From: Mrakia gelida
Taxonomy: Eukaryota > Basidiomycota > Tremellomycetes > Cystofilobasidiales > Mrakiaceae
Length of the DNA: 64,000 nucleotides
Assembly (NCBI GenBank): GCA_024345305.1
Contig: BRON01000013.1
Coordinates: 496,001 to 560,000 of the forward strand
Direction of reading: 5' to 3'
Shown here: in pieces, positions 1 to 64,000 of the stretch
How the letters are laid out: every line of letters starts with the position of its first letter
Numbering within the stretch: the first letter of the stretch is position 1
Translations under genes and position numbers: made by a program
The notes under the pieces: model-generated
What the model saw: the letters and a program-made list of their open reading frames with translations, nothing else
Databases searched by the model: none
Told to the model about the DNA's origin: nothing

Positions 1-547
1 TGTTCTCTTCGCATACTGCAGGAGAGTACAAGACCATCCTCAGTCTCGTCTCGGTCCTCTCGCACGGGAAGATCGCGAAGCGGCTCGCAGATCGAGGTTC
101 GTCCTTTCGTCCCTCGTCTCTCGTTTCGACGCCAGGTCTGACTCTTTTTTTTCCTTTCGTCCAGCCATCGATCATCTCGACGGAGTCCAGAACCTCAGGA
201 AGGCCGTCTACGACTACAAAGCGAGTCCTCGGTCTTTCCTCTCTCCTTCGTTCTTCGACGCGTCTGACTCCCTTTCCTTTCTCTCTCGCCTTCGTGTTCC
301 TCAGCTTAAAGCCGAGGCCGCTCCCGACGGATCCACCAAGCAAGCGATGCTTCACGAGCTCGGAATCAACTACCTCTACCGATACGGAGTCCTCATCACC
401 CTCGCCAACTACCTCATCGAGAAGCGAGCCGAGCTCAAGCAGGCTTCCTCGTCCTCCTCCCCTTCGCCCGACGCGACGTCCTTCCCCGATTGGCTTCGAG
501 ATCATCGAGAGATCAAGACCGTCATGAGGGTTAGCTCGTTGGATTAG
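1..547 (+). CDS. Paladin-like / PTP-like phytase-domain protein, C-terminal part (5' partial)
   Basis: Three exons are readable: 22-96, 165-220 and 305-547, ending at TAG 545-547. The product reads EYKTILSLVSVLSHGKIAKR, then a helix containing IDHLDGVQNLRKAVYDYK, then INYLYRYGVLITLANYLIEK and FPDWLRDHREIKTVMR. This order (a 'D-x-QNLRxAI-x-Y' helix, a 'YL-x-RY-x-LI-x-FA-x-YL' helix, then 'F-x-x-WLRxRxE') is what I know from the repeat ends of paladin / inositol-hexakisphosphate-like phosphatases of plants and fungi. The CX5R phosphatase signature would lie upstream and is not in the window, so activity cannot be judged. The last intron (221-304) starts with GC (GCGAGT) rather than GT and ends CCTCAG; splicing it keeps the frame. 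No signal peptide or membrane segment is visible in this part. Family assignment is from recall of motifs and is moderately sure. Confidence 0.6.
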   Translation, partial: VLFAYCRRVQDHPQSRLGPLAREDREAARRSRFVLSSLVSRFDARSDSFFSFRPAIDHLDGVQNLRKAVYDYKASPRSFLSPSFFDASDSLSFLSRLRVPQLKAEAAPDGSTKQAMLHELGINYLYRYGVLITLANYLIEKRAELKQASSSSSPSPDATSFPDWLRDHREIKTVMRVSSLD

Positions 548-843
548 TTCCGTTCCGTCGCGACTCGTTGCTCTCGGTTCGCATATCTTTTAGATCTCCT
601 CGCCTTCGCCCGTCCGTCGCACATCTCATCCTCACGATCTATCACGATTCATTATTCTTTCTCCCCTACCTCTCCTTCAAATCTTCTCTCGCAAAAAGTT
701 CTCGTCAAAGTGTGGTCGAGAGTAGATAGGCATTCCATTCCCAAGTGATTCAAAGGGCCCGAAGGAGAAGTACAATAAGAGAAGAGCAAAGAGAGCAAAG
801 AAAAAGCTAGGAGGGTCGTGAACGGGCAAGAAGGATGAGAAAA

Positions 844-3800
844 TCAGGTAGAGATAGGGTTGGGAAGAACCTTGGCCTCTCGGTTGACGTCCCTCTGGGA
901 AAGACTCTCCTCGGGAACGGCGTGGGAGTGGTGGTGAAGGTTGGGAGTTCCCTCGATGTGCTCGGGGTAGTCTGAGAACGAAAGAACCAGCGAAAGAAAG
1001 GTCAGTTCGGGAAGGGAGGAGGAGAGGGAAGAGAGAAGACAAAGACTCACCAGCCTTTCGGTTCTTCTCGTCCAACTCAGCGTCCACAGTCTCCATGACT
1101 CCTCCAGTTCCGTAACCATCGTCCGAGTCGTCGAGTCCGAGTCGAGCTCGGTTGGCCTCCTCTCGCTTGTGAAGGTATCCTCCGAGGAAGAACAAGCAGG
1201 TCGAGATGATGGTGCAGGCGATGGCGGTCGAGTATCTGCAAGACGAGGAGAAGAAAAGAAACACGAGGTCAGCGAGAGGGAAAGAAGAAGACGAAAGACA
1301 CGACGCGCACTCACCCCTTGGTCCATCGAGGAGCCTCGGTAGTCTTGTAAGCCTGAAGAGGGACCCAAGCGAAGAAGGCCCATCCGAAGCAAAAGACGGA
1401 TCCCATGACGATAGCTCGTTCCTCAGCGTTCCTCTTGGTGAGTCGGTTGATCCATCCGAAGAAGAGAGGGTTGGGAGCTCCCATCAAACCGAGAAGGAAG
1501 TATCCAGCCCACTTGAGATCGTTAGGGACGTTCCAGATTCGGAGGATGGTGACGGCGAGGAGGTTGATGGCTTGGATGACGGCGAGCATGCTGAGGAGGA
1601 CGAGTAGAGCGAAGTCAGTTCGAGTTCGAGTTTCAGACGCGATGGCGAGAGGGCGTCGGGTGCACTCACGCCCAAATGTTCCAGATACCGGCGAGGGATC
1701 CAGTGAAGAAGGTGGTGACGGCGATGATGGCGAAGATTCCAGTGGGGATGGTGTTGATGAGCTCGACGGAGTACTTTGGGGTTCCGTCGGGGTTGAGGAC
1801 GGACTTGAGCCAGAGGGTCATCTGGAAAAGGGAAAGAGGGAACGGACGCGAGGTGATCAGAGCGAGTTCGACTCGAGGAGACTCGAAGAGGATAAGAGAA
1901 GACGCACCTGTCCGGCGGGGTAGGTCTCGATGAGGAAGATAGTGATCATGGCAGTGCAGAGGTAGATGTGCTGAAGAGGAGGGGAAAGCGAGGCGAGAAG
2001 CGGAAACGAGTCAGTTCAGTTCTCGACGCGAGAAGATCGAGATCAAAGATTTTAAAAAAAAAGCGAAAAAACTCACCCAAGACTTGAGAACATCAGTGAA
2101 AGTCTTCAAAGTGAGCTTCTTGGAAGTGGCGACTCCATCGTCTCGCATCCTCTTCTGAGCGAGAAGCTGCTCGTCCTCCCTCATCCACCAAATCCTCTTT
2201 CCGGAGGGGAGTCCAGGGAAGAAAATCAGACCGACGATGGCGACGGGGATGGTGATGCAGGCGTCGATCTGAGGGAAGAAGGGAAAGAAGGGGAGCGAAA
2301 CGAGGTCAGTCTCTGGCGCGCGAAGGTCGGAAAGGAACGCGTCGAAGAACGGGCAGGAGAGAGGGAAGAAAAGAGAACGAACGATGAAGATCCACTGGTA
2401 CCCAGCGAGTCCGAGCTTTCCATCAAGTCCCTTGTAAGCTCCGGCTTGGAGGTAACCACTGCGAAGAGGCGGAAGGAAGAAGCGGCAAAGATCAGCGTCG
2501 AGGGTCGAAGGCAGAGCAAAGAGAGGTTGATGGACGACGGGAAGACTCACGAGAACATCTGACCGAGCGAGTTACCAACCATGAACACGGCTGATCGCTT
2601 GAAAAGCTCGTCACCTGGAGCGAGGAGAAGAAACAAAGTGAGAAGCGGTCAGAAGTGCTTTCGATTCGAGTCGGTCTGGGACGCATTCGAAGCTCACCTC
2701 GGTACCAAGATCCAAGAACGTAGTTGACTCCAGTGTAAGAGGGGATAGCGAGAGCACCGAGGAAGAATCGAATTACGTAGACCTCTGCGAAGGGGTGAAG
2801 AGAGGGGTGAGTTCGACGATGCGAGTGGAGGAGGATCGAGGGATCGAAATCGACTCACGTTCAACGTTGTGGATCTTGACGAGACCGAAGGAGAGGATAC
2901 CCCAAGCGAGTTCGACTCCGGGAAGGAGCCATCGAGCAACACCAGGTCGGGAAATGTAGAGCAGGGTGGGGACCTGAGCAAGGCAGGAAACGGGGAAGGT
3001 TCGAGGTCAGCGTCCCACGCGATCGTTTCGAGAAGAGGGAAGACGGAAACGAGGGACTTACTTGGAAGACCATGTAACCGATGTAGTAGAAGAACGAGAA
3101 CCAAGCATACTCGTTCTTCTGAATGTTCAGAGCCTCCTTGAGTCCGGAAACGCTGCAGAGGACGAACCGAAGACGAGAAAACGCGTCAACATCTTGCTCG
3201 CTCTTCCCTCTCTCTCTCGGGGTCGAGTTCGAGCGACTCACTAAGCGTTGTTGATGTTCGAGGAATCCAAGTACTTGAGGAAGAAAGCGACCGATCCGAA
3301 ACCTACACCAACCCAACGAATCAGAAAACGGGTCAGCGTCGACGAGGATCGAGCGAGGAAGGGAAGAGAGTTCTGAGAGAAAGGGCGATCGCGAGGTGGA
3401 CTCACCAACGAGAGCGGCGTCGAGCTTTCGAACGAGCTTCTTCTCCTCGGGGGACATTCGAGCGGGGTACCAGTCGAAGATGTACCTGAAGCGAAGAGGA
3501 GAGAGGGGCGAGGTCAGCAGGATTGGAGGGAGGGAGGGAGGAACCGAGGAGGGAAAACGGAGAAAACCCGCGTGGGCTGATTGATCCAGCGAGAAGGGAT
3601 CGAGAGTGGGTTTTCTTTTGGTGGAAGAAAGACTCACTTCATGATACCGATGAACTGAGAGAGATGAAGAATGAGAAGGAGAGCATCGGTGGCGGAAGAA
3701 GATGGTTCAACAGGGTGGCAGACAGGTCGGAGTGAGGGGTTGAGGTGAGGAGGAGGAAAGAGGTCGGGGGCAACGAAGGGGCGAGCGTGGAGGGAGGGTG

Positions 3801-4050
3801 GAGAAGAGAGAAAGTGAGAAAAGAAAGCAAGAAACGCGTCTCGTCAGCTCTGGCTCTGGATGTAGAAGGTCATGAAGCTCGAAGTCCCTCCGAGAGAGAG
3901 AGGAACGAGAAAAAGACTCACAGTTCGAGGAGCGTCGCTCTCGATAGCGAGCGAGATCTTCTTCTTCTGCTGAGGCTCTTCCCCAACAGCGACCTTCTCA
4001 TCGAAGTCCTCCTCGACGTGGTGTTGCGACTCTTTGGTGGTAGTGGCCAT
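844..4050 (-). CDS. MFS permease, Fen2/Liz1 (pantothenate/allantoate, ACS family) type
   Basis: A many-exon minus-strand gene starting at ATG 4050-4048 (MATTTKES..., a hydrophilic acidic N-terminus) and ending at 844. Readable exons give KKLVRKLDAALVGFGSVAFF then LKYLDSSNINNAYVSGLKEA in TM1 and the following loop, NEYAWFSFFYYIGYMVFQVP in TM2, the exon with YTGVNYVLGSWYRGDELFKR, and late TM segments with LKWAGYFLLGLMGAPNPLFF and EAPRWTKGYSTAIACTIIST. The 'KYLD-x-x-N-x-NNAYVSG' stretch and the 'EAPxxTKGY' loop are typical of yeast Fen2 (pantothenate), Tna1 (nicotinate) and Dal5 (allantoate) permeases, proton symporters of the plasma membrane. The exact substrate cannot be read from sequence; pantothenate-like uptake is the best guess. 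The C-terminal tail is hydrophilic with a histidine-rich patch (LHHHSHAV). Exons are short with introns of roughly 70-110 nt. Confidence 0.85.
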
Positions 4051-4587
4051 CGTGATCCAAGAGCTTGAGTGAAAGTTGTTGGAGGTGGTGGTGGTGGTTG
4101 GCTGATGAGAGAAAGAGAGAGAAGGAAGGCGCTCGTTCTCGTTGATTATCGGACGGTCCAAAGTTTACGCGAAGGATTGACCACTCAAGGTCAGGAGGGA
4201 GGAACGGGTTCAGATCTCGGTCGAATGAAGATGGCTGCGTGGGAACGAGCGTTCAAAAAAAGAGCGAGCGAGGGAAGCCAAGAGAGGCAGGGGGCGGAAA
4301 CGAGGGAAGCCGGATCAAAACGCGAGCAGCTTGGGCTGAAACGAGCAGGGGAGGGGAGATGAGAGGGTTGCTCACCAAGTGCTCACCTCGAAGAACGCGA
4401 CTCTCGAGAGTCTCCAGCGGAGAAGGTGGAGAAACATAGCAGGGAGGGGAGACCCCTACAGGCCCCCGTAGAGAAGTAGAAAAACCGTTCAAGTTCGTCA
4501 AGATCGAGCACAATCAACCGGAGAGATCTCGGCCCTCGAACGCTCCGGTTCTCCCACCACGTCTTCCTTCCCTCCTCCCCCCTCCCT
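4051..4587. promoter_or_regulatory. Intergenic: 5' region of the MFS gene and 3' region of HUS1
   Basis: About 540 bp between the ATG of the permease and the stop of HUS1, both on the minus strand. On the transcribed strand the part next to the permease ATG is pyrimidine-rich, as in other 5' leaders here. I see no RNA gene or supported ORF and no clear TATA box. Confidence 0.4.
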
Positions 4588-6739
4588 TCAATCGTCCTGA
4601 TCTCCATCGACAGCAGGGATGAAGAACGTCAACACTCCTCCATGCTCTTCGTTCTCTCCTGTAAACGGTTCGAGCGAAACAACGAGAGCGAACGGAGGAA
4701 GAGGGGAGTCAGCAAACGCGTCGAGTCTCGTCGAGAGGGAAGGCAACCTCGGTTCAGTCAAGCTCCGGGCTGTCTCTGCTCCCTCCTGCCTGCGAGGCGA
4801 CAGAACCACACAGAGAGGACCGAGGCCCAAGGACAGAGAGACAGAGGTGGGAGAAAGACTGACCGATGTAGAGGTACATGATCAGCGAGTGACCTTCGCA
4901 GATACCTACACCGACGAGCCGAGAAAAGAAGATCGTCAGACTTCGAGCGAGGACGAGCAGCGAGTCGGACTCCCTCTTCGCGTCGCTGCTGCAAGTCGAA
5001 GAGGGAAGAAAGGATCATGAAAACTCACAAGCCACCGTCGATCCCATAATAGAATGAGCGTGCAAGAACCTAAGGAGCGATTTGACCGAGACCTGAGTGC
5101 TGAAGAAGTGGGAAGGGTCCTGACTCGCCGCCGGTTCTGGTTGTTGCTGAGATCCGTCGCCGCTCGAGTTGACTGGGAGAAGAGAGAAAGCGTGTGAAGG
5201 GGAGGAGCAGAAAATAGATGGCGTCAATGAAAGAGATAAAGGGAGGCGAAGAGACCAAGGAAAAACCAAGGCGGAGGAAGAGGGCGTGGCTGATCTCGAC
5301 GCGTTCTTGGAGGGTCGAAGAAGAAAAGCTTCCGACTCCTTGGCTGCGTCCCACCTCTGGGCGGCGAGAATAACTTCCAGGGACAGAGGAGGCGCAAAAG
5401 GAGAGGCGAAGGCGGCGAGGTGAAAGGGATCTATGCGACGCGTCGCCTCTCGATCTCCCTCATTGCCCACCAGCACCCCTCCCTTTCCCACCGTGGGACT
5501 ACCATATCTCACACCCAAGCACCCGAAAAAGAAGACGAAACGCAGCACTCACCAACAGAAGGCACGCTCAATCCTTCCCACTCCGTCTCAACCTCCACTC
5601 CCTTCGCCTCGTTCTGCCCAGCCTTGAACGTCAACGTTCCTCCCGTGTTGGCCGAGATCGTGAGATGAGGGGAGAGTTTGGCGAGGTGCTCGGTGACGGT
5701 TCGGACGGTTGCGAGAGGTGGGAGGAGGATGTGGATCTGAGCGAGGCGAAGCGAGAGAGGGACGGACGCGTCGAAACGAGAGGTCAGCGCGACGAGGAGA
5801 AGAGAACGAGTAGAGAGGACGAGCTTGGGAGGGGAAGGAGCGAAGTGGGATGCGTACATCAGGTTCTGGACAGAGAGGTTCTCGTAGCAGATCGATCTCG
5901 TTCGGCTTGAGGACCTTGATGTGATGTTCGTGAATGAGGCGAGGAGGTCGACCTCGTTTGGTCTGTGAGACAAAGGGTTCGTCAGCTCTCTCTCTCTCTC
6001 ATTCTTTCCTCTCTCACAAGCACACCCGAACCCCCACAAAGAGACAAGAGAAGAGCCGACTCACATCGCCTCCAATCTCCCAGATCAAGACCGGCTTGAG
6101 ATGGCCTTGCTCTCCGACGGGTCGTTTCGCGAGTTTGACGACGACCTCACCCTTTCCTTGCATGGCTGAGGCTGAGTTGAGGACTGAGAGGAGGTCTGAG
6201 ATGGAGGTGGAGAGGTGGATTTCGTTGTTTTGGTTGGATTCGATTCGGTAGGCGGTGAAGAGCGTCGTCTGAGAGAGAGACCAAGGGAGGGTGGAGGGAG
6301 GGAGGAGGAGGGAGGTGAGCTCGAGCGTGGAGTTCGATGAGCTGAGAGGGAGGCTGGAGGAGAAAATAAACGTACGACTTTGACTTGACTGAGAAGAGGG
6401 GAGAAAGCAGAATCGGCTGGTCAGCTGGATGCGTTGATATGAACTTCAGATGGACGAGGGAAAGGGAGGTAAGAAGAGGTGGAGGAGGGAGGGAGACGTT
6501 GAGCTGACCTCCAGACTTGAACTCCTCCTTCGGTGGCATCATGGCAGATGAGATGCATCTTGTCCTCCGAGAATCTCATGATGCATTTCTGAGACAGCTT
6601 CGAGACGGACTTGACGATCTCTGTGAAAAGCCAAGGAAGAAGGTGAGCTCTAGAGCTCGTCGAAGGGGAGGGAAGGAAGGGAGGAGCTGAACTAACGGAC
6701 GAAGGTGGAGACTTCGGAGACTGAAGCTCTGAACCTCAT
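4588..6739 (-). CDS. HUS1: Checkpoint clamp subunit Hus1
   Basis: Starts at ATG 6739-6737 (MRFRASVSEVSTFV) and ends at 4588. The spliced product shows the Hus1 order: N-terminal MRFRA strand, CIMRFSEDKMHLICHD, TEGGVQVW, IESNQNNEIHLSTSISDLLS, SAMQGKGEVVVKLAKR, the interdomain IKVL and LLREPLCPEPDIHILLPPLA, TEHLAKLSPHLTISANTGGT with LTFKAGQNEAKGVEVETEWE, CEGHSLIMYLYIG and a final VLTFFIPAV. 'PEPDIHILLPPL' and 'FFIPA' match the conserved 'PDPDVSIYLP' and '(F/Y)F-x-PA' of the family. Hus1 pairs with Rad9 and Rad1 to form the 9-1-1 ring loaded at damaged DNA to activate ATR/Rad3-type checkpoint signalling; it acts in the nucleus. Exon 6376-6388 is only 13 nt. It is divergent from the M16 peptidase gene, sharing about 220 bp. 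Identity is firm. Confidence 0.93.
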
Positions 6740-6962
6740 GGCGATGGACGGGTGCTTCTACGAGTTGGAGTGGATGAATGCGAAAAAGACCAGTGTCATT
6801 GAGCTTTCGAAAAAGCCCAAGAAAGGAGATGAACGAGCGGGTGGAAGGAGGAAGGAGGGATCTCGTGTCGAGCTCATCCAACTTTCGAGCTCCTTCCTCC
6901 CCCTCCTTCCTTGTCCCCCAACACCCTTCTCTCTCTCCCTCGGCTTTTTCAGCCGTTGTTTT
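6740..6962. promoter_or_regulatory. Shared divergent promoter of HUS1 (-) and the M16 peptidase (+)
   Basis: Only 223 bp separate the two start codons, so both promoters must overlap here. The + strand just upstream of ATG 6963 is strongly pyrimidine-rich. No specific factor site is claimed. Confidence 0.5.
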
Positions 6963-9900
6963 ATGTTGTCTCGGTCCATCGGAATCTACAGATCAGCTCG
7001 TCAAGTCATCAACACTTCAGGAGCAGCCCGAACCGTTCCAACCTCCCTGCCCTCCTCGCCTCCACCTCATCGCTTCAACTCCTCCTCCTCCTCCTTCGCT
7101 CGTCGTTCGTTCAGCATGTCCTCAGCCATGCAAGTAGATGAAGTCGTGCCCACTCTCAAGGAAGGTCAGACTACTTTCGGTAACTTTAAACTCGGTGAGT
7201 CTCCCTCGCTCTCTCTCCTTGTCGTCTTCACCAAACAAGAAAAAAACGAGCTCGAAGCTCACACCTCCCTCCTTCCTCCCCTCCCCTCCTCCCTTCCCTC
7301 TCTCCCTTCAGTCAAATCCTTCACCGCTCCCAACTCAACCATCTCCATCCAAAAGTGGCGTTCCACCAAGACCGGACTCTCGTTCGTGTGGTCCGGTATC
7401 GAAGGACCGATCGTCTCTGGAACGTTCACCATCCCAACCGAAGCCTTCGACGACCTCGGTCGCCCTCACACTCTCGAACACGCCGTCTTCCTCGGATCTG
7501 AGAAGTACCCTTTCAAGGGGATCCTGGACAACCTCGCCAATAGGTCCTTCGCAGATGGGACGAACGCTTGGACCGATACGGATCATACAGCTTACACGAT
7601 CGGGTGTGCTGGAGGAGAAGGGTTCTTGAGGATCTTGCCTGGTGAGTCGGCTCGATTTCGTAGGATCGAGAGGTTCGATGGAGATCAGCTACTGACAGAT
7701 CATACCTTTCCTCGCTCACTCTACCAGTCTACATCGATCACATCCTCGTTTGTCCCATCCTTCCTCTCCTTTCTCGAGCTCGAAACAAGCCTCTCGACGC
7801 GTGTCGCTGACCTCTCCTTTTCGCTCTTTCAGTACCCAACCCTCACCCACGAAGGATTCGTCACCGAAGTCCACCATGTTAACGGACTCGGAGAGAACGC
7901 CGGAGTCGTTTACGCTGAGATGCAGGCGAGGGAGAACCAGTCTGGAGATCTCATGGCTCTCAAGTTCGTCTTGTGCTCCTCTGGTCTTCTTCCTCCATTC
8001 GTGCTGACCCTCGCCCCTTCTCTCTGTGTGGCTCAGGATGCAGCGATTGATCTACCCCTCCAAGAACGCCTACCGATCCGAGACTGGAGGTCTCATGGCT
8101 GCTCTTCGAGAGCTCACCATCGAGCAGAGTTCGTCTGCCCTCGCTTCGCCTTCCCCCTCTCCCTCCTTCCTCATTCTCACCTCCTCCCTCTCTTTTTGTT
8201 TTGTTTTTGTTTCTTCGCAGTCCGAACCTATCACGCTTCCCTCTACGTCCCCCACAATCTCACCCTCCTCATCACCGGTTCCTCCTGCCCTCTCCCCTCC
8301 CTCCTCCAAACCCTCCAAACCGTCGTCGAACCTCGAATCCTTGCCATGTCCGCTCCGAAAGCGAGTGATTGGAAGAGACCGTTCGTGGAGACTAGTACGA
8401 GCGAAGAGGTCGTGTGGGAGAAGGGAGAGAAGAAGGTGGTGGTGGAGTTTATGGAGGCGGATGAGAGTGTTGGGGAGGTGCAGATTGGGTTTGGGGAGGG
8501 GGTCAAGAGAGGGGATTTGGTGGGGGAGTTGGTGAGTCTTTTGAGCGGATGTTGAGTTGGGAAGAGAGGGAGGGGTGAAGAGGCGGCGTACTGACCTGGT
8601 TTGGCTTTGTTCTCGGGCGTTGTGTGGATCAGGCTATCGATGGTGAGTCGCGAAACGAGCGAAGAAGTTACGCGTCCCTTTCCTCCTTACGCTTGAACAG
8701 ACCCGACCCTTTCTTTCCCAACCCCTCAAAGTCCTCACCACTTACCTCACCGACTCACCCATCGCTCCTCTCAACAAGGAGTTCGTCGAGATCCCTGAGC
8801 CCTTCTGCACTTCGGTTCGTATCGCTTCTTCCCTTCCTCCCCTCCCCTCCCCTCCCCTCCTTCCTTCCCTCGCTCACCTTCTTTATCCTTCTTTCTACAT
8901 TGCCAGCTCGACATCTACACCGCCACCCGAGTCAAGACCAACGAACTCACCATCTACCTCGCTGACGTCCCCTCCGAGCACCTCGAATCCGTCGATGGAC
9001 TCGTCAAGAAGGCTCTCGCCAGGATCGGAGAGGAGGGTGTGGATATGGAGAGGATGGGTATGGTTCTCAGGAGGGAGAAAAGGCAGGTACGTCGAACAAA
9101 ACACATCACCTTCCCTCGCTCGCGAAGACCAGATTGATCGAGCACGAGTTCTGACTCGATTCTGAGTTCGTTTTGGAAATCAGACCCTTCACAACCTCGA
9201 AACTCGACCTGACAACATCGTCTCCCAAGCCGTCATCGCCGACCTGCTCTACGGGAAGCTCGATGGATCGGAGCTAGAGAGCTCATTCGACATCATGGAG
9301 CACTACGCTGTGCTCGAGAAGTGGACGGCGAAGCAGTGGAGTGATACTCTCGTTCGGTTCGTCGACGCGTCCTCTTCCTTCTCCCTTACACGCCTCGTCT
9401 CCCATCTCGCACAAAGCTGACCTTTTGTCCCTCCCCCCCTCTCCCTTCTCCTCGACTTCAGATACTTCGTCTCCGCCCCTTCCATCACCGTCGTCGGAAA
9501 GCCCTCTGCTGCTCTCGCGGCCAAGATCGAAGCCGACGAGAAGGTCCGACTGGAGGCTCAGCGAGTTGAGTTGGGCGAGGAGGGACTGAAGAAGAAGGCT
9601 GAGGAGCTGAAGCTTGCTCAGACTTACAACGAGAGGGAGATCCCGAAAGAGGTGCTCGAGTCGTTCGAGGTCCCTAGTGTGAGTCGCGTCGATCGACCGC
9701 GAGTCGAGATGGTTGGGAGGAGACGAGACCTGACCTGCTTTGAGGTGTTCTCGCGCGTTTTCACAGGTCGATAGCGTATCGTGGATTGAGGTCTCGACGG
9801 CTGTGAACGATCCTCGAGTTGGAGGAGACGCGAAGGCCAGCGAGGCCCAGAAGCACGTTGACGAGGACGGGAAGAAGCTGCCGTTCTTCGTTCATTTCTC

Positions 9901-12086
9901 GAACGTCAAGGTGAGTCTCGTTCTTCTCCTCTTGTTTGAGGCCGTTGCTGACATCCTCAATATCCTCCTTTGGCAGTCCAACTTCCTCTCCGTCGACGTC
10001 TACCTCTCCGCCATCAGCCTTCCCGCTCACCTTCGACCGTTCGTCCTCCCTTCCTTTCCCTCCCCTTCTTCTTCACCTCACTCGAACTGACCCCCACTTC
10101 CTTTCCTTCGTCCACCAGCTACGCCTCCATCTGGCAAGACTCCTTCTTCTCCCTCCCCATCGTTCGAGCCGACGGGTCCAAGCTCTCCCACGAGGATGTC
10201 ATCAACCAGCTCAACGACCAGACCGTCGAGTACTTCACCGACTTCGGAGCGGGAGGAGCGTTCGAGGAGCTCATGAGGATTCAACTCAAGGTTGAGAAGC
10301 ACCAGTACGCGACTTCGGTTGCGTGGTTGAGGGATCTCATCTTTGGTTCGGTGTTCTCGATTGATCGGTGAGTTCAAAGCTCTCTCTCGTCTGTCTCCTC
10401 GAGCCTCCCCGACGGAGGCTAACACCTTTTGGCTCGTCTTCATTTCGAACAGACTCGAAGTCACCGTCGCCAAGCTCGTCCAGGAGCTGCCTCAGAGGAA
10501 ACGAGACGGAGATACCGTCGCCCGAGCCATCTCGGACTCGCTTCTCTTCGAGGAGTCCAAGTCGACTGCTGCCTCGAACGGTCTTCTTCGACAGCTCGAC
10601 TTCTTGCCTGAGCTTGCTGCGAAGCTCAAGGAGGATCCTGAGTCCGTCGTGAAGGACCTCGAGGAGTTCAGGGCGATCAGTGAGTCGAGGTTTCCACCTT
10701 CGCTTTGACGCGTCGAGTTTCGAGAAGCTGACCTTCGTTTTGATTTCACTTTCAGTCACCAAGCCTGAGAACCTTCGAGTCGCCGTCGCTGGAGATATTG
10801 TTCGACTGGACGAGCCTCGGTCGACGTGGACGAAGGAGTTCAAGTCGCTGCCCGTTCGTTGATTCTCCTCCCGTCCCTCTCCTCGATAAGCACCTTCGCT
10901 GACGCTGTTTCATCTTCCCCAACAGCAAACCCCTCTCACCCCTCTTCCCTGGTCTCGTGATGCCCTTTCAGCTCTCGGAAAGCAGCCTTCGAAATCCGTT
11001 CGTCCTCTTTCTTCTCGCCTTCGAACCTCGAACCTCGTCTGACCTTTCTCCTTTCGTTCGCCAGTGCGTCCTCGCCTCCCTCCCTTCCATCGAGGGTAGC
11101 TACTCCATCCACACCGCTAAGGGTATCTCCGGTTGGGCTCACGCCGATCTTCCTGCTCTCGAGGTCACCAAGGGTCTTTTGAACGCTCTCGAGTCCTACC
11201 TCTGGGTGAGTCGAGTCGCGTCCGCTTTTCGACCTTCGCGGACGGCTATTACTGAGACTCTCTTTCGTCTTTCGGCCTCTCAGAAATATATTCGAGGATC
11301 TGGTCTTGCCTACGGCTGTGGAACTTCCGCTTCCATCGAGGCGGGCACGGTTGGGTTCTACGTATTCAAGGTTCGTTCCTCGTCCTCCTCGTCTCTCGTT
11401 TCCCCTTCGTTCTGAAACTGACCGCTCCCTCCTTTCCTACCTCAGTCTCCCGACGCCTCCAAGGCCTTCGCTGAGGCTGCTCGAGTCATCCGAGGTCTCG
11501 CTGACGGAACCGTTCGTCCTCCTTCTCTCGACGCGACTCGATCCCGTTGACCCCTAACCGTCCTCTTCCTTGGGTTCCCTTCGTTCAGATCGAGCTCGAC
11601 GACAACATCATCGACGCCGCCAAGAGCTCTCTCGTCTATGCCTACGCCAGGAAGGAGAAGAGCATCGCCGCTGCTGCTGGTCAGGCGTTCGGGAACGAAG
11701 CTCTCAAGGGACTTTCGCTCACCTCGAACAGGGAGATCCTCGCTCGAATCCAGGTCAGCTTTCCCTCCCTTCCTCTTCAACTCGCTTCTTTCTTGGTCTG
11801 ACCCTGTCCCTCGTTCTCGTTTCTCATTCCCCAGTCCGTCACCAAACCCGAAATCCTCACCTCCCTGCAAACCTACTTCCTTCCTCTCTTCGACCCTTCG
11901 ACCTCCGTCGTCGCCATCGCGTGCGCACCAGGAAAGGCCGACGAGATTGTGGACGCGTTCACCAAGTTCGGGTACGAGGTTGAGACGAGGGTGTTGGCTG
12001 TTGGAGGGGATGAGAGTGAGAGTGGAAGCGAGAGCGGGAGTGAGAGTGGGAGTGGGAGCGGGAGTGAATCTGGAAGCGACCGTTGA
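6963..12086 (+). CDS. M16 family metallopeptidase, probably mitochondrial and/or cytosolic (yeast YOL098C / fission yeast mug138 type)
   Basis: Begins at ATG 6963 with MLSRSIGIYRSARQVINTSG, an Arg/Ser-rich start lacking acids, like a mitochondrial presequence; a second in-frame ATG (MSSAMQVDEVV) follows about 50 codons later. The inverted zinc motif HxxEH is seen as GRPHTLEHAVFLGSEKYPFK, followed by LDNLANRSFADGTNAWTDTD and HTAYTIGCAGGEGF, which is the catalytic domain of the M16 group that includes YOL098C and mug138. Later exons give VTEVHHVNGLGENAGVVYAE, AYRSETGGLMAALRELTIEQ and the inactive C-terminal halves through FGYEVETRVLAV, ending at TGA 12084-12086. The last about 25 residues are a Ser/Gly/Glu low-complexity tail. 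Roughly 15 introns. M16 enzymes degrade short peptides in a closed chamber; the substrate here is unknown. Convergent with the RRM gene. Confidence 0.85.
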
Positions 12087-12523
12087 GCGAGTCTCTTTGG
12101 TCGATGATGGAATGATGTTGAGATCTTCTTGATGCTCGTACGACGAACGTACTTGGGATTTTACAACATCGACAACGTTGAGTGAGTTTGACCCCAAGCG
12201 AGAGACGAGGGGAGGGAATCCGCCAGACCAGTCGCGTCGACTCGCTACCGTTATTCGTCGGCCAGGACTTCGCGGTCGCATGCCCTGTGTATTTATAAGA
12301 CGTGAAAAAGAGGGAAGTCGACGAATTATGTCATGAAGTAGAAGGAAGCGAAATCAACGAAAGTAAACAAAACAGCAACAACGTCGCGTCGCGGTTAGCT
12401 CGACGGACGAAGCTCTCCCCTCTCGTGAAACTCCCATCAGTCTGTGAACTACGATAAGCTAAGATCAGACTCGTGTTTCCGAGACCTGAAGAGGGAAAAG
12501 TCGAAAGCAAAGCTTACCATCGC
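12087..12523. other. Convergent intergenic region (3' ends of M16 peptidase and RRM gene)
   Basis: About 440 bp between two stop codons facing each other. Relatively AT-rich around 12290-12480 compared with coding DNA. No ORF, tRNA or repeat is supported. Confidence 0.4.
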
Positions 12524-15243
12524 TCAGTGGTATCTCTCGTCGTCCGACGAAACCCTCTCATCCGACGCAGCTCGTCTCTCTCGACCAAACTCGTCCAGTT
12601 CTCGATCTCTGGCCGTCAAACCAGACTCCCCCCTCGGTGGGTACTCGTTCGATCGATCGGTGACGGAACAAGACGACGCTGAAGCCGAAGGACGACTCGA
12701 GGACGACGAAGGCTCCAACTCGATCTCGAAGAAGATGGAGACTCGTCTCCCTCCGATGATGATCCCTATAGCAGGCCGAGGTGAACGGGCAAAGAAGACC
12801 TCTGCGTCGGCGATGATCGCAAAGAGGACACTCGGTTTGGGAGCTGCTTACCGTCGAGGTCTCGAACGAGCTCGGCTGCTCGACGCGTCTGTTTCGAGAA
12901 GAAGACGAGGGGAAGGGGTGAGCTCGATGTCTGGGCGTCCGAAGAGATAGCATGTTCAGAATAACGGTGAAGGAGAGATAGGCCGTGGAGGTGTCCCCCA
13001 GGGACGTGATTCTGATCCTACAAACGTCGACGCGAAGAGAAACGGGGAGGAAAGGTCGCGTCAGATAGCCGATTGAGCGCGATTCTCGAACGAACAACAC
13101 CAATACAAGGAGAGCTCACTGAGCGTATGAAGTGCCTTGTAGGTAGTGCTTGAGTTCAGGAGGAGTGAAACGGGGTGGCAGATTCTGATGGACAACGTCA
13201 AAGTCAGTCGAGCTCGGACGAGGATGGAAAGGCGGAGGCAAAGCGAGGGTACTTGCCTCGACGATCAGAGTTGCAGGATCGTAGTCTCGACGGAGAATAC
13301 CTCTGGAAGTACTCTTTGAAGCGACGGGTGACCTCGATCTCCCTCGACGACGTCCGCTTGAAGACTTTGAGGACTTGGATTTTCGACGACTGAGCTCCCC
13401 GCTCTCTTGGTCTGAGAACCTCACTTTCAGTCGAAGGGAGCCGAGTTGGACACCTGTCGCGCAAAGGAGAAGAAAAGGAAGCGACGTCGAAGAAGGAAAA
13501 AAAGGGAGGGAGTCGAAACAAGGAAGACCGACCATTCATCGCTTCTCGAGCTCGCGTCGAATCCGACTGCTCTTTGAGGCTCACGAAGGCGATGACCCCT
13601 TTGCGGACGTCCTCGGAAACATGTTTCGTGATGCTGAGAAGCCGGAAAGAATGCGAGGGAGCGGGAACGGATCAGCGATGCCGTCCGTCAGAACCGAGGA
13701 GAATTGAGAGGGTCTCACCTGTGAACGACGGCATGCTCCTCAAAAGCGTCCTTGAGGGTCGTTTGGGAGATTGTTGGGTCGATGGACTGTGTCGGCGAGA
13801 ACTCGAAAGGTACCGTCAGCGTGATCCTCCACCTCATAGCTTCGAGGCCGGCTCGGGTCTCGCTCGCTTGACGTGAAGACTCACCGAAACAATGAGCGTT
13901 CGACAAGGAGGAGCAGGAGCTTCATCAGCAGCATACGTGATCTGAAGTCGTTTCGATCCAACCATCTTATCGTCCATCTGCCGGATTGCGATCTTGGCTG
14001 CTCGAGAGAAAAGAACAGGCGGGGTGAGATCAGTTCGTCGCGTCGAGTCGGACAACCTCGGAGGATCGAGGGAGTACAACGGACCGTCTACAGGGTCTCG
14101 AAACTCTACGAAACCGATAAGCATACCCTTGACGACGCGAGTTCGAACACTGGCAAGGTAAAAGAAGCTCAGGTCAGGCAGTCGAGCTCGACAATCACGA
14201 TCAGGAAGCGAGGAGATCGCACTCCTCGATCGCTCCGAAGGGCTCGAAGAGATTTCTCAGGTCGTCGTTGGAGACGCTCGAGTCAAGATCCTGTGAAGAA
14301 GATCGGCTGGGACTGTCAGCCTTAAGATCGAAGCCTCGCCGAGCTGCGAGACGAGGAAAAGGATCAGCAGACGTATCCTCAGATTCAGAGTCGAGTAGTT
14401 GAAGCGCCGAGATGAAGCACCAGACGTGGATCCGGAAAGTCGAGGAGATCTGATTTTGTGGAAGGGAGCAATATTCAGTTGGAGCAAAGGGATAAGAACA
14501 TCGATGGGAAGAGGACGACGCGACGGACCGACCTTGTTTGATCTTGAGATGAGACAGAGCTTCGTCGAGCGGGCGATGCAGTTCGGTATCGACTGTTTCG
14601 AAGGCGGTTTGAGCCGGGTCAGGGTCAATCTCGACCTCGAAGAGGCGAAGAGGTGAAAAGAAAGGACGCACGGAGGCGGCGAGAAAGCTCTCCTCGAGGG
14701 ATCGTAGTACTTCGAGGAAGAGTACAAGACTGCTTGGGCAGGATCGGTAGAGTGTGATCTTCTGATTCAAATGAGAAGAGGGTTGATTAGCAGCGTACCT
14801 CTGGACTGAAGCGGGCAAAGGGGAGAAGACAGCCGAGATTCGAGCTCACCTCGAGGTCGACGTTTCCTCCCTCCAGTCTCGATCCGAGTCCTTCCCTTTC
14901 CTGTTGAAGCAAAGTCCAATCATTCAGTCAGCTCGTACACCCTCTTCGTCAGGAAGTCAAAAGAGCAGAGGACTCACCCTCGCTCCTGCTTAACCGCCCC
15001 ATCTCCAGTCGTCTGATCTTCGACTCGACTAGGTCTCCCATTCTGCTCCCTCGCCAGTGGTCCAGCGACGGCCAGGGCATGAGTTTGCGTAGGAGAAGAT
15101 GCGGGAGCTGGCGCGGGAGCCAGGCCGATGCTTTGAAGGAGGTTGAAGCATCTGAACAACGGCGGAAGTTGTCGTCAGAAGGGCGAGGCAAGGGAAGAGG
15201 GAGGAGGAACGAGCCGAGCTCACTCGAGCTCGACGTCGTCCAT
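12524..15243 (-). CDS. RNA-binding protein with three RRM domains
   Basis: Start at ATG 15243-15241 (MDDVELECFNLLQSIGLAP, then a Pro/Ala/Ser-rich region); stop at 12524. RRM1 reads SSSQDLDSSVSNDDLRNLFE, PFGAIEECDLL, then VRTRVVKGMLIGFVEFRDP, AKIAIRQMDDKMVGSKRLQI and TYAADEAP. RRM2 begins PCRTLIVS and continues QTTLKDAFEEHAVVHRS, VRKGVIAFVSLKEQSDSTRA, REAMNG and VQLGSLRLKVRFSD. A Ser/Arg linker (GRRRGRSRSP) follows. RRM3 is weaker: NLPPRFTPPELKHYLQGTSY, ITSLGDTSTAYLSFT, RRAAELVRDLDG and IIIGGRRVSIFFEIELE, then a Ser-rich tail ending SSDDERYH. The beta-strand and 'GF-x-x-F' spacing support RRMs, but the RNP1 aromatic residues are incomplete. The exon joins in 14300-14820 are uncertain, including the frame chosen there. 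Target RNAs and pathway are not evident. Confidence 0.7.
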
Positions 15244-15644
15244 TTCTGACGGATCCAGGAGGTTTCAAGGTTCGAAGAATTGGTGAAGTCGAGAGGAAGA
15301 TGTTAAAGTCTCTTCGACTTCGAGGAAGTTTGAGCGAGCTAGAGAGCTGTCTCGTTCGTGAGATGAAGGCAAAAAAGGGAGGGAGGAGGAGGAAGAACGG
15401 TGAGCTTCGTCGTTTCCTTCTTCGCTCCTCTACTCCTCTCTCCCACGGTCTCAAGATCCTCGAGGACGTACCAGCAAGGGCTTCACGAGGAGTCAAAGGG
15501 CTGAGGATCGAAGTCTGAGAAAGGCGATACAAATCGAGTTGAGAGTTGACGGCCAAATAGAGTTGAAGGAGGAGGAAACGAGCTGTCTTCACGCAAACGA
15601 CGACCTTCTCCTCCCTCCCTCCCATTCCCACCTCGCCTCAAGCG
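15244..15644. promoter_or_regulatory. Divergent promoter of RRM gene (-) and aprataxin (+)
   Basis: About 400 bp between divergent start codons. Pyrimidine-rich on the + strand at 15390-15470 and 15600-15640, next to the aprataxin ATG. No other feature is seen. Confidence 0.45.
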
Positions 15645-16654
15645 ATGTCCTGGTCAACGACTCTCCTCACCTACGCCTCCTACTCCTCTCCTTCTACTCA
15701 GATCCCTCGAAAGGAGTACCTCGACCACACCTCTCGCTTCATCCTCATCGGAGATCTCTATCCCAAAAGCACCTTCCACTGGCTCATCCTTCCTCGTCTT
15801 CCCTTCCCTCTCAAGGATGGCTCGACTCTACAAGCCTCTCAACTGGAGGACATCCGAACGATTCTCAGCTTGGAGAAGTCGATAGCGATGGAGGTGCTGG
15901 AGGGATTGGAGGAGATGCTGGAGATCGTGAAAGGGAGGATGAGGGTCAAGATGAAGGAGGAGCTGGATGGGTTCGAATGGGATATCTGCAATGGTTTCCA
16001 TCCTATTCCTTCGATGAGGTGAGTTGTATCGATTCAGAGCGCTTAAGAGAGGGGGTCAGAGGCGGGCGAAGAAGGGCAACGACGACGAGGCAAAGGAGGT
16101 CGACGGACGCTGAGCTCTCACTCGTTTGGTTCTTCTTTCAACAGGCATCTCCACCTCCATGTCTACTCGAAGGACCTCGTCTCACCTTTCCTGAAGAAGC
16201 CGAAGCACTATCAGGCCTTCAACCCAAGTCTCGGTTACTCTTTACCACTGGAAACAGTCAAAGGATGGTTGATCGGTTCGTCGTCTCCTAGCTCCTCGTC
16301 GACTTCCATCTTTCTCTCTCAAGCCTGACCCTCAGCTCCTCCTGCCTCTCTCTTCTTCATCAGACAACGATACTAAAGTGCGTCTCGATCTTCTCTCCCC
16401 CTCGCTTCCTCCCTCCAAGTCGAGCTGACCTCGACGCACGACGCGTTCCACTACACTCCCTGCAGCTCCTCGTCATCGACGCCCCTCACTACCAAGCCCT
16501 ACTCGACTCCGAGATGAAAAGCTTCTACTGTAGTTTGACTTACAAGTCCGTCACTAGACTCAAGGAAGATCTTGAAGAAGAGTTTGAGTACCTTGAGGTT
16601 GTGAGCATAGCGTCGAGGAAGAAGCTGCTTGCCGCGTCGACGGTTGATCCATGA
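15645..16654 (+). CDS. HNT3: Aprataxin-like DNA deadenylase (HIT domain, degenerate zinc finger)
   Basis: Starts at ATG 15645 (MSWSTTLLTYASYSSP) and ends at TGA 16652-16654 after four exons. The HIT domain is clear: KEYLDHTSRFILIGDLYPKS, FHWLILPRLPFPLKDGSTLQ, EDIRTILSLEKSIAMEVLEG, and ICNGFHPIPSMRHLHLHVYS, which holds the histidine triad H-L-H-L-H. This is followed by the family-specific LVSPFLKKPKHYQAFN. Aprataxin removes AMP from abortive 5'-adenylated DNA ends left by DNA ligases, in the nucleus. The C-terminal part reads LLVIDAPHYQALLDSEMKSF then YCSLTYKSVTRLKEDLEEEF. Where the family normally has a C-x2-C...H...H zinc finger, only the first Cys remains. The N-terminal FHA domain of the human protein is absent, as in fungal Hnt3. 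HIT identity is firm; the zinc-finger loss is from my alignment by eye. Confidence 0.88.
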
Positions 16655-16887
16655 TCCTTCGCGACTCTCTCTTCTCTTTCTTCTTTCTTTTCGTCTGCTC
16701 TGTCTCCTTACCTCTTCAGCTCCTCTCGCTCATCGAAAGGGTGGCTCGTCGGACCAGTCTCCCACTCACGTCCGAGAGCCCATCGAAGTCAGCCCTGCGC
16801 CGCTCGCTCGAAAGCTCACAAGAGCCACGCGAGCTTCCGCCTCCCTTCCCTCCCCTCCAACCAATCAACCCCCCAACTCACAGCCCA

Positions 16888-19800
16888 ATGCCCTCTACCA
16901 TCCGTTCCTCCAGTGGCGTGCGCGTCCACGACCCTGTCCTTCACGATCCAACGATGATCTACGCTCCTTCGCCCGCGCTGTCTCGCGTTCCGAGTGGGAG
17001 CAAGACGCCTGATATCGAGCAGGAGGGGAAGAAGGGGAAAGTCGAGAGCCAGAGTAAGAATGTAGTTCTTGGGAGGAGTAGTTTCGGAAGGTGAGTCTCG
17101 TGGTTTCCCTATCGTAGGCGTGAGTCTGGAGGTACAGGAGGAGGGGAGGAACGAAGGGAGGAGATTGAAGGGAGGGAGGAAGATTGAAGCGAAGGGGGCT
17201 TGGGCTGGGCGAGTTGCAAGACGGAGGGCTGAAGAGCTACCTGCCTCTCAGAACCCTCAGGAGGGACTACTGGGGAGCAGAGCTTTCTACTGGCAAGCTC
17301 ATACCAGCAGTCGATGCGCTGGCGAAGGTCTGGGAGAGGCTGGAAGGAAGAGTGGGAAGGAAGCCGAAGCTCAATTCTCTCCTCCCTTCGCTCACAACCG
17401 ACTTTGCTCGACGGTCGTGAGCTTCCTCGCATCTCTTTGTCTCTCTCCTCAGGGAGGAAGAGGATATATGCGAGCGACGAGGTCCTCATCGACCTGCGCA
17501 TCTGCAGCTTTGCTATGGAGAAAGGACAGAGCTCAGGTCCCCGCCCCGCCCTCCCCTCCCCTTCGTCAAACCCTCCCCCGGTCCTTCATTCGTCCTATCG
17601 AACGGTTGACTGATTTATCCCTTTGCTCTGCTCTCTTTTTACAAACCAGACCTCCGTGGTAGGTATTCACTTCATCTCCTCTGCCTGCAGTCTTGTTATG
17701 CTGTGGCAGAAGCTCACCTCCTGCTCTCCTTCCCTCGCCTCGCCTCTCGAAGGTACGATCAAACGGGGAAAGCTCGTCCTGCGTTCGTCATTGGAATCGC
17801 TGGTGGAAGTGCTAGTGGAAAGGTGAGCTTCTTCTCTCCATCTCCTCTTCGTGGTTCTATGCTGACTCTGACGTTTTCGCTCGCTTTCTACAGACGAGCG
17901 TGGCGAGGGAGATCTTACGTCTGCTCGATCATGTTCCCAACGTCCTCATCCTCTCGCAGGACTCGTTCTACCGGTACCACGAACAAGACGAGATCGATCT
18001 CGCCTTTGCCAACGAGCTGGACTTCGATCATCCTAGTGCGATTGATTTCGGATTGTTCAAGGAGGTGCTGGAGGAGCTGAGGTTGGGGAACAGCGTCGAG
18101 GTGAGTCGAGAATCGAGATTGGTCGCTCGTTTGTTTCGAGTCGAGTATGGTTGAGCTGATGGCTCACGGCCTTCGTATTCCCTTCGTCCGTGCTGTCTCG
18201 TGTTTCTAGATCCGTGAGTTCGAGCATCAGGAAGGAAACGAGAAGCGACGCGTCGGCTGATCACCTCCCGTCTCGTCTTTCGTTCCATCAGCCATCTACT
18301 CGTTCGTGACGCATCAGCGTCTACCGGAAACTCAATACCTTTACGGAGCATCGGTCATCATCGTCGAAGGAATCCTCGCTCTTCAAGACGAGAGCCTGAG
18401 GGAGCTGTTCGATCTGAAAGGTCCGTTCGACACCTTTGTCCGTTTCGCTTGATGATCGTCTGACCCGTCTTTGCTCTTCCCAACGAACCGATCAGTCTTC
18501 GTCAACGTGAGTACTTGTATTCCCATCCGTGGAAGGAACCTCAAACTGACTCTGCTCCATCTTCCCTTTCCAGTGTGACGTGAGTCATTCATTCCCTTCG
18601 CCTCGACGCGTCTCGATCCGCCGGCGGCTGACCTTTCTTCTTCCCTCCTTCAGACCGATCTCATGCTTGCTCGTCGGATTCGAAGGGATGTCGAGGAGCG
18701 AGGACGTGACGTGATGGGTATCATCGATCAGTATCTGAGGTGCGTCTTTGGTTGACTTTCGACGAGTCGTAGAAACAAAGCTTGACGCGACTTCTCTTTC
18801 GTCTCCAGATTCGTCAAACCAAGTTATGACAACTTCGTGCAGCCGAGTTCCAAGTTCGCTGATATCATCGTCCCAGGAGCGCAGAACAACGGTAAGCTCA
18901 CACGTTCTCGCTCATCTTTCTTTTCCGACGACTTCTCGCTGATCTCGACGTCAACTCGCTTTCACACTCCTCAGTCGCCGTCGAGCTCATCGTCACCCAC
19001 ATCCGTCGTCAACTCTCCGACCGTTCCCTACGATTCCGTTCCCAACTCTCCACCGCCTCCCCAGGGACCAACACGCCATCGTCCTCCTCCCCTCCCAACC
19101 TCGTTCTCCTGGAGCAGACCTCTGGCCTCTCCGTCCTCGTCACCTTCCTCAGGGATCGAGAAACAGGACGAGACGATTTCATTCAGTTCAGTGACCGTCT
19201 AGCTACCTTGTCAGTCTTTCTTCCTCCCTCCTCTCTGCTCCAACGAGATGAACCTCGTCGCTGACTCTCTCTCTGTCTTCAATCGCACTCAGGGTCGTGG
19301 AGAAGGCGCTCAGTTTGCTGCCGTATCGAGATCAGATGGTCACGACTCCCCTCGATCTAGAGACTCTTGGAAAAGCTCTAGATGTGAGCTCGGTGAGCGT
19401 CGTGTGACGGGGACTCGAGTCGAGCAAGACGAGGACGGGACTGACGCGACTTTTCGCTCGCTCTTCTTTCGCAGGACGTCGTGGGAGTTTCCGTCGCTCG
19501 ATCGTGGGTTCTTCAAATTTACGCTGTACCTTCGAGCGCTCGTACTGACTCCCATTACGTTCTATCGTCTTGCAGAGGAGGACCTCTCGAGAAGGGTCTG
19601 CGTCGAGTCGTTTCGGACGCTCGTCTCGGTTCTCTTCTTATTCACGTTCGTATCTCGGTCTTTATCTCTCCCTAGTGAGCGTAGTGCCGACGCGACCCGT
19701 TTTACGTATCCCAGAACGACGAGAAGACCCAAGAACCCCTCCTCTACAACACCACCCTGCCCGCCGTCCTCAAATCCGCTCGAACAGCAGAGAAGTCCTG

Positions 19801-20371
19801 GGTGCTTCTCCTCGACTCTCAGATCGGAACTGGAGCCTCAGCCCTCAGTTCGTCGACCTCTTAAACCCTCTTTCCCTCTAGCCCTGTTTTCGTACTGACA
19901 GGTCTTCTCTCCTCGCTCGCTCGTCCTCGACTGTTCCAGTGGCCATCCGAGTCCTTCTCGACCACCACGTCCCAGAGGACCAGATCCTCTTCCTCACCTT
20001 CATCGCCACCCCTCAAGCCATCGAGACTCTTCGACGAGCCTTCCCTCTGGTCCGCATCGTCACCTCGCAGGTCGACGCGTCGTTGATCGAGATCAGTCAC
20101 CCTCCGTCGTCGGCGGTCAGGACGCAGGTTTCGGAGGGAGAGGTTGCGAGGGTCGAGAAGGAGTGGATGGTATCGCCAGGGTTTGGGGATATTGGGGATC
20201 GGTGAGTGACTTTGATCTCGACGGTTTCGCGAGAAAGGAGAAGCGGGTCGACGGGTGAGAAGAGACGACGAGATTCTGCTCGTTTCGCTCGTCGTTACTG
20301 ACTCCTTCGATCGTCTCTCCTTTCTATCAATCTGCCTCTGCGCTGTCCCCTTTAGATACTACTCGATCTGA
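16888..20371 (+). CDS. URK1: Uridine kinase with C-terminal UPRTase-like domain
   Basis: Starts at ATG 16888 (MPSTIRSSSGVRVHDPVLHD) and ends at TGA 20369-20371. The kinase part has the P-loop AFVIGIAGGSASGKTSVARE, the base-binding SQDSFYRYHEQDEIDLAFAN and FDHPSAIDF, then VEIPIYSFVTHQR, VIIVEGILAL, VFVNCDTDLMLARRIRRDVE, ERGRDVMGIIDQYL and KFADIIVPGAQNN. The second half is UPRTase-like: LLPYRDQMVTTP, GGPLEKGLRRVVSDARLGSL, the phosphoribosyl loop VLLLDSQIGTGASAL, and RVLLDHHVPEDQILFLTFIA, then FPLVRIVTSQVD. It phosphorylates uridine/cytidine for pyrimidine salvage. Conserved residues are kept only if micro-exons of 9, 4, 11 and 6 nt are spliced in (17650-17658, 18210-18213, 18496-18506, 18574-18579). 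The first intron (17091-17649) is about 560 nt, far longer than the rest. Confidence 0.9.
17650..17658 (+). other. 9-nt micro-exon in the uridine kinase gene
   Basis: The nine bases lie between an AACCAG acceptor and a GTAGGT donor. Joining exon end 17090 and exon start 17753 gives S-F-G-R-P-P-W-Y-D. The 'G-R-P-P-W-Y' motif just before the kinase domain is typical of fungal and animal uridine kinase-like proteins. Confidence 0.7.
18210..18213 (+). other. 4-nt micro-exon in the uridine kinase gene
   Basis: The four bases ATCC sit between a TTCTAG acceptor and a GTGAGT donor. Joining exon end 18100, this micro-exon and exon start 18292 yields V-E-I-P-I-Y-S-F-V-T-H, the conserved 'EIPxYxFxTHxR' stretch of uridine kinases. 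Without it the Ile-Pro pair is lost and the frame shifts. Confidence 0.75.
18574..18579 (+). other. 6-nt micro-exon (Cys-Asp) in the uridine kinase gene
   Basis: TGTGAC lies between TTCCAG and GTGAGT. It joins the 11-nt exon 18496-18506 to exon 18654, giving V-F-V-N-C-D-T-D-L-M-L. The family conserves 'F-V-(D/N)-(T/C)-D-x-D-x-R-L' here, so all three pieces appear to be needed. Confidence 0.75.
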
Positions 20372-20647
20372 TGAACTTCCAAGGTCCTCTAGCTGCATTC
20401 TGCGAGGGTCACTCCCCGTTGCGTGAGAAAGTCACCCGCGTCCGTCTCGTTCTCGAGTCTGAAAAGCGCTGACCATCTACACTTCGCTTTTGGACCATTT
20501 CTATCTCCTTTTACCACCCTTATACTCTAAACTTTCACCAGCTCTCAAAAACCTCGTTACCAAGGAGACCTCAAAGCGTTTTGAAAAGGAGTCGAAACGA
20601 GGTCGAGCCTTTTCGCCACCGACCACAACCTCCTTCCCTCACCCTCC

Positions 20648-21211
20648 ATGTCGTCTTCCTCTTCTTCCCTCGCAGAGTCCACCACCTTCTACACCGTCTT
20701 CATCACCGTCATCGAGAACTACCTTTCCGAAGAAGGCTACCTCGGGGACAAGTCGAACGGGGAACCTCAAGCTCCCATCTCCTTCAAATCCTTCTCCTCC
20801 CTCGCCGAAGCCAACGAAGCTGCCAAGCTCGTTCTCTGGGAGTTCCTCGTAGCAGACGAGCCTGAGGAGGACGATCTCACCGAAGATGGATGCTACGTCC
20901 CTTACAACTGCCTTTCTGAGGGAGTTTCGATGACCGTCGGGAAGGGAGGAGCGATCTGCATCTTCTGCGAGCCTGAGGAGGATCATACCGCGTACGAGGT
21001 CAGCGTCATCAAGAGTCAGCTCGAGAGACCTGGAAAAGCCTCTGGGAAGTCTGGGAAGGTGAGTTCTCGCGCGATGGCTTGAACGGAGGAAGGGAGGATG
21101 GGAAGAAGGCGAGACGACGAAACGCAACAGTCTGTCTGACCTTCGTCCTCGCTTCCTTTCGCTTGTCCTCGGTTCCTTCCCTTCCAGAAGAGTGCCCTCG
21201 AGAGACGATGA
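20648..21211 (+). CDS. Small conserved-looking hypothetical protein
   Basis: Two exons: from ATG 20648 through KASGKSGK, then after intron 21060-21187 the exon encoding KSALERR and stop TGA 21209-21211, about 145 residues. The product is acidic and soluble, with FYTVFITVIENYLSEEGYLG, ISFKSFSSLAEANEAAKLVL and VSMTVGKGGAICIFCEPEED. The alternation of predicted strands with a 'S-x-x-EANEAAK' helix recalls short basidiomycete proteins of unknown role that I cannot name. No signal peptide, membrane segment or cofactor motif is seen. It is convergent with the next minus-strand gene. An upstream start is possible but no in-frame ATG has better context. Confidence 0.6.
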
Positions 21212-21760
21212 ATCTCGAGTGAACACAAACTGCTTGTACGTTTCGATCATGGAGGGAGAATACGAGCAGGTGGAGTGCTCTTGCTCTGCTGCTCCATTAC
21301 AGATGACTGACCGACCCGACACTCCTTCTTTCTCGCCTCGACTCGTCCCTCCTCCACAGACTCCACCGTTCGAGACGACGAGAATCGAAGCACGGATATT
21401 GGAGGGGGACTGATCGGCCTGATGTGATGAGATGATCGCTTCGATCCGACTACGAGGTCGAGAAAGAGCGAGCAAGCGAACGAGGATGTCCAAGAAAACA
21501 ACAATCCCATCGTCAGTCAACAAGGAGTGAAAACAAGAAAACAGAGAAAACTCGACTACGTAGTGTCGGTAAAGTAGAAAGGTATACCCTGGAGACAGAT
21601 AACACGAGGGAGAGACGGAAAACAGACAAAAACAGCAACGAAAACCTCGACGCGACGCGACTCTCAACTCGACCCTCCCCTTCCTCTCCTCAGGCAGAAG
21701 TCGCACTTCCCACTCCCTGTACCCCCAACCCGGCCTTCCAAGCCTCACCCTCCCCTCCCC
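21212..21760. other. Convergent intergenic region
   Basis: About 550 bp between two facing stop codons. At 21690-21790 the motif GGCAGCAGTCGC / GGCAGAAGTCGC with CACTCCCTG(T/C)A occurs twice about 80 bp apart (near 21694 and 21771), together with a repeated CCCAACCC(G/A)GCCTTCCAAGC block. This is a short imperfect direct repeat spanning the 3' end of the minus-strand gene. No other feature. Confidence 0.45.
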
Positions 21761-24462
21761 TCAGGCAGCAGTCGCGCTCCTCACTCCCTGCACACCCAAC
21801 CCAGCCTTCCAAGCTTCATACCTCCTCCTCCCTTCCTCCTTCAAATCACTCCTAACCCTCTCTCCTTCCTCCCTCTCCCCCTCATCAGGATCCTTCCACT
21901 CCTCCTCCTGCTCCTCCCTCCCACTCCCACCAACACTCGTTCTCTGATCCCCAGTACTACTACTACTACTTCCCGTACTCCCACCAAGAAGTCCATCCTC
22001 GAGATCTCGTTTCAACCTCAACACCCACCAACTCCCCTCCTCGAATCGCTCGCCTCGACCCAGTCCCCAGCCCTCGTTGGGTCGACTCAAGGGGCCGTAC
22101 CCTCCCAGGCAGCCGAGACGAAGGATTCGCTCCCAGACGGGTCCGAGGAGGTCTGTGATTTCTTGAACGACTTCGGTGATTTCCGATTTGTAGAACGACT
22201 CCTCGCGACGGAGGGCGATGGAGTTTGGATCGTTCGAGGGTAGTTGGGAGATGGTGGTGAAGGTTTCTCCGAAGAGGGTGAGGGTGGAGAGGAGTTCGAG
22301 GAGGGTTTTCGGGAGTTGGGAAGCGAATCGAGTTCGGAGGGGAGCGAACGGAGACATGGTCGTTGCCATGGGGAGGGGAAGAGGAGGAGGGTTGTACATG
22401 TTGAGGGAGGAGGTTGAAGGTGCGAAGAGGGGAGAGGAAGGAGCTGTGCTTTGGTTGGTGGAGTGGGTGGAGGATTTGGTGACCGAGAGAGGATGGTTTG
22501 TCGTCGTGGTGGAGGTGGAGAGTCTCGACGCGTTGGCGGTGGTGAGGCTTGAGTTTCGTCGTCGAGGAGCCGGGATTGGGATCGAAGCGGGAGGGAGGGA
22601 TGCAGTGAGGAGAGAGGGTGAAGTGTAAGGTGTGGTGTGAGGTGATGGGGTAGGCGAGATAATCCCTTCGGAGATGAGAGCGGACGCAGAGGGGATGGTC
22701 TCGGACGCCTTGCGAGCGAGGTGAGCGTCCGACGAGACAGAGCCTTCTCGAGATCGGTCGGCTGCTTCTTGACTCGCGATACCCTGAAATAAAGGCAAAG
22801 CGCAAGAGGGTCGAGCCTGAGGTCAGTTCCGGCGAGATCGAGAATCGATCGGAAGCGAGCTGCCAACGAGATGAGCACTCACGCTAGCCCACTGCTTCCA
22901 CTCCTGCACGCTCTTCCTCTCCTCGTCCTTCGACCTCGACCTCGACAAAGCCTCCCCGTCCCCTCTTGAGGTCACTCCAGTGATCTGAGACCAGTCCGTC
23001 TTCGAGCTCGTTCCGACAGCAGGTAGAACGGGCGACGACCCTGCCGTCCCTCCTCCTCCACCACTCCCCTTCTTCCCTCGCGTCGGAAGCGTCGCTGCAC
23101 CTTCCATCGGTCGACTCGCGGGCGCCGTCATCTTGGTTGCCTTCCCAGCCGTCGACGACCTCCTGAGGCTGAGGAAGGAGAAAAGGGGCTTCGACGCCGG
23201 TTGTTGGAGAGGAGGGAGAGGTCGTCGCGACGTGGGCACGACCGTTGGAGGAGAGGGTGGTCCGCTGTTCAAGAACGAGAGGAAGTCGTTGTTGTTGGAT
23301 TGGCTCGCCTGCTTCCTAGCTGGTTTCTTGGAGAGGAAGGAGAACTCGTCTTCTGAGGAGAGGGAGTCGTCCGAGTCGAGAGGGTCGATCTCCTTCGTCG
23401 GCTTCTTCGTCTGGACCTTTCCGTTGTTGGTCGCGCGAGGGAGGGTGCCTCGAAGAGCGTCTTCGAGGTTGGATCTGACCGTTCCAGTGTTGGGAGAGAA
23501 GGGAAGAGAGGCGGGTTGGTGGACTGATCGGGAAGGAGAGGAGGAAGCGGTGTGGGTAGGGAAGTGTCGATGCGAGGAGGTGTTGGGCGTCGTCGCGGCG
23601 GACTGATGGAACGAAGAACGAGAGTCGTATCAGCACCCTTTCACAACGTCTTGATTCAAGACTCGAGAAGAGAGCTCACAGGTGTCCTGACCTCCATCTC
23701 GAACGACTGAACCTCGGAGCTCGACTTCGAGAACGACTTCTTGCCCTTCAGCTTCCCATCTTCCTCGAGATGCTCGACCTCCTCCGGGACTCCTCTCCTG
23801 CTCGTACCATAAATCTCCATCGCGGAGTTGCTGACCGACGACCTCGGAGGACTCTTGGACGAGGTGCTGTTGAACGAGGAGGCGCTCGAACGAGGCGGAA
23901 GAGGAAGGTTGTCGCAGAAGGAACGTCCCGGAGATCGAGGTGGTTTCGAGTTTGGAGGTGGATGGGGAGGAGTGGTGAGGGAGAGCTTGGGAGGTCGATG
24001 AGGTGGAGTTTTGGAGGTCTTCATCTCTTGATGGAAGGATCGAGCTCTGTCAGAAAGCGAGAAGGAAGAGAGAAGGTCAGTTGATGAAGTGTGGGGAGGG
24101 ATCTGAGCGAGAGAGGAACGAGGGAGGAAAGGGTCCGTTGAAGGGGGGCGGGGAGGTTGAGCTCAACAACGAGCTCTTCCTGCCGTTCTTAGCCCTCAGA
24201 GAATAATCCGAACCAGGTGATCATCGACCGTACACACTCCTCCTACTCGAGCATCCAGATCCGATGTTCTCCTTCGCTGGAACGAAGGAAGCAAACGAGC
24301 TGACCTCCAGGAACGGGTCGAGGGTGTTTTGGAGGGGGAGGGGTTGGAAAGGGAGCTAAAACGGTAGAGAACAAGCAAATCTTGAAGGAAAACTCACCTT
24401 CGAATCTCGTGCTCCAACTCCAGAGTAGCTTCCTCAAGCTTGGATGGTGGTCTAGCAGACAT
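21761..24462 (-). CDS. Large disordered Ser/Pro-rich hypothetical protein
   Basis: Start at ATG 24462-24460 (MSARPPSKLEEATLELEHEI, a short acidic helix); stop at 21761. Exons then give KTSKTPPHRPPKLSLTTPPH, the region ending in EVQSFEMEVRTP, and an exon with EIDPLDSDDSLSSEDEFSFL, NNNDFLSFLNSGPPSPP, TDWSQITGVTSRGDGEALSR and VQEWKQWASV. The last exon starts GIASQEAADRSREGSVSSDA and holds a folded-looking helical part, RFASQLPKTLLELLSTLTLF to EVVQEITDLLGPVWERILRL. The acidic 'LDSDDS' patches look like casein-kinase sites. I do not recognise the family. The mix of long disorder with short Trp-containing motifs suggests a scaffold, but function is unknown. The frame in 23300-23600 was chosen because it continues through both neighbours. 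Confidence 0.6.
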
Positions 24463-25108
24463 GGTGGGAAGAGAGAGGCAGAAGAGAAGGAGGAGGGAGG
24501 ATGGCTGTTGAGCTCGGTCGTTTCCCTTATTGGTCCTTTAACTGCCCTCCAAAGTCGCTAGGAGAGAGCAAGAGCGTTCCCTGAAAGATGAAGAGTAGAG
24601 ACAGGTATCAGCTTCCGTACTGAGGTCAAGAGAGGTAGGAAAAGGGAGAGATGAGCACCTTGAGGTGGATGGGAGTCGAGAGGGACGAACGGTTCGAGTC
24701 GGACCCTGCCCTTCCTTTCCCTCTCCAGAAGCCCGTGCAAGGTCGCAGATGGATATTCAAAGCTTGAGATTTGTTGGAGATAGGGACCGAAGGGAGACCA
24801 CGAAAGAGAGACGGGCTGCTTCGAGAAAATTCGAAGCAGAGGAAGCTGAGGAACGCGAGGGCGAGACGGACGCGATCTCGAGATCTCGAGGGCGGTTTGG
24901 TCCGTTCTCATATCGTTCTCGTTTCTCTCGCTGAACTTCGAACAAGATGTCTAATCCTACAGTATAATAGCGAGAAAGGATCTACGAGAAGAAAGCGAGC
25001 GACCGAGCTGAGAAGCAGAAGAGAGAGAGAGATCGTAAACACAAGAGAAAAGCTAAAAGCAAACAACCACCGACATCCGGACCTCCTCGTTCCTTGCCCT
25101 CTCGCTCC
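24463..25108. promoter_or_regulatory. Intergenic: 5' of the disordered protein gene, 3' of the fusion gene
   Basis: About 650 bp. Contains an AG-rich stretch at 24970-25060. Any ORF here is short and without family signal; no RNA gene is recognised. Confidence 0.4.
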
Positions 25109-28100
25109 TCAAGCGTACCCCCACTTCCCTCGCCCCTTCGCCCAAGTATCCAGCTTCAGCGTAGGCTCAGTCTCCAGCCCACTCTTGAGGTGTCCAGCGG
25201 CGAGTCCAGCGACTCGTTGGTCGGCGTGAAGGAATCCTACTCCTGATCCTCCAACGGCGGTGAGGTAGGGAGCGAAGCCTTCTGAGCTGAGGGACGCGAC
25301 GAGGGTGTCGAGGACGGGGGCCGGGAGGTCTGGGAGGAGAGAAAAGAGGGAACGGTAAGTTTCGCGAGAGATGAGACGGCGAACGAGGCGGAGGAAGAGG
25401 ACGTACGATCAGGAATGAGAGTGACAGCGCAACCTCCTCCTCCAGCTCCGGTGAGCTTGGTGTGAAGGTTGAAAGGCGCGGCCGAGGTGAGAGAGATGAT
25501 CTTCTCGAGCGAGGGATGCGAGACTCCAAGAGCAGCAAGGTGGAAGTGGTTCTCGGTGATCAGACCCTGTGAGAAACGAATGAGAAGGTCAGCGCTCGAG
25601 TCGAGTCGACGCGACGAAAGCGAGCAAAGGAGAAGAACGAACCTCGAGACCCCCGATCAGCTCCTCCCTTCCCATCTCAGCGTCGCTCAGACACCTCTTG
25701 GCCTCGTCTGAGATGGACTGGATAGCCTCGAGGATGGGCTCGATAACCTCAGGCTCCTTCGCGAGTCGAGCTCCAACTCCAGCGACGAGAGACTTCGTGT
25801 CTCGACCGACTCGAGAATCGGTGATCAGGAATCGAACGGAGGCGAAGCTGTAAGATAAAGTGGGAGGTGGTCAGTGCTGCGTCGAGGTTAAGGCGGGTCT
25901 TGACCAAGAAAGCCAAACGTACCTCTTCATTCCCTCCATTCCTCCCTCTCCTCGCTGAGGCGTCGTCTTCCTGAACGCGACGGCTCCTCCCCTCACACTG
26001 ACGGCGTTGTCGATTCCACTGGGGTTCCCGTGGATGACCTTCTCGGAGAGGAAAGCCCACTTGTCGATGATCTCGATGGAAGCTGCGTCGATGGCTCGTC
26101 GACCGTTGTGGGAGATGTGAATGTGCTGAGGAGTGGCGAGAGCGGGGAGACGAGGAGGAGTAACAATCTTGTGGTGGAGGAGGAGGGCGAGGGAGATGCA
26201 GGTGGAGTAGGCGGCGGAGGAGCCGAGTCCGGCACCCATGGGGAGAGCTGAACGAGCGGTGAAGGTGATGGAGGACCTAGTGGAGCGGACGGAACGAACG
26301 AGGGTCAGCTCGAGCGAAGATGATGGACCTTCGTCCAGACGCGTAAACTCACTGGTCTCGTCCGGTTCCGAGCAGCACTAGCAGGTAGAGGAAAGCAGCG
26401 ACCGAAACCTTCTCCCTGGGTCCAGACGAAGCCTCAGCGAGCTCCTCGACTCGGTTGAGGAGAATCTCGTCGAGAGCGACTGGTGCGTTGTCGATCGACC
26501 AGGAAGGAGCGAGATCCCAAGGGAGAACCGACGAGTCCCAGGTTTGCGAGAACTCGAGATCGGGGAGGACGAGGGTGACTTTCGCAGAGGAGGTGGTGGA
26601 GGGAGCAGAGGATGTGAGGACTCCGTAGCATCGAAGGTCGACCGACGCGGCGATTCCGGTCTGGAACGACGAGGAGGAAAGGGAAAGCAAGTTAGCGTTC
26701 GCAAGCTTGCAGGATGGGAGACGTAGATCGAGAAGAAAATGATAGAGTATAATGAAGTGCTGCGAGCGGGTCTAGGAAAGAGCAAAGATACGAGCAAAGC
26801 GAAATGCAAGGGGAGATTCGAGCGACGAAGATACAAAGAAGGCTAGATGCAAGAAGAGTACAAGACCGAGACGAAAAGGAAAGTGAGGGAGGTGAAGAGA
26901 GAGAGAGTCTCAAGGACTCACCACGCCATGAACGACAGCGTGCTCTCCGAACAAGATAACCTTCCCAGGCGCCGACACCGCGATCTCGTCCTTGACTGCC
27001 TCCTCCTCCCTGAGGGTGATCTGGGCGAGAGCGGCCGAGATGTCGCTGGCGGAAGGTCGAACTCGCTCGAAGGTCTGAGCTCGCTTGATGACCCATTCCT
27101 CGTTGGCGTAAAGGGGAGTAGGGAGGGCGTGGAAGGAGTCGATGAAGGGAGCGGAGGGTTTGGATCGGATGGCTCCGGAGTCGAGGAGGGAGGTTTCGAG
27201 GTCGTCGATGAGGTCGTGAGGGTCCTCGATTCCGATGCACAGACGGATGAGATCCTCGGGGAGTCCTCGCTCGGCTCGAAGGTGGGCAGGGATGGAGGCG
27301 TGGCTGATGAGACGAAGAAGGGGAGGAGGAAAGTCAGCCTTCGCTCGAAGAGGGAACGCGAAGAGGACGTGTAGAGGAACCGAAGACTGACCTCATCAAG
27401 CAAGGCATACTGATCAAACTGTTGACGGCTCCGAAACTGACACTGATACCCCAGATCCTCGTTCCACTGACGATTCCCTCGCTCAAGACGACGTCGCCCG
27501 TCTCGAAACTCATGACTCCTCCAGCTCCGGTGGCCTGCTTGAAGTGAAGCTCGTGTCCAGGATCGGCCTTGAGTCCAGGGTAGTGAACCTTGAAGCCGAG
27601 AGTGTGAAGGTAGGTGGCGATGAGGTTGCACGAGGCTTGCTGTCGATCCATTCGGAGAGGGAGGGTTTTGACTGGGGAAGGGGAAGGAGAGGGTCAGCGA
27701 GCGAAAGAGGTAGAGTAGAGCGAGGAAGGGGAAATGAACTCACGTCCTCGAAGAAGAAGGAAACAGTCGAAGGGAGCGAGAGCAGTTCCCATGGCGTTGA
27801 CGAACCAAGCGAGTCGCTGAGGAGGGAGGAAGAGGAGGGAAGGGAGGTTCAGCCAACGTCCCAACTCGTCGCTCGTCAGGCTCATAGATCAACGAGACTC
27901 ACCTTTCCAACCTCCTCAGTCCTAGCAGTAACGATTCCAGCCATCAAGTCGTGGTGACCACTGAGGAACTTGGTTCCAGAGTCGTAGCAGATGTCGACAC
28001 CGAGGTCGAGAGGTCGTTGCAGGTAAGGCGACATCATGGTGTTGTCCGCGACGATGAGAGCGTCCTGGATCCAGCCAAACGAGAGCAGAGGTCAGTTTCC

Positions 28101-29072
28101 CTTCCTTGACAGCGAGGAAATGCAAGAAAGCGAGCGGAAGAAGAGGAGGAGGGACGAACGGGAGCACCAGCTCGAACGATGGCAACGATGGCAGCGATAT
28201 CGGCGATCTTGAGCATGGGGTTGGTAGGACTCTCGAGCAGAACCATGGTGACCTTGTTCTGTCCGGGGATGAGGAAGGGAGCGAGAGCAGCGGCATCGGA
28301 GGTGTTGCAGTGGATCACTTTCTGTTGAAGGCGAAGACGAAGAGGGTCGGAGGGAGGGAGGGAGGGAATGGTTCGATGATTAGCGCCTCTTCGAATCAAC
28401 CTTCTAAAGACGATGAAGAGAGCTTCAACTCACGACTCCTCCGTCAGTCCCGAGCCATCCTAGCAGCCTGTTGGTTCCACCGTAAAGATCGTCTCCGGCG
28501 AGGACGGTATCTCCAGGCTTGACGAGTCGAAGGATGAGGTCGAGAGCGGACATTCCCGACCCAACGGCGTGAGCGGAGGCGGCTGAGGAGATCTTCTTGA
28601 GATGGTGCTCTGATTGATCATAAGAGGAGAAGGAAGAGAAGAGTCAGATCATGAGATGGAGAAGTGTTGGGGAGCGACAGGAGGAAGAGGGGGGAGGTGG
28701 GAAGGAAGGGAAGGGAGAGGGAAGCTCACCTAGGAAACTCCTGGTTGGGTTCCCCGAACGACTATAATCGAACTGTCCTCCCATCCCCTTGAACGTAGCA
28801 GTCTGGTAGATGGGCACACTCGAACTACCATGTTGATCTCGTAGACTCGGTGAAGGGTTCTCTACAGTCGCACTGCAAGAAGAGGGAGGGCAAGCGGTTC
28901 AGCTTCGATTCTTTGGAAGGAGCGAGCGAGGACCGAGAGGGACGAACCATTCGGTTGCGAATCTCCAGTTGCGACGAGAGGAAGGAGGAAGAGAAGAGGA
29001 TTCCGACAGTTCAGATTGGGCGAGAGAGTCGGGAGGAGTGTTGAGAGAGGAGAGATCAGGTTCAGGCGACAT
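25109..29072 (-). CDS. Fusion protein: cystathionine beta-lyase + mevalonate kinase
   Basis: One gene from ATG 29072-29070 (MSPEPDLSSLNTPPDSLAQS) to the stop at 25111-25109. N-terminal half: PLP enzyme of the Cys/Met group with SSVPIYQTATFKGMGGQFDY, SRSGNPTRSFL, AVGSGMSALDLILRLVKPGD, DDLYGGTNRLLGWLG, ESPTNPMLKIADI, IVADNTMMSPYLQRPLDLGV and the PLP lysine in YDSGTKFLSGHHDLMAGI, ending LPEDLIRLCIGIEDPHDLID. This converts cystathionine to homocysteine. After a linker of about 60 residues, the same exon starts a complete GHMP kinase: DEIAVSAPGKVILFGEHAVV, then ALPMGAGLGSSAAYSTCISL, NPSGIDNAVSVRGG and HTKLTGAGGGGCAVTLI, ending KLDTWAKGRGKWGYA. This is mevalonate kinase. All three kinase motifs and the PLP lysine are intact. 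No targeting signal is seen; cytosol is inferred. The junction is described separately. Confidence 0.9.
26922..27303 (-). other. Junction exon of the cystathionine beta-lyase/mevalonate kinase fusion
   Basis: Exon bounded by an ATCAG acceptor (27306-27304 side) and a GTGAGT donor at 26921-26916. Read codon by codon it contains no stop and no ATG. It encodes HASIPAHLRAERGLPEDLIR (lyase end), a linker including IDSFHALPTPLYANEEWVIK and RPSASDISAALAQITLREEE, and DEIAVSAPGKVILFGEHAVV (kinase motif 1). A separately translated kinase would therefore lack an initiation codon before its first essential motif. Confidence 0.9.
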
Positions 29073-29411
29073 CTTTGGAAGGGGAGAGAAGGAGGGTGTT
29101 GAGGGGAGGGGAGGGAGGGAGTCAGAGCGCTCTCCCTCGCTCTTTTCTCGTCGGCCGTCCTGTTCGAAGAAGCACGTCAACATTTTTCTCTGTTTTTGAC
29201 AGCTCGAACGGCTGGGTTGGATGCCTACGCACCCGCCAAACTCAATTCTGGAATAAAAACCAAGCGATTCGCCTCGAGACGGAAGAAAATCAACGATCAA
29301 GCTCGCTCTGAACGCGTCGCCGTCGATTCATTCCAAACGTCGCCATCTCTCGCTCTCCAGCTCTCACCACCGGTCTCGTACCCAGATTAGAGCGCCCTTT
29401 GCTCAGAACAG
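29073..29411. promoter_or_regulatory. 5' region of the fusion gene
   Basis: About 340 bp between the fusion gene start and the stop of the next minus-strand gene. Moderately AT-richer around 29190-29300. No feature beyond a likely promoter. Confidence 0.4.
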
Positions 29412-29825
29412 TTAACGATCATCCACATCTACAGGTCTAGCGGTCCTCAGTTTCTCCAGAGCATCAGCCGTCTCCCTCTTTCTCTTCTTCTCCCTCGCGA
29501 TTCTCAACTCCCTGTCCGCTCGTTTCTCGCTGCTGAACGCCTCGACAGTCTCCTCCCAGTACGGTGGACGAAACCCTCCGATGAAAAGGTAGGTTCCGGC
29601 GAGTAAGGTCCCTGTGATTGCGGTCTGGGAGGAGAGGAAAGCAAGAGAGTAGTAGTCGAGACGAGGGAGGTGAGCTTCAGTCCGGCGGTCAGACAGAGAT
29701 CAGCGCTCAGCAGAGGAGGGGGAATCAGCGAAACTCACCCCAAGAGGAGTTGATATCACGTTCGTCGTCCCATAGATCTTATCTGAGAGTTTGTAGTAGT
29801 CTTCGAAGTATCTTGCCCAGGTCAT
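29412..29825 (-). CDS. Small single-membrane-segment protein, tandem paralogue A
   Basis: Two exons. Exon 1 from ATG 29825-29823 encodes MTWARYFEDYYKLSDKIYGT with TNVISTPLG; exon 2 encodes TAITGTLLAGTYLFIGGFRP, then PYWEETVEAFSSEKRADREL and a basic, charged helix to PVDVDDR and stop TAA (29414-29412). About 99 residues, with one hydrophobic segment followed by 'F/G-x-x-PPYW(E/D)E' and a long Arg/Lys/Glu helix. The neighbouring gene at 29992-30323 has the same plan and exon-intron position, so the two are tandem paralogues. The layout resembles small inner-mitochondrial-membrane or respiratory accessory proteins, but I recognise no family. Confidence 0.6.
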
Positions 29826-29991
29826 TGGAGGGTCGTGGTTGAGGGTGTTCTTCGAAGGGAGGGAGCTCTGTCGAAGACAGGTCTCGATTTCGGCATCGCT
29901 CGCGAACGCGACGCGTCCTCTCTCATGTTCCCTTTCCTTTCCGCAAATCCTCCTTCCGTTCCTTTCTCCCTTGACGTCATCGCATCAGCTC

Positions 29992-30323
29992 TTATCCATC
30001 TCCCGTGAACCTCTCTTTACTCAACCTCTGCAGCCTTAACCGCTCTTCCTCCGACCTCGTCTCCCTCGCCTTCCTGATCGCCCTATCCGCTTGTTTCTCC
30101 TTCGCGAAGAGCTCGATGAACTCGTCCCAGTAGGGCGGGGTGTATCCTTGGTCGGCTACCCACCAGCCGAATGCCAAGGGTGGGATCTGGGAGGGAGGGC
30201 AGGAAGGAGGGACGAGAAAGTGGCGAGGTGAGCGAGAGAGTGGGCTCGAGAGGACGGAAAGAGCAAGCTCACCGAGGAGTAGCGGATCCTCAGGAAAGGT
30301 ATCTTCGAGTTCATGAAGCTCAT
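29992..30323 (-). CDS. Small single-membrane-segment protein, tandem paralogue B
   Basis: Exon 1 from ATG 30323-30321 encodes MSFMNSKIPFLRIRYSS; exon 2 encodes IPPLAFGWWVADQGYTPPYW, DEFIELFAKEKQADRAIRKA and RETRSEEERLRLQRLSKERF, with stop TAA at 29994-29992. About 80 residues. It shares with paralogue A the segment 'PPYW(D/E)E', 'F(A/S)xEK(Q/R)ADR' and the charged helix; the N-terminal exon differs. A membrane segment is short. Function unknown. Confidence 0.6.
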
Positions 30324-30558
30324 GCTGAGCGAGATGGCTGTTGAGAGGTCACAAGCTCACAGCGTTGAAACAGCTCGTCGAACAGATCCCTCGACCGGCA
30401 CGACGCGTCCTCACCTTCTTCGTTTCACCCGGCCGCTCGACTTTTTCCACCCTCAGCACCACCATACAGACAATCAGTGAACTGACATACTGATCCTTGA
30501 CGTCCTCCAAAGATCTCCTCTCTCACCTCCCTCCACTCCCTCCCTCCCTCCTCGCTCT

Positions 30559-31784
30559 CTAGCTAGCCCGATCCTTCACAACCTGCTTGACCTTCGCCTG
30601 AACCTTCGCTTGAACTCCTCGAGCTCCCTTTCCGGCCCAACCGATGCGAGTCATGTACGCGACGAGCTGAACAAGACCAAAAGGTGGGCGCGAAGGTCAG
30701 CGGAGGGTGTGGCGGAAGGTCGAGAAGAGGGAGGAAGGGAAGAAGGGACGCGAAGAACTCGAAAAAAGAAGAACGAGAGGAGGGGTGGGAGGGAGACAGG
30801 TACGAACTTTGGGCAGCACAGCACCTGTGAGAGCTAGTCGGACTGGTAGGAAGAGGGTTTTGTGGATGGTGTAGGCCTAGAACAAGGAAGGACGAAGGAC
30901 GAGTCAGCACGGGCGAAGGAAGGGAGGTGATGTTGAGCTCGAGCGAAGGAATAGATGGGTTTGGATCGGATGGATGAGTCCCTCCCTCGAGCTGGAGAGG
31001 GTGCTTGCAAGACACCTTCGAGTTCCCTAGGTGAAGATCTTCTTCTTCTGGTAGTCGAAAACCTTTCTAGCAGACCTCCCAGAGCTCCTCTCCAAGCCCC
31101 TCGTCATCGTCCCCTCCCCTCTCCTCCCTCCCTCCTCTTCCTTCTCTCAACCCTCCCCCCCCAAAGCCTCTCAAGAAAAGAACCACTCTTACTCACCACA
31201 GCAACCTGCGTCCAAATCCCCCCAGCTCCCCCATGCTTCGTCAACTTCTCCTCCTCTGACAACTCCTTCATCTCCCAACCCAACTGTTCGTACCCCCACC
31301 CAACCACCTTCCTCTCCACGACCGCGACCTTATCAGCTCCAAACAACCCTACCCCCACGAACGCGACGCCAAAATCGAAGCAGCCGAGAACGGCGTAGGT
31401 TCCTACGGCCCACCAGCCGTATTTTTTGGAGAGGTGCTTGAACCGTTGGGAGAGGGAGGGGTTCGGAGGGAGGGGTGGGTTGGAGGGGTCGTCTTCGTCT
31501 TCTTCTTCTTCGTTGGGTTCGTCTTGTTCTTTTGATTTAGGATTGGGTGAAGATTTGGAGGTTGAGGAGGGGGTGCTGGTGAGGGGGACTTGGGAGGAGT
31601 AAGGTCTGCGAGAGAGCGAGGAGGTTGAGGTTGAGGATGTTGGGAGGAGGGAGGAGGAAGGTGAACGAAGGGTGCTGCCAAAGGACGTAAGGAACGATGA
31701 AGGTCGTAGAGCTAGGGATCCTCCGCGGGTTAGGGAGCGAGAGGAGGAAGAGAAGATCGAGGAGAGGATGGAGCGGGAGGACAT
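30559..31784 (-). CDS. Mitochondrial DUF1279 (FAM210/Nat2-like) membrane protein
   Basis: ATG 31784-31782 starts MSSRSILSSIFSSSSRSLTR, a Ser/Arg-rich, acid-free presequence running through RRPYSSQVP, as expected for mitochondrial import. An acidic, Pro-rich stretch (NEEEEDEDDPSNPPLPPNPS) precedes the DUF1279 domain: RFKHLSKKYGWWAVGTYAVL, GCFDFGVAFVGVGLFGADKV (membrane segment 1), then in the following exons AYTIHKTLFLPVRLALTGAV and LPKLVAYMTRIGW. The end is a basic helix, KVQAKVKQVVKDRAS, stop at 30561-30559. Family members (yeast Nat2, animal FAM210A/B) are mitochondrial membrane proteins of unclear biochemical role. A longer ORF extends upstream to 32105 but its extra residues look like leader sequence, so the internal ATG is preferred. 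Confidence 0.85.
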
Positions 31785-32127
31785 CGTCGTCGTTTTGGAG
31801 GGAGGTGGTTGGAGGAGAAGGGAAGGAGCCGGTCGACGAAAGGAAGTTGAGCTCGATTGAAAAGTCGAGGCGCGGCGTCGGCCAGAGCAGAGAGCGGTCG
31901 AGAAAGAGCTTGAGCGTCGCCGGCAGGAGGGTTTGTTTTTGTTTTGAGTTCCGTTGTTGTCGTTATAGGTCGCCTGAGGAGCTCTCATAGTTTCTTTCCT
32001 TGAGAAGGCAGCAGAAAGGAGGCCGCTCTGTTCTGTCTCTCTCGCTCTCCTCGCGACCGCTCGTTCAAGAAAATGTAACATAACCATCTCCTCCCCCCTC
32101 TCCAAATCACTACTACTCCCTCCCAGC
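31785..32127. promoter_or_regulatory. 5' region of the DUF1279 gene, 3' region of uL2m
   Basis: About 340 bp. Contains a T/G-rich stretch near 31930-31950. Nothing else is supported. Confidence 0.35.
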
Positions 32128-34791
32128 CTAGTGACCCGGCATCCGAACCATAGCAGGAATCGCCTTTCCTCTCGGTCGCTCCCTGATGACTCTGTTCGAA
32201 GCGAGCAAAAAACAACACGAAAGCGAAAGGAAAGTCAGCTCTCTCGCGTTCGTTTCGTCTTCCTCCTCGCCTCGCCCTCGTCGCGCAAGAACAAGAACAG
32301 GTCCAAAGAAAGGATCGCAAAAACTCACTCCTTGTTTCCATTCTTGGTTCCATTGGGTCCAGCCTTCCTCGTCCTGACTCCCCTCGTGAGCCATCCCCAA
32401 GGACTCCTGGGATCGACGTTTCCCTTCGACTTTCCACGTCCTCCTCCGTGCGGATGATCCCTCCTGTTGGTGGTTGAACGAAACGGAACGAGATAGGGGA
32501 GAGATGGAGAGGGAGAGGAAAGAGGGGACGGGCGAGAAAGGTCAGCGAGGAAGGTTTCGAGAAGAGGCAGGGAGAGGGAAACGAGGGAAAGGGAGGTGGA
32601 CGAAGAACGTACGTGTTCATAGCCACTCCTCGAACCTTGGGTCGGTTACCGAGGTTTCTGTTTCGACCAGCTTTACCGAGGTTTCGTTGTCCGTGGTACT
32701 TGCTGCGAAAGCGAGAAAAAAAAACGCGGGACGCAGGGCGAAGTCAGCAAACGTTCGATTTCGATTCGAATCGAGACGCGTCTCCTCGAACGAAACGAAA
32801 CGAGAGGAAGAGCCCCCAAAAAAACTCACTTGGAAGTCTGTCCAATCGTACACGGCGCCAAACTCGAGATCCTCCTAATCTCTCCACTCTGCAGCTTCAC
32901 ATGAGTGATCTTCAACCCATCCAACCCAACCTTCTGATGTCCAATCACCTCTCCCGAGCACCCTCCAGCCCTACAAAGGATCATCCTCCCGTCCTGCTTC
33001 AACGCGATGTTGTGGATCGCCTGTCCGAGCGGTACGAGTCCGATAGCGACGACGTTCCCTGGCTTGATGATGACGGATCGAAGCAAGTTGAGAGCGAAGG
33101 AAGGGGTGGATCCTCCTGCTCCCGAGTCGTGGTAGGCGACCTGTCCTGGAAGACGACCTGTGACTCGAAGGGGGATGATGGAGGCAGGTTTGGGACGGGG
33201 AGGGATGAGGTCGAGGTGGGCGGTGGAGTAGGCGGGGGAGGTTCGGATGTGGAAGTCGGCGAGGGCTGGAGGGGCGGGGGAGGAGAGGTAGGCGTTCGGG
33301 AGGTATTTGGAGGAGTCGCTGAGGAAGGCGGCGTTGACGTCCTCGTCGACCCATTGGGACTCGTCGTTCTCGGCTTGAACGATGGATTCCGAGGCGGTAG
33401 GGTGGGGAGAAGGGGCGGAGATGGAAGGGGTGGTGGTGTCGTCCTCGGAGGAGGAAGAGACGAGGAGGGAAGGACCGGCGATGGAAGGAACGATGGGGAC
33501 GGGTCCCTTCGCGACCACCATCCCTCTCCTCAACGCCCTCTTGTAATCCAACTGAGCCTGAGCGTTCTCGATCATCAACTTCTCCCTCTCCTCCACCGTA
33601 AACGCGAGCCTATCCTTCTCGACCTTCGCGGCGATCTCGTCGTCCCACTTGGGGACCAACCCCTGCGGCACTCCCGACCTGAAACTCTCCACCACATCTC
33701 CAGCTCGAAGTCCATCGGGAGCGATGATGTAGCTCCATCCTCCGGTAGGTCCGTCTCCCGTCCTCGAACGAAGCAAGGCGATGTGGGCTGAACGGTTAGG
33801 GTCGTACTCGATTCGAACGACGTCCTGAGGTCCTGTCTCTATTCGCATGTAGTCGATGTGACGATGACGACGTTTGGCTCCTCCTCCGATACCTCGAACT
33901 CGGAGTCGTCCGGTCTTGTAGTCTCGTCCTCCTTTCTTACGGACGGGGGAGGTGAGAGGGAAGAAGGGTCGACCAGGGAAGAGCCATGGAGAGTAGGGCA
34001 TTTTGAGATGACGGACACCCTGAAGAGAAGGTAAACGATGAGAGGTCGAGTCAGTTACCGCGAGGAGATGATGCAGCGATGGATCTTGGAGAGGGTAGAG
34101 ACTCGAGAGGAGGAGAGGGAAGAGAAGGAAGAAGGGAAGGTGCGAGCTTCGAAGAAAAGTCGAGCTCGCGAAAACGATCGTCGATGCGTGTCCCGATGTT
34201 GGAGAGGCAGAGGACCTGCTGGGTACAGCGTGGAGTGCTCGTATATATGGAGACTCTCCTGGACTAGCCTGGGAAGAGCTGAGAGGCGATGAAGGAGCCA
34301 GCAAAGGAGGAGTCGAGAGGGAAAGGAAGGAAACGAGCGAGGTCGACGTCCTTCCCTTCCTCCCATCCTCCTCGTCCGTCCGACCATCTCCTGAGCTCCA
34401 AAGACCACTGCCAGACATTTCGATGTCTCAAGAGCAAGACCTGGCCCCTCTCGTCTCCCTCCAACCTTCGACCTCCACAGCAACCTCGCAGCTCGTCTCC
34501 CTTGCCTTCGGTTCTCGATCCAAAAAAGAAGAAGAGACGAGTCGAACTCACGGCTGTCTTTGGCACTCCCCAGTTTCCGTGGAACTTGAATGCGGGTAAA
34601 GCTGATTCGTTGTCTCCTGCTACTACGGGTGCTGAAGCTTGAGTTCCTTCTCCTGCAGCCATGATGGCGGCTTCCTTGAGCGCTCGAGCTGCCCGAGCGG
34701 ACGCACTCGCCCCTGCCTTTGGGAGGATCGTCGAAGCATGTCGAGCGAGAGAAGCGGGGGGGAGGATCGAACGACGAGCGAAGGGTCGCAT
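32128..34791 (-). CDS. RML2: Mitochondrial large-subunit ribosomal protein uL2 with a large central insertion
   Basis: ATG 34791-34789 begins [20 protein letters not shown], an Arg-rich mitochondrial presequence. The next exons give [19 protein letters not shown], then the uL2 RNA-binding core [40 protein letters not shown], then [12 protein letters not shown] and [16 protein letters not shown]. After an insertion of nearly 200 residues the domain resumes [74 protein letters not shown] and the C-terminal peptidyl-transferase-proximal [34 protein letters not shown], ending at 32128. uL2 binds 23S-like rRNA at the peptidyl transferase centre; the conserved His in 'DHPHGGG' is present. Ribosomal identity is firm. 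Confidence 0.93.
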
Positions 34792-35055
34792 CCTGAAGAG
34801 GGGGGCGGTCGTCCGAGAACGAGGGGGAGAGAGAGCAGGAGACGGGAGGGGAGGAGAAGAGGGGGAGATGAACGTTGAGAGGGAAAACTCAAAGGAGGAT
34901 TACAAGTCGATTTCTAATCGGAGCTTGAACTTTGTAAAGAATCGAGTTGTAAGGGAGTTTGACCTGTCCGTCTCTCAACGACGACGCTCACCTCTTCCCT
35001 GGGTTTCTCTATCTTGTCACCAGCATCGCTGAGATCCTCCTCGAATCCGTCGACC
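34792..35055. promoter_or_regulatory. Divergent promoter of uL2m (-) and the 35056 gene (+)
   Basis: 264 bp between divergent start codons, purine-rich on the + strand at 34797-34900. No named site is claimed. Confidence 0.45.
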
Positions 35056-36621
35056 ATGTCTCTTCTCTCGAAAAGGTGAGAGATCCCCTCGCTCTCCCAG
35101 CTCTGGTCTTCCCTCTTCGTTTCTCTCGAGCTCACCTCTTCCTCCCCTCCTCCCTCCCTCGCCTTCTCCTCTTGTACAGCACGTTCTACCCTCTTCACTC
35201 GAATCCCCATCACCTTCCTCCTCAGACTTCCAAAGTCACTCGTTCCGTCATCGATCAACAACCGAATCTCAACTCGGACGATGAAGAGGGCCCGTCGTCG
35301 TTCGAACGAGACGACGAGGGAGAGAAGCTGCTCATGAGCTTGCTACGAGGACAGTTCCAACACCAGCTGCCGCAGCAACTCGCGCAGGAGATGGACGTAG
35401 ATATGGAGGATTCATCTAGCAGCAGCGGCAAGAAGAGAAAGGTCGGCGAGGAGGACGAGGAAGAAGTCTTTGGTGAGCTCGCATGAGGAGAAGGGAGGTT
35501 TTGTTGAGCTCGAGCTCGCAAGAGGAGCTGACCTTCTCCCTCCTTCTCCTCGTCCGTCCTTCTACTACCTCCTACCACAGAGTTCCGCCTCCTATCCTCC
35601 TCCAAACCCAACAAGAAGATCGCCCTCTACCCGCCAGCTTCAGCTCTCTACGTTCCGTTCGTCCAGCTCCCTCCGTCCCTCTCCTCGCTCGTCGCGTTTC
35701 GCTCACCTTCCGCCTTTTTCTGTTCTGCGATGGTCCCCTAGTAATCCCCGAGACACACCCTTCTCCGACGACCAACTTTCTGCCCTCAGAGCTCAGATCG
35801 CAGCTTCCTCAGTCGACGCATCCTGGGTCGTAGCTCAGTCTCTTCTTCGTCACGACGTGAGTTTTCGTTTCGCGTCCTCGTCGCTCTGCCTTCCTACTAC
35901 GCTCTCTCCTATCTCTTCCCCCTGACGTCTTCTCCCTCCTCTGCGTCCACTCCAACCCCAGGCGCCTCCCTCCCACCCTCCCCTCCCGTACCACCTCTCT
36001 CAATCCCAACCTCCCTCCTCCACCACCTCCCCAACCCTCCCAACCTTCCTCGTCACCTCCCTCCCCCGCCCAGCATCCACCAACCCCTTCTCCAAACACC
36101 TTTGTCCGGAACCTCAAGAGGAACGCGGTCCAGGTGGTCATCTTCCATGCGCTCAGGTTGAGGTCGAACGCGTCGTCGCTTCCTCCTCTTCCTCTTCGAC
36201 CCCCAAAGAGGAGATCTACAAACGACCCGAATGGTTCTCCCTCCCCTCTCCTCGCACGCACACCAGCACCCAACAAATCAACGCCGAAGCCTCCTCCTCT
36301 TCTTCTTCGCCTCCGAAGAAGAAGAAATCCAAAAAGAAGACTCGACCCCCACCCAAACCCAAAACACCACAACCCACTCCCTCCTCGTCGTCGCCGCCAA
36401 TGTTCTACCTCCCTCCACCCTCCACGCCCTCTGCGCCTATTGGGCTAGGTGGGAAGTCGCGCGGGTACGGATGGGGATACGGAGCTGGGAGGGAGGAGCT
36501 TTGGGGTGGGGAGGAGAGAGGGTGGGTGAGGGATCGGATGCAGGCGGGTTGGATTGGGGGTGCGAGGGGAGAGGGGTGGTGGGGGAGGGGAGGGAGGACT
36601 TGGGGGGAGGTGCAGAGGTAG
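35056..36621 (+). CDS. Hypothetical protein with basic nuclear-type motif and Gly/Trp-rich C-terminus
   Basis: Start at ATG 35056 (MSLLSK), exon 1 ending 35075; exon 2 continues in frame with STFYPLHSNPHHLPPQTSKV, acidic NLNSDDEEGPSSFERDDEGE, KLLMSLLRGQFQHQLPQQLA and GKKRKVGEEDEEEVF. Next exons read FRLLSSSKPNKKIALYPPAS, then TPFSDDQLSALRAQIAASSV with DASWVVAQSLLRHD. The long last exon (35962-36621) is open throughout, with PKKKKSKKKTRPPPKPK and a Gly/Trp-rich end, GLGGKSRGYGWGYGAGREEL to GRGGRTWGEVQR, stop at 36619-36621. KKRKV-like and poly-Lys stretches suggest a nuclear location. I do not recognise the family. Exon 1 is very short, so its start is the least certain part. Confidence 0.6.
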
Positions 36622-37542
36622 TGGAGTGGTGGGAGAAGGGAGGGTGGGAGGGGAGAGAGATGGGCTGGGACGGGAGCGTTTTTTGTTGTTTTGTTTTTGT
36701 TTGGGATTTGGACGATGGCCAGTCTTTGCGACTTGGTTTGGACACACGGAAAGTTGGAATTTTGTATGAGTAGAGCGTGTGGGAGCCTGGGAAAGCGAGT
36801 GAAGGAGAAAACGGAGGGACTAGACGCGTCGAGTTTTGTTTGGGTTCGGACGCGTCTGTCGTTTTGAGATCCTCGCACGTCCGCGAATCAGGGTGTATGG
36901 AACAGAGGAGTCGGATTATCGACAAGCTGCAGCAGGATTGTCTGTGGGCAGAGGAGAGAGGGTAGAAGAGACGCGTCGAGCAAGTGACTTGTTTGGTTTC
37001 GACCGGAACTTCGCTCTGCCTGCTTCTCCCCCTTCATTCCCTTCTCCCTCGTGGTCTGTAAACATGCATGCTTTGACTCTTGAGTTGCCTGCTCCTCAAG
37101 TCTCTCAGCTGCCCGCCTCTGCTCGAGACTCCCTCTCTCATCAACTCGACGCGTCGCGGATCATCGTTCCTCCTCCCTCCCCTCGCCCTCGAACGTGCCC
37201 TCTCCTTAGCTCCTCCTAGTCTACCAGAGAAGATTTTAATGCACCCCTCGCCTTCCCTCGGAAACTTGAGTAAAAGCCCGAAGGAGGGAAGGAAAACGCT
37301 CCTCGACGAGCTCGAACGTGTCAGAGTCGAACGATCCAAGCCAACGTTCGCCTTCCTTCTCTTCTCCCCTCCCTTCGTTCCTGAAATTAAAAACACAGTC
37401 CCTCTTGTTTTGTTTTTCTCTTCCTCTTCTCCCTTCCAACCACCACCTCCGTACTCTACTTTAACGAAACCTCTTCTTTCACGAGCCTCGCCCCCGCTCG
37501 ACCCCCTCCTCTCTCCTCCTCCTTCGAGCTCAACCCTTTCGA
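36622..37542. promoter_or_regulatory. Long 5' region of the GT4 glycosyltransferase gene
   Basis: About 920 bp. The first part is G/T-rich (36640-36770, 3' end of the previous gene); three ACGCGT sites lie at 36810-36980; from about 37200 it is pyrimidine-rich toward ATG 37543. ORFs here are open by composition only and show no family signal. Confidence 0.4.
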
Positions 37543-40500
37543 ATGAGCCCACCAACTACGACCGCGACCTTCCCTCTCACTCCTCCCTTCTCTCCCACCA
37601 CTACCACCGCCGGCCAGGACACTTTCCATCCTCTCAGTCGAGTTGAGACTCTAGAGCTTGACGCTCCTCCTCAAGAAGAAGAAGAAGATTACACCGACGA
37701 GGACAGCGATTCGGACGAGGACGAGATGTTCAACAACACTTCAACAAAGCACAACCAGCTCGGATTCGGAGCAGAGGGGGATGGAGAGGGAGTTGGGGGA
37801 TGGAAGGAGAAGGGAACAGGTGGGAAGGGGAAGCTGAGAGTCGTGATCGTTACAGGTGAGTCGCTGCAAGGACGAAGCGGGGGAGGGAGGAGGGAAGCGA
37901 GTCAGGGAGAGGTGAGGAGAGCGAGCTGGCTTGGGCTCGTTCGTTGCGAGCTTGAGGTCTCTCGAGCTCAAGGACAGAAGAGGGCGCATACAAGTATGTA
38001 TGCCCTCGTGTTTCAGATGCTGAATCGTGTGGGCTGGCTCGTCAAGACGATGAGAAGGTCGAGAAGGAAGGGGCAAGCGAGAGCGAGCTTCTTCGTCTTC
38101 CTTCCTCCTCTCCTCCTCTCCTTCCTTGCAACATCTTGCCCCCTAAGACCTCAACTGACGATGCCTTTCTACCCCTCGATACAGAGAACTTCCTTCCCAA
38201 AGTGGACGGAGTCACCCGAACGCTCGCTCGTCTGCTAGAGCATCTCCACAACGAAGGGCACGAGGCTCTCTTGTGCGGACCTGAGACTGGAATGGTACGT
38301 CTCGTCCATCCTTGCCTTCCCTCCTTGCCCTACCACCTTCGGAACCATCGAGAGTCTGAGATCCTAACGATGGCTCGATGTTGGTTCTGGAAACAGTCCC
38401 ACTACGCCTCTCATCCTCTCGTCGGAACTCTCGGAATCCCCCTCGTCGTTTACCCTGGATTGAAGCTCAACTTCCTGAGACCAAAGTTCATGAGGGAGAT
38501 TGAGGAGTTTGTAAGTCCCTCTTCCGCTCATCTTCTAGCTCCATCGACGAGCATATGCTAATCAGAGATTTTCTCGCTTTCGTTTCCTACAGCATCCAGA
38601 CGTGATACACATGGTGGTGAGCTCGGATCGAACGACCTTCGCCCTTCCTTCCCTCTCCTCCCTCTCCCTCTTCCTCGCTTCGACTCGTCCCACGTTCGTG
38701 TCTTGAGCTAAGCTGACCACTCTATCTCTCCTATTCGTCTTGTCTTGAACTCAAAAAAAGGACCCTGTGAGTGAAGCTTCCTCTCTCGTTCTCCTGTCCT
38801 TCGAGCTCGCGCCTCCTCTCGCTCGAGCTCCTCTTTCGCCTGAGCGCGATCACCACCCTTATATTTCTCCTCTTTGCGAGCAAACGCTGACCTTTTCCCG
38901 CTGCTTCTCCCATTTTCGTTCGTCGTCCAGATCTGGCTCGGAGGACAAACGCTTATGGGTCTCGAGCTTGGATGGGCTGGAGAGCAGTGGGTTGGAGAGA
39001 AGGGTCCTGGAGTTGGAGGTGGATTGAGAGGAGCTGTGGTGGCTAGCTATCATACGTGAGTACCCTTCCTTTGGTGTGGTTGGGAGGTGGATAGAAGCGC
39101 TTGGTGCCTTCGAGGAGTCAGGAGGGAAGATCGAGTCGAAGCTGACCGCGTCTCGTCTCGTCTTGATCGCCCTTCAATCGTCCCCTGCTACAGAAACCTC
39201 GCAACCTACGCTACTCTCTTCGGCTTCCCATGGTTCGAACCTGTGATGTGGGTTTGGCAGCGTTGGCTCTACTCGAAGTCAGTCCATCTTTCTTTGACTT
39301 TTCGCCTTCGCGTCGTTCGTCCTCGCACCTCGCTGACCTCCCGCCTTTTCCCTCTTCCTCTCCGCTTCTGCCTCGCTCGACTCACCTCCACCCAGATGCG
39401 TTCTCTACCTCTGTCCCTCCCAATCCACCATCGACATGCTTGGCTCCCACTCCCTCCCCAACGCTCGAATCTGGTCTCGAGGAGTCGATCTCACCCACTT
39501 CAACCCCGGACGAAGGAGCAGTACCATGAGGAGGAGCTGGGGGATCGTCGAGGAGGCTGGAACCACCGTCGAGATTGCTGAAGAGTCGAGGGAGCAGGAG
39601 AAGACGCTGGTCGGAGGAGGAGGCCTGATCACTCCTCCGACGAGTCCTGAGTTGATGCCCCTTGGAGCCGGAGCTGCTGTGGCCGTCGATGAGCTCGGAA
39701 GGACAGCGGTACTGTATGTTGGAAGGATGTGAGTGATCCCCCTGCATCTTCATCTCGGCGAAATCGTCAAAACAAAATCGCTGCCGACGAGACGCCTCCA
39801 AATCTGACCCTCCTTCCTCTCTCGTCTGCTCAGATCCTGGGAGAAGAACCTTCTCCTCCTCCTTCACGCCCACTCCCATCTCACCTCTCTTCTCCCTCCA
39901 TCAACGCCCCTTCCCAAACTCGTCTTCGTCGGAGATGGCCCAGCTCGTCAAGACCTCGAAGCGTTCTGTCTCGACAAAGGCATCGACGCGACGTTCATGG
40001 GCCACCGAACGGGAGAGGACCTCGCGGAGTGCTATGCAAGTGCAGACTTGTTCGCTTTCCCGAGTTTCACTGAGACATTCGGTGAGTCGACCATCTCTTC
40101 TCGTCGACTCTCGCTTCGTTTGCTTTCAGGTCGCGTTTCCCTTCCTTGGAGCTGACCTTCCCTCCTTTCGTATCTTCCCACGCTCACAGGCCAAGTCGTC
40201 CTCGAAGCTCTCGCCTCAGGTCTCCCCGTCATCGGTCTCGACGCCGAAGGTACTCGCGATCTCGTCTCCACCGGTTCAACAGGTCTCCTCCTCCCTCTTC
40301 CTCTCGGAGCCAAGGACTGGCCAGCAGCGCTCAAGAACGTCAAGTCCGCCACCTTCCTTCGAGCCGCCGAGGACTACGCTATCCTTCTCGCGAGGCTGAT
40401 CTCCCCCACTGGTGCTGGAGAGAGGAGGGAGATGTCTGAACGAGCAGCGAAGGGGACGAAGGGACGAACGTGGCACGAGGTGAGTCTTTCTCGCCTCTCT

Positions 40501-41168
40501 CCTGCTTCGATTCGCCGAATCGCTGACTGACACTCCCATATGTTCCTTTGTTGCCTCCCTCGTTCCCCTCAGGCCATGGAGATGTGCGTCTCAGGGTATC
40601 GTGAAGCCATCACCACCTCTCAAACTCGAGCGGCTCTCCTCCGTCGAAACGCCCTCGAGCGACAACAGCAGCAACACCAGTCTTCGGTACTCCTCTCGGA
40701 CGACAACGGAAGGCCGATACGAGCGAAAGTCGGAAGGGTTCTGGGGAGGTTGAGGAGAGGAAGGATCTCACCCGATCAGCAGGCGTTGCATCTCGGAGGA
40801 GGCAAGGAGAGGTCGGAACGATCTGGTGGAGAGGTCGATAGTGGGAGGACTGGAAGGGAGAGGGAGACGCTTTGGAAGCTCAGTGAGTTTGAATCGCTGG
40901 GAGCAGGCGAAGAAGTCGCGTCGCGTTGACGGAAACTGATCGCCTCGTCTTTTCTCCCTTTCTTCTTCCAGAAACCCTCGCCAAGATCCTCATCGTCTTC
41001 TGTGAGCATACCTTCTCTTCTTTCCCGTTCAGCGGATACATCAAACTGACCTTCGTCCCTCCTCTCCTCTCCTCAGACCTCCTCTACGTCTTCTACTCTC
41101 GCGTCTCCCCTCTCAACTCGTCCTCCTCGTCTCGCCACACCACTACCGCTACCCTCACCCCCGCTTAA
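37543..41168 (+). CDS. GT4-family glycosyltransferase with C-terminal membrane anchor
   Basis: Start at ATG 37543 ([15 protein letters not shown]), an acidic N-terminus ([19 protein letters not shown]), then the GT-B fold: [40 protein letters not shown], then [97 protein letters not shown] and [20 protein letters not shown]. The nucleotide-sugar site has the E-x7-E motif in [20 protein letters not shown]. The C-terminus has a single hydrophobic segment ([20 protein letters not shown]) and a short Ser/Thr tail, suggesting a tail-anchored or type II-like ER/Golgi protein. The nearest families I know are SQD2-like and PimB-like GT4 enzymes; donor and acceptor are unknown. A 6-nt micro-exon (38761-38766) supplies the Asp-Pro of 'HMVDPIW'. 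Confidence 0.87.
38761..38766 (+). other. 6-nt micro-exon (Asp-Pro) in the GT4 gene
   Basis: GACCCT is flanked by AAAAAAAG and GTGAGT. Joining the exon ending HMV and the one starting IWLGG restores H-M-V-D-P-I-W-L-G, in which the Asp-Pro/Glu-Pro pair is usual for GT4 enzymes at the end of the first Rossmann half. Confidence 0.75.
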
Positions 41169-42131
41169 ACCCAACCCTCGTCGCTCCTTGCTTCTCTCGC
41201 TCTCCTTGTTGCTTGCTTTTCTTTCTCCTTGCTCGTACTCTCTCTCGTAACGCTAGTTTATCACGTCTCACGCCCCTTGCTTTCCTTGTTGCTCTCTCTC
41301 TCTCGTTTCCACCTAGATAGCTTGCCCTTCTAACCTTATACCTTGCGCTACACTAAACATAAACCTAGCTTCCCCTACCTACTCTAGTTCCCGTAACTCC
41401 TGCTGCTCCTTTCCTTCTTCACGACTCGACGCCTCGCTCGCTCACGACCTCTTATTCTTTCTCTTCTGTGATGCCCCCCCTTCGCTTATTTAACTTCGTT
41501 CTTCTCTGCAAACGAAAGCTCGCTTGGGTGGATTCTGCTTCTAGACCTATTTGCGGAGTTGATGAATCAATCACGAGAAGTCGATCTCGACGAGGAGGAA
41601 GAGCGACAAGTCACGACGCGTCCCAACATCTCCTCGTTGTTCACCTTCAGATTTGCGAGCTCAATCTCGGATGATCTCGGACCTCATCTCATTCGCCTTG
41701 CTCATGGCCTTTGAAAACGCCAGAGGGCAACTCTATCTCCAGGCGTTTCTCGCGAGGACGAACTTGGAGAAAAGGAGGGGGAAGAGGAGGACGAGCGAGA
41801 GCGGCGAGTGGAAGCTCACCACCCTCCTCCCTTCCCCTCCTCCCTCCCTCCTTATACCATTGACCGAACCCCTTACCAAAAACGCTCAAAACCGAACTCT
41901 CTCGCATGGAAAAGTATCGGCTTCTGAATTCAGCTCTCCTCTCACTCTCGTAACGCTTGAAGGAGGAACGAGAGCAGAGTCCTCCCTCCCAATAGAAGGA
42001 GTCCTCGGCTGACGTGGAATGACGCCCTGCGAGAGACGAAAGCACGACTCTTTTCGTCCTTCGCTGGTCTGCTCCCAACTACAACAGTCTCCCATCAACC
42101 TTTCAAACTTATAACCCCGCCATCTCAAGAA
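41169..42131. other. Intergenic region between GT4 and GST-like genes
   Basis: About 960 bp. 41170-41470 is C/T-rich and holds the 3' end of the GT4 transcript; 41880-42131 should hold the GST promoter. An ORF on the minus strand across 41886-42932 is composition-driven and overlaps real GST exons. No RNA gene is recognised. Confidence 0.4.
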
Positions 42132-43618
42132 ATGTCTACTCCTATCTCCAAGCCTCAGTTCTACACGTGAGTTCAGAACAGGCGAGAAGATGGGGGAGGG
42201 GGAAGGCCGTTGGGGGAGGAGATGGGTGAAGAAGATGGATGGAAGGAAGTCCTCGAGCTGCTGGGTGGGAGCTCTTTCACTCGAGTAGAGGTGGAACGCG
42301 TAGACTCCTGATGAAGGGACGAGAAGAGATGGGTTGAAGGAGGATGGATGGACGAAGGAGGAACGAACGAGCTCGCACCGTCTCTCGCTCGCTGACTTCT
42401 TCCCTCGGTCTTTCTTCATCTCACCGCCAGCTTCGACGCTTCTGTCTGGTCTTCTGCTCCTCGACTCGCCATTGTTGAGCTCGGTTACCCTAAGGACGTC
42501 AGTCGCCCCTCTCTTCTCTTCTTGAAACGAGACGAAAGCTGACCACTCTCCTCTCGTCTTCCCATCTTCTCCCAGGCCTTCGACGTCAAGGAGACCGTTC
42601 TCCTCGAGGGTCAGAACTTCGCTCCTGCCTTCGTCAAGCTCAACCCCGCCGCCACCCTCCCCACCCTCGTCGACATCCAAGGAGACGTTCTCGATAACAC
42701 CACCAAAGTCGTCAAGTACCTCATCGCCAACGCACCCAACGCGCCCAAGTCCTGGGAGCCTGCGTCGCCTGAGATCATCGAGGCTCTTCACGAGGACTCT
42801 ATCGACCCCAACGACCTTCTTCTCAACTACTCTCGAACGCCCGAGGAGCTGAAGGGCAAGGCTGGAGACGTCCCTGGGAAGTACTGGAAGGGTCGACAAG
42901 GTTCGTTCTCGTTCGACGAGCTGAACTTCCAAAAACGCGTCGAGCTGACCTTTTCCTCTTCTCTTCTTTGCTCACAGCTGCTCTCGAGAAGTACGCTGCC
43001 TCCTCGCCTCCCGAGCTCAAGAGCTTCTACGAGAAGAAGATCGCTTACAACACCATCTACAACAAGTACGTCCCGCGCGCGTCGTTTCCCTATCTCTCTC
43101 TTGCTTCCTTCTCGCTTCTCCGTCTTCGCCTCACACCGAGCTCACCTCTCCTCGTCTTCGTTTTCTCAGCATCTACAACGGATCTCCCGATGAGGCTACC
43201 TTGAAGAAGTACTTCCAGGACGCGGCCGCGCTTTGGAAGAACGTCGGAACCTTCTTGACGGGTCCTCTTCCCAAGTACCTTGCTGCTAGGAAGGGTCCCT
43301 TCTTCGGTGGCGAGACGCCCGGAGAGGTCGATTGTGAGTCTCAACTCCGTCTCTTCCTTTTCGCTTCACCTTCCCTCGAACGAAAACGAGTTGAGTCGAA
43401 CTGACGCGTCTCGCCTCCTCTCCCTCTCGCTCCCGCGTCCGTTTGTTTCCGTTCCTCCAGTCCACGCCATCGCCTGGCTCGCCCGAGTCGTCACCGCTGC
43501 CGGAGGATCCATCGAGAAGGTCGAGGAGTCCATCGGAACCAAGCTTGACGCTTCCGTCAAGGAGTACTACGAGGGATGGGCGAAGAGGGACTCGTTCACT
43601 TCTCTCGGGATCTTCTAA
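42132..43618 (+). CDS. Glutathione S-transferase-like protein
   Basis: Start at ATG 42132 (MSTPISKPQFYT), six exons, stop at 43616-43618. The thioredoxin-fold half reads FDASVWSSAPRLAIVELGYP, VKETVLLEGQNFAPAFVKLN, PAATLPTLVDIQGDVLDNTT and KVVKYLIANAP; 'LNPAATLPTLV' occupies the place of the cis-Pro loop (NP-x-G-x-VPxL) and 'VLDNTTKVVKYL' that of the 'ES-x-AI-x-YL' helix. The C-terminal half is helical: YCR-free AALEKYAASSPPELKSFYEK, LKKYFQDAAALWKNVGTFLT, GGETPGEVDFHAIAWLARVV, then DASVKEYYEGWAKRDSFTSL, GIF. GST-like proteins conjugate glutathione or act in redox/stress roles. The catalytic Ser/Tyr/Cys cannot be fixed by eye; the Ser-Ser after 'VW' is a candidate. No membrane segment. Convergent with the next gene. 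Confidence 0.8.
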
Positions 43619-43821
43619 GGGAGGCCGGACGTGCGAGTGGTATTTAGGGAGGGTTGATCTTTTGTAGGCGTTGAATGTCATGACTCGTAACGATCTTTCC
43701 AGAGTCTCGAGATGGAGTGGGGAAGAGAGACGAGAATCGCACGCGTGATGTGAACGAGAAGTGGGTCGTGAACGGTTCATGATCAAACTACGAAAGAGAG
43801 GATAACGAGAGGAGTCTGTAT

Positions 43822-44737
43822 CTACTCCTGGCTCTCCAGCTTCACCCTCACCACCTCCTCCATCTCCTGATCCTGATCCTCCTCGTCTCCACTCCCTCCT
43901 CCTCTCACCCAACTCTCCTTGGGCCTGACCGACGACGCAACCACTCCCAACGACCCAGTCACTCCCATCAACCCACTCAGAGCCACCCTCGTCGCCTCGG
44001 GACTCCTCCTCAAAGGATCCGTCTCCATTGATTTGGGGGTTGTTGACCTGCGAGGCGAACGAGGAGGAGGAGGAGAGGCCGACGACGCGTTCGACCATCG
44101 TTGAGGTTGTTGTTGCTGCTTCGCCACCTTCCTCGCGAGGAGTTTAGCTCGAACGAGGGAGAGTTTGGCTGATCGGATAGGTCCGATGGAGGAGTCCATT
44201 TCGGGTGAGGAGTGAGAGGGAGGAGGGGTGGAGGGACCTGAGGAGGAGGACGACGACGACGAGAGGGAGGAGGGCGAGGGAGGCGCGTCGTCGAGTTGGT
44301 TGCTTCGAGGAGGGAGAGGAAGTTGGATTTGAGGGATCATGTGGAAGGGTTGCTGGTGTTGGGACTGGAGGAGGATGAGATGAGTTTGGAGGGAGAGGGA
44401 AGACGCAAGTCGCTGAAAGGGAGAAGAGATCGAAGAGCGAAGGACAAAGAGCGAGGGATGAAGAGGGAAGTCAGAAATAGCCCGAGAGTCGACGAGGGAA
44501 AATCTGAACGAGACTCACATCTTCTTCAGCTCTCTTAGCACCAAGGATAGCGAGGAGAAGCTCCCTGTCCCCTCCTCCGTTCTGAGCGAAGGCATCGAGG
44601 ATTTCTCTGAGGGAAGGCGGGAGAAGGTGGAAGGTGCTCGAGGAGGGAGGCGTCGTCGAGGTTGATTGATCGTGTCCTTGCTGCTGAAGTTGAGACGTTG
44701 AAGCGACGGGAGGAAGAGTGGCGGTCGAGCTGGACAT
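43822..44737 (-). CDS. Hypothetical protein, Ser/Pro-rich
   Basis: Start at ATG 44737-44735 (MSSSTATLPPVASTSQLQQQ), exon 1 ending in DRELLLAILGAKRAEED; after an intron of about 110 nt the long exon resumes QRLASSLSLQTHLILLQSQH, then low-complexity Ser/Pro runs, PIRSAKLSLVRAKLLARKVA, RSPRRSTTPKSMETDPLRRS and an acidic end DEEDQDQEMEEVVRVKLESQ, stop at 43822. The only ordered-looking part is 'SLREILDAF...DRELLLAILGAKRAEEDQRLAS', a helical motif that sits across the splice junction. The mix of basic patches and acidic tail would suit a nuclear regulator, but I know no family. Confidence 0.6.
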
Positions 44738-45075
44738 GGTGATGATGATGAGGATGCGAGGCAGGGAGAGGATGATGTGGTTAGAGGGAAGGGAGCGAAG
44801 CGAACAAGAGGGAAGAGAGGACGAAAAGAAGAGCGTCGCCAAGACTTCTATTCCTGATGGATTCGAGTTCTGACTGGATCTCGACTGAAGATTTTGGTAT
44901 AGGAAGTTAGCTGAAGGTATAGGAAACCGATCAGAAGACCAGTCCATGCTCTGGGAGAAAATTTGAAAGGCAAGGAGGGTGGTAGAGTCGTCGGGTATTC
45001 GCGTCGCGTCGAAGCTGGAAATAAAGCATCCTTGGCAAGGACGACCAGCGCCCTCTTTTCTTTTCTAGTAGGGCT

Positions 45076-45124
45076 CATCCTCGTGAAACTCTACGAGGAT
45101 GCGACACCTTTCTCTCAGGTGTTG
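45076..45124. repeat. Two adjacent stem-loops
   Basis: 45076-45084 CATCCTCGT pairs with 45093-45101 ACGAGGATG (9 bp, 8-nt loop). Directly next to it 45102-45109 pairs with 45117-45124 (ACACCT/AGGTGT core of 6 bp plus a wobble and a C-G). The stems abut without spacer. Confidence 0.55.
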
Positions 45125-45153
45125 TAGAAGCGAGCGGTAGCGGTGAGGAGGAA

Positions 45154-45169
45154 CGAGCCCGAGGGCTCG
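45154..45169. repeat. Inverted repeat, 7-bp arms
   Basis: CGAGCCC, two bases, GGGCTCG. A near-palindrome 30 bp after the tandem stem-loops. A 2-nt loop is too tight for RNA, so a cruciform or protein site is as likely. Confidence 0.45.
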
Positions 45170-45329
45170 CTCGATTCAGCCTCGCTCGACTTCATTCTCG
45201 ATTCCGTCTTAGCTCCCTTTCTATACTCGTTCAAGAGCCTCGACTCGACGCTGAAACTCACGTGGAGCACGTTTTGTATTTCGGAGAGTGATCAAGGCGG
45301 GTCCTCCTAGACTCTGCTCGCAGCGACGG

Positions 45330-45350
45330 CGAGCGTCGAGATCACGCTCG
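45330..45350. repeat. Stem-loop, 7-bp perfect stem
   Basis: CGAGCGT pairs with ACGCTCG around a 7-nt loop. Confidence 0.45.
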
Positions 45351-46610
45351 AACAGAATTTGATCGCCTCGCTGTCGAAATCTGGAGGATCCGACCTCAGA
45401 TGCTGAGTGTCGTGAAAGGACTGAGCGGTAGAAGTAACAGCGAAGGGATCCCGATTAGCATGGATTCAAGAAAGGCCAAAGTCAGCGACGAACGAGAGCG
45501 ACGCGTCCCGACGCGCCTGATCGTGTTGCCGTCTTTCAAGAGTCCGCCCCTCCACTCGTCGCTCTGCACTGCTCTTTGAATGCTCGTTTAGCAGAGGATG
45601 AGAAGCTCAGCATTAGCTTGTACGTCCTACTTCGGCTCGAAACTCGCCTTTGGCTTCGAGTCGTCGCTCCTTTTCAGAAACAAACGGCCTCGGCCATCCC
45701 CTTTGAGTCACAATGCCTTTGCTCTGCGTCTCTAAAGAAATAACAGAGCTGGACCTTTTGAGGTACTTGGTGATGGTCCAGATTAGTGTTGCATTGCCTC
45801 GTCGAGGTTCGACGACGGGCCGCGTCGAAACGCTTCGTGTGCGTGCTGATGCCTCCTTTTCGCTCTCTCTCCTATGAGACGCATCTCAGATGATATCCAA
45901 ACGATGGCTCTTCTTATAAAGATGTAGCGCTTCGGGGAAAAGGAGCCGCGATCACAGAGAGTCAGTCGCGAAGAGGAAATCCGAGGGCGTCGGCGACGCG
46001 TTGTGGTTTTGTGATTCTGACCCCTGGAGCTCCCTTTTCCGCCCGCAGGCTGGGAGCTGGAGGAGCTGGAAGAATAACGAGCCCTAGTCTGATTGGCGGT
46101 CTGGACAAGAGACGATGACGATGAAGAACACCAGTTCTGGCTCTGGAACGCGTCGGACTTCCGCTCTCCTTTCGCTTTTCGCTCTCTCGCCCGTTCTCCT
46201 CCCACATCGACCTCAGTTTTTCTCCCACGTGAAAGTCCACTGCCGCTCGATCTGATCTCTCTAACAACGATCTTCACCACCCAGTCGTCCGCGATAGAAG
46301 GAGATCTGGTCGCATCGGCCGGGCGAGAGGAGGAAGGACAAAGCCGAGCTTCTTTTCGCGAAGTTTGGGAATCGACCTTCCCTTTCCTCCCACCCACGAC
46401 CCTCCCTTACCTTCCCTTTTTCATCCCTCCCTCCCTCCTTTTACCCATCGTGAGTCCATCATCCCCTCCGCCCTCTCCCACCTATTCACACGCTGTCCCT
46501 GCTCCAGAAGAGGCAGGATCGAGCGTTTCTTTCGCTCATCCGATGATAACGGACGGCATCTCACCTCTCTTTCCCTTCCTTCTTTCCCCTTCCCTTCCTC
46601 GCCTCAGATC

Positions 46611-48338
46611 ATGTCCAAGGCCTTCATCCAAAAGCCCGCACCCAACTTCGAGGGAGTCGCCGTTACTGAGGGAGAGTTCCAGGACGTCAAGCTCTCTGAT
46701 TTCCTCGGAAAGTGGTGAGTTCGCTACCTGCTTCCTAGTCCTCATCAGCCCACTTTTCCAGCTTCTCTTCGACGAGGGACGTTCTTCCTCCCGTCTTGCC
46801 TTTCTGACATACTTTTGCGACTTCTCTGCGTTTCTGATGAATCAGGCTCGTTCTCTTCTTCTACCCCATGGTGAGTCTTGCTCGTTCTGGTTGAGAGAAA
46901 GAGAAGGAGCGCTCAAACTGACCTTCCCTCCCTTCCCCTCCCTCACCATCTCCAGGACTTCACGTGAGATTCTTCCTTCTCCTTTACCTTTTCGCTTGAA
47001 CCATCGCTGACCTCGCTACCCCCTCGCCTTCTACAGCTTCGTCTGCCCCACCGAGTGAGTTCGATTTGAGCCTTTCGCCTCTCGCTAGCTCGTACTGACG
47101 TGTGCTTTCCATCCCTTCCCTCCTCCCTTTCCCTCCTCAGAATCCTCGCCTTCAACGCCGCTCTTCCCCAGTTCACCGAGCTCAACACCGCCGTTCTCGG
47201 TGTCTCCACCGACTCTGAGTTGTACGTATCGATCTTTCATCCTCTCCAGATCGACCGCAGAGCAGGAGAAGGTGCTGGAAAGACGGAAGTGCGAGCTCAC
47301 CACGGCTGACTGATGATCACTCCCTTCTCTTCGTCCAATCAGCTCTCACTTGGCCTGGGCTAACCTTCCCCGAAAGGAGGGTGGACTCGGACCTGATCTC
47401 AAGCTCTCCCTCCTTACCGACAAGGCCCACAAGGTCTCGCGAGACTACGGAGTTCTCCTTGAGGAGGATGGAATCGCGCTTCGAGGTGAGCACGCTCTTG
47501 CCTGCTTCAGTCGCGTCAGGTCATCCCAGCTCTCGCTGACTCCTGCTTTCCTTCTCTTCGCGTGTGTAGGACTTTTCCTCATCGACCCTACCGGAACCCT
47601 GAGGCAGTGAGTCTCACCTCTACGAGCGAGGAGCTGTCAAACGCGAGAGACGAAGCTGACCTTTGCGTTCTCGTTTTTCAGGATCACTGTCAACGACCTT
47701 CCCGTCGGACGATCCGTCGAGGAGACCCTTCGACTCGTCAAGGCTTTCCAGTTCTACGAGGAGAACGGAGAGGTCTGCCCTGCCAACTGGGACCCCGAGA
47801 CCAACAAGGATACCATCAAGACCGATCCTACCAAGAAGGTTCGTTCACTCCCTCCTCGCCTCTCGTTCTCGTTCTCGCCCGAGCTCGAAGCTGACTCCTC
47901 ATCTTACCGTCCTTCCTTCGTCGGCGAAACCAGCTCGAGTACTTCTCCCACCAGAAGTAAGCTCCCAAAACCCTTCCTAGTCTCGCCCTCTCTCGGAACC
48001 GCACCACCACACCCCACCTTAGAAACCCACGGCTCCCAAACTAGATATCTAGAAGATGCGACCAACCCTCGCACCCACACCTTAGACACCTCTAGACTTT
48101 TCTACGATGCACAAACCCCTTTTCCCTCTTTCGTTCGCGTCGAGAGAGCGGCGATTCCTTTGACTGACTGACTTTCCTTCTCTTCTTCTTTCTTCTTTCC
48201 TTGCTCGCTTTGGTCTGTCTCTGTGTGTGCGTTCGACCCTCCTCCAGCCCCGACAAGGTGCCGACGACAACGACGAACGGGAAGCGCTCGCTGGAAGAGC
48301 AGGAGTCGACGAGTGCGAAGAAGGGACGAGTCGAGTAG
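46611..48338 (+). CDS. TSA1: Typical 2-Cys peroxiredoxin, with an optional nuclear-type C-terminal tail
   Basis: Start at ATG 46611 ([20 protein letters not shown]). The peroxidatic Cys is in [20 protein letters not shown], the resolving Cys in [24 protein letters not shown] ([12 protein letters not shown]) and YF (LEYFSHQK) motifs mark an over-oxidation-sensitive 2-Cys enzyme. It reduces H2O2 and alkyl peroxides with thioredoxin. The Cys-containing FVCPT peptide is encoded by an 18-nt exon (47037-47054) preceded by an 8-nt exon (46956-46963). Without splicing of the last intron, translation stops at TAA 47958-47960, just after YFSHQK. If GTAAGC at 47957 is joined to CTCCAG at 48247, the stop is removed and 30 more residues follow, including [16 protein letters not shown], ending at TAG 48336-48338. 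The extent given includes this tail. Confidence 0.9.
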
Positions 48339-49203
48339 ACTGGACGAGGGAAGGAAAAAAAGAAACTGGGTTCTATCTTATCATCGTCAAGAACGAAGAG
48401 GCCTGCGTGAGGAGCAGAGTGAAAGGGAGAACGGCGAATTGATTGGAGGGAGCGAGAGGTGAGGGCGAGGTGAGACGCGAAACAAGGTTGCGAGGACGAG
48501 ACGCGTCGAGGGTCGCGACTGACTTTTTTTCACGACCAGGTCTTTGTCCTCGCCTCCCGTCCGACCAAGCGACCAGACTCTACTGACACTAGAGATACCC
48601 TCTCGTTCCTCTCAGAAGGGCCTCGCCTTTGCTCAAGCTCGCTCCTTCTTCGTGGGGAAGCAGAAGTTGAGGGAGGTCGGCTATCGCTCGTTGGCCTCCC
48701 GCCCGGCGTTTCTCTTTCCCTTTCCTGTTCTCTCTGGCAGCACGCGACGTGGGTCGCTCGCCTGCTTGGCACGGACCTTCGAGCTCTGAGACACGGCCTC
48801 GCGTCGCCGTCGACGGAGAAAGAGAGGAAGCAGGAGGAGGGAGAGGAGAGCGAAAGAAAGACGCGTGATGGTTTTGTTTGACCAGGCAAGAGAAGACTCC
48901 GTTTTGACGGGAAGAGCGTGGCTCTCGCGGAAGGAAAATTTACTGCTGAACGAGATGAGTGAGTGCCGTAGTAGGAGATGGACGAGAAAACGTTCCTTGT
49001 TTACTTCCGACTGTTTTGAAGGGAGGATAGCGACGCCTTCTGAAGAATCAAATCCAACACCTCGAGTTCCCTCCCAACGTCTTCCTTCCCTCGACCCTCT
49101 CCCCTTCCCTCCCTTCTCCTTTCTCTCTTCCCATCCCCTCCGTTCTCCCTTTCTCTTCTCTCTACCACCCTCGTCACTCGTTCAAACCCCTCCTCCCTTC
49201 GCC
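48339..49203. promoter_or_regulatory. Intergenic: peroxiredoxin 3' end and ELO promoter
   Basis: About 865 bp. From 49050 to 49203 the + strand is almost pure pyrimidine, as expected for the ELO 5' leader. No ORF or RNA gene is supported. Confidence 0.4.
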
Positions 49204-51882
49204 ATGTCTTCGTTCTCCCTCTACGACACGCTCGCCGCTGTGATCCCCAAGGAGCTCACGCTGCCCTCGTACCTGTTCTCCTTCGAGTCTGGAGTTACTC
49301 CTCTGAGTACCTGGAAGGAGGTCGGAATCGCCATGTTCACCTACTTCCTCGTCATCTTCTCGGGACGAGAGCTCATGAAGTGAGTACACCTTCCAACCTC
49401 TCTGCAGCTACTTCCTTTCCCTCGTCCCAGCAGCCCTCTTTTTTCACTCGCGCCGGCGGAGGAGAGGGAGAGGACCTGTTTGTCCAGCGCGAAGGGAGCT
49501 CAACGTTCCCTTCTAGAGCTCTTTCGAGCTGACAGGGAGCTAGGTGGGAGCTTGGGCTACCTGGTAGAGGTGCTGAGATGTCTAGAAGGAGTGTATAGGG
49601 AGGTTGGGAGGACGACGTCGCTGGGCTTTCGTCCTCTGTTGATTCGCCCTCCTTTCCTCATGCCAGCGCACCTTTGTTTGCTCTTCTCTTCCTTCCCCTC
49701 TAGAGCTCGTTCTGACCCATCTTGCTCTTTTTGATGTCTACAGGAAGCTTCCTGCGTTCAAGCTGCAGTTCTTGTTCCAGTGCCACAACCTCTTCCTCTC
49801 TACCGGTTCAGCCCTCCTCCTCATCCTGATGGTCCAGGAAATGTGAGCTCTCGCTCGCTCATTTCTTTCCCTTCCCTCCCGTTCGTTGGACTCACTCTCC
49901 TTTCGATTGCTTATTCAGCGCTCCCATCGTCTACAACAACGGCTTCTGGTACGCTATCTGCAACCCCTCGGCTTTCACTGAGGTACGTTTCGGTCCCTCG
50001 AGTCCCCAACCCTTTGCGCTTTCCCCTTCGACTCTCGCTCCTTCGCGAGCTGATCGTCCCCTTCCCCTTCGTTTTCCGTTCTTAGAAACTCGAGTTCTAC
50101 TACATCATCAACTACTACATCAAGTACTACGAGCTCCTCGATACCGTCTTCCTCGTCTTGAAGAAGAAGAACCTCGGTGAGTCGCTCGAACTCTCTCGTT
50201 TTTCCCATTCGCGAAGAGACCAAGCTGACCTCCTCGCGCGACCTTCTTCTCTTCGAACTCTTCGTTCCTCAGCTTTCCTCCACGTCTTCCACCACTCGGC
50301 TACCGCCGTCTTGTGCTTCACTCAGCTCCAGGGAACTACCTCTGTCGTACGTCCTATTTTTCGCTTGAGGTAAGCTCGAGAAATGAGCTCGAAGCTGACC
50401 TTCGTCTCCCTTCTCTCTCTCTCCCAAACAGCAATGGGTCGTGATCACCATCAACCTCCTCGTTCACGTCATCATGTGTACGTCCTCCCTCCTTCTATCC
50501 TTGAGCCCTTTACTGACCTCGTCTTTTTCTCACCCACAGACTACTACTACTTCGCCACCGCCGGAGGAAAGAAGCTCTGGGTTCGTTTCGAGTTTCCCTC
50601 CCTCCCTCCGAGCTCGACGCGTCCTGACATCGTCTTCCTCGCCTTGCTTGCCTCTCACAGTGGAAGAAGTACCTCACCACCATGCAGATCACTCAGTTCA
50701 TCATCGACATCTTCATCATCTACATCGCAAGCGGGTCCCTCTTCTCTTACCGTCAGCCACCCTTTTCTCTCTCCTTCGCTCTCCCTCTCTCTTGTCTCGT
50801 CTCCCACCACCACCCACCTCCTTCCTCCCTCTCTCCCTACCACTCCTCCGTGCACCTCCCCTTTCTCTCTCCCTCTCTCTCCTCTACACTCCTCGTCTCC
50901 AATCCCACTACCTACCTCTCCCTCGTCTCTCCCTCCATCCTTGCCCTCTCCCACGTCTGCCTTCTCCTCGTCTTATATCTCTCACACACAAATCCCTCCC
51001 ACGAACGATCACCTCCCAAACCCACGCTTCTTTCTTCCTTCCAAACTCCCCTACCCTGGCTACCTGCGCCCTCGAGACAAACCCTTCGCGTTCAACCCCT
51101 CCAACCTCCTTCTCTGTCCCGCTCTTGTAGATGTTGCATGCGCGGCGCGGGAGGAGACGAACGCAAGGCGAGGCACACTGCTGGGAGGTTTGGGTTTACG
51201 AAGAGAGGTTGGCGTGGGAGGATGAACGTCGAAGAGGAGTCGAGAGAAGAGACGTTGGGTTGGCCTTCGGCGGGGTTGCGTTGGGTCGGATCGAGAGCGA
51301 GGCGTTCGAGGTGGTAGATCGGAAACGAGGAGGTTGTGAGACGAGAGAGGAGGATAGGAGGAGGCATCGGGGATGTGGGAGAGAAACGAGGAAGAGGGTT
51401 GAAGAGGTGGTGGTTCTGGGAGACGAGCTCGAGTGATGGGAGTTCGAAGGAAGAGAGGAACGGGTGGTGGTGTTTCTCGTTCGAAAAAAGGACGGTCGAG
51501 AGCTGACCTTCTTCTTCTTCTTTTCTTCTTTCGCGCGATTAGGTTACGGACACTTCGTTCACGCTTACGGAGCTGGACGACTTCCCAACATCGGAGATTG
51601 CGCTGGATCTGAGGGAGCCGCCCTCTTCGGATGCGCGCTCATCTCGAGCTACCTCTTCCTCTTCATCGGGTTCGTCGCTTCTTCCCCTCCCCTTCCTCTC
51701 TCTTTCCTTCCTCGCCGAAACGAGTACTGACCGGTTGCTCGCTTCGTTCCATTCGTGGGATGAACAGATTCTACCGAGCCACCTACAAGGCCACCGCTGC
51801 CGCGAAGGAGAAGCGAGGAGGAAAGGGATCTAAGGTCATCCGAGAGGGAAAGAACGGATCCGCCATCGTTACCGAGAAGTAA
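49204..51882 (+). CDS. ELO-family very-long-chain fatty acid elongase
   Basis: Start at ATG 49204 (MSSFSLYDTLAAVIPKELTL), stop TAA at 51880-51882. Membrane segments and signatures in order: TWKEVGIAMFTYFLVIFSGR, KLPAFKLQFLFQCHNLFLST, KLEFYYIINYYIKYYELLDT (the conserved 'K-x-x-E-x-x-DT' stretch), VFLVLKKKNLAFLHVFHHSA with the diagnostic HVFHH box, VVITINLLVHVIMYYYYFAT, KKYLTTMQITQFIIDIFIIY and LPNIGDCAGSEGAALFGCAL followed by ISSYLFLFIGFYRATYK. The C-terminus is basic. ELO proteins are ER 3-ketoacyl-CoA synthases that extend C16-C24 acyl-CoA for sphingolipids and membrane lipids; closest to yeast Elo2/Elo3. Intron 1 is about 360 nt, and the intron after the sixth segment (about 50750-51540) about 790 nt, with an uncertain donor. 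Confidence 0.92.
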
Positions 51883-52741
51883 AGAGATCGTCCCACTCGT
51901 CTCTTCTACATCTTTTCTACCCTTCTCGGTCGTGGTTCGTCGTTCTTTAGAAGCTCTGGTGGTCGTGTCGCGTTCTCGCTCGCTGCTGCTCGACGCGTTA
52001 TCCTCCCCCCTCCCTCCCGCCCTCCCTCCTTCGCATCGGTTATTGTACTCCCCTCCCTCCCTCCTCCTAACCACCTAGTCTACCACTCCTCAATTGCTTT
52101 CTTCTGCCTATGTCCCCCACCCACCTCGCATCGCTCGCTTGCTCCCCAAAACAAAAAGGCTCGTCTCTCCCCCCGCGTCCCCCTCCTCTTTCCTCGTTTT
52201 TTTCGTTCGTTGTTCGTTAGAGCTCAGCATCTCAGTTTCTCTCCTCTCCCAGGGTTATACCACTTCTCTCGCAGCCTCTCACCTAGCTTAGTTCTCTTCC
52301 TCCTTTTTTAGTTTTGGATTGGGCGTTTCGTTTTTCGTTTCGTTTTGCTCCCTCTCTCTCTCTCTTTTCTTTCGGTTCGTTCAAATTTCGCTTTACTTCG
52401 TACTTACCTATTGATCTTCTCTCATCGCATCGCATCGTCTACGGACAGGAAAGGATGGAAGACAGCGACTTATCGACGCGTCGCGTCGCATGTTTTCCTC
52501 GTTCGAGCACTGCGAGCGATCTTGGTTCTCTCGAGCACTCACTCTCGCGAGAGATCTCCGCTGATCTGAGTGAATCTACATCGTAGGCATCTTCGTTCAA
52601 GGGGGATGGGCTGAGACCGTTTGTCCATGAAAGGGAGCGACGATCCGAAGGCGAGCTTCGACCTGAAGTCGTTCTCCTGTCTTTTCGTCTTCCTCCCCTT
52701 TCCCTTCGAACCACCACCACCACGACCTTCAATCTCCTCAA
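51883..52741. other. Intergenic: ELO 3' end and 5' region of the HMG-box-like gene
   Basis: About 860 bp, T-rich around 52190-52400 (CT and TTTTCG runs). No RNA gene is recognised. Confidence 0.4.
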
Positions 52742-53426
52742 ATGCTTCTTTCTCGCCCTCTCTTCTTCTCTCGAACAGTCGCCGCCCTCAAGGCCAGCGC
52801 TCCGAACACCCCAGCTGCAGGTGAGCTTCGACTCAAGCTTCACCCTCCGTCCCTCCCCTCCCCTCTCCTCTCGTCTCCCTCAACCCCCTCCCCCTTCCTG
52901 CTTCAGCTTCGCTTCTCCACCCTCATCTAACGAAGCAATCACCTCGTTTCTTCTCCTCTCTTTTCTTCTCTCTCAGTCCCGAAACTATCAAGAAGAGAGT
53001 CGAACGCCCTCGCAAAAGCATTCCTCGCCCATCGTTCGTGCTTTTTCCTTTCCTTTCCCTCAGTCCAACTTCTTCTCTTTCGTCGTTCAGCCCATTTCCC
53101 TCTCTTTCCCTCTCCATGCCGTTCGTTTCTCGGATTCAACGCAAAACACAAAAGCTGACCTCTTTCTTCGAAAACCCTGCTCGGCGCCTTCGCCAGCTCC
53201 TCGCCCTCTCACAGGCCTCTACGCCTGGCGTCACTCGCTCGGCGTTGAATATGCCCCCGAGGTGAAAACCTCCGCGTCGTATAAGGCTATACAAGCTGAA
53301 TGGAAGAGCTTTTCTGCGGAGCAGAAGAAGGTATGTACGCTTTTTCCACTTCCCGCGATCCGTCGTCGTCGCGCGACGCACGCTTTTCTCGAGTCTCCCG
53401 CTCTCTCATGACTGACTGGACTGACC

Positions 53427-53452
53427 TCTCTCTCTCTCTCTCTCTCTCTCTC
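53427..53452 (+). repeat. (CT)n microsatellite
   Basis: About 13 uninterrupted CT units in an intron of the HMG-like gene, just upstream of its acceptor; probably acts as the polypyrimidine tract. Confidence 0.9.
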
Positions 53453-53533
53453 TTCACCCCTGATGATGATGCAGGAGTTCAACCCCACGAGAGAACAAGA
53501 ATCTGAATGGATGTCAAAGCTCAAGGAATGGTA

Positions 53534-53538
53534 CCTCC
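53534..53538. repeat. Target-site duplication CCTCC, left copy
   Basis: CCTCC immediately before the left LTR; the same five bases follow the right LTR. Confidence 0.9.
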
Positions 53539-53765
53539 TGTTGTTGGGTCGTCCACTTGAGCTTAGGGATGTCTGCAGGATGTGGTTCAAAGCTTGTTGT
53601 ATAAAGCTAGCTACTCGAAAGGTTTATATACTATGGAAATGGTCACGTGATCTGAAGGTAGCTTACAAAGCTGTTTACGAAGAATGGTTACTAACAAGGG
53701 GACTGAACGAGACGCGTTACTAAGCTACTACGTAAGATCTCTCTGCGAGTCGCCACCTTCCAACA
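53539..53765 (-). repeat. 3' LTR of the copia element (left in this window)
   Basis: 227 bp, TGTTG...CAACA. The element lies on the minus strand, so this is its 3' LTR. A purine run (GAGTGGGAG on the minus strand, 53766-53774) lies just upstream and may be the polypurine tract. Confidence 0.95.
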
Positions 53766-53795
53766 CTCCCACTCGACGAGCTGAGAGTCCTTCCT

Positions 53796-56700
53796 TCATT
53801 TCCCCCTTTGCGGGTTTCCATCCATGTCTCCGCTGGTCTTTTGATCCACGCGCGAGGTTTCCTTCTGGATGTTGAGCGATTTCTTAAACCGTTCGAGCTT
53901 TTCGACTCCGAGAGCCTTGGTGAGGATGTCTGCCTGCATGTCCTCGGTGGGACAGTAGTTGAGCTTGATGAATCCTCTCTGTTGGGCCTCTCGTCCGTAT
54001 TTGTACGCGACGTCGATGTGCTTGGTCTTCTCCGAGTGAGTACCGTTCTTGGTTGTTTCGATGGCTCCTTGGTTGTCTACGTTTACTGGGATCGATCCGG
54101 TGTCGTATCCGAGTTCAGCGAGGATCTTGGCGACCCACCTAAGGCTCCGGCATCCTGCGGAGAGAGCGATGTACTCTGCTTCAAGAGAAGAGAGACTGAT
54201 TGCCTTTTGGCGTCGACTCGCCCAGATGACTGTGGATCCAAATACCTTGACGACGAAACCTGTTGTTGATCGTCTTGATTCCATGTCTCCGGCGTAGTCG
54301 GAGTCGGTCCATAGTTCTGCGATTGGAGCGTCCGAGTGTCCTCCAAGTTGAAGCGACGTGTCTGCTGATCCTTGTAGGTATCGCATGACCTTCTTGACTG
54401 CTCCCCAGTGAACCCTTCGTGGGTCCGAGCTGAATCGGCTGAGAACTCCGACGGCGAAGGCGATGCCCGGTCGGGTGCAGACTTGGAGGTACATCAACGA
54501 TCCCACCGCTTCGAGGTAGGGTACTCCGTCCAGCTTCTCTGATCCCGAATCCTCCGATTGGACCGACTGTTGCCTAAAGTCGTCCATCGGAACCTTGTTT
54601 GATTTTGCGTCGACCATGTTGAATCGTTCGAGGACCGTTTGAACGTATCGTTTCTGGCTGAGGTCCATTGTCCCCGCCTTGCGGTCCCTCGTAACGTCGA
54701 TTCCGAGGATGGTTCCTGGGTTGAGGTCTCCTCTGTCGTCGATCTTGAATTCCTTTTGGATCTCCGTCATGACCCATTCCAAATCCTCCTTGTCTCCTGC
54801 GGCGACGAAGTCGTCAACGTACTGGACCAGCATGACCCGTCGTCCCTTCCTATGCCCTATGTAGATGCAAGGGTCCGCTTCGAGTGGATGGAGATTGAGT
54901 TGAGTTTGAAAGAACTTTGAGGAATGATTGTAGAACGCGAGTGGTGATTGCTTGAGTCCGTATAGGGCCTTGAGGAGATGCGCGACGAGTTTCTTCTTGT
55001 CGGCTCCCTTTTGTTCGTACCCTGTTGGCTGTTCCATGAAGACCGTTTCCACTAGGTCTGCTTTGAGGAACGCCGTCTTGAAGTCTCCTTGGACTAGATC
55101 GAGATCCTCCGATGCTGTGATGGCGAGGACGATCCTGAGTGAGTTGAGCTTTGATACCGGCGCGTACGTCTCGACGTAGTCGACTCCTTCTTGCTGACTG
55201 AATCCCTTGGCGACCCATCTAGCTTTGAAGCGAGTAATCCTCCCGTCGGCTCCTTTCTTGAGCGCGTAGACCCAGCGACCTCCGACCGTTTTTGATCCTG
55301 AGGGTAGCTCCGTGAGTTCAAAGACTCCGTTCCCTTCCATCGACTCCATCTCTTCGTCCATCGCTTCCCTCCAGAAGTATGCGTGCTCCGACGCCATGGC
55401 TTCTCCGTATGTATTTGGGACGGAGGGTGGTGGAAGATCCTCGAGTTTGGGTTGCGTCGCTTGAGCGTGTCCGGCGAAGTCCTCCGAAATGAAGTCGGTG
55501 ATGTCGTAGTCCGTCTGGACAAATCTTGCCGAGTCTCCTGTTCCTGTGAGAGGTTTCTTGTGCCGTTGACCTCGTCCGTAGCTCCCACTCAAATCGACAG
55601 CCGGTTCATCGATGATGGGCTCGTAAGTGTAGGAGTGCTTGACGCGTGATGGGTTGGGTTTCCTTGCCTCGGTCTCCCTGACCGGGTCTTGTTGGTTGGA
55701 CTTGAGTAGGTGCTGTTCCTCTCCTTTGTCCTCCTCTAGTTCCTTCTCTTCTTCTTCCTCCTCCTTGTGGTCCTCCTTGATTCCGGCTTGTCCCATTCCT
55801 GGTAGCTCCACCGTCTGGTGGACTCCACGTGTTTCGTCGAAGATAACGTCCCGAGAATGAAGGATCGACCGCTTGGGGTCTCTATGGACTTGAAGTCGAT
55901 AGGCCTTCTTCCCGTTGAGATCGCCGTATCCGAGGAAGATGCACTTGATGCTCTTGGGTTGATGCTTGATCTTTTGAAGGTTGAGCGCGTAAGCGAGAGC
56001 TCCGAACGTCCGCATTGCAGTGAGGTCGGGCTTCCTTTTGTAGTAGGCTTGGTAGGGGGTTTGAGAGTTGACTGAGGATGAGGGAATGCGGTTGATTGTG
56101 TATGTGGCGTAGTTCATGGCTTCCGCCCAGTAGGATCCGTCGAGGTCCCTCGCGTCTCGTAGCGCGCAGGTGATCTTCTCCTCGATGGTTCGCATTCCTC
56201 GTTCGGCCTTGCCGTTTTGTTGCGGTGTGTGTGGGATAGTCGTCTCCTTGGTGATTCCTTCGTCCCGGAGATAGAACTCGTAGTCCTTCGACGTGTATTC
56301 CCCACCGTTGTCTGACCTGATCCGTTTGACGACGTGATTGGTCCTTTTCTCCTCCCTTTTCCTCCAGGTGATGAATGTTGCCAGTGTTTCCGACTTCCTC
56401 TTCAATGCGAACGACCAGTGGTAGTTGCTGAAGTCGTCCCAGATCGTCATCATGTAACGCATTCCTTGAGCCGAGGCGATTGGCATCGGTCCGGCGAGAT
56501 CCGTGTGGACGAGTTCGAGAGGTGAAGTGGTTTTGGTGGTGGAGGTGGGGAATGGAGTTCGATGTTGTTTCCCTTCGACGCAAGGTACGCAGATCCTTTC
56601 CTTGAATCCGATGATGTCCTTTTTGGTGAAGGTTGGTAGGAGCTTCTGACGAGACAACTCCTCCATGGCGGAGATAGAAGCGTGACCGAGCCGGCGATGA

Positions 56701-58103
56701 AGGACCTCGATCTTGTCGACTCCTGTTGCCGCGAGTGCTACGTCTTCTCCTCCTGAGCCGACTCCCTTGAAGTCGCTCACGTCCAGCATGTAGAGGTTCT
56801 TCGACACCTCTTTTCCCTCCATGAACAGCGATCCGTCTCGAAGGAACTGGCATCGCTTGTTGGTTTGGGTTGTCCCCTTGCTGGGGAACCTGGTCTCGAC
56901 TCCTTTGTTACCGAGTTGACCAATACTGATGAGGTTGCTGAACCCTGGGATGTGGTATACGTCGGAGATGGTGAAGGCCTTCCTTGATCCTTTCACGGTG
57001 GTCTGGAGGTGGATGGAGCCGATGCCGAGGATCTGAACGATTGATCCGTTGGCCGTCGTGACCGTTCCGTTGTGCGCCTTGTATGTTACGAAGCGTTCCC
57101 GGTCCCCGACGATGTGGTTTGATGCTCCACTATCGGCGATGTATCCATGCTTGGTTTGAGCGAAGAGCGCTTGGGCCGACGTCGCGATGTCGGATCCTGC
57201 TTGAAGACCGTAGTCTACGAGGTGCGCCTCTTCCCTATCCTTCCAGTTCCCCTTGTTCTCCTTCTTCCCCTTCCCGAACTTCCTTCCCTTTCCACCTTGT
57301 CCCTGCCCCGTGGGCTTTCCTCCATTCAACTCCCAGCACTCCGACTTGAAGTGTCCGACCTTGTTGCAGTGATGGCACTTGGCGGTCCTCTTGTCGACTA
57401 GGAGGGCTGTTTCCTTCGACGATGAAGTACCGGTCGGTTTGAGGGACTCGTGAGTCCTTACGTGGATGAGGAGGGATGTGGCGACGGCGGTTGGGTTGAG
57501 TTCTTGTTTTGATTCTTGTGCCTGGAGCGTTTGGTGTTGAATGAATTGTTCGAGTGATGCGGGTAATCCACTGAGGAAGAACATTGAGCTCATCCTGTCT
57601 GGGATGTTGAGGCCGAGAGCTGACATGTCGTCGATGATCCTTTGGAATTCGTCGATGTACTCCTGTACTGGTTCTCCCTCCTCCATCTTAAGGTCCCTCA
57701 TCCTTCGGATGGCCATGACCTCTCCCGCTCCTCCTTCCACCTTGTGAGTCTTCCGCAGAAGATCCCATGCCTCCTTTGCGTGTTTGCAGTTCCGGATCCG
57801 AGGTAGTTCTCGGTCGCTGACCGCCATTTGAATCCTGTGGAGCGCGAACTCGTCCATAAGGTCCCATTCTTCGATGTCCTTGACGTTGTTCTGCTGCTTC
57901 ACGACCTCTTGTCCGGTGGTGTCCTTTTCCATAATTTCCGGGGTGAGGTTGGGCCTGGTTTTCGTACCGAGGACGACGGGCTTGATTCCTGCTTCTCCAA
58001 AAGCGATCTCCATCCTTACTGACCACGTCTCGTAGTTGGTACCATCGAGAGCAGTGAGCTTGAACAGCTTGTGATCCAGCTTCTTGGAGTAGTTGCTTGA
58101 CAT
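53796..58103 (-). CDS. Copia Gag-Pol polyprotein (1435 aa, single intact ORF)
   Basis: Starts MSSNYSKKLDHKLFKLTALD and runs without break. Gag with the 'W-x-x-W/UBN2' type fold at about residues 10-230; CCHC zinc knuckle CHHCNKVGHFKSEC at about 243-256; aspartic protease YIADSGASNHIVGD near 321-334; integrase with the zinc-binding LHRRLGH...C-x2-C and catalytic core VHTDLAGPMP, IRSDNGGEYTS and HTPQQNGKAERGMRTIEE (D, D, E) around 480-680; an acidic linker; reverse transcriptase VYALKKGADGRITRFKARWV, VDYVETYAPVSKLNSLRIVL, DFKTAFLKADL and the YVDD box LVQYVDDFVAAG around 940-1180; RNase H LWTDSDYAGDMESRRSTTGF to SLSSLEAEYIALSAG. Gag and Pol are in one frame, so no frameshift is needed. No inactivating change is visible. 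Confidence 0.96.
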   Translation of the reverse strand: MSSNYSKKLDHKLFKLTALDGTNYETWSVRMEIAFGEAGIKPVVLGTKTRPNLTPEIMEKDTTGQEVVKQQNNVKDIEEWDLMDEFALHRIQMAVSDRELPRIRNCKHAKEAWDLLRKTHKVEGGAGEVMAIRRMRDLKMEEGEPVQEYIDEFQRIIDDMSALGLNIPDRMSSMFFLSGLPASLEQFIQHQTLQAQESKQELNPTAVATSLLIHVRTHESLKPTGTSSSKETALLVDKRTAKCHHCNKVGHFKSECWELNGGKPTGQGQGGKGRKFGKGKKENKGNWKDREEAHLVDYGLQAGSDIATSAQALFAQTKHGYIADSGASNHIVGDRERFVTYKAHNGTVTTANGSIVQILGIGSIHLQTTVKGSRKAFTISDVYHIPGFSNLISIGQLGNKGVETRFPSKGTTQTNKRCQFLRDGSLFMEGKEVSKNLYMLDVSDFKGVGSGGEDVALAATGVDKIEVLHRRLGHASISAMEELSRQKLLPTFTKKDIIGFKERICVPCVEGKQHRTPFPTSTTKTTSPLELVHTDLAGPMPIASAQGMRYMMTIWDDFSNYHWSFALKRKSETLATFITWRKREEKRTNHVVKRIRSDNGGEYTSKDYEFYLRDEGITKETTIPHTPQQNGKAERGMRTIEEKITCALRDARDLDGSYWAEAMNYATYTINRIPSSSVNSQTPYQAYYKRKPDLTAMRTFGALAYALNLQKIKHQPKSIKCIFLGYGDLNGKKAYRLQVHRDPKRSILHSRDVIFDETRGVHQTVELPGMGQAGIKEDHKEEEEEEKELEEDKGEEQHLLKSNQQDPVRETEARKPNPSRVKHSYTYEPIIDEPAVDLSGSYGRGQRHKKPLTGTGDSARFVQTDYDITDFISEDFAGHAQATQPKLEDLPPPSVPNTYGEAMASEHAYFWREAMDEEMESMEGNGVFELTELPSGSKTVGGRWVYALKKGADGRITRFKARWVAKGFSQQEGVDYVETYAPVSKLNSLRIVLAITASEDLDLVQGDFKTAFLKADLVETVFMEQPTGYEQKGADKKKLVAHLLKALYGLKQSPLAFYNHSSKFFQTQLNLHPLEADPCIYIGHRKGRRVMLVQYVDDFVAAGDKEDLEWVMTEIQKEFKIDDRGDLNPGTILGIDVTRDRKAGTMDLSQKRYVQTVLERFNMVDAKSNKVPMDDFRQQSVQSEDSGSEKLDGVPYLEAVGSLMYLQVCTRPGIAFAVGVLSRFSSDPRRVHWGAVKKVMRYLQGSADTSLQLGGHSDAPIAELWTDSDYAGDMESRRSTTGFVVKVFGSTVIWASRRQKAISLSSLEAEYIALSAGCRSLRWVAKILAELGYDTGSIPVNVDNQGAIETTKNGTHSEKTKHIDVAYKYGREAQQRGFIKLNYCPTEDMQADILTKALGVEKLERFKKSLNIQKETSRVDQKTSGDMDGNPQRGK

Positions 58104-58135
58104 GACGAAGGATTGCTGAGCGGGTGGTGGCGAAC

Positions 58136-58149
58136 TGGTGCTGATAACG
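58136..58149 (-). other. Candidate primer-binding site of the copia element
   Basis: Directly inside the 5' LTR, the minus strand reads CGTTATCAGCACCA. A 'TTATCAGCA' start is reminiscent of copia sites that pair with an initiator-Met tRNA, but I cannot test pairing against this organism's tRNAs. Confidence 0.4.
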
Positions 58150-58376
58150 TGTTGTTGGGTCGTCCACTTGAGCTTAGGGATGTCTGCAGGATGTGGTTCA
58201 AAGCTTGTTGTATAAAGCTAGCTACTCGAAAGGTTTATATACTATGGAAATGGTCACGTGATCTGAAGGTAGCTTACAAAGCTGTTTACGAAGAATGGTT
58301 ACTAACAAGGGGACTGAACGAGACGCGTTACTAAGCTACTACGTAAGATCTCTCTGCGAGTCGCCACCTTCCAACA
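58150..58376 (-). repeat. 5' LTR of the copia element (right in this window)
   Basis: 227 bp, same sequence as the other LTR by visual comparison. Holds a TATATA (TTTATATACTA) box candidate shared by both copies. Confidence 0.95.
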
Positions 58377-58381
58377 CCTCC
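58377..58381. repeat. Target-site duplication CCTCC, right copy
   Basis: CCTCC immediately after the right LTR. The host reading frame (W-Y-L-P-L-N) is restored if one copy and the element are removed. Confidence 0.9.
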
Positions 58382-59057
58382 CTCTCAACGCCGTTCAAAG
58401 GGAAGCCGTGAAGGACCAGCAAGTGTTTCCCGTGTACCTGCAAAGAGCGATACTGGAGATTGAGAAGGATGAAGAACGTGGCATTGCTGCTGAGAAGGGT
58501 GAGTGCTGAAGCGCAGAGGCGGTTTGGGGAGTTCTCGACGCGTCCCTGACTTCGCTCGTCTTCTCGTTTTCGCTCTTCCCTTGATCTGATTCTTTCAGAA
58601 TCAGAGCCCGACTTACCACTGGAGGCGAAACCTGAGGTGCTCGTCGTCGAGGAGGTGGTGGAAGAAATTGTCGAGGACGACGTCGTCGAAGAGCCTGACC
58701 TTCATGTCGAGGAGGAGGGAAAGGTCGACGCGTCCGACGTCGAGGTCGAGGTCCCCATCGTCGAGGAGGAGGAGGAGGCAGTCGAGCAGACTGAGGTGGA
58801 GCAGGAGGAGACGAAGGAGGGATGGAGGTTCTAGACTTAGAGGTATCTTACTTAGATCGAAATGAAAGACCGCTTGACTTGCAAAACGAGACGAGACGCG
58901 TCGACTCAACTTCGACTGTCGTCCTTCACTCACGACGTCCGTTCCTCCCACCGTTCAACGAGCACGAGCAAACCCCAGACACAAGCAGACATATCTATCG
59001 AATAAAATAGCTGGTATACTCACACAAGCGAAGACGACACGAACCGACGCCGCTTTT

Positions 59058-59316
59058 CTAAAGCTCATCCCTCGCGACCCTCCTCCCAACGACCGCGTCC
59101 CGGCCCTGCTGGTTCTTCTCTCGAGTTTCTTGAGCCTTGTTGAAGAATCTGCCAACCCCAAACGCGCAAACCCCAACGCACAAACGAACAGAGTCAGCTT
59201 CGAAACTCTAGCGAGTCGAGCGAAACGGAACGAAAACGAAAGGAAAGAAGGTCGCCCTCAATTCACCCAAGTTTCGGCGTCTCCTCCGGCTCCTCCTCGA
59301 CGGTGCTCGTAGGCAT
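59058..59316 (-). CDS. Small 46-residue protein ending ARDEL (or 3' exons of the RNase T2-like gene)
   Basis: Exon 1 from ATG 59316-59314 encodes MPTSTVEEEPEETPKL plus two bases; donor GTGAAT; exon 2 (59148-59058) continues GFFNKAQETREKNQQGRDAV then VGRRVARDEL and TAG. The frame is exact across the intron (50 + 91 nt = 47 codons). The product is short, charged and helical. Two readings are possible. It may be an independent small gene, or these may be terminal exons of the upstream RNase T2-like gene, whose last codons (GAGGGGATTGT) are followed by GTGAGT. In that case the protein would end in the ER-retrieval-type signal RDEL. I favour a separate gene but cannot decide. Confidence 0.5.
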
Positions 59317-59524
59317 CTTGAGATGTCTGGGACTAGGTCTCATGATGGGATCCCAGGTATGGGTGGGTTGAGGTTTTCGACGACGGATGATGGAGAGGAG
59401 GGAGGGGTGGAGGCTTTTGAACGAGCAAAAAACGCGTCGAGTCAGTCAGCTCTCTCGGTTCTCGTTCTCCCTCCGCCTGGCCTCTCTTTCCCATTCGCTC
59501 AATTCGGATTAGGCTCGCTCGGAC

Positions 59525-60683
59525 TCACACAATCCCCTCCTCAGGACAATTACTCTTCGCCCTCTTTGACCCTTCAAGACTCTCCAGACTCCTCGGCCCA
59601 AACTCAGGCCTCCATCGATCCGATCCAGCGAGGAGCTCGACGGCCCAGGAGATGGTTGAGAGGGAGTTTCCTTCGATGCAGCTCAGGAGGGGGTGGTAGG
59701 AGGTTGCGCTGTGGAGGGTGGAGACGAGTTCGGCGAGGGAGTAGGTGATGTCCTCTGAGGGGATCATCTGCGCGAAGCGAACGAAGAGAGAGGGGGGGTG
59801 AGTTCGGAGGGGGGAGGGGAGGAGGAGGGTGGGAGAGGGAGGAGGCAGGTTGGGAGGAAGAACGTACGTCAGCGTCCTCGAGGATCTGAGCTACGGGGAG
59901 AGCGTTGTGAACTTTGTGGGCGAGTTGGAAGAAGGGAGGGACCTGAAGGGAGGAGAGATCAGAGAGGGCTGAACGAGGCAAAGGAAGGGAAGATCGAAGC
60001 TCACCTCCATCCCCTTCTCCAAACCCTTCCCTCCTCCTCCAGTCTCACACAAAGGATCCATCGTCGAAAGACAGGTTCCAGAGACGGACCACTAATCCCC
60101 CAGCACCGAAGCCAGCCCAACAACAAACGAACGAAAACAAAACGAGTGAGCTCTCAAACTCAATCTCCTCGCCCTCCTTCCGGCGTCGAAGCTCAACATG
60201 CTCCCTTAGACTCACCGCCCTTTCCCAAACCTCCTCCACTCCCTCCCCCGTACTCCTAACCATCCACTCTCCTTCAGTCTTCTCCAGTTCTCCCTTCTCG
60301 AACACTCCCGACGACCGTTCCACAAAGGACATGATCTCCTCGGAGGAGTAGACTCGGGAGGAGTCGCGAGAGCAAGACTTGAGTCGTTGACCATCGCATC
60401 TACACCCGCCCGACCACAAAGACGAGAGGTCAGCGTTCGAGTTGGAACAAAAGGATCAGTTGGGGTAGAACTGGACTTACCCCTCAACTTCAAGAGACCG
60501 AACGAGCCACGCTCCTGAGTCTGTGCTCTCTGGATCCCAGGACTGGACGAGGTTCAGGAAGGGTGGGGTCGAACAGGAGGGAGGGCTGCCTTGGGAGCAG
60601 GAGGAGGAGAGGTGAGAGGAGGGGGAAGGGGAGGCGGTGCTCAGGAGGGGTGTTAACAGGAGGGGGAGAAGGAGGGGGAGCAT
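59525..60683 (-). CDS. Secreted/ER RNase T2-fold protein lacking the catalytic histidines
   Basis: Start at ATG 60683-60681: MLPLLLPLLLTPLLSTASPS is a signal peptide. The spliced product follows fungal RNase T2: SCSQGSPPSCSTPPFLNLVQ, SWDPESTDSGAWLVRSLEVE, GCDGQRLKSCSRDSSRVYSS, EGVEEVWERA, WSVSGTCLSTMDPLCETGGG, then VPPFFQLAHKVHNALPVAQI, IPSEDITYSLAELVSTLHSA, YHPLLSCIEGNSLSTISWAV and SNCPEEGIV, stop at 59525. Structural Cys residues, 'W...GTCLST' and 'IP-x-x-x-TY(S/T)LAEL' are kept. However the active sites CAS I (WTIHGLWP in the family) reads WLVRSLEV and CAS II (HEWxKHGTC) reads RAWSVSGTC, so all catalytic His, and the Glu and Lys, are gone. It should not cleave RNA by the usual mechanism. 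Frames and splice sites are intact, so it is probably a pseudoenzyme rather than a decaying gene. Confidence 0.8.
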
Positions 60684-60905
60684 GGCGAACGGGAGGGATG
60701 GGAAGAGGGGAGGGAAGGGAGAAGGTGATGGAAGTCGAGAGGCGAGGTCAACGCTTCGAGTCGATCGAGACGAGGGCGATGATGATCCTTTTTTGGGTTT
60801 CTCGGTAGCAGATTTTGTGGATTTCTTCGATATCAAGATATTTAGAGTAAACAAAAACATCAACAAAAGGGGAGCAGTGAATCTGCTTCAGCCGCTCTCA
60901 CTCCA

Positions 60906-63900
60906 TCAAGCCCTCTTCAACCCATTCTTCGCAACCTGCATCCAGCTCGCGCCCAACTCCTCCACGACGTTCGTGAGGATCTCCTCCACTCGAGAGACAG
61001 AGGGACCAGAGCCTTCGAGGTAGTATTTGATCTGGATGAAGGCGACGAGCGGAGAAGGGGGTGTGAGGACGAGCGACGAACGGCGACGCGCGAAGGAGGG
61101 AGGGAGATGGGACAAGGAGATGACGAACCTTAGGCTCTGTTCCACTCGTCCTACATCACCAGAGCAAAAGAACGAAGCTGCGTCAGTCCCTCTCTGCCCT
61201 CACGAGCTCAGCTCTCAAGCCCTCGAACGACGCGCCTCCCCTCCCCTCCCAACTCACCTAATCGTCAAAACAACCCTCTCCCCACCCTTCTTTCCATCCC
61301 CAGCAATCCACGTAATCATCTCCCCTCCACTGTTTGGCAAATCAGGCTCGTACGTCGGCGCGTTGGTCGAGTTCGAGTCGTACCCGAGCGTGAGATCTCG
61401 AATCGACGTGATGGGGAGTCCACCGAGGGTTGTAGGTGATTGGAAAGGGCCGAGATTGCGAGGGAGGGGTGGGAGACGACGCTTCATCTGGGGGTAGGAG
61501 GGAGAGAAGGGGAAGGGGAGAGGGAGGTTAGGGAGGGTGAGGGGGAGGGGGAGGGAGGTCGAGAGCGAGAGAGGGAGGGAGGGGACGGGAGAGGAGGGAC
61601 GAACCTCAGCTTTGTACTGCGATCGAGTAAGAAGGATCGGTTTCCCATCTCTTCCGAAGGTGAGCGAGTTTGGGTCGGACGAGTGAGGGAGAGGGTAGGA
61701 AGGGATGTCGTCGTCGTCGGACGCGTCGGGGGAAGGAGGAGGGAACGAGTATCGCAGACGCTGGAAGATCTTCTCGGTGGTGGAGGGGTCGTTGCAGATG
61801 AAGTAGGAGTTTCGGGTGATGAAGGTTCCGTATCTGGGCAGACCGAAGAGGGGGTGGGTGAGTGGGGACAACGAGAGGGAGGAGAAGAGGAGGGAGGGAG
61901 GGAGGGAGGGAACGACGAACTTGGCGTAGAGATCTTCGAGATGAGCTTTGAGCGTTGAGCCTCGGGAGTAGAGGGAGGAGGCGAGTTCGGCGAAACAGGC
62001 CTGTAGCGTGGACGCGGAGAAGCATAGAACGGGCGGTCAGCGGAAAGGGTGGGGGAAGGGTGAAGGAAAAGAGGAGGCGAGACGAACAGCTGCTGAGACT
62101 CCATCCTTGTCTCGGATCTTCTGACTGAGCATGTATCCGCTGGGGTCGACAAAGGAGCAAAGGATTCAGCTCGTGCTCGAGGCAACAAGAGGGAAGGGAG
62201 CGAGACGTGAACTCACATCGCCTCCTCGTAACCGAACGGAACCTCGTAGCCAGCGTTCGCGAGCTCCTCAGCTTTGTTTCCGATGTACTTGAAGCCTGAG
62301 AGAAGAGGAAAATAGTTAGCGAGAGAGATGAAGGACGAGGCTGCGAAGTAAAAAAGTGAACGAACCAGTCAGCGACTCGACGAACTTGAAACCTTCGAGG
62401 TGAGCCATCGACGAGATCATCTTGGAAGAGACCGTGCTGCAGAAAGAGAGTTCAGACATCAGTCTCGGTCGAAGAGTGGATACAGGAGTGTAGTACTGAC
62501 CTAGCTACCATAGCCAAGCGATCTAACGAGCCAAAGCAAACGAGAGACAAAGTTAGCTCGCAACTATCCGAACGAGAGGCAGAATTACGAACGAACCCAT
62601 CGGTTTCCCTGACGCCTTGTACCCGTCAAGAACCCACGAAGCGAAGAGGGATCCGATCTGGTCTCCGGTGAAGATCGTCAAGCCGTCTCTGCAGTATCAC
62701 GAGGAAGAAGGGTGAGTCAGCGAACGCGTCGAAAATCAAGCGAAAGGATAGCAGAACGGACCCATTCCTCTCAGCAGCGGTGAACCTATCCGCGTCGGGG
62801 TCGTTGGCGAGTACTACTTGAGCTCCGGTCGAGGTAGCGTGCTTCATGGCGAGATCCTGGTAGAAGGAGAGACGTCGAGGTCAGCGAGGGAGAGGACAGA
62901 AGATGAGACGGCGGGAAGGCGGGACGTACGAGAGCTCCTGGAAAGCGAGAGAGAAAGATTGTAAGGTTCAGAAAGAGCGTGTGAGAGAGGTATACCGTCG
63001 AGGAACTCACCCTTCTCTTCAGGGTTCGGGAAGGGGACCGTCGGGAACTCAGGATCGGGCTCCTGCTGCTCCTTGCAGAGGTCGGGCGCAGGGAAATCGA
63101 ACGTCTTGAACGCTCGAAGGAGGAAGGGAGTCCCGACTCCGTGAAGAGCGGTGTGGACAAAGGTGATGGGAGGAGAAGGGTTGGTAGATCTGTGTCGACG
63201 TCAAGAGGGAGACCGAAGTGAGCGACGCGACTCGGAGGGTGAGACTCGGACGCCAGCAGAGAGATGTGAACGAACCTAGTCCTCGAGAGCGTGCTGATAT
63301 GCTCGAAGTAAGCATCCTTCATCTCCTCGGTCTTGTCCTCGCAGAGAGGGCTCGCTCGAACGGACGAGGTGTCCCAGGAGATGGAGGGTTTGAGGTTCGT
63401 GAGAATCGCGGCGGCGATGCCTGTGTCGTGAGGTGAGATGATCTGAATGGCGTTGGACCAGTAGACTTTGTAGCCGTTGTCGTTCTGCAAAACGCGATGG
63501 AAATACAAAGAGAGTGGATCAGCGACGAGAGAAAGTCGAAAGTCGAGATCGAAGCGGCGCGAATGCGTCTTCGACTCGTGCAGCTCTTCTCACGTTCAAA
63601 ACTTCGTTGAGACGTACCTTCGGGTTATGAGACGCCGTAATCATCACTCCCACAGCTGCTCCGAGGCTCTTGACTCCGAAGGGGACGAGAGGGGTGTGAA
63701 CCAAGCCTTCGTAGAGGACGACCTTCAATCCCTTCTCGAGGAAGACAGCAGCTGTGAGCTCAGCCCATCGTCGAGAGTTGTGTCGATGATCGTGACCGAC
63801 GACGAGTCCCATCTTCTTGGCTTGCGGGTTTGTTGCGAGGACGTAGGCGGCGAGACCCTGTCGTCGACGAAACAAGAGGGAAACGACGAGGTGAGCTCGG

Positions 63901-64000
63901 CCGGGTTGGCTCGAGAAGGAGCGATGGTGAGGGGAGAGAGGGGAGCGAACGAACTTGAGAAGCTTGGATGACGGTGAGCTGTAGGAGAACAAGGAGTGTT
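60906..64000 (-). CDS. PRM15: Phosphopentomutase/phosphoglucomutase (PGM2/Prm15 family), 5' partial
   Basis: Coding begins beyond the right edge; the first exon visible (up to 63978) reads LTVIQASQ, then GLAAYVLATNPQAKKMGLVV, GHDHRHNSRRWAELTAAVFL, LYEGLVHTPLVPFGVKSLGA, and the active-site serine loop GVMITASHNPK with NDNGYKVYWSNAIQIISPHD. Later parts: FVHTALHGVGTPFLLRAFKT, VVLANDPDADRFTAAERNG (metal-binding D-x-D-x-D), DGLTIFTGDQIGSLFASWVL, FKYIGNKAEELANAGYEVPF with GYEEA, DKDGVSAA, and the phosphate-binding TSGTEPKIKYYLEGSG; stop 60908-60906. 'ASHNPKxDNGYKVY' is the version found in human PGM2 and yeast Prm15/Pgm3, which act mainly on ribose-1-/deoxyribose-1-phosphate in nucleoside breakdown. 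Cytosolic. A Ser/Pro-rich insertion (PSPDASDDDDIPSYPLPHSS) sits before the last domain. Confidence 0.9.

What the first reader, a model, noticed from the sequence alone, without database searches (positions are those of the whole stretch)
25109..29072. A natural fusion of cystathionine beta-lyase and mevalonate kinase in one gene
Exon 27303-26922, read codon by codon, runs from the C-terminal helix of a complete PLP lyase (…LPEDLIRLCIGIEDPHDLID…) through a linker of about 60 residues into mevalonate kinase motif 1 (…SAPGKVILFGEHAVV…) with no stop and no ATG. Both enzymes keep their key residues: PLP Lys in SGTKFLSGHH; GLGSSAA; GAGGGG. I know of no described protein joining these families. Inference: methionine synthesis (leading to SAM, which methylates sterols) and the mevalonate pathway (sterols, carotenoids) could be co-expressed at fixed ratio. 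A shared promoter and shared half-life would follow, and the linker could let each domain sense the other's metabolite.
Basis: partly seen in the sequence, partly recalled or inferred. Interest (0 to 1): 0.95.

Follow-up and report, generated by a model that had tools for sequence, protein, structure and literature searches.

The report
Known basidiomycete two-enzyme fusion gene
The gene really does join a methionine-making enzyme to a sterol-pathway enzyme in one protein, but this fusion was described in mushrooms in 2012 and also occurs in many yeasts, smuts and other basidiomycete fungi, so this is one more ordinary copy.

Summary
Minus strand 29072..25109 reads as 13 GT-AG exons encoding one 916-residue protein: a eukaryotic cystathionine beta-lyase, a linker of about 67 residues, then mevalonate kinase, with no stop and no Met in the linker. 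Both halves pass NCBI's curated cut-offs and keep their active-site motifs. No second copy of the kinase was found in the genome.

The claim that no such protein has been described is wrong. Liu et al. 2012 (PMC3342255) reported this 'metC-MVK' fusion in 12 basidiomycetes as their only mevalonate kinase homologue; papers of 2013 and 2014 found it again. My searches list the same architecture in Agaricomycotina, Pucciniomycotina (Rhodotorula, Sporobolomyces, Microbotryum, Mixia), Ustilaginomycotina (Ustilago, Tilletia, Malassezia) and Wallemia; rusts were not seen. The gene tree groups sequences by subphylum, so one fusion in the basidiomycete ancestor is the likely origin. The window's copy is sister to Phaffia (100/100), so the host is probably a Tremellomycete, not a Microbotryomycete. 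Why the fusion is kept is untested; cross-sensing through the linker looks unlikely because the linker varies widely.

The parts
25109..29072 (-). whole coding region, ATG to TGA, 13 exons: 29072-28948, 28872-28730, 28609-28434, 28321-28160, 28064-27903, 27816-27744, 27671-27392, 27303-26922, 26660-26353, 26276-25923, 25847-25643, 25566-25407, 25329-25109
   Evidence: all introns GT-AG, frame kept, 917 codons including stop; splice sites inferred from sequence, no cDNA
27186..28841 (-). cystathionine beta-lyase domain (residues 53-413), exons 2-8
   Evidence: PF01053 385.2 bits; TIGR01329 489.5 bits, cut-off 487.5; best solved relative by sequence 1ibj, cystathionine beta-lyase, E 4e-103; coordinates
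27969..27971 (-). PLP-binding lysine codon (K234 in SGTKFLSGHH)
   Evidence: coordinates; aligned with the lysine of SATKF in 1ibj; catalytic role recalled, not looked up
26979..27179 (-). inter-domain linker, about residues 416-482, inside exon 8, no Met
   Evidence: poorly conserved
25112..26978 (-). mevalonate kinase domain (residues 483-916), exons 8-13
   Evidence: TIGR00549 209 bits, cut-off 163.05; best solved relative by sequence 1kvk, mevalonate kinase, E 1.9e-66; coordinates
26940..26975 (-). kinase motif 1 SAPGKVILFGEH (residues 484-495)
   Evidence: aligned with 1kvk
26210..26236 (-). kinase motif 2 GAGLGSSAA (residues 618-626)
   Evidence: aligned with 1kvk
25432..25449 (-). kinase motif 3 GAGGGG (residues 830-835)
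   Evidence: aligned with 1kvk

Best explanation
This is the basidiomycete metC-MVK (cystathionine beta-lyase / mevalonate kinase) gene. One mRNA is translated into one polypeptide of 916 residues. The N-terminal half cleaves cystathionine to homocysteine (methionine and SAM supply); the C-terminal half phosphorylates mevalonate (sterols, carotenoids). The two fold as separate enzymes joined by a variable, probably flexible linker. The join most likely arose once, in the ancestor of Basidiomycota, and was inherited vertically. It fixes co-expression at 1:1. Shown: open frame, both families at curated cut-offs, active-site motifs, wide occurrence in the phylum, no second kinase found, gene tree grouping by subphylum. 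Inferred: that both activities are present, that the protein is not cleaved, that the fusion persists mainly because re-splitting would need a new promoter and start codon rather than for a special regulatory link, and the single origin.
For: Gene model; both NCBIfam equivalog cut-offs passed; both domains in 119 of 120 listed hits and 119 of 120 (query itself included; my reading of the tables, the same protein P0018 being the exception in both); 203 of the 323 protein records held show both the PLP-Lys motif and kinase motif 1; gene tree of 31 chosen relatives plus the window groups Ustilagino-, Puccinio- and Agaricomycotina (100/100, 100/99 and 95/94); kinase-half search of the own genome finds exons of this locus and one other match, at E 0.47; the other two GHMP_N hits read as homoserine kinase and mevalonate diphosphate decarboxylase (my reading of motifs, no family scan); published fusion, including a unigene from mycelium.
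Against: No transcript or protein data for this organism. In other species 68 of 196 linkers contain a Met, so internal starts are possible there. Three records of unnamed origin (P0128, P0150, P0152) have the kinase start without a clear lyase tail; P0150 begins at a Met in its linker. Liu et al. report Laccaria bicolor as an exception. The lyase half passes its curated cut-off only narrowly (489.5 against 487.5).
Confidence: 0.94

Rival explanations
1. Two separate neighbouring genes, joined here only by assembly error, a lost stop codon or a wrong gene model.
For: No cDNA for this organism; gene callers do merge neighbours.
Against: The junction lies inside one exon with no stop; the same join with both domains is listed from many separately named genomes; a published mycelial unigene carries both halves.
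Confidence: 0.01
2. The gene is fused but the working kinase is a separate protein, made by internal initiation, an alternative first exon or proteolysis in the linker.
For: Linker is variable and mostly of low confidence in the structure model; 68 of 196 linkers contain Met; a Phaffia record lists a 315-aa mevalonate kinase (P0126).
Against: In the window no Met lies between residue 373 and motif 1 at 484. P0126 starts at residue 597 of the fused Phaffia protein and lacks motif 1, so it looks truncated. Of the 8 basidiomycete-named hits I counted among the 120 listed in the kinase-only search, 5 carry a lyase domain and 3 are truncated; none is a complete stand-alone kinase.
Confidence: 0.08
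3. The fusion is kept because it couples the pathways: homocysteine/SAM and mevalonate or prenyl phosphates act across domains, or the lyase tetramer serves as a scaffold that sets the kinase's assembly.
For: Present in all three basidiomycete subphyla sampled, so splitting it seems disfavoured; ergosterol synthesis uses SAM (recalled). SREBP targets a gene called mevalonate kinase in Ganoderma lingzhi (passages), which would place the lyase under sterol control if that gene is fused; I did not check that it is.
Against: No conserved linker element seen: length 36-162 residues, low sequence conservation. No functional data in the passages seen. The structure model was too weak to show or exclude a domain interface.
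Confidence: 0.2

Closest known systems
metC-MVK fusion of Ganoderma lucidum and other basidiomycetes (Liu et al. 2012, PMC3342255; abstract passage, section 10 and one discussion passage seen)
   Same: Same order, lyase then kinase; similar length (average ~886 aa reported, 916 here); only mevalonate kinase homologue; confined to basidiomycetes in that study
   Different: Different species, near Phaffia; linker 67 aa by the measure, longer than the median of 49 aa among 196 linkers there
Fused Phaffia rhodozyma protein (P0002, 905 aa, named 'mevalonate kinase')
   Same: Full fusion; 58% identity over query residues 300-720; sister in the tree
   Different: Only sequence divergence seen
Stand-alone mevalonate kinases of Ascomycota, Mucoromycota and other fungi
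   Same: Kinase domain 35-46% identical in the named non-basidiomycete records listed
   Different: No lyase domain precomputed in those records
Cystathionine beta-lyase 1ibj (Arabidopsis) and mevalonate kinase 1kvk
   Same: Best solved relatives by sequence of each half
   Different: Each is a single-enzyme protein

Membership tests
eukaryotic cystathionine beta-lyase (TIGR01329) | score over curated cut-off | tested here: met
   489.5 against 487.5 bits, narrow
eukaryotic cystathionine beta-lyase (TIGR01329) | PLP lysine and surrounding motif | tested here: met
   SGTKFLSGHH 231-240, aligned to 1ibj
eukaryotic cystathionine beta-lyase (TIGR01329) | cystathionine beta-lyase activity | not testable with these tools
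   needs enzyme assay
mevalonate kinase (TIGR00549) | score over curated cut-off | tested here: met
   209 against 163.05 bits
mevalonate kinase (TIGR00549) | three GHMP motifs plus Lys, Glu and Asp of the active site | tested here: met
   SAPGK (K488), SEKVIHGNPSGIDN (E682, D693), GAGLGSSAA, GAGGGG, aligned to 1kvk; roles of the residues recalled
mevalonate kinase (TIGR00549) | mevalonate kinase activity | not testable with these tools
   needs enzyme assay
basidiomycete metC-MVK fusion | lyase N-terminal and kinase C-terminal in one frame, ~900 aa | tested here: met
basidiomycete metC-MVK fusion | only mevalonate kinase homologue in the genome | tested here: met
   exon-by-exon search that scores only the best candidates; a very divergent copy could be missed
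basidiomycete metC-MVK fusion | host is a basidiomycete | tested here: met
   sister to Phaffia, 100/100; rests on this protein alone
basidiomycete metC-MVK fusion | 16-residue insertion in the kinase part (7 of 12 species in Liu et al.) | not tested
   the insertion's letters are in a figure that is not held

The most novel reading that the evidence does not exclude
The fusion is kept throughout Basidiomycota because it does regulatory work: sulfur/SAM supply and isoprenoid entry are tied by a shared promoter, shared turnover and a joint lyase-kinase assembly, so a methionine-synthesis enzyme is under sterol control across a whole phylum.
Probability: 0.2. Interest if true: 0.5.

Novelty: already known. 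Interest (0 to 1): 0.15.

Why it matters
The fusion helps explain why mevalonate kinase is easily overlooked in basidiomycete annotation: many of the listed records are named cystathionine beta-lyase, and only two of 120 rows show a name with mevalonate kinase (P0002, P0046). It is a candidate molecular marker for Basidiomycota, and its purpose is an open question. The passages I saw in the papers report no functional test of the fused protein; I ran no search aimed at its enzymology.

Tried and rejected
Rejected: assembly or gene-model artefact (conserved widely). Rejected, with the limits of the search: a second kinase in the genome. The best GHMP_N hit (C8) reads as homoserine kinase and the second (C7) as mevalonate diphosphate decarboxylase. 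The one other match of the kinase search, C1:672179, E 0.47, was taken as noise and not read. Rejected: Microbotryomycetes as host.

Checked, against my reading: 20 short records, chosen by me out of the 120 listed: P0126 (Phaffia) plus 19 without an organism name; other short records were not examined. Three show a lyase tail by my pattern (P0123, P0141, P0145), and P0163 and P0127 show one by eye. P0128, P0150 and P0152 have motif 1 with no clear lyase tail: P0128 and P0152 do not begin with Met, and P0150 begins at a Met that matches a place in the linker of P0148. The other 12, P0126 included, show no motif 1. I read these as truncated or mispredicted, but split genes are not excluded. Liu et al. 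name Laccaria bicolor as an exception; not followed up.

Limits of the counts: 120 of the 323 records held did not show both motifs; they include stand-alone kinases and fragments and P0001, a wrong-frame translation of exon 8. Of the 203 that did, 7 dropped out of the linker count because my lyase-end pattern failed. The conservation figures use 27 proteins chosen by me from the 120 (no Ustilaginomycotina), on Phaffia's long linker with gap-majority columns scored zero, so the linker value is biased low. The tree uses 31 relatives chosen by me, is rooted at the midpoint for drawing only, marks two forks open (one of them the Agaricomycotina-plus-Wallemia fork, 95/94), and Wallemia's place is unsure because of its long branch. 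Only 120 rows of 960, 7314 and 2383 hits were visible; rust fungi do not appear in them, so they were not tested.

Led nowhere: the AlphaFold2 model of the Phaffia relative (27 sequences) has mean pLDDT 70.4 and pTM 0.47, so it says nothing reliable about domain packing; the 50 Foldseek matches shown, of 1792, are all enzymes of the lyase family. A Phaffia proteomics paper (PMC4404605, passages) lists a mevalonate kinase spot; the word kDa does not occur in its text. Paper searches returned nothing.

Full report
What is there. On the minus strand, 29072 to 25109 reads as 13 exons with GT-AG introns and an unbroken frame of 917 codons including the stop. Residues 53-413 are a Cys/Met-metabolism PLP enzyme; residues 601-639 and 787-844 match the two GHMP-kinase domains. 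NCBI's curated models name the halves: cystathionine beta-lyase (TIGR01329, 489.5 bits, cut-off 487.5, a narrow pass) and mevalonate kinase (TIGR00549, 209 bits, cut-off 163.05). The best solved relatives by sequence are cystathionine beta-lyase 1ibj and mevalonate kinase 1kvk. Active-site motifs are intact in both.

Is it single copy? A search of the whole assembly (34.86 Mb, 25 contigs) with the kinase half found exons of this locus plus one match at E 0.47 that I took as noise without reading it. The other two GHMP_N hits read as homoserine kinase and mevalonate diphosphate decarboxylase (by motif, not scanned). The lyase half also maps mainly here; weaker hits on C3, C9 and C12 (26-47% identity) are presumably its usual relatives such as cystathionine gamma-lyase, which I did not identify further.

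Is it known? Yes. Liu et al. 2012 (PMC3342255; section 10 read) describe a gene in 12 basidiomycetes, 'metC-MVK', with cystathionine beta-lyase at the N-terminus and mevalonate kinase at the C-terminus, average ~886 aa, the only homologue of mevalonate kinase, and not found outside basidiomycetes; Laccaria bicolor was their exception. They place its origin in the ancestor of Basidiomycota (passage). A 2013 study of Pleurocybella porrigens found it as a mycelial unigene (PMC3720577, passages), and a 2014 genome of Lignosus rhinocerotis found a 918-aa copy (PMC4129116, passages).

How wide is it? In one search, 119 of 120 listed relatives carry both a lyase and a GHMP domain, seeded with a metagenome relative whose closest named hits are smut fungi, again 119 of 120, the query included (my reading of the tables; P0018 lacks a precomputed GHMP domain in both). 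Named hosts cover Agaricomycetes, Dacrymycetes, Tremellomycetes, Wallemia, Microbotryomycetes (Rhodotorula, Sporobolomyces, Microbotryum, Leucosporidium), Mixia, smuts (Ustilago, Sporisorium), Tilletia, Exobasidium and Malassezia. In the kinase-only search, where candidates are limited to 0.55-1.75 times the query's length, I counted 8 basidiomycete-named hits among the 120 listed; 5 carry the lyase domain and 3 are truncated. The named records there from Ascomycota, Mucoromycota and other fungi show no lyase domain. Some records without organism name lack the lyase part too; I examined 19 of them and found most truncated, with three unclear. The lists stop at 120 rows, so I cannot say what lies further down, and rusts were not seen.

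Origin. A tree of 31 chosen fused proteins plus the window groups Ustilaginomycotina (100/100), Pucciniomycotina (100/99) and Agaricomycotina with Wallemia (95/94). It is unrooted in fact (midpoint drawing) and Wallemia's branch is long, but the grouping fits one ancient fusion and vertical descent. The window's protein pairs with Phaffia (100/100) and then with Cryptococcus, Kwoniella and Tremella; it also shares with them a linker stretch of the form W...RA..[FY].R that the four Microbotryomycetes shown lack. The host is therefore most likely a Tremellomycete related to Phaffia (order Cystofilobasidiales, recalled).

How it works. The simplest reading is two independent enzymes on one chain. 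Among 27 chosen fusions, mean majority-residue frequency is 0.82 in the lyase, 0.65 in the kinase and 0.20 in the linker, the last biased low because gap-majority columns count zero. Linkers range from 36 to 162 residues among 196, which argues against a conserved sensing element. The structure model was too weak to judge packing. Co-expression at 1:1 follows from the gene; metabolic coupling remains untested. In Ganoderma lingzhi the regulator SREBP targets a gene called mevalonate kinase (PMC9810662, passages); if that gene is the fusion, which I did not check, sterol signals would also set the lyase's level.

Verdict. A real and correctly read feature, already described, here in one more species.

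Noticed in passing
window 29412-29699 (-) and 29992-30348 (-): Two adjacent small open frames just upstream share 39% identity over 54 residues with no Pfam match; they look like tandem copies of an unnamed small gene.
   Followed up: partly
P0126 (UniRef A0A1C9U6B5, Phaffia rhodozyma): Record called mevalonate kinase, 315 aa, begins at residue 597 of the fused Phaffia protein and lacks kinase motif 1; probably a truncated gene model.
   Followed up: yes
P0114 (Wallemia ichthyophaga): The fused protein is 1391 aa, several hundred residues longer than the others, with a long branch in the tree; extra domain or merged gene model not examined.
   Followed up: no
linkers of P0002, P0003, P0010, P0017, P0044, P0058 and the window: A linker stretch W...RA..[FY].R shared by the Tremellomycetes shown; the AlphaFold2 model of P0002 draws a short helix there, 431-443.
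   Followed up: partly
window 17610-18080 (+): Frame contains FVIGIAGGSASGK, which looks like a uridine kinase start (from memory; no Pfam match for this fragment).
   Followed up: no
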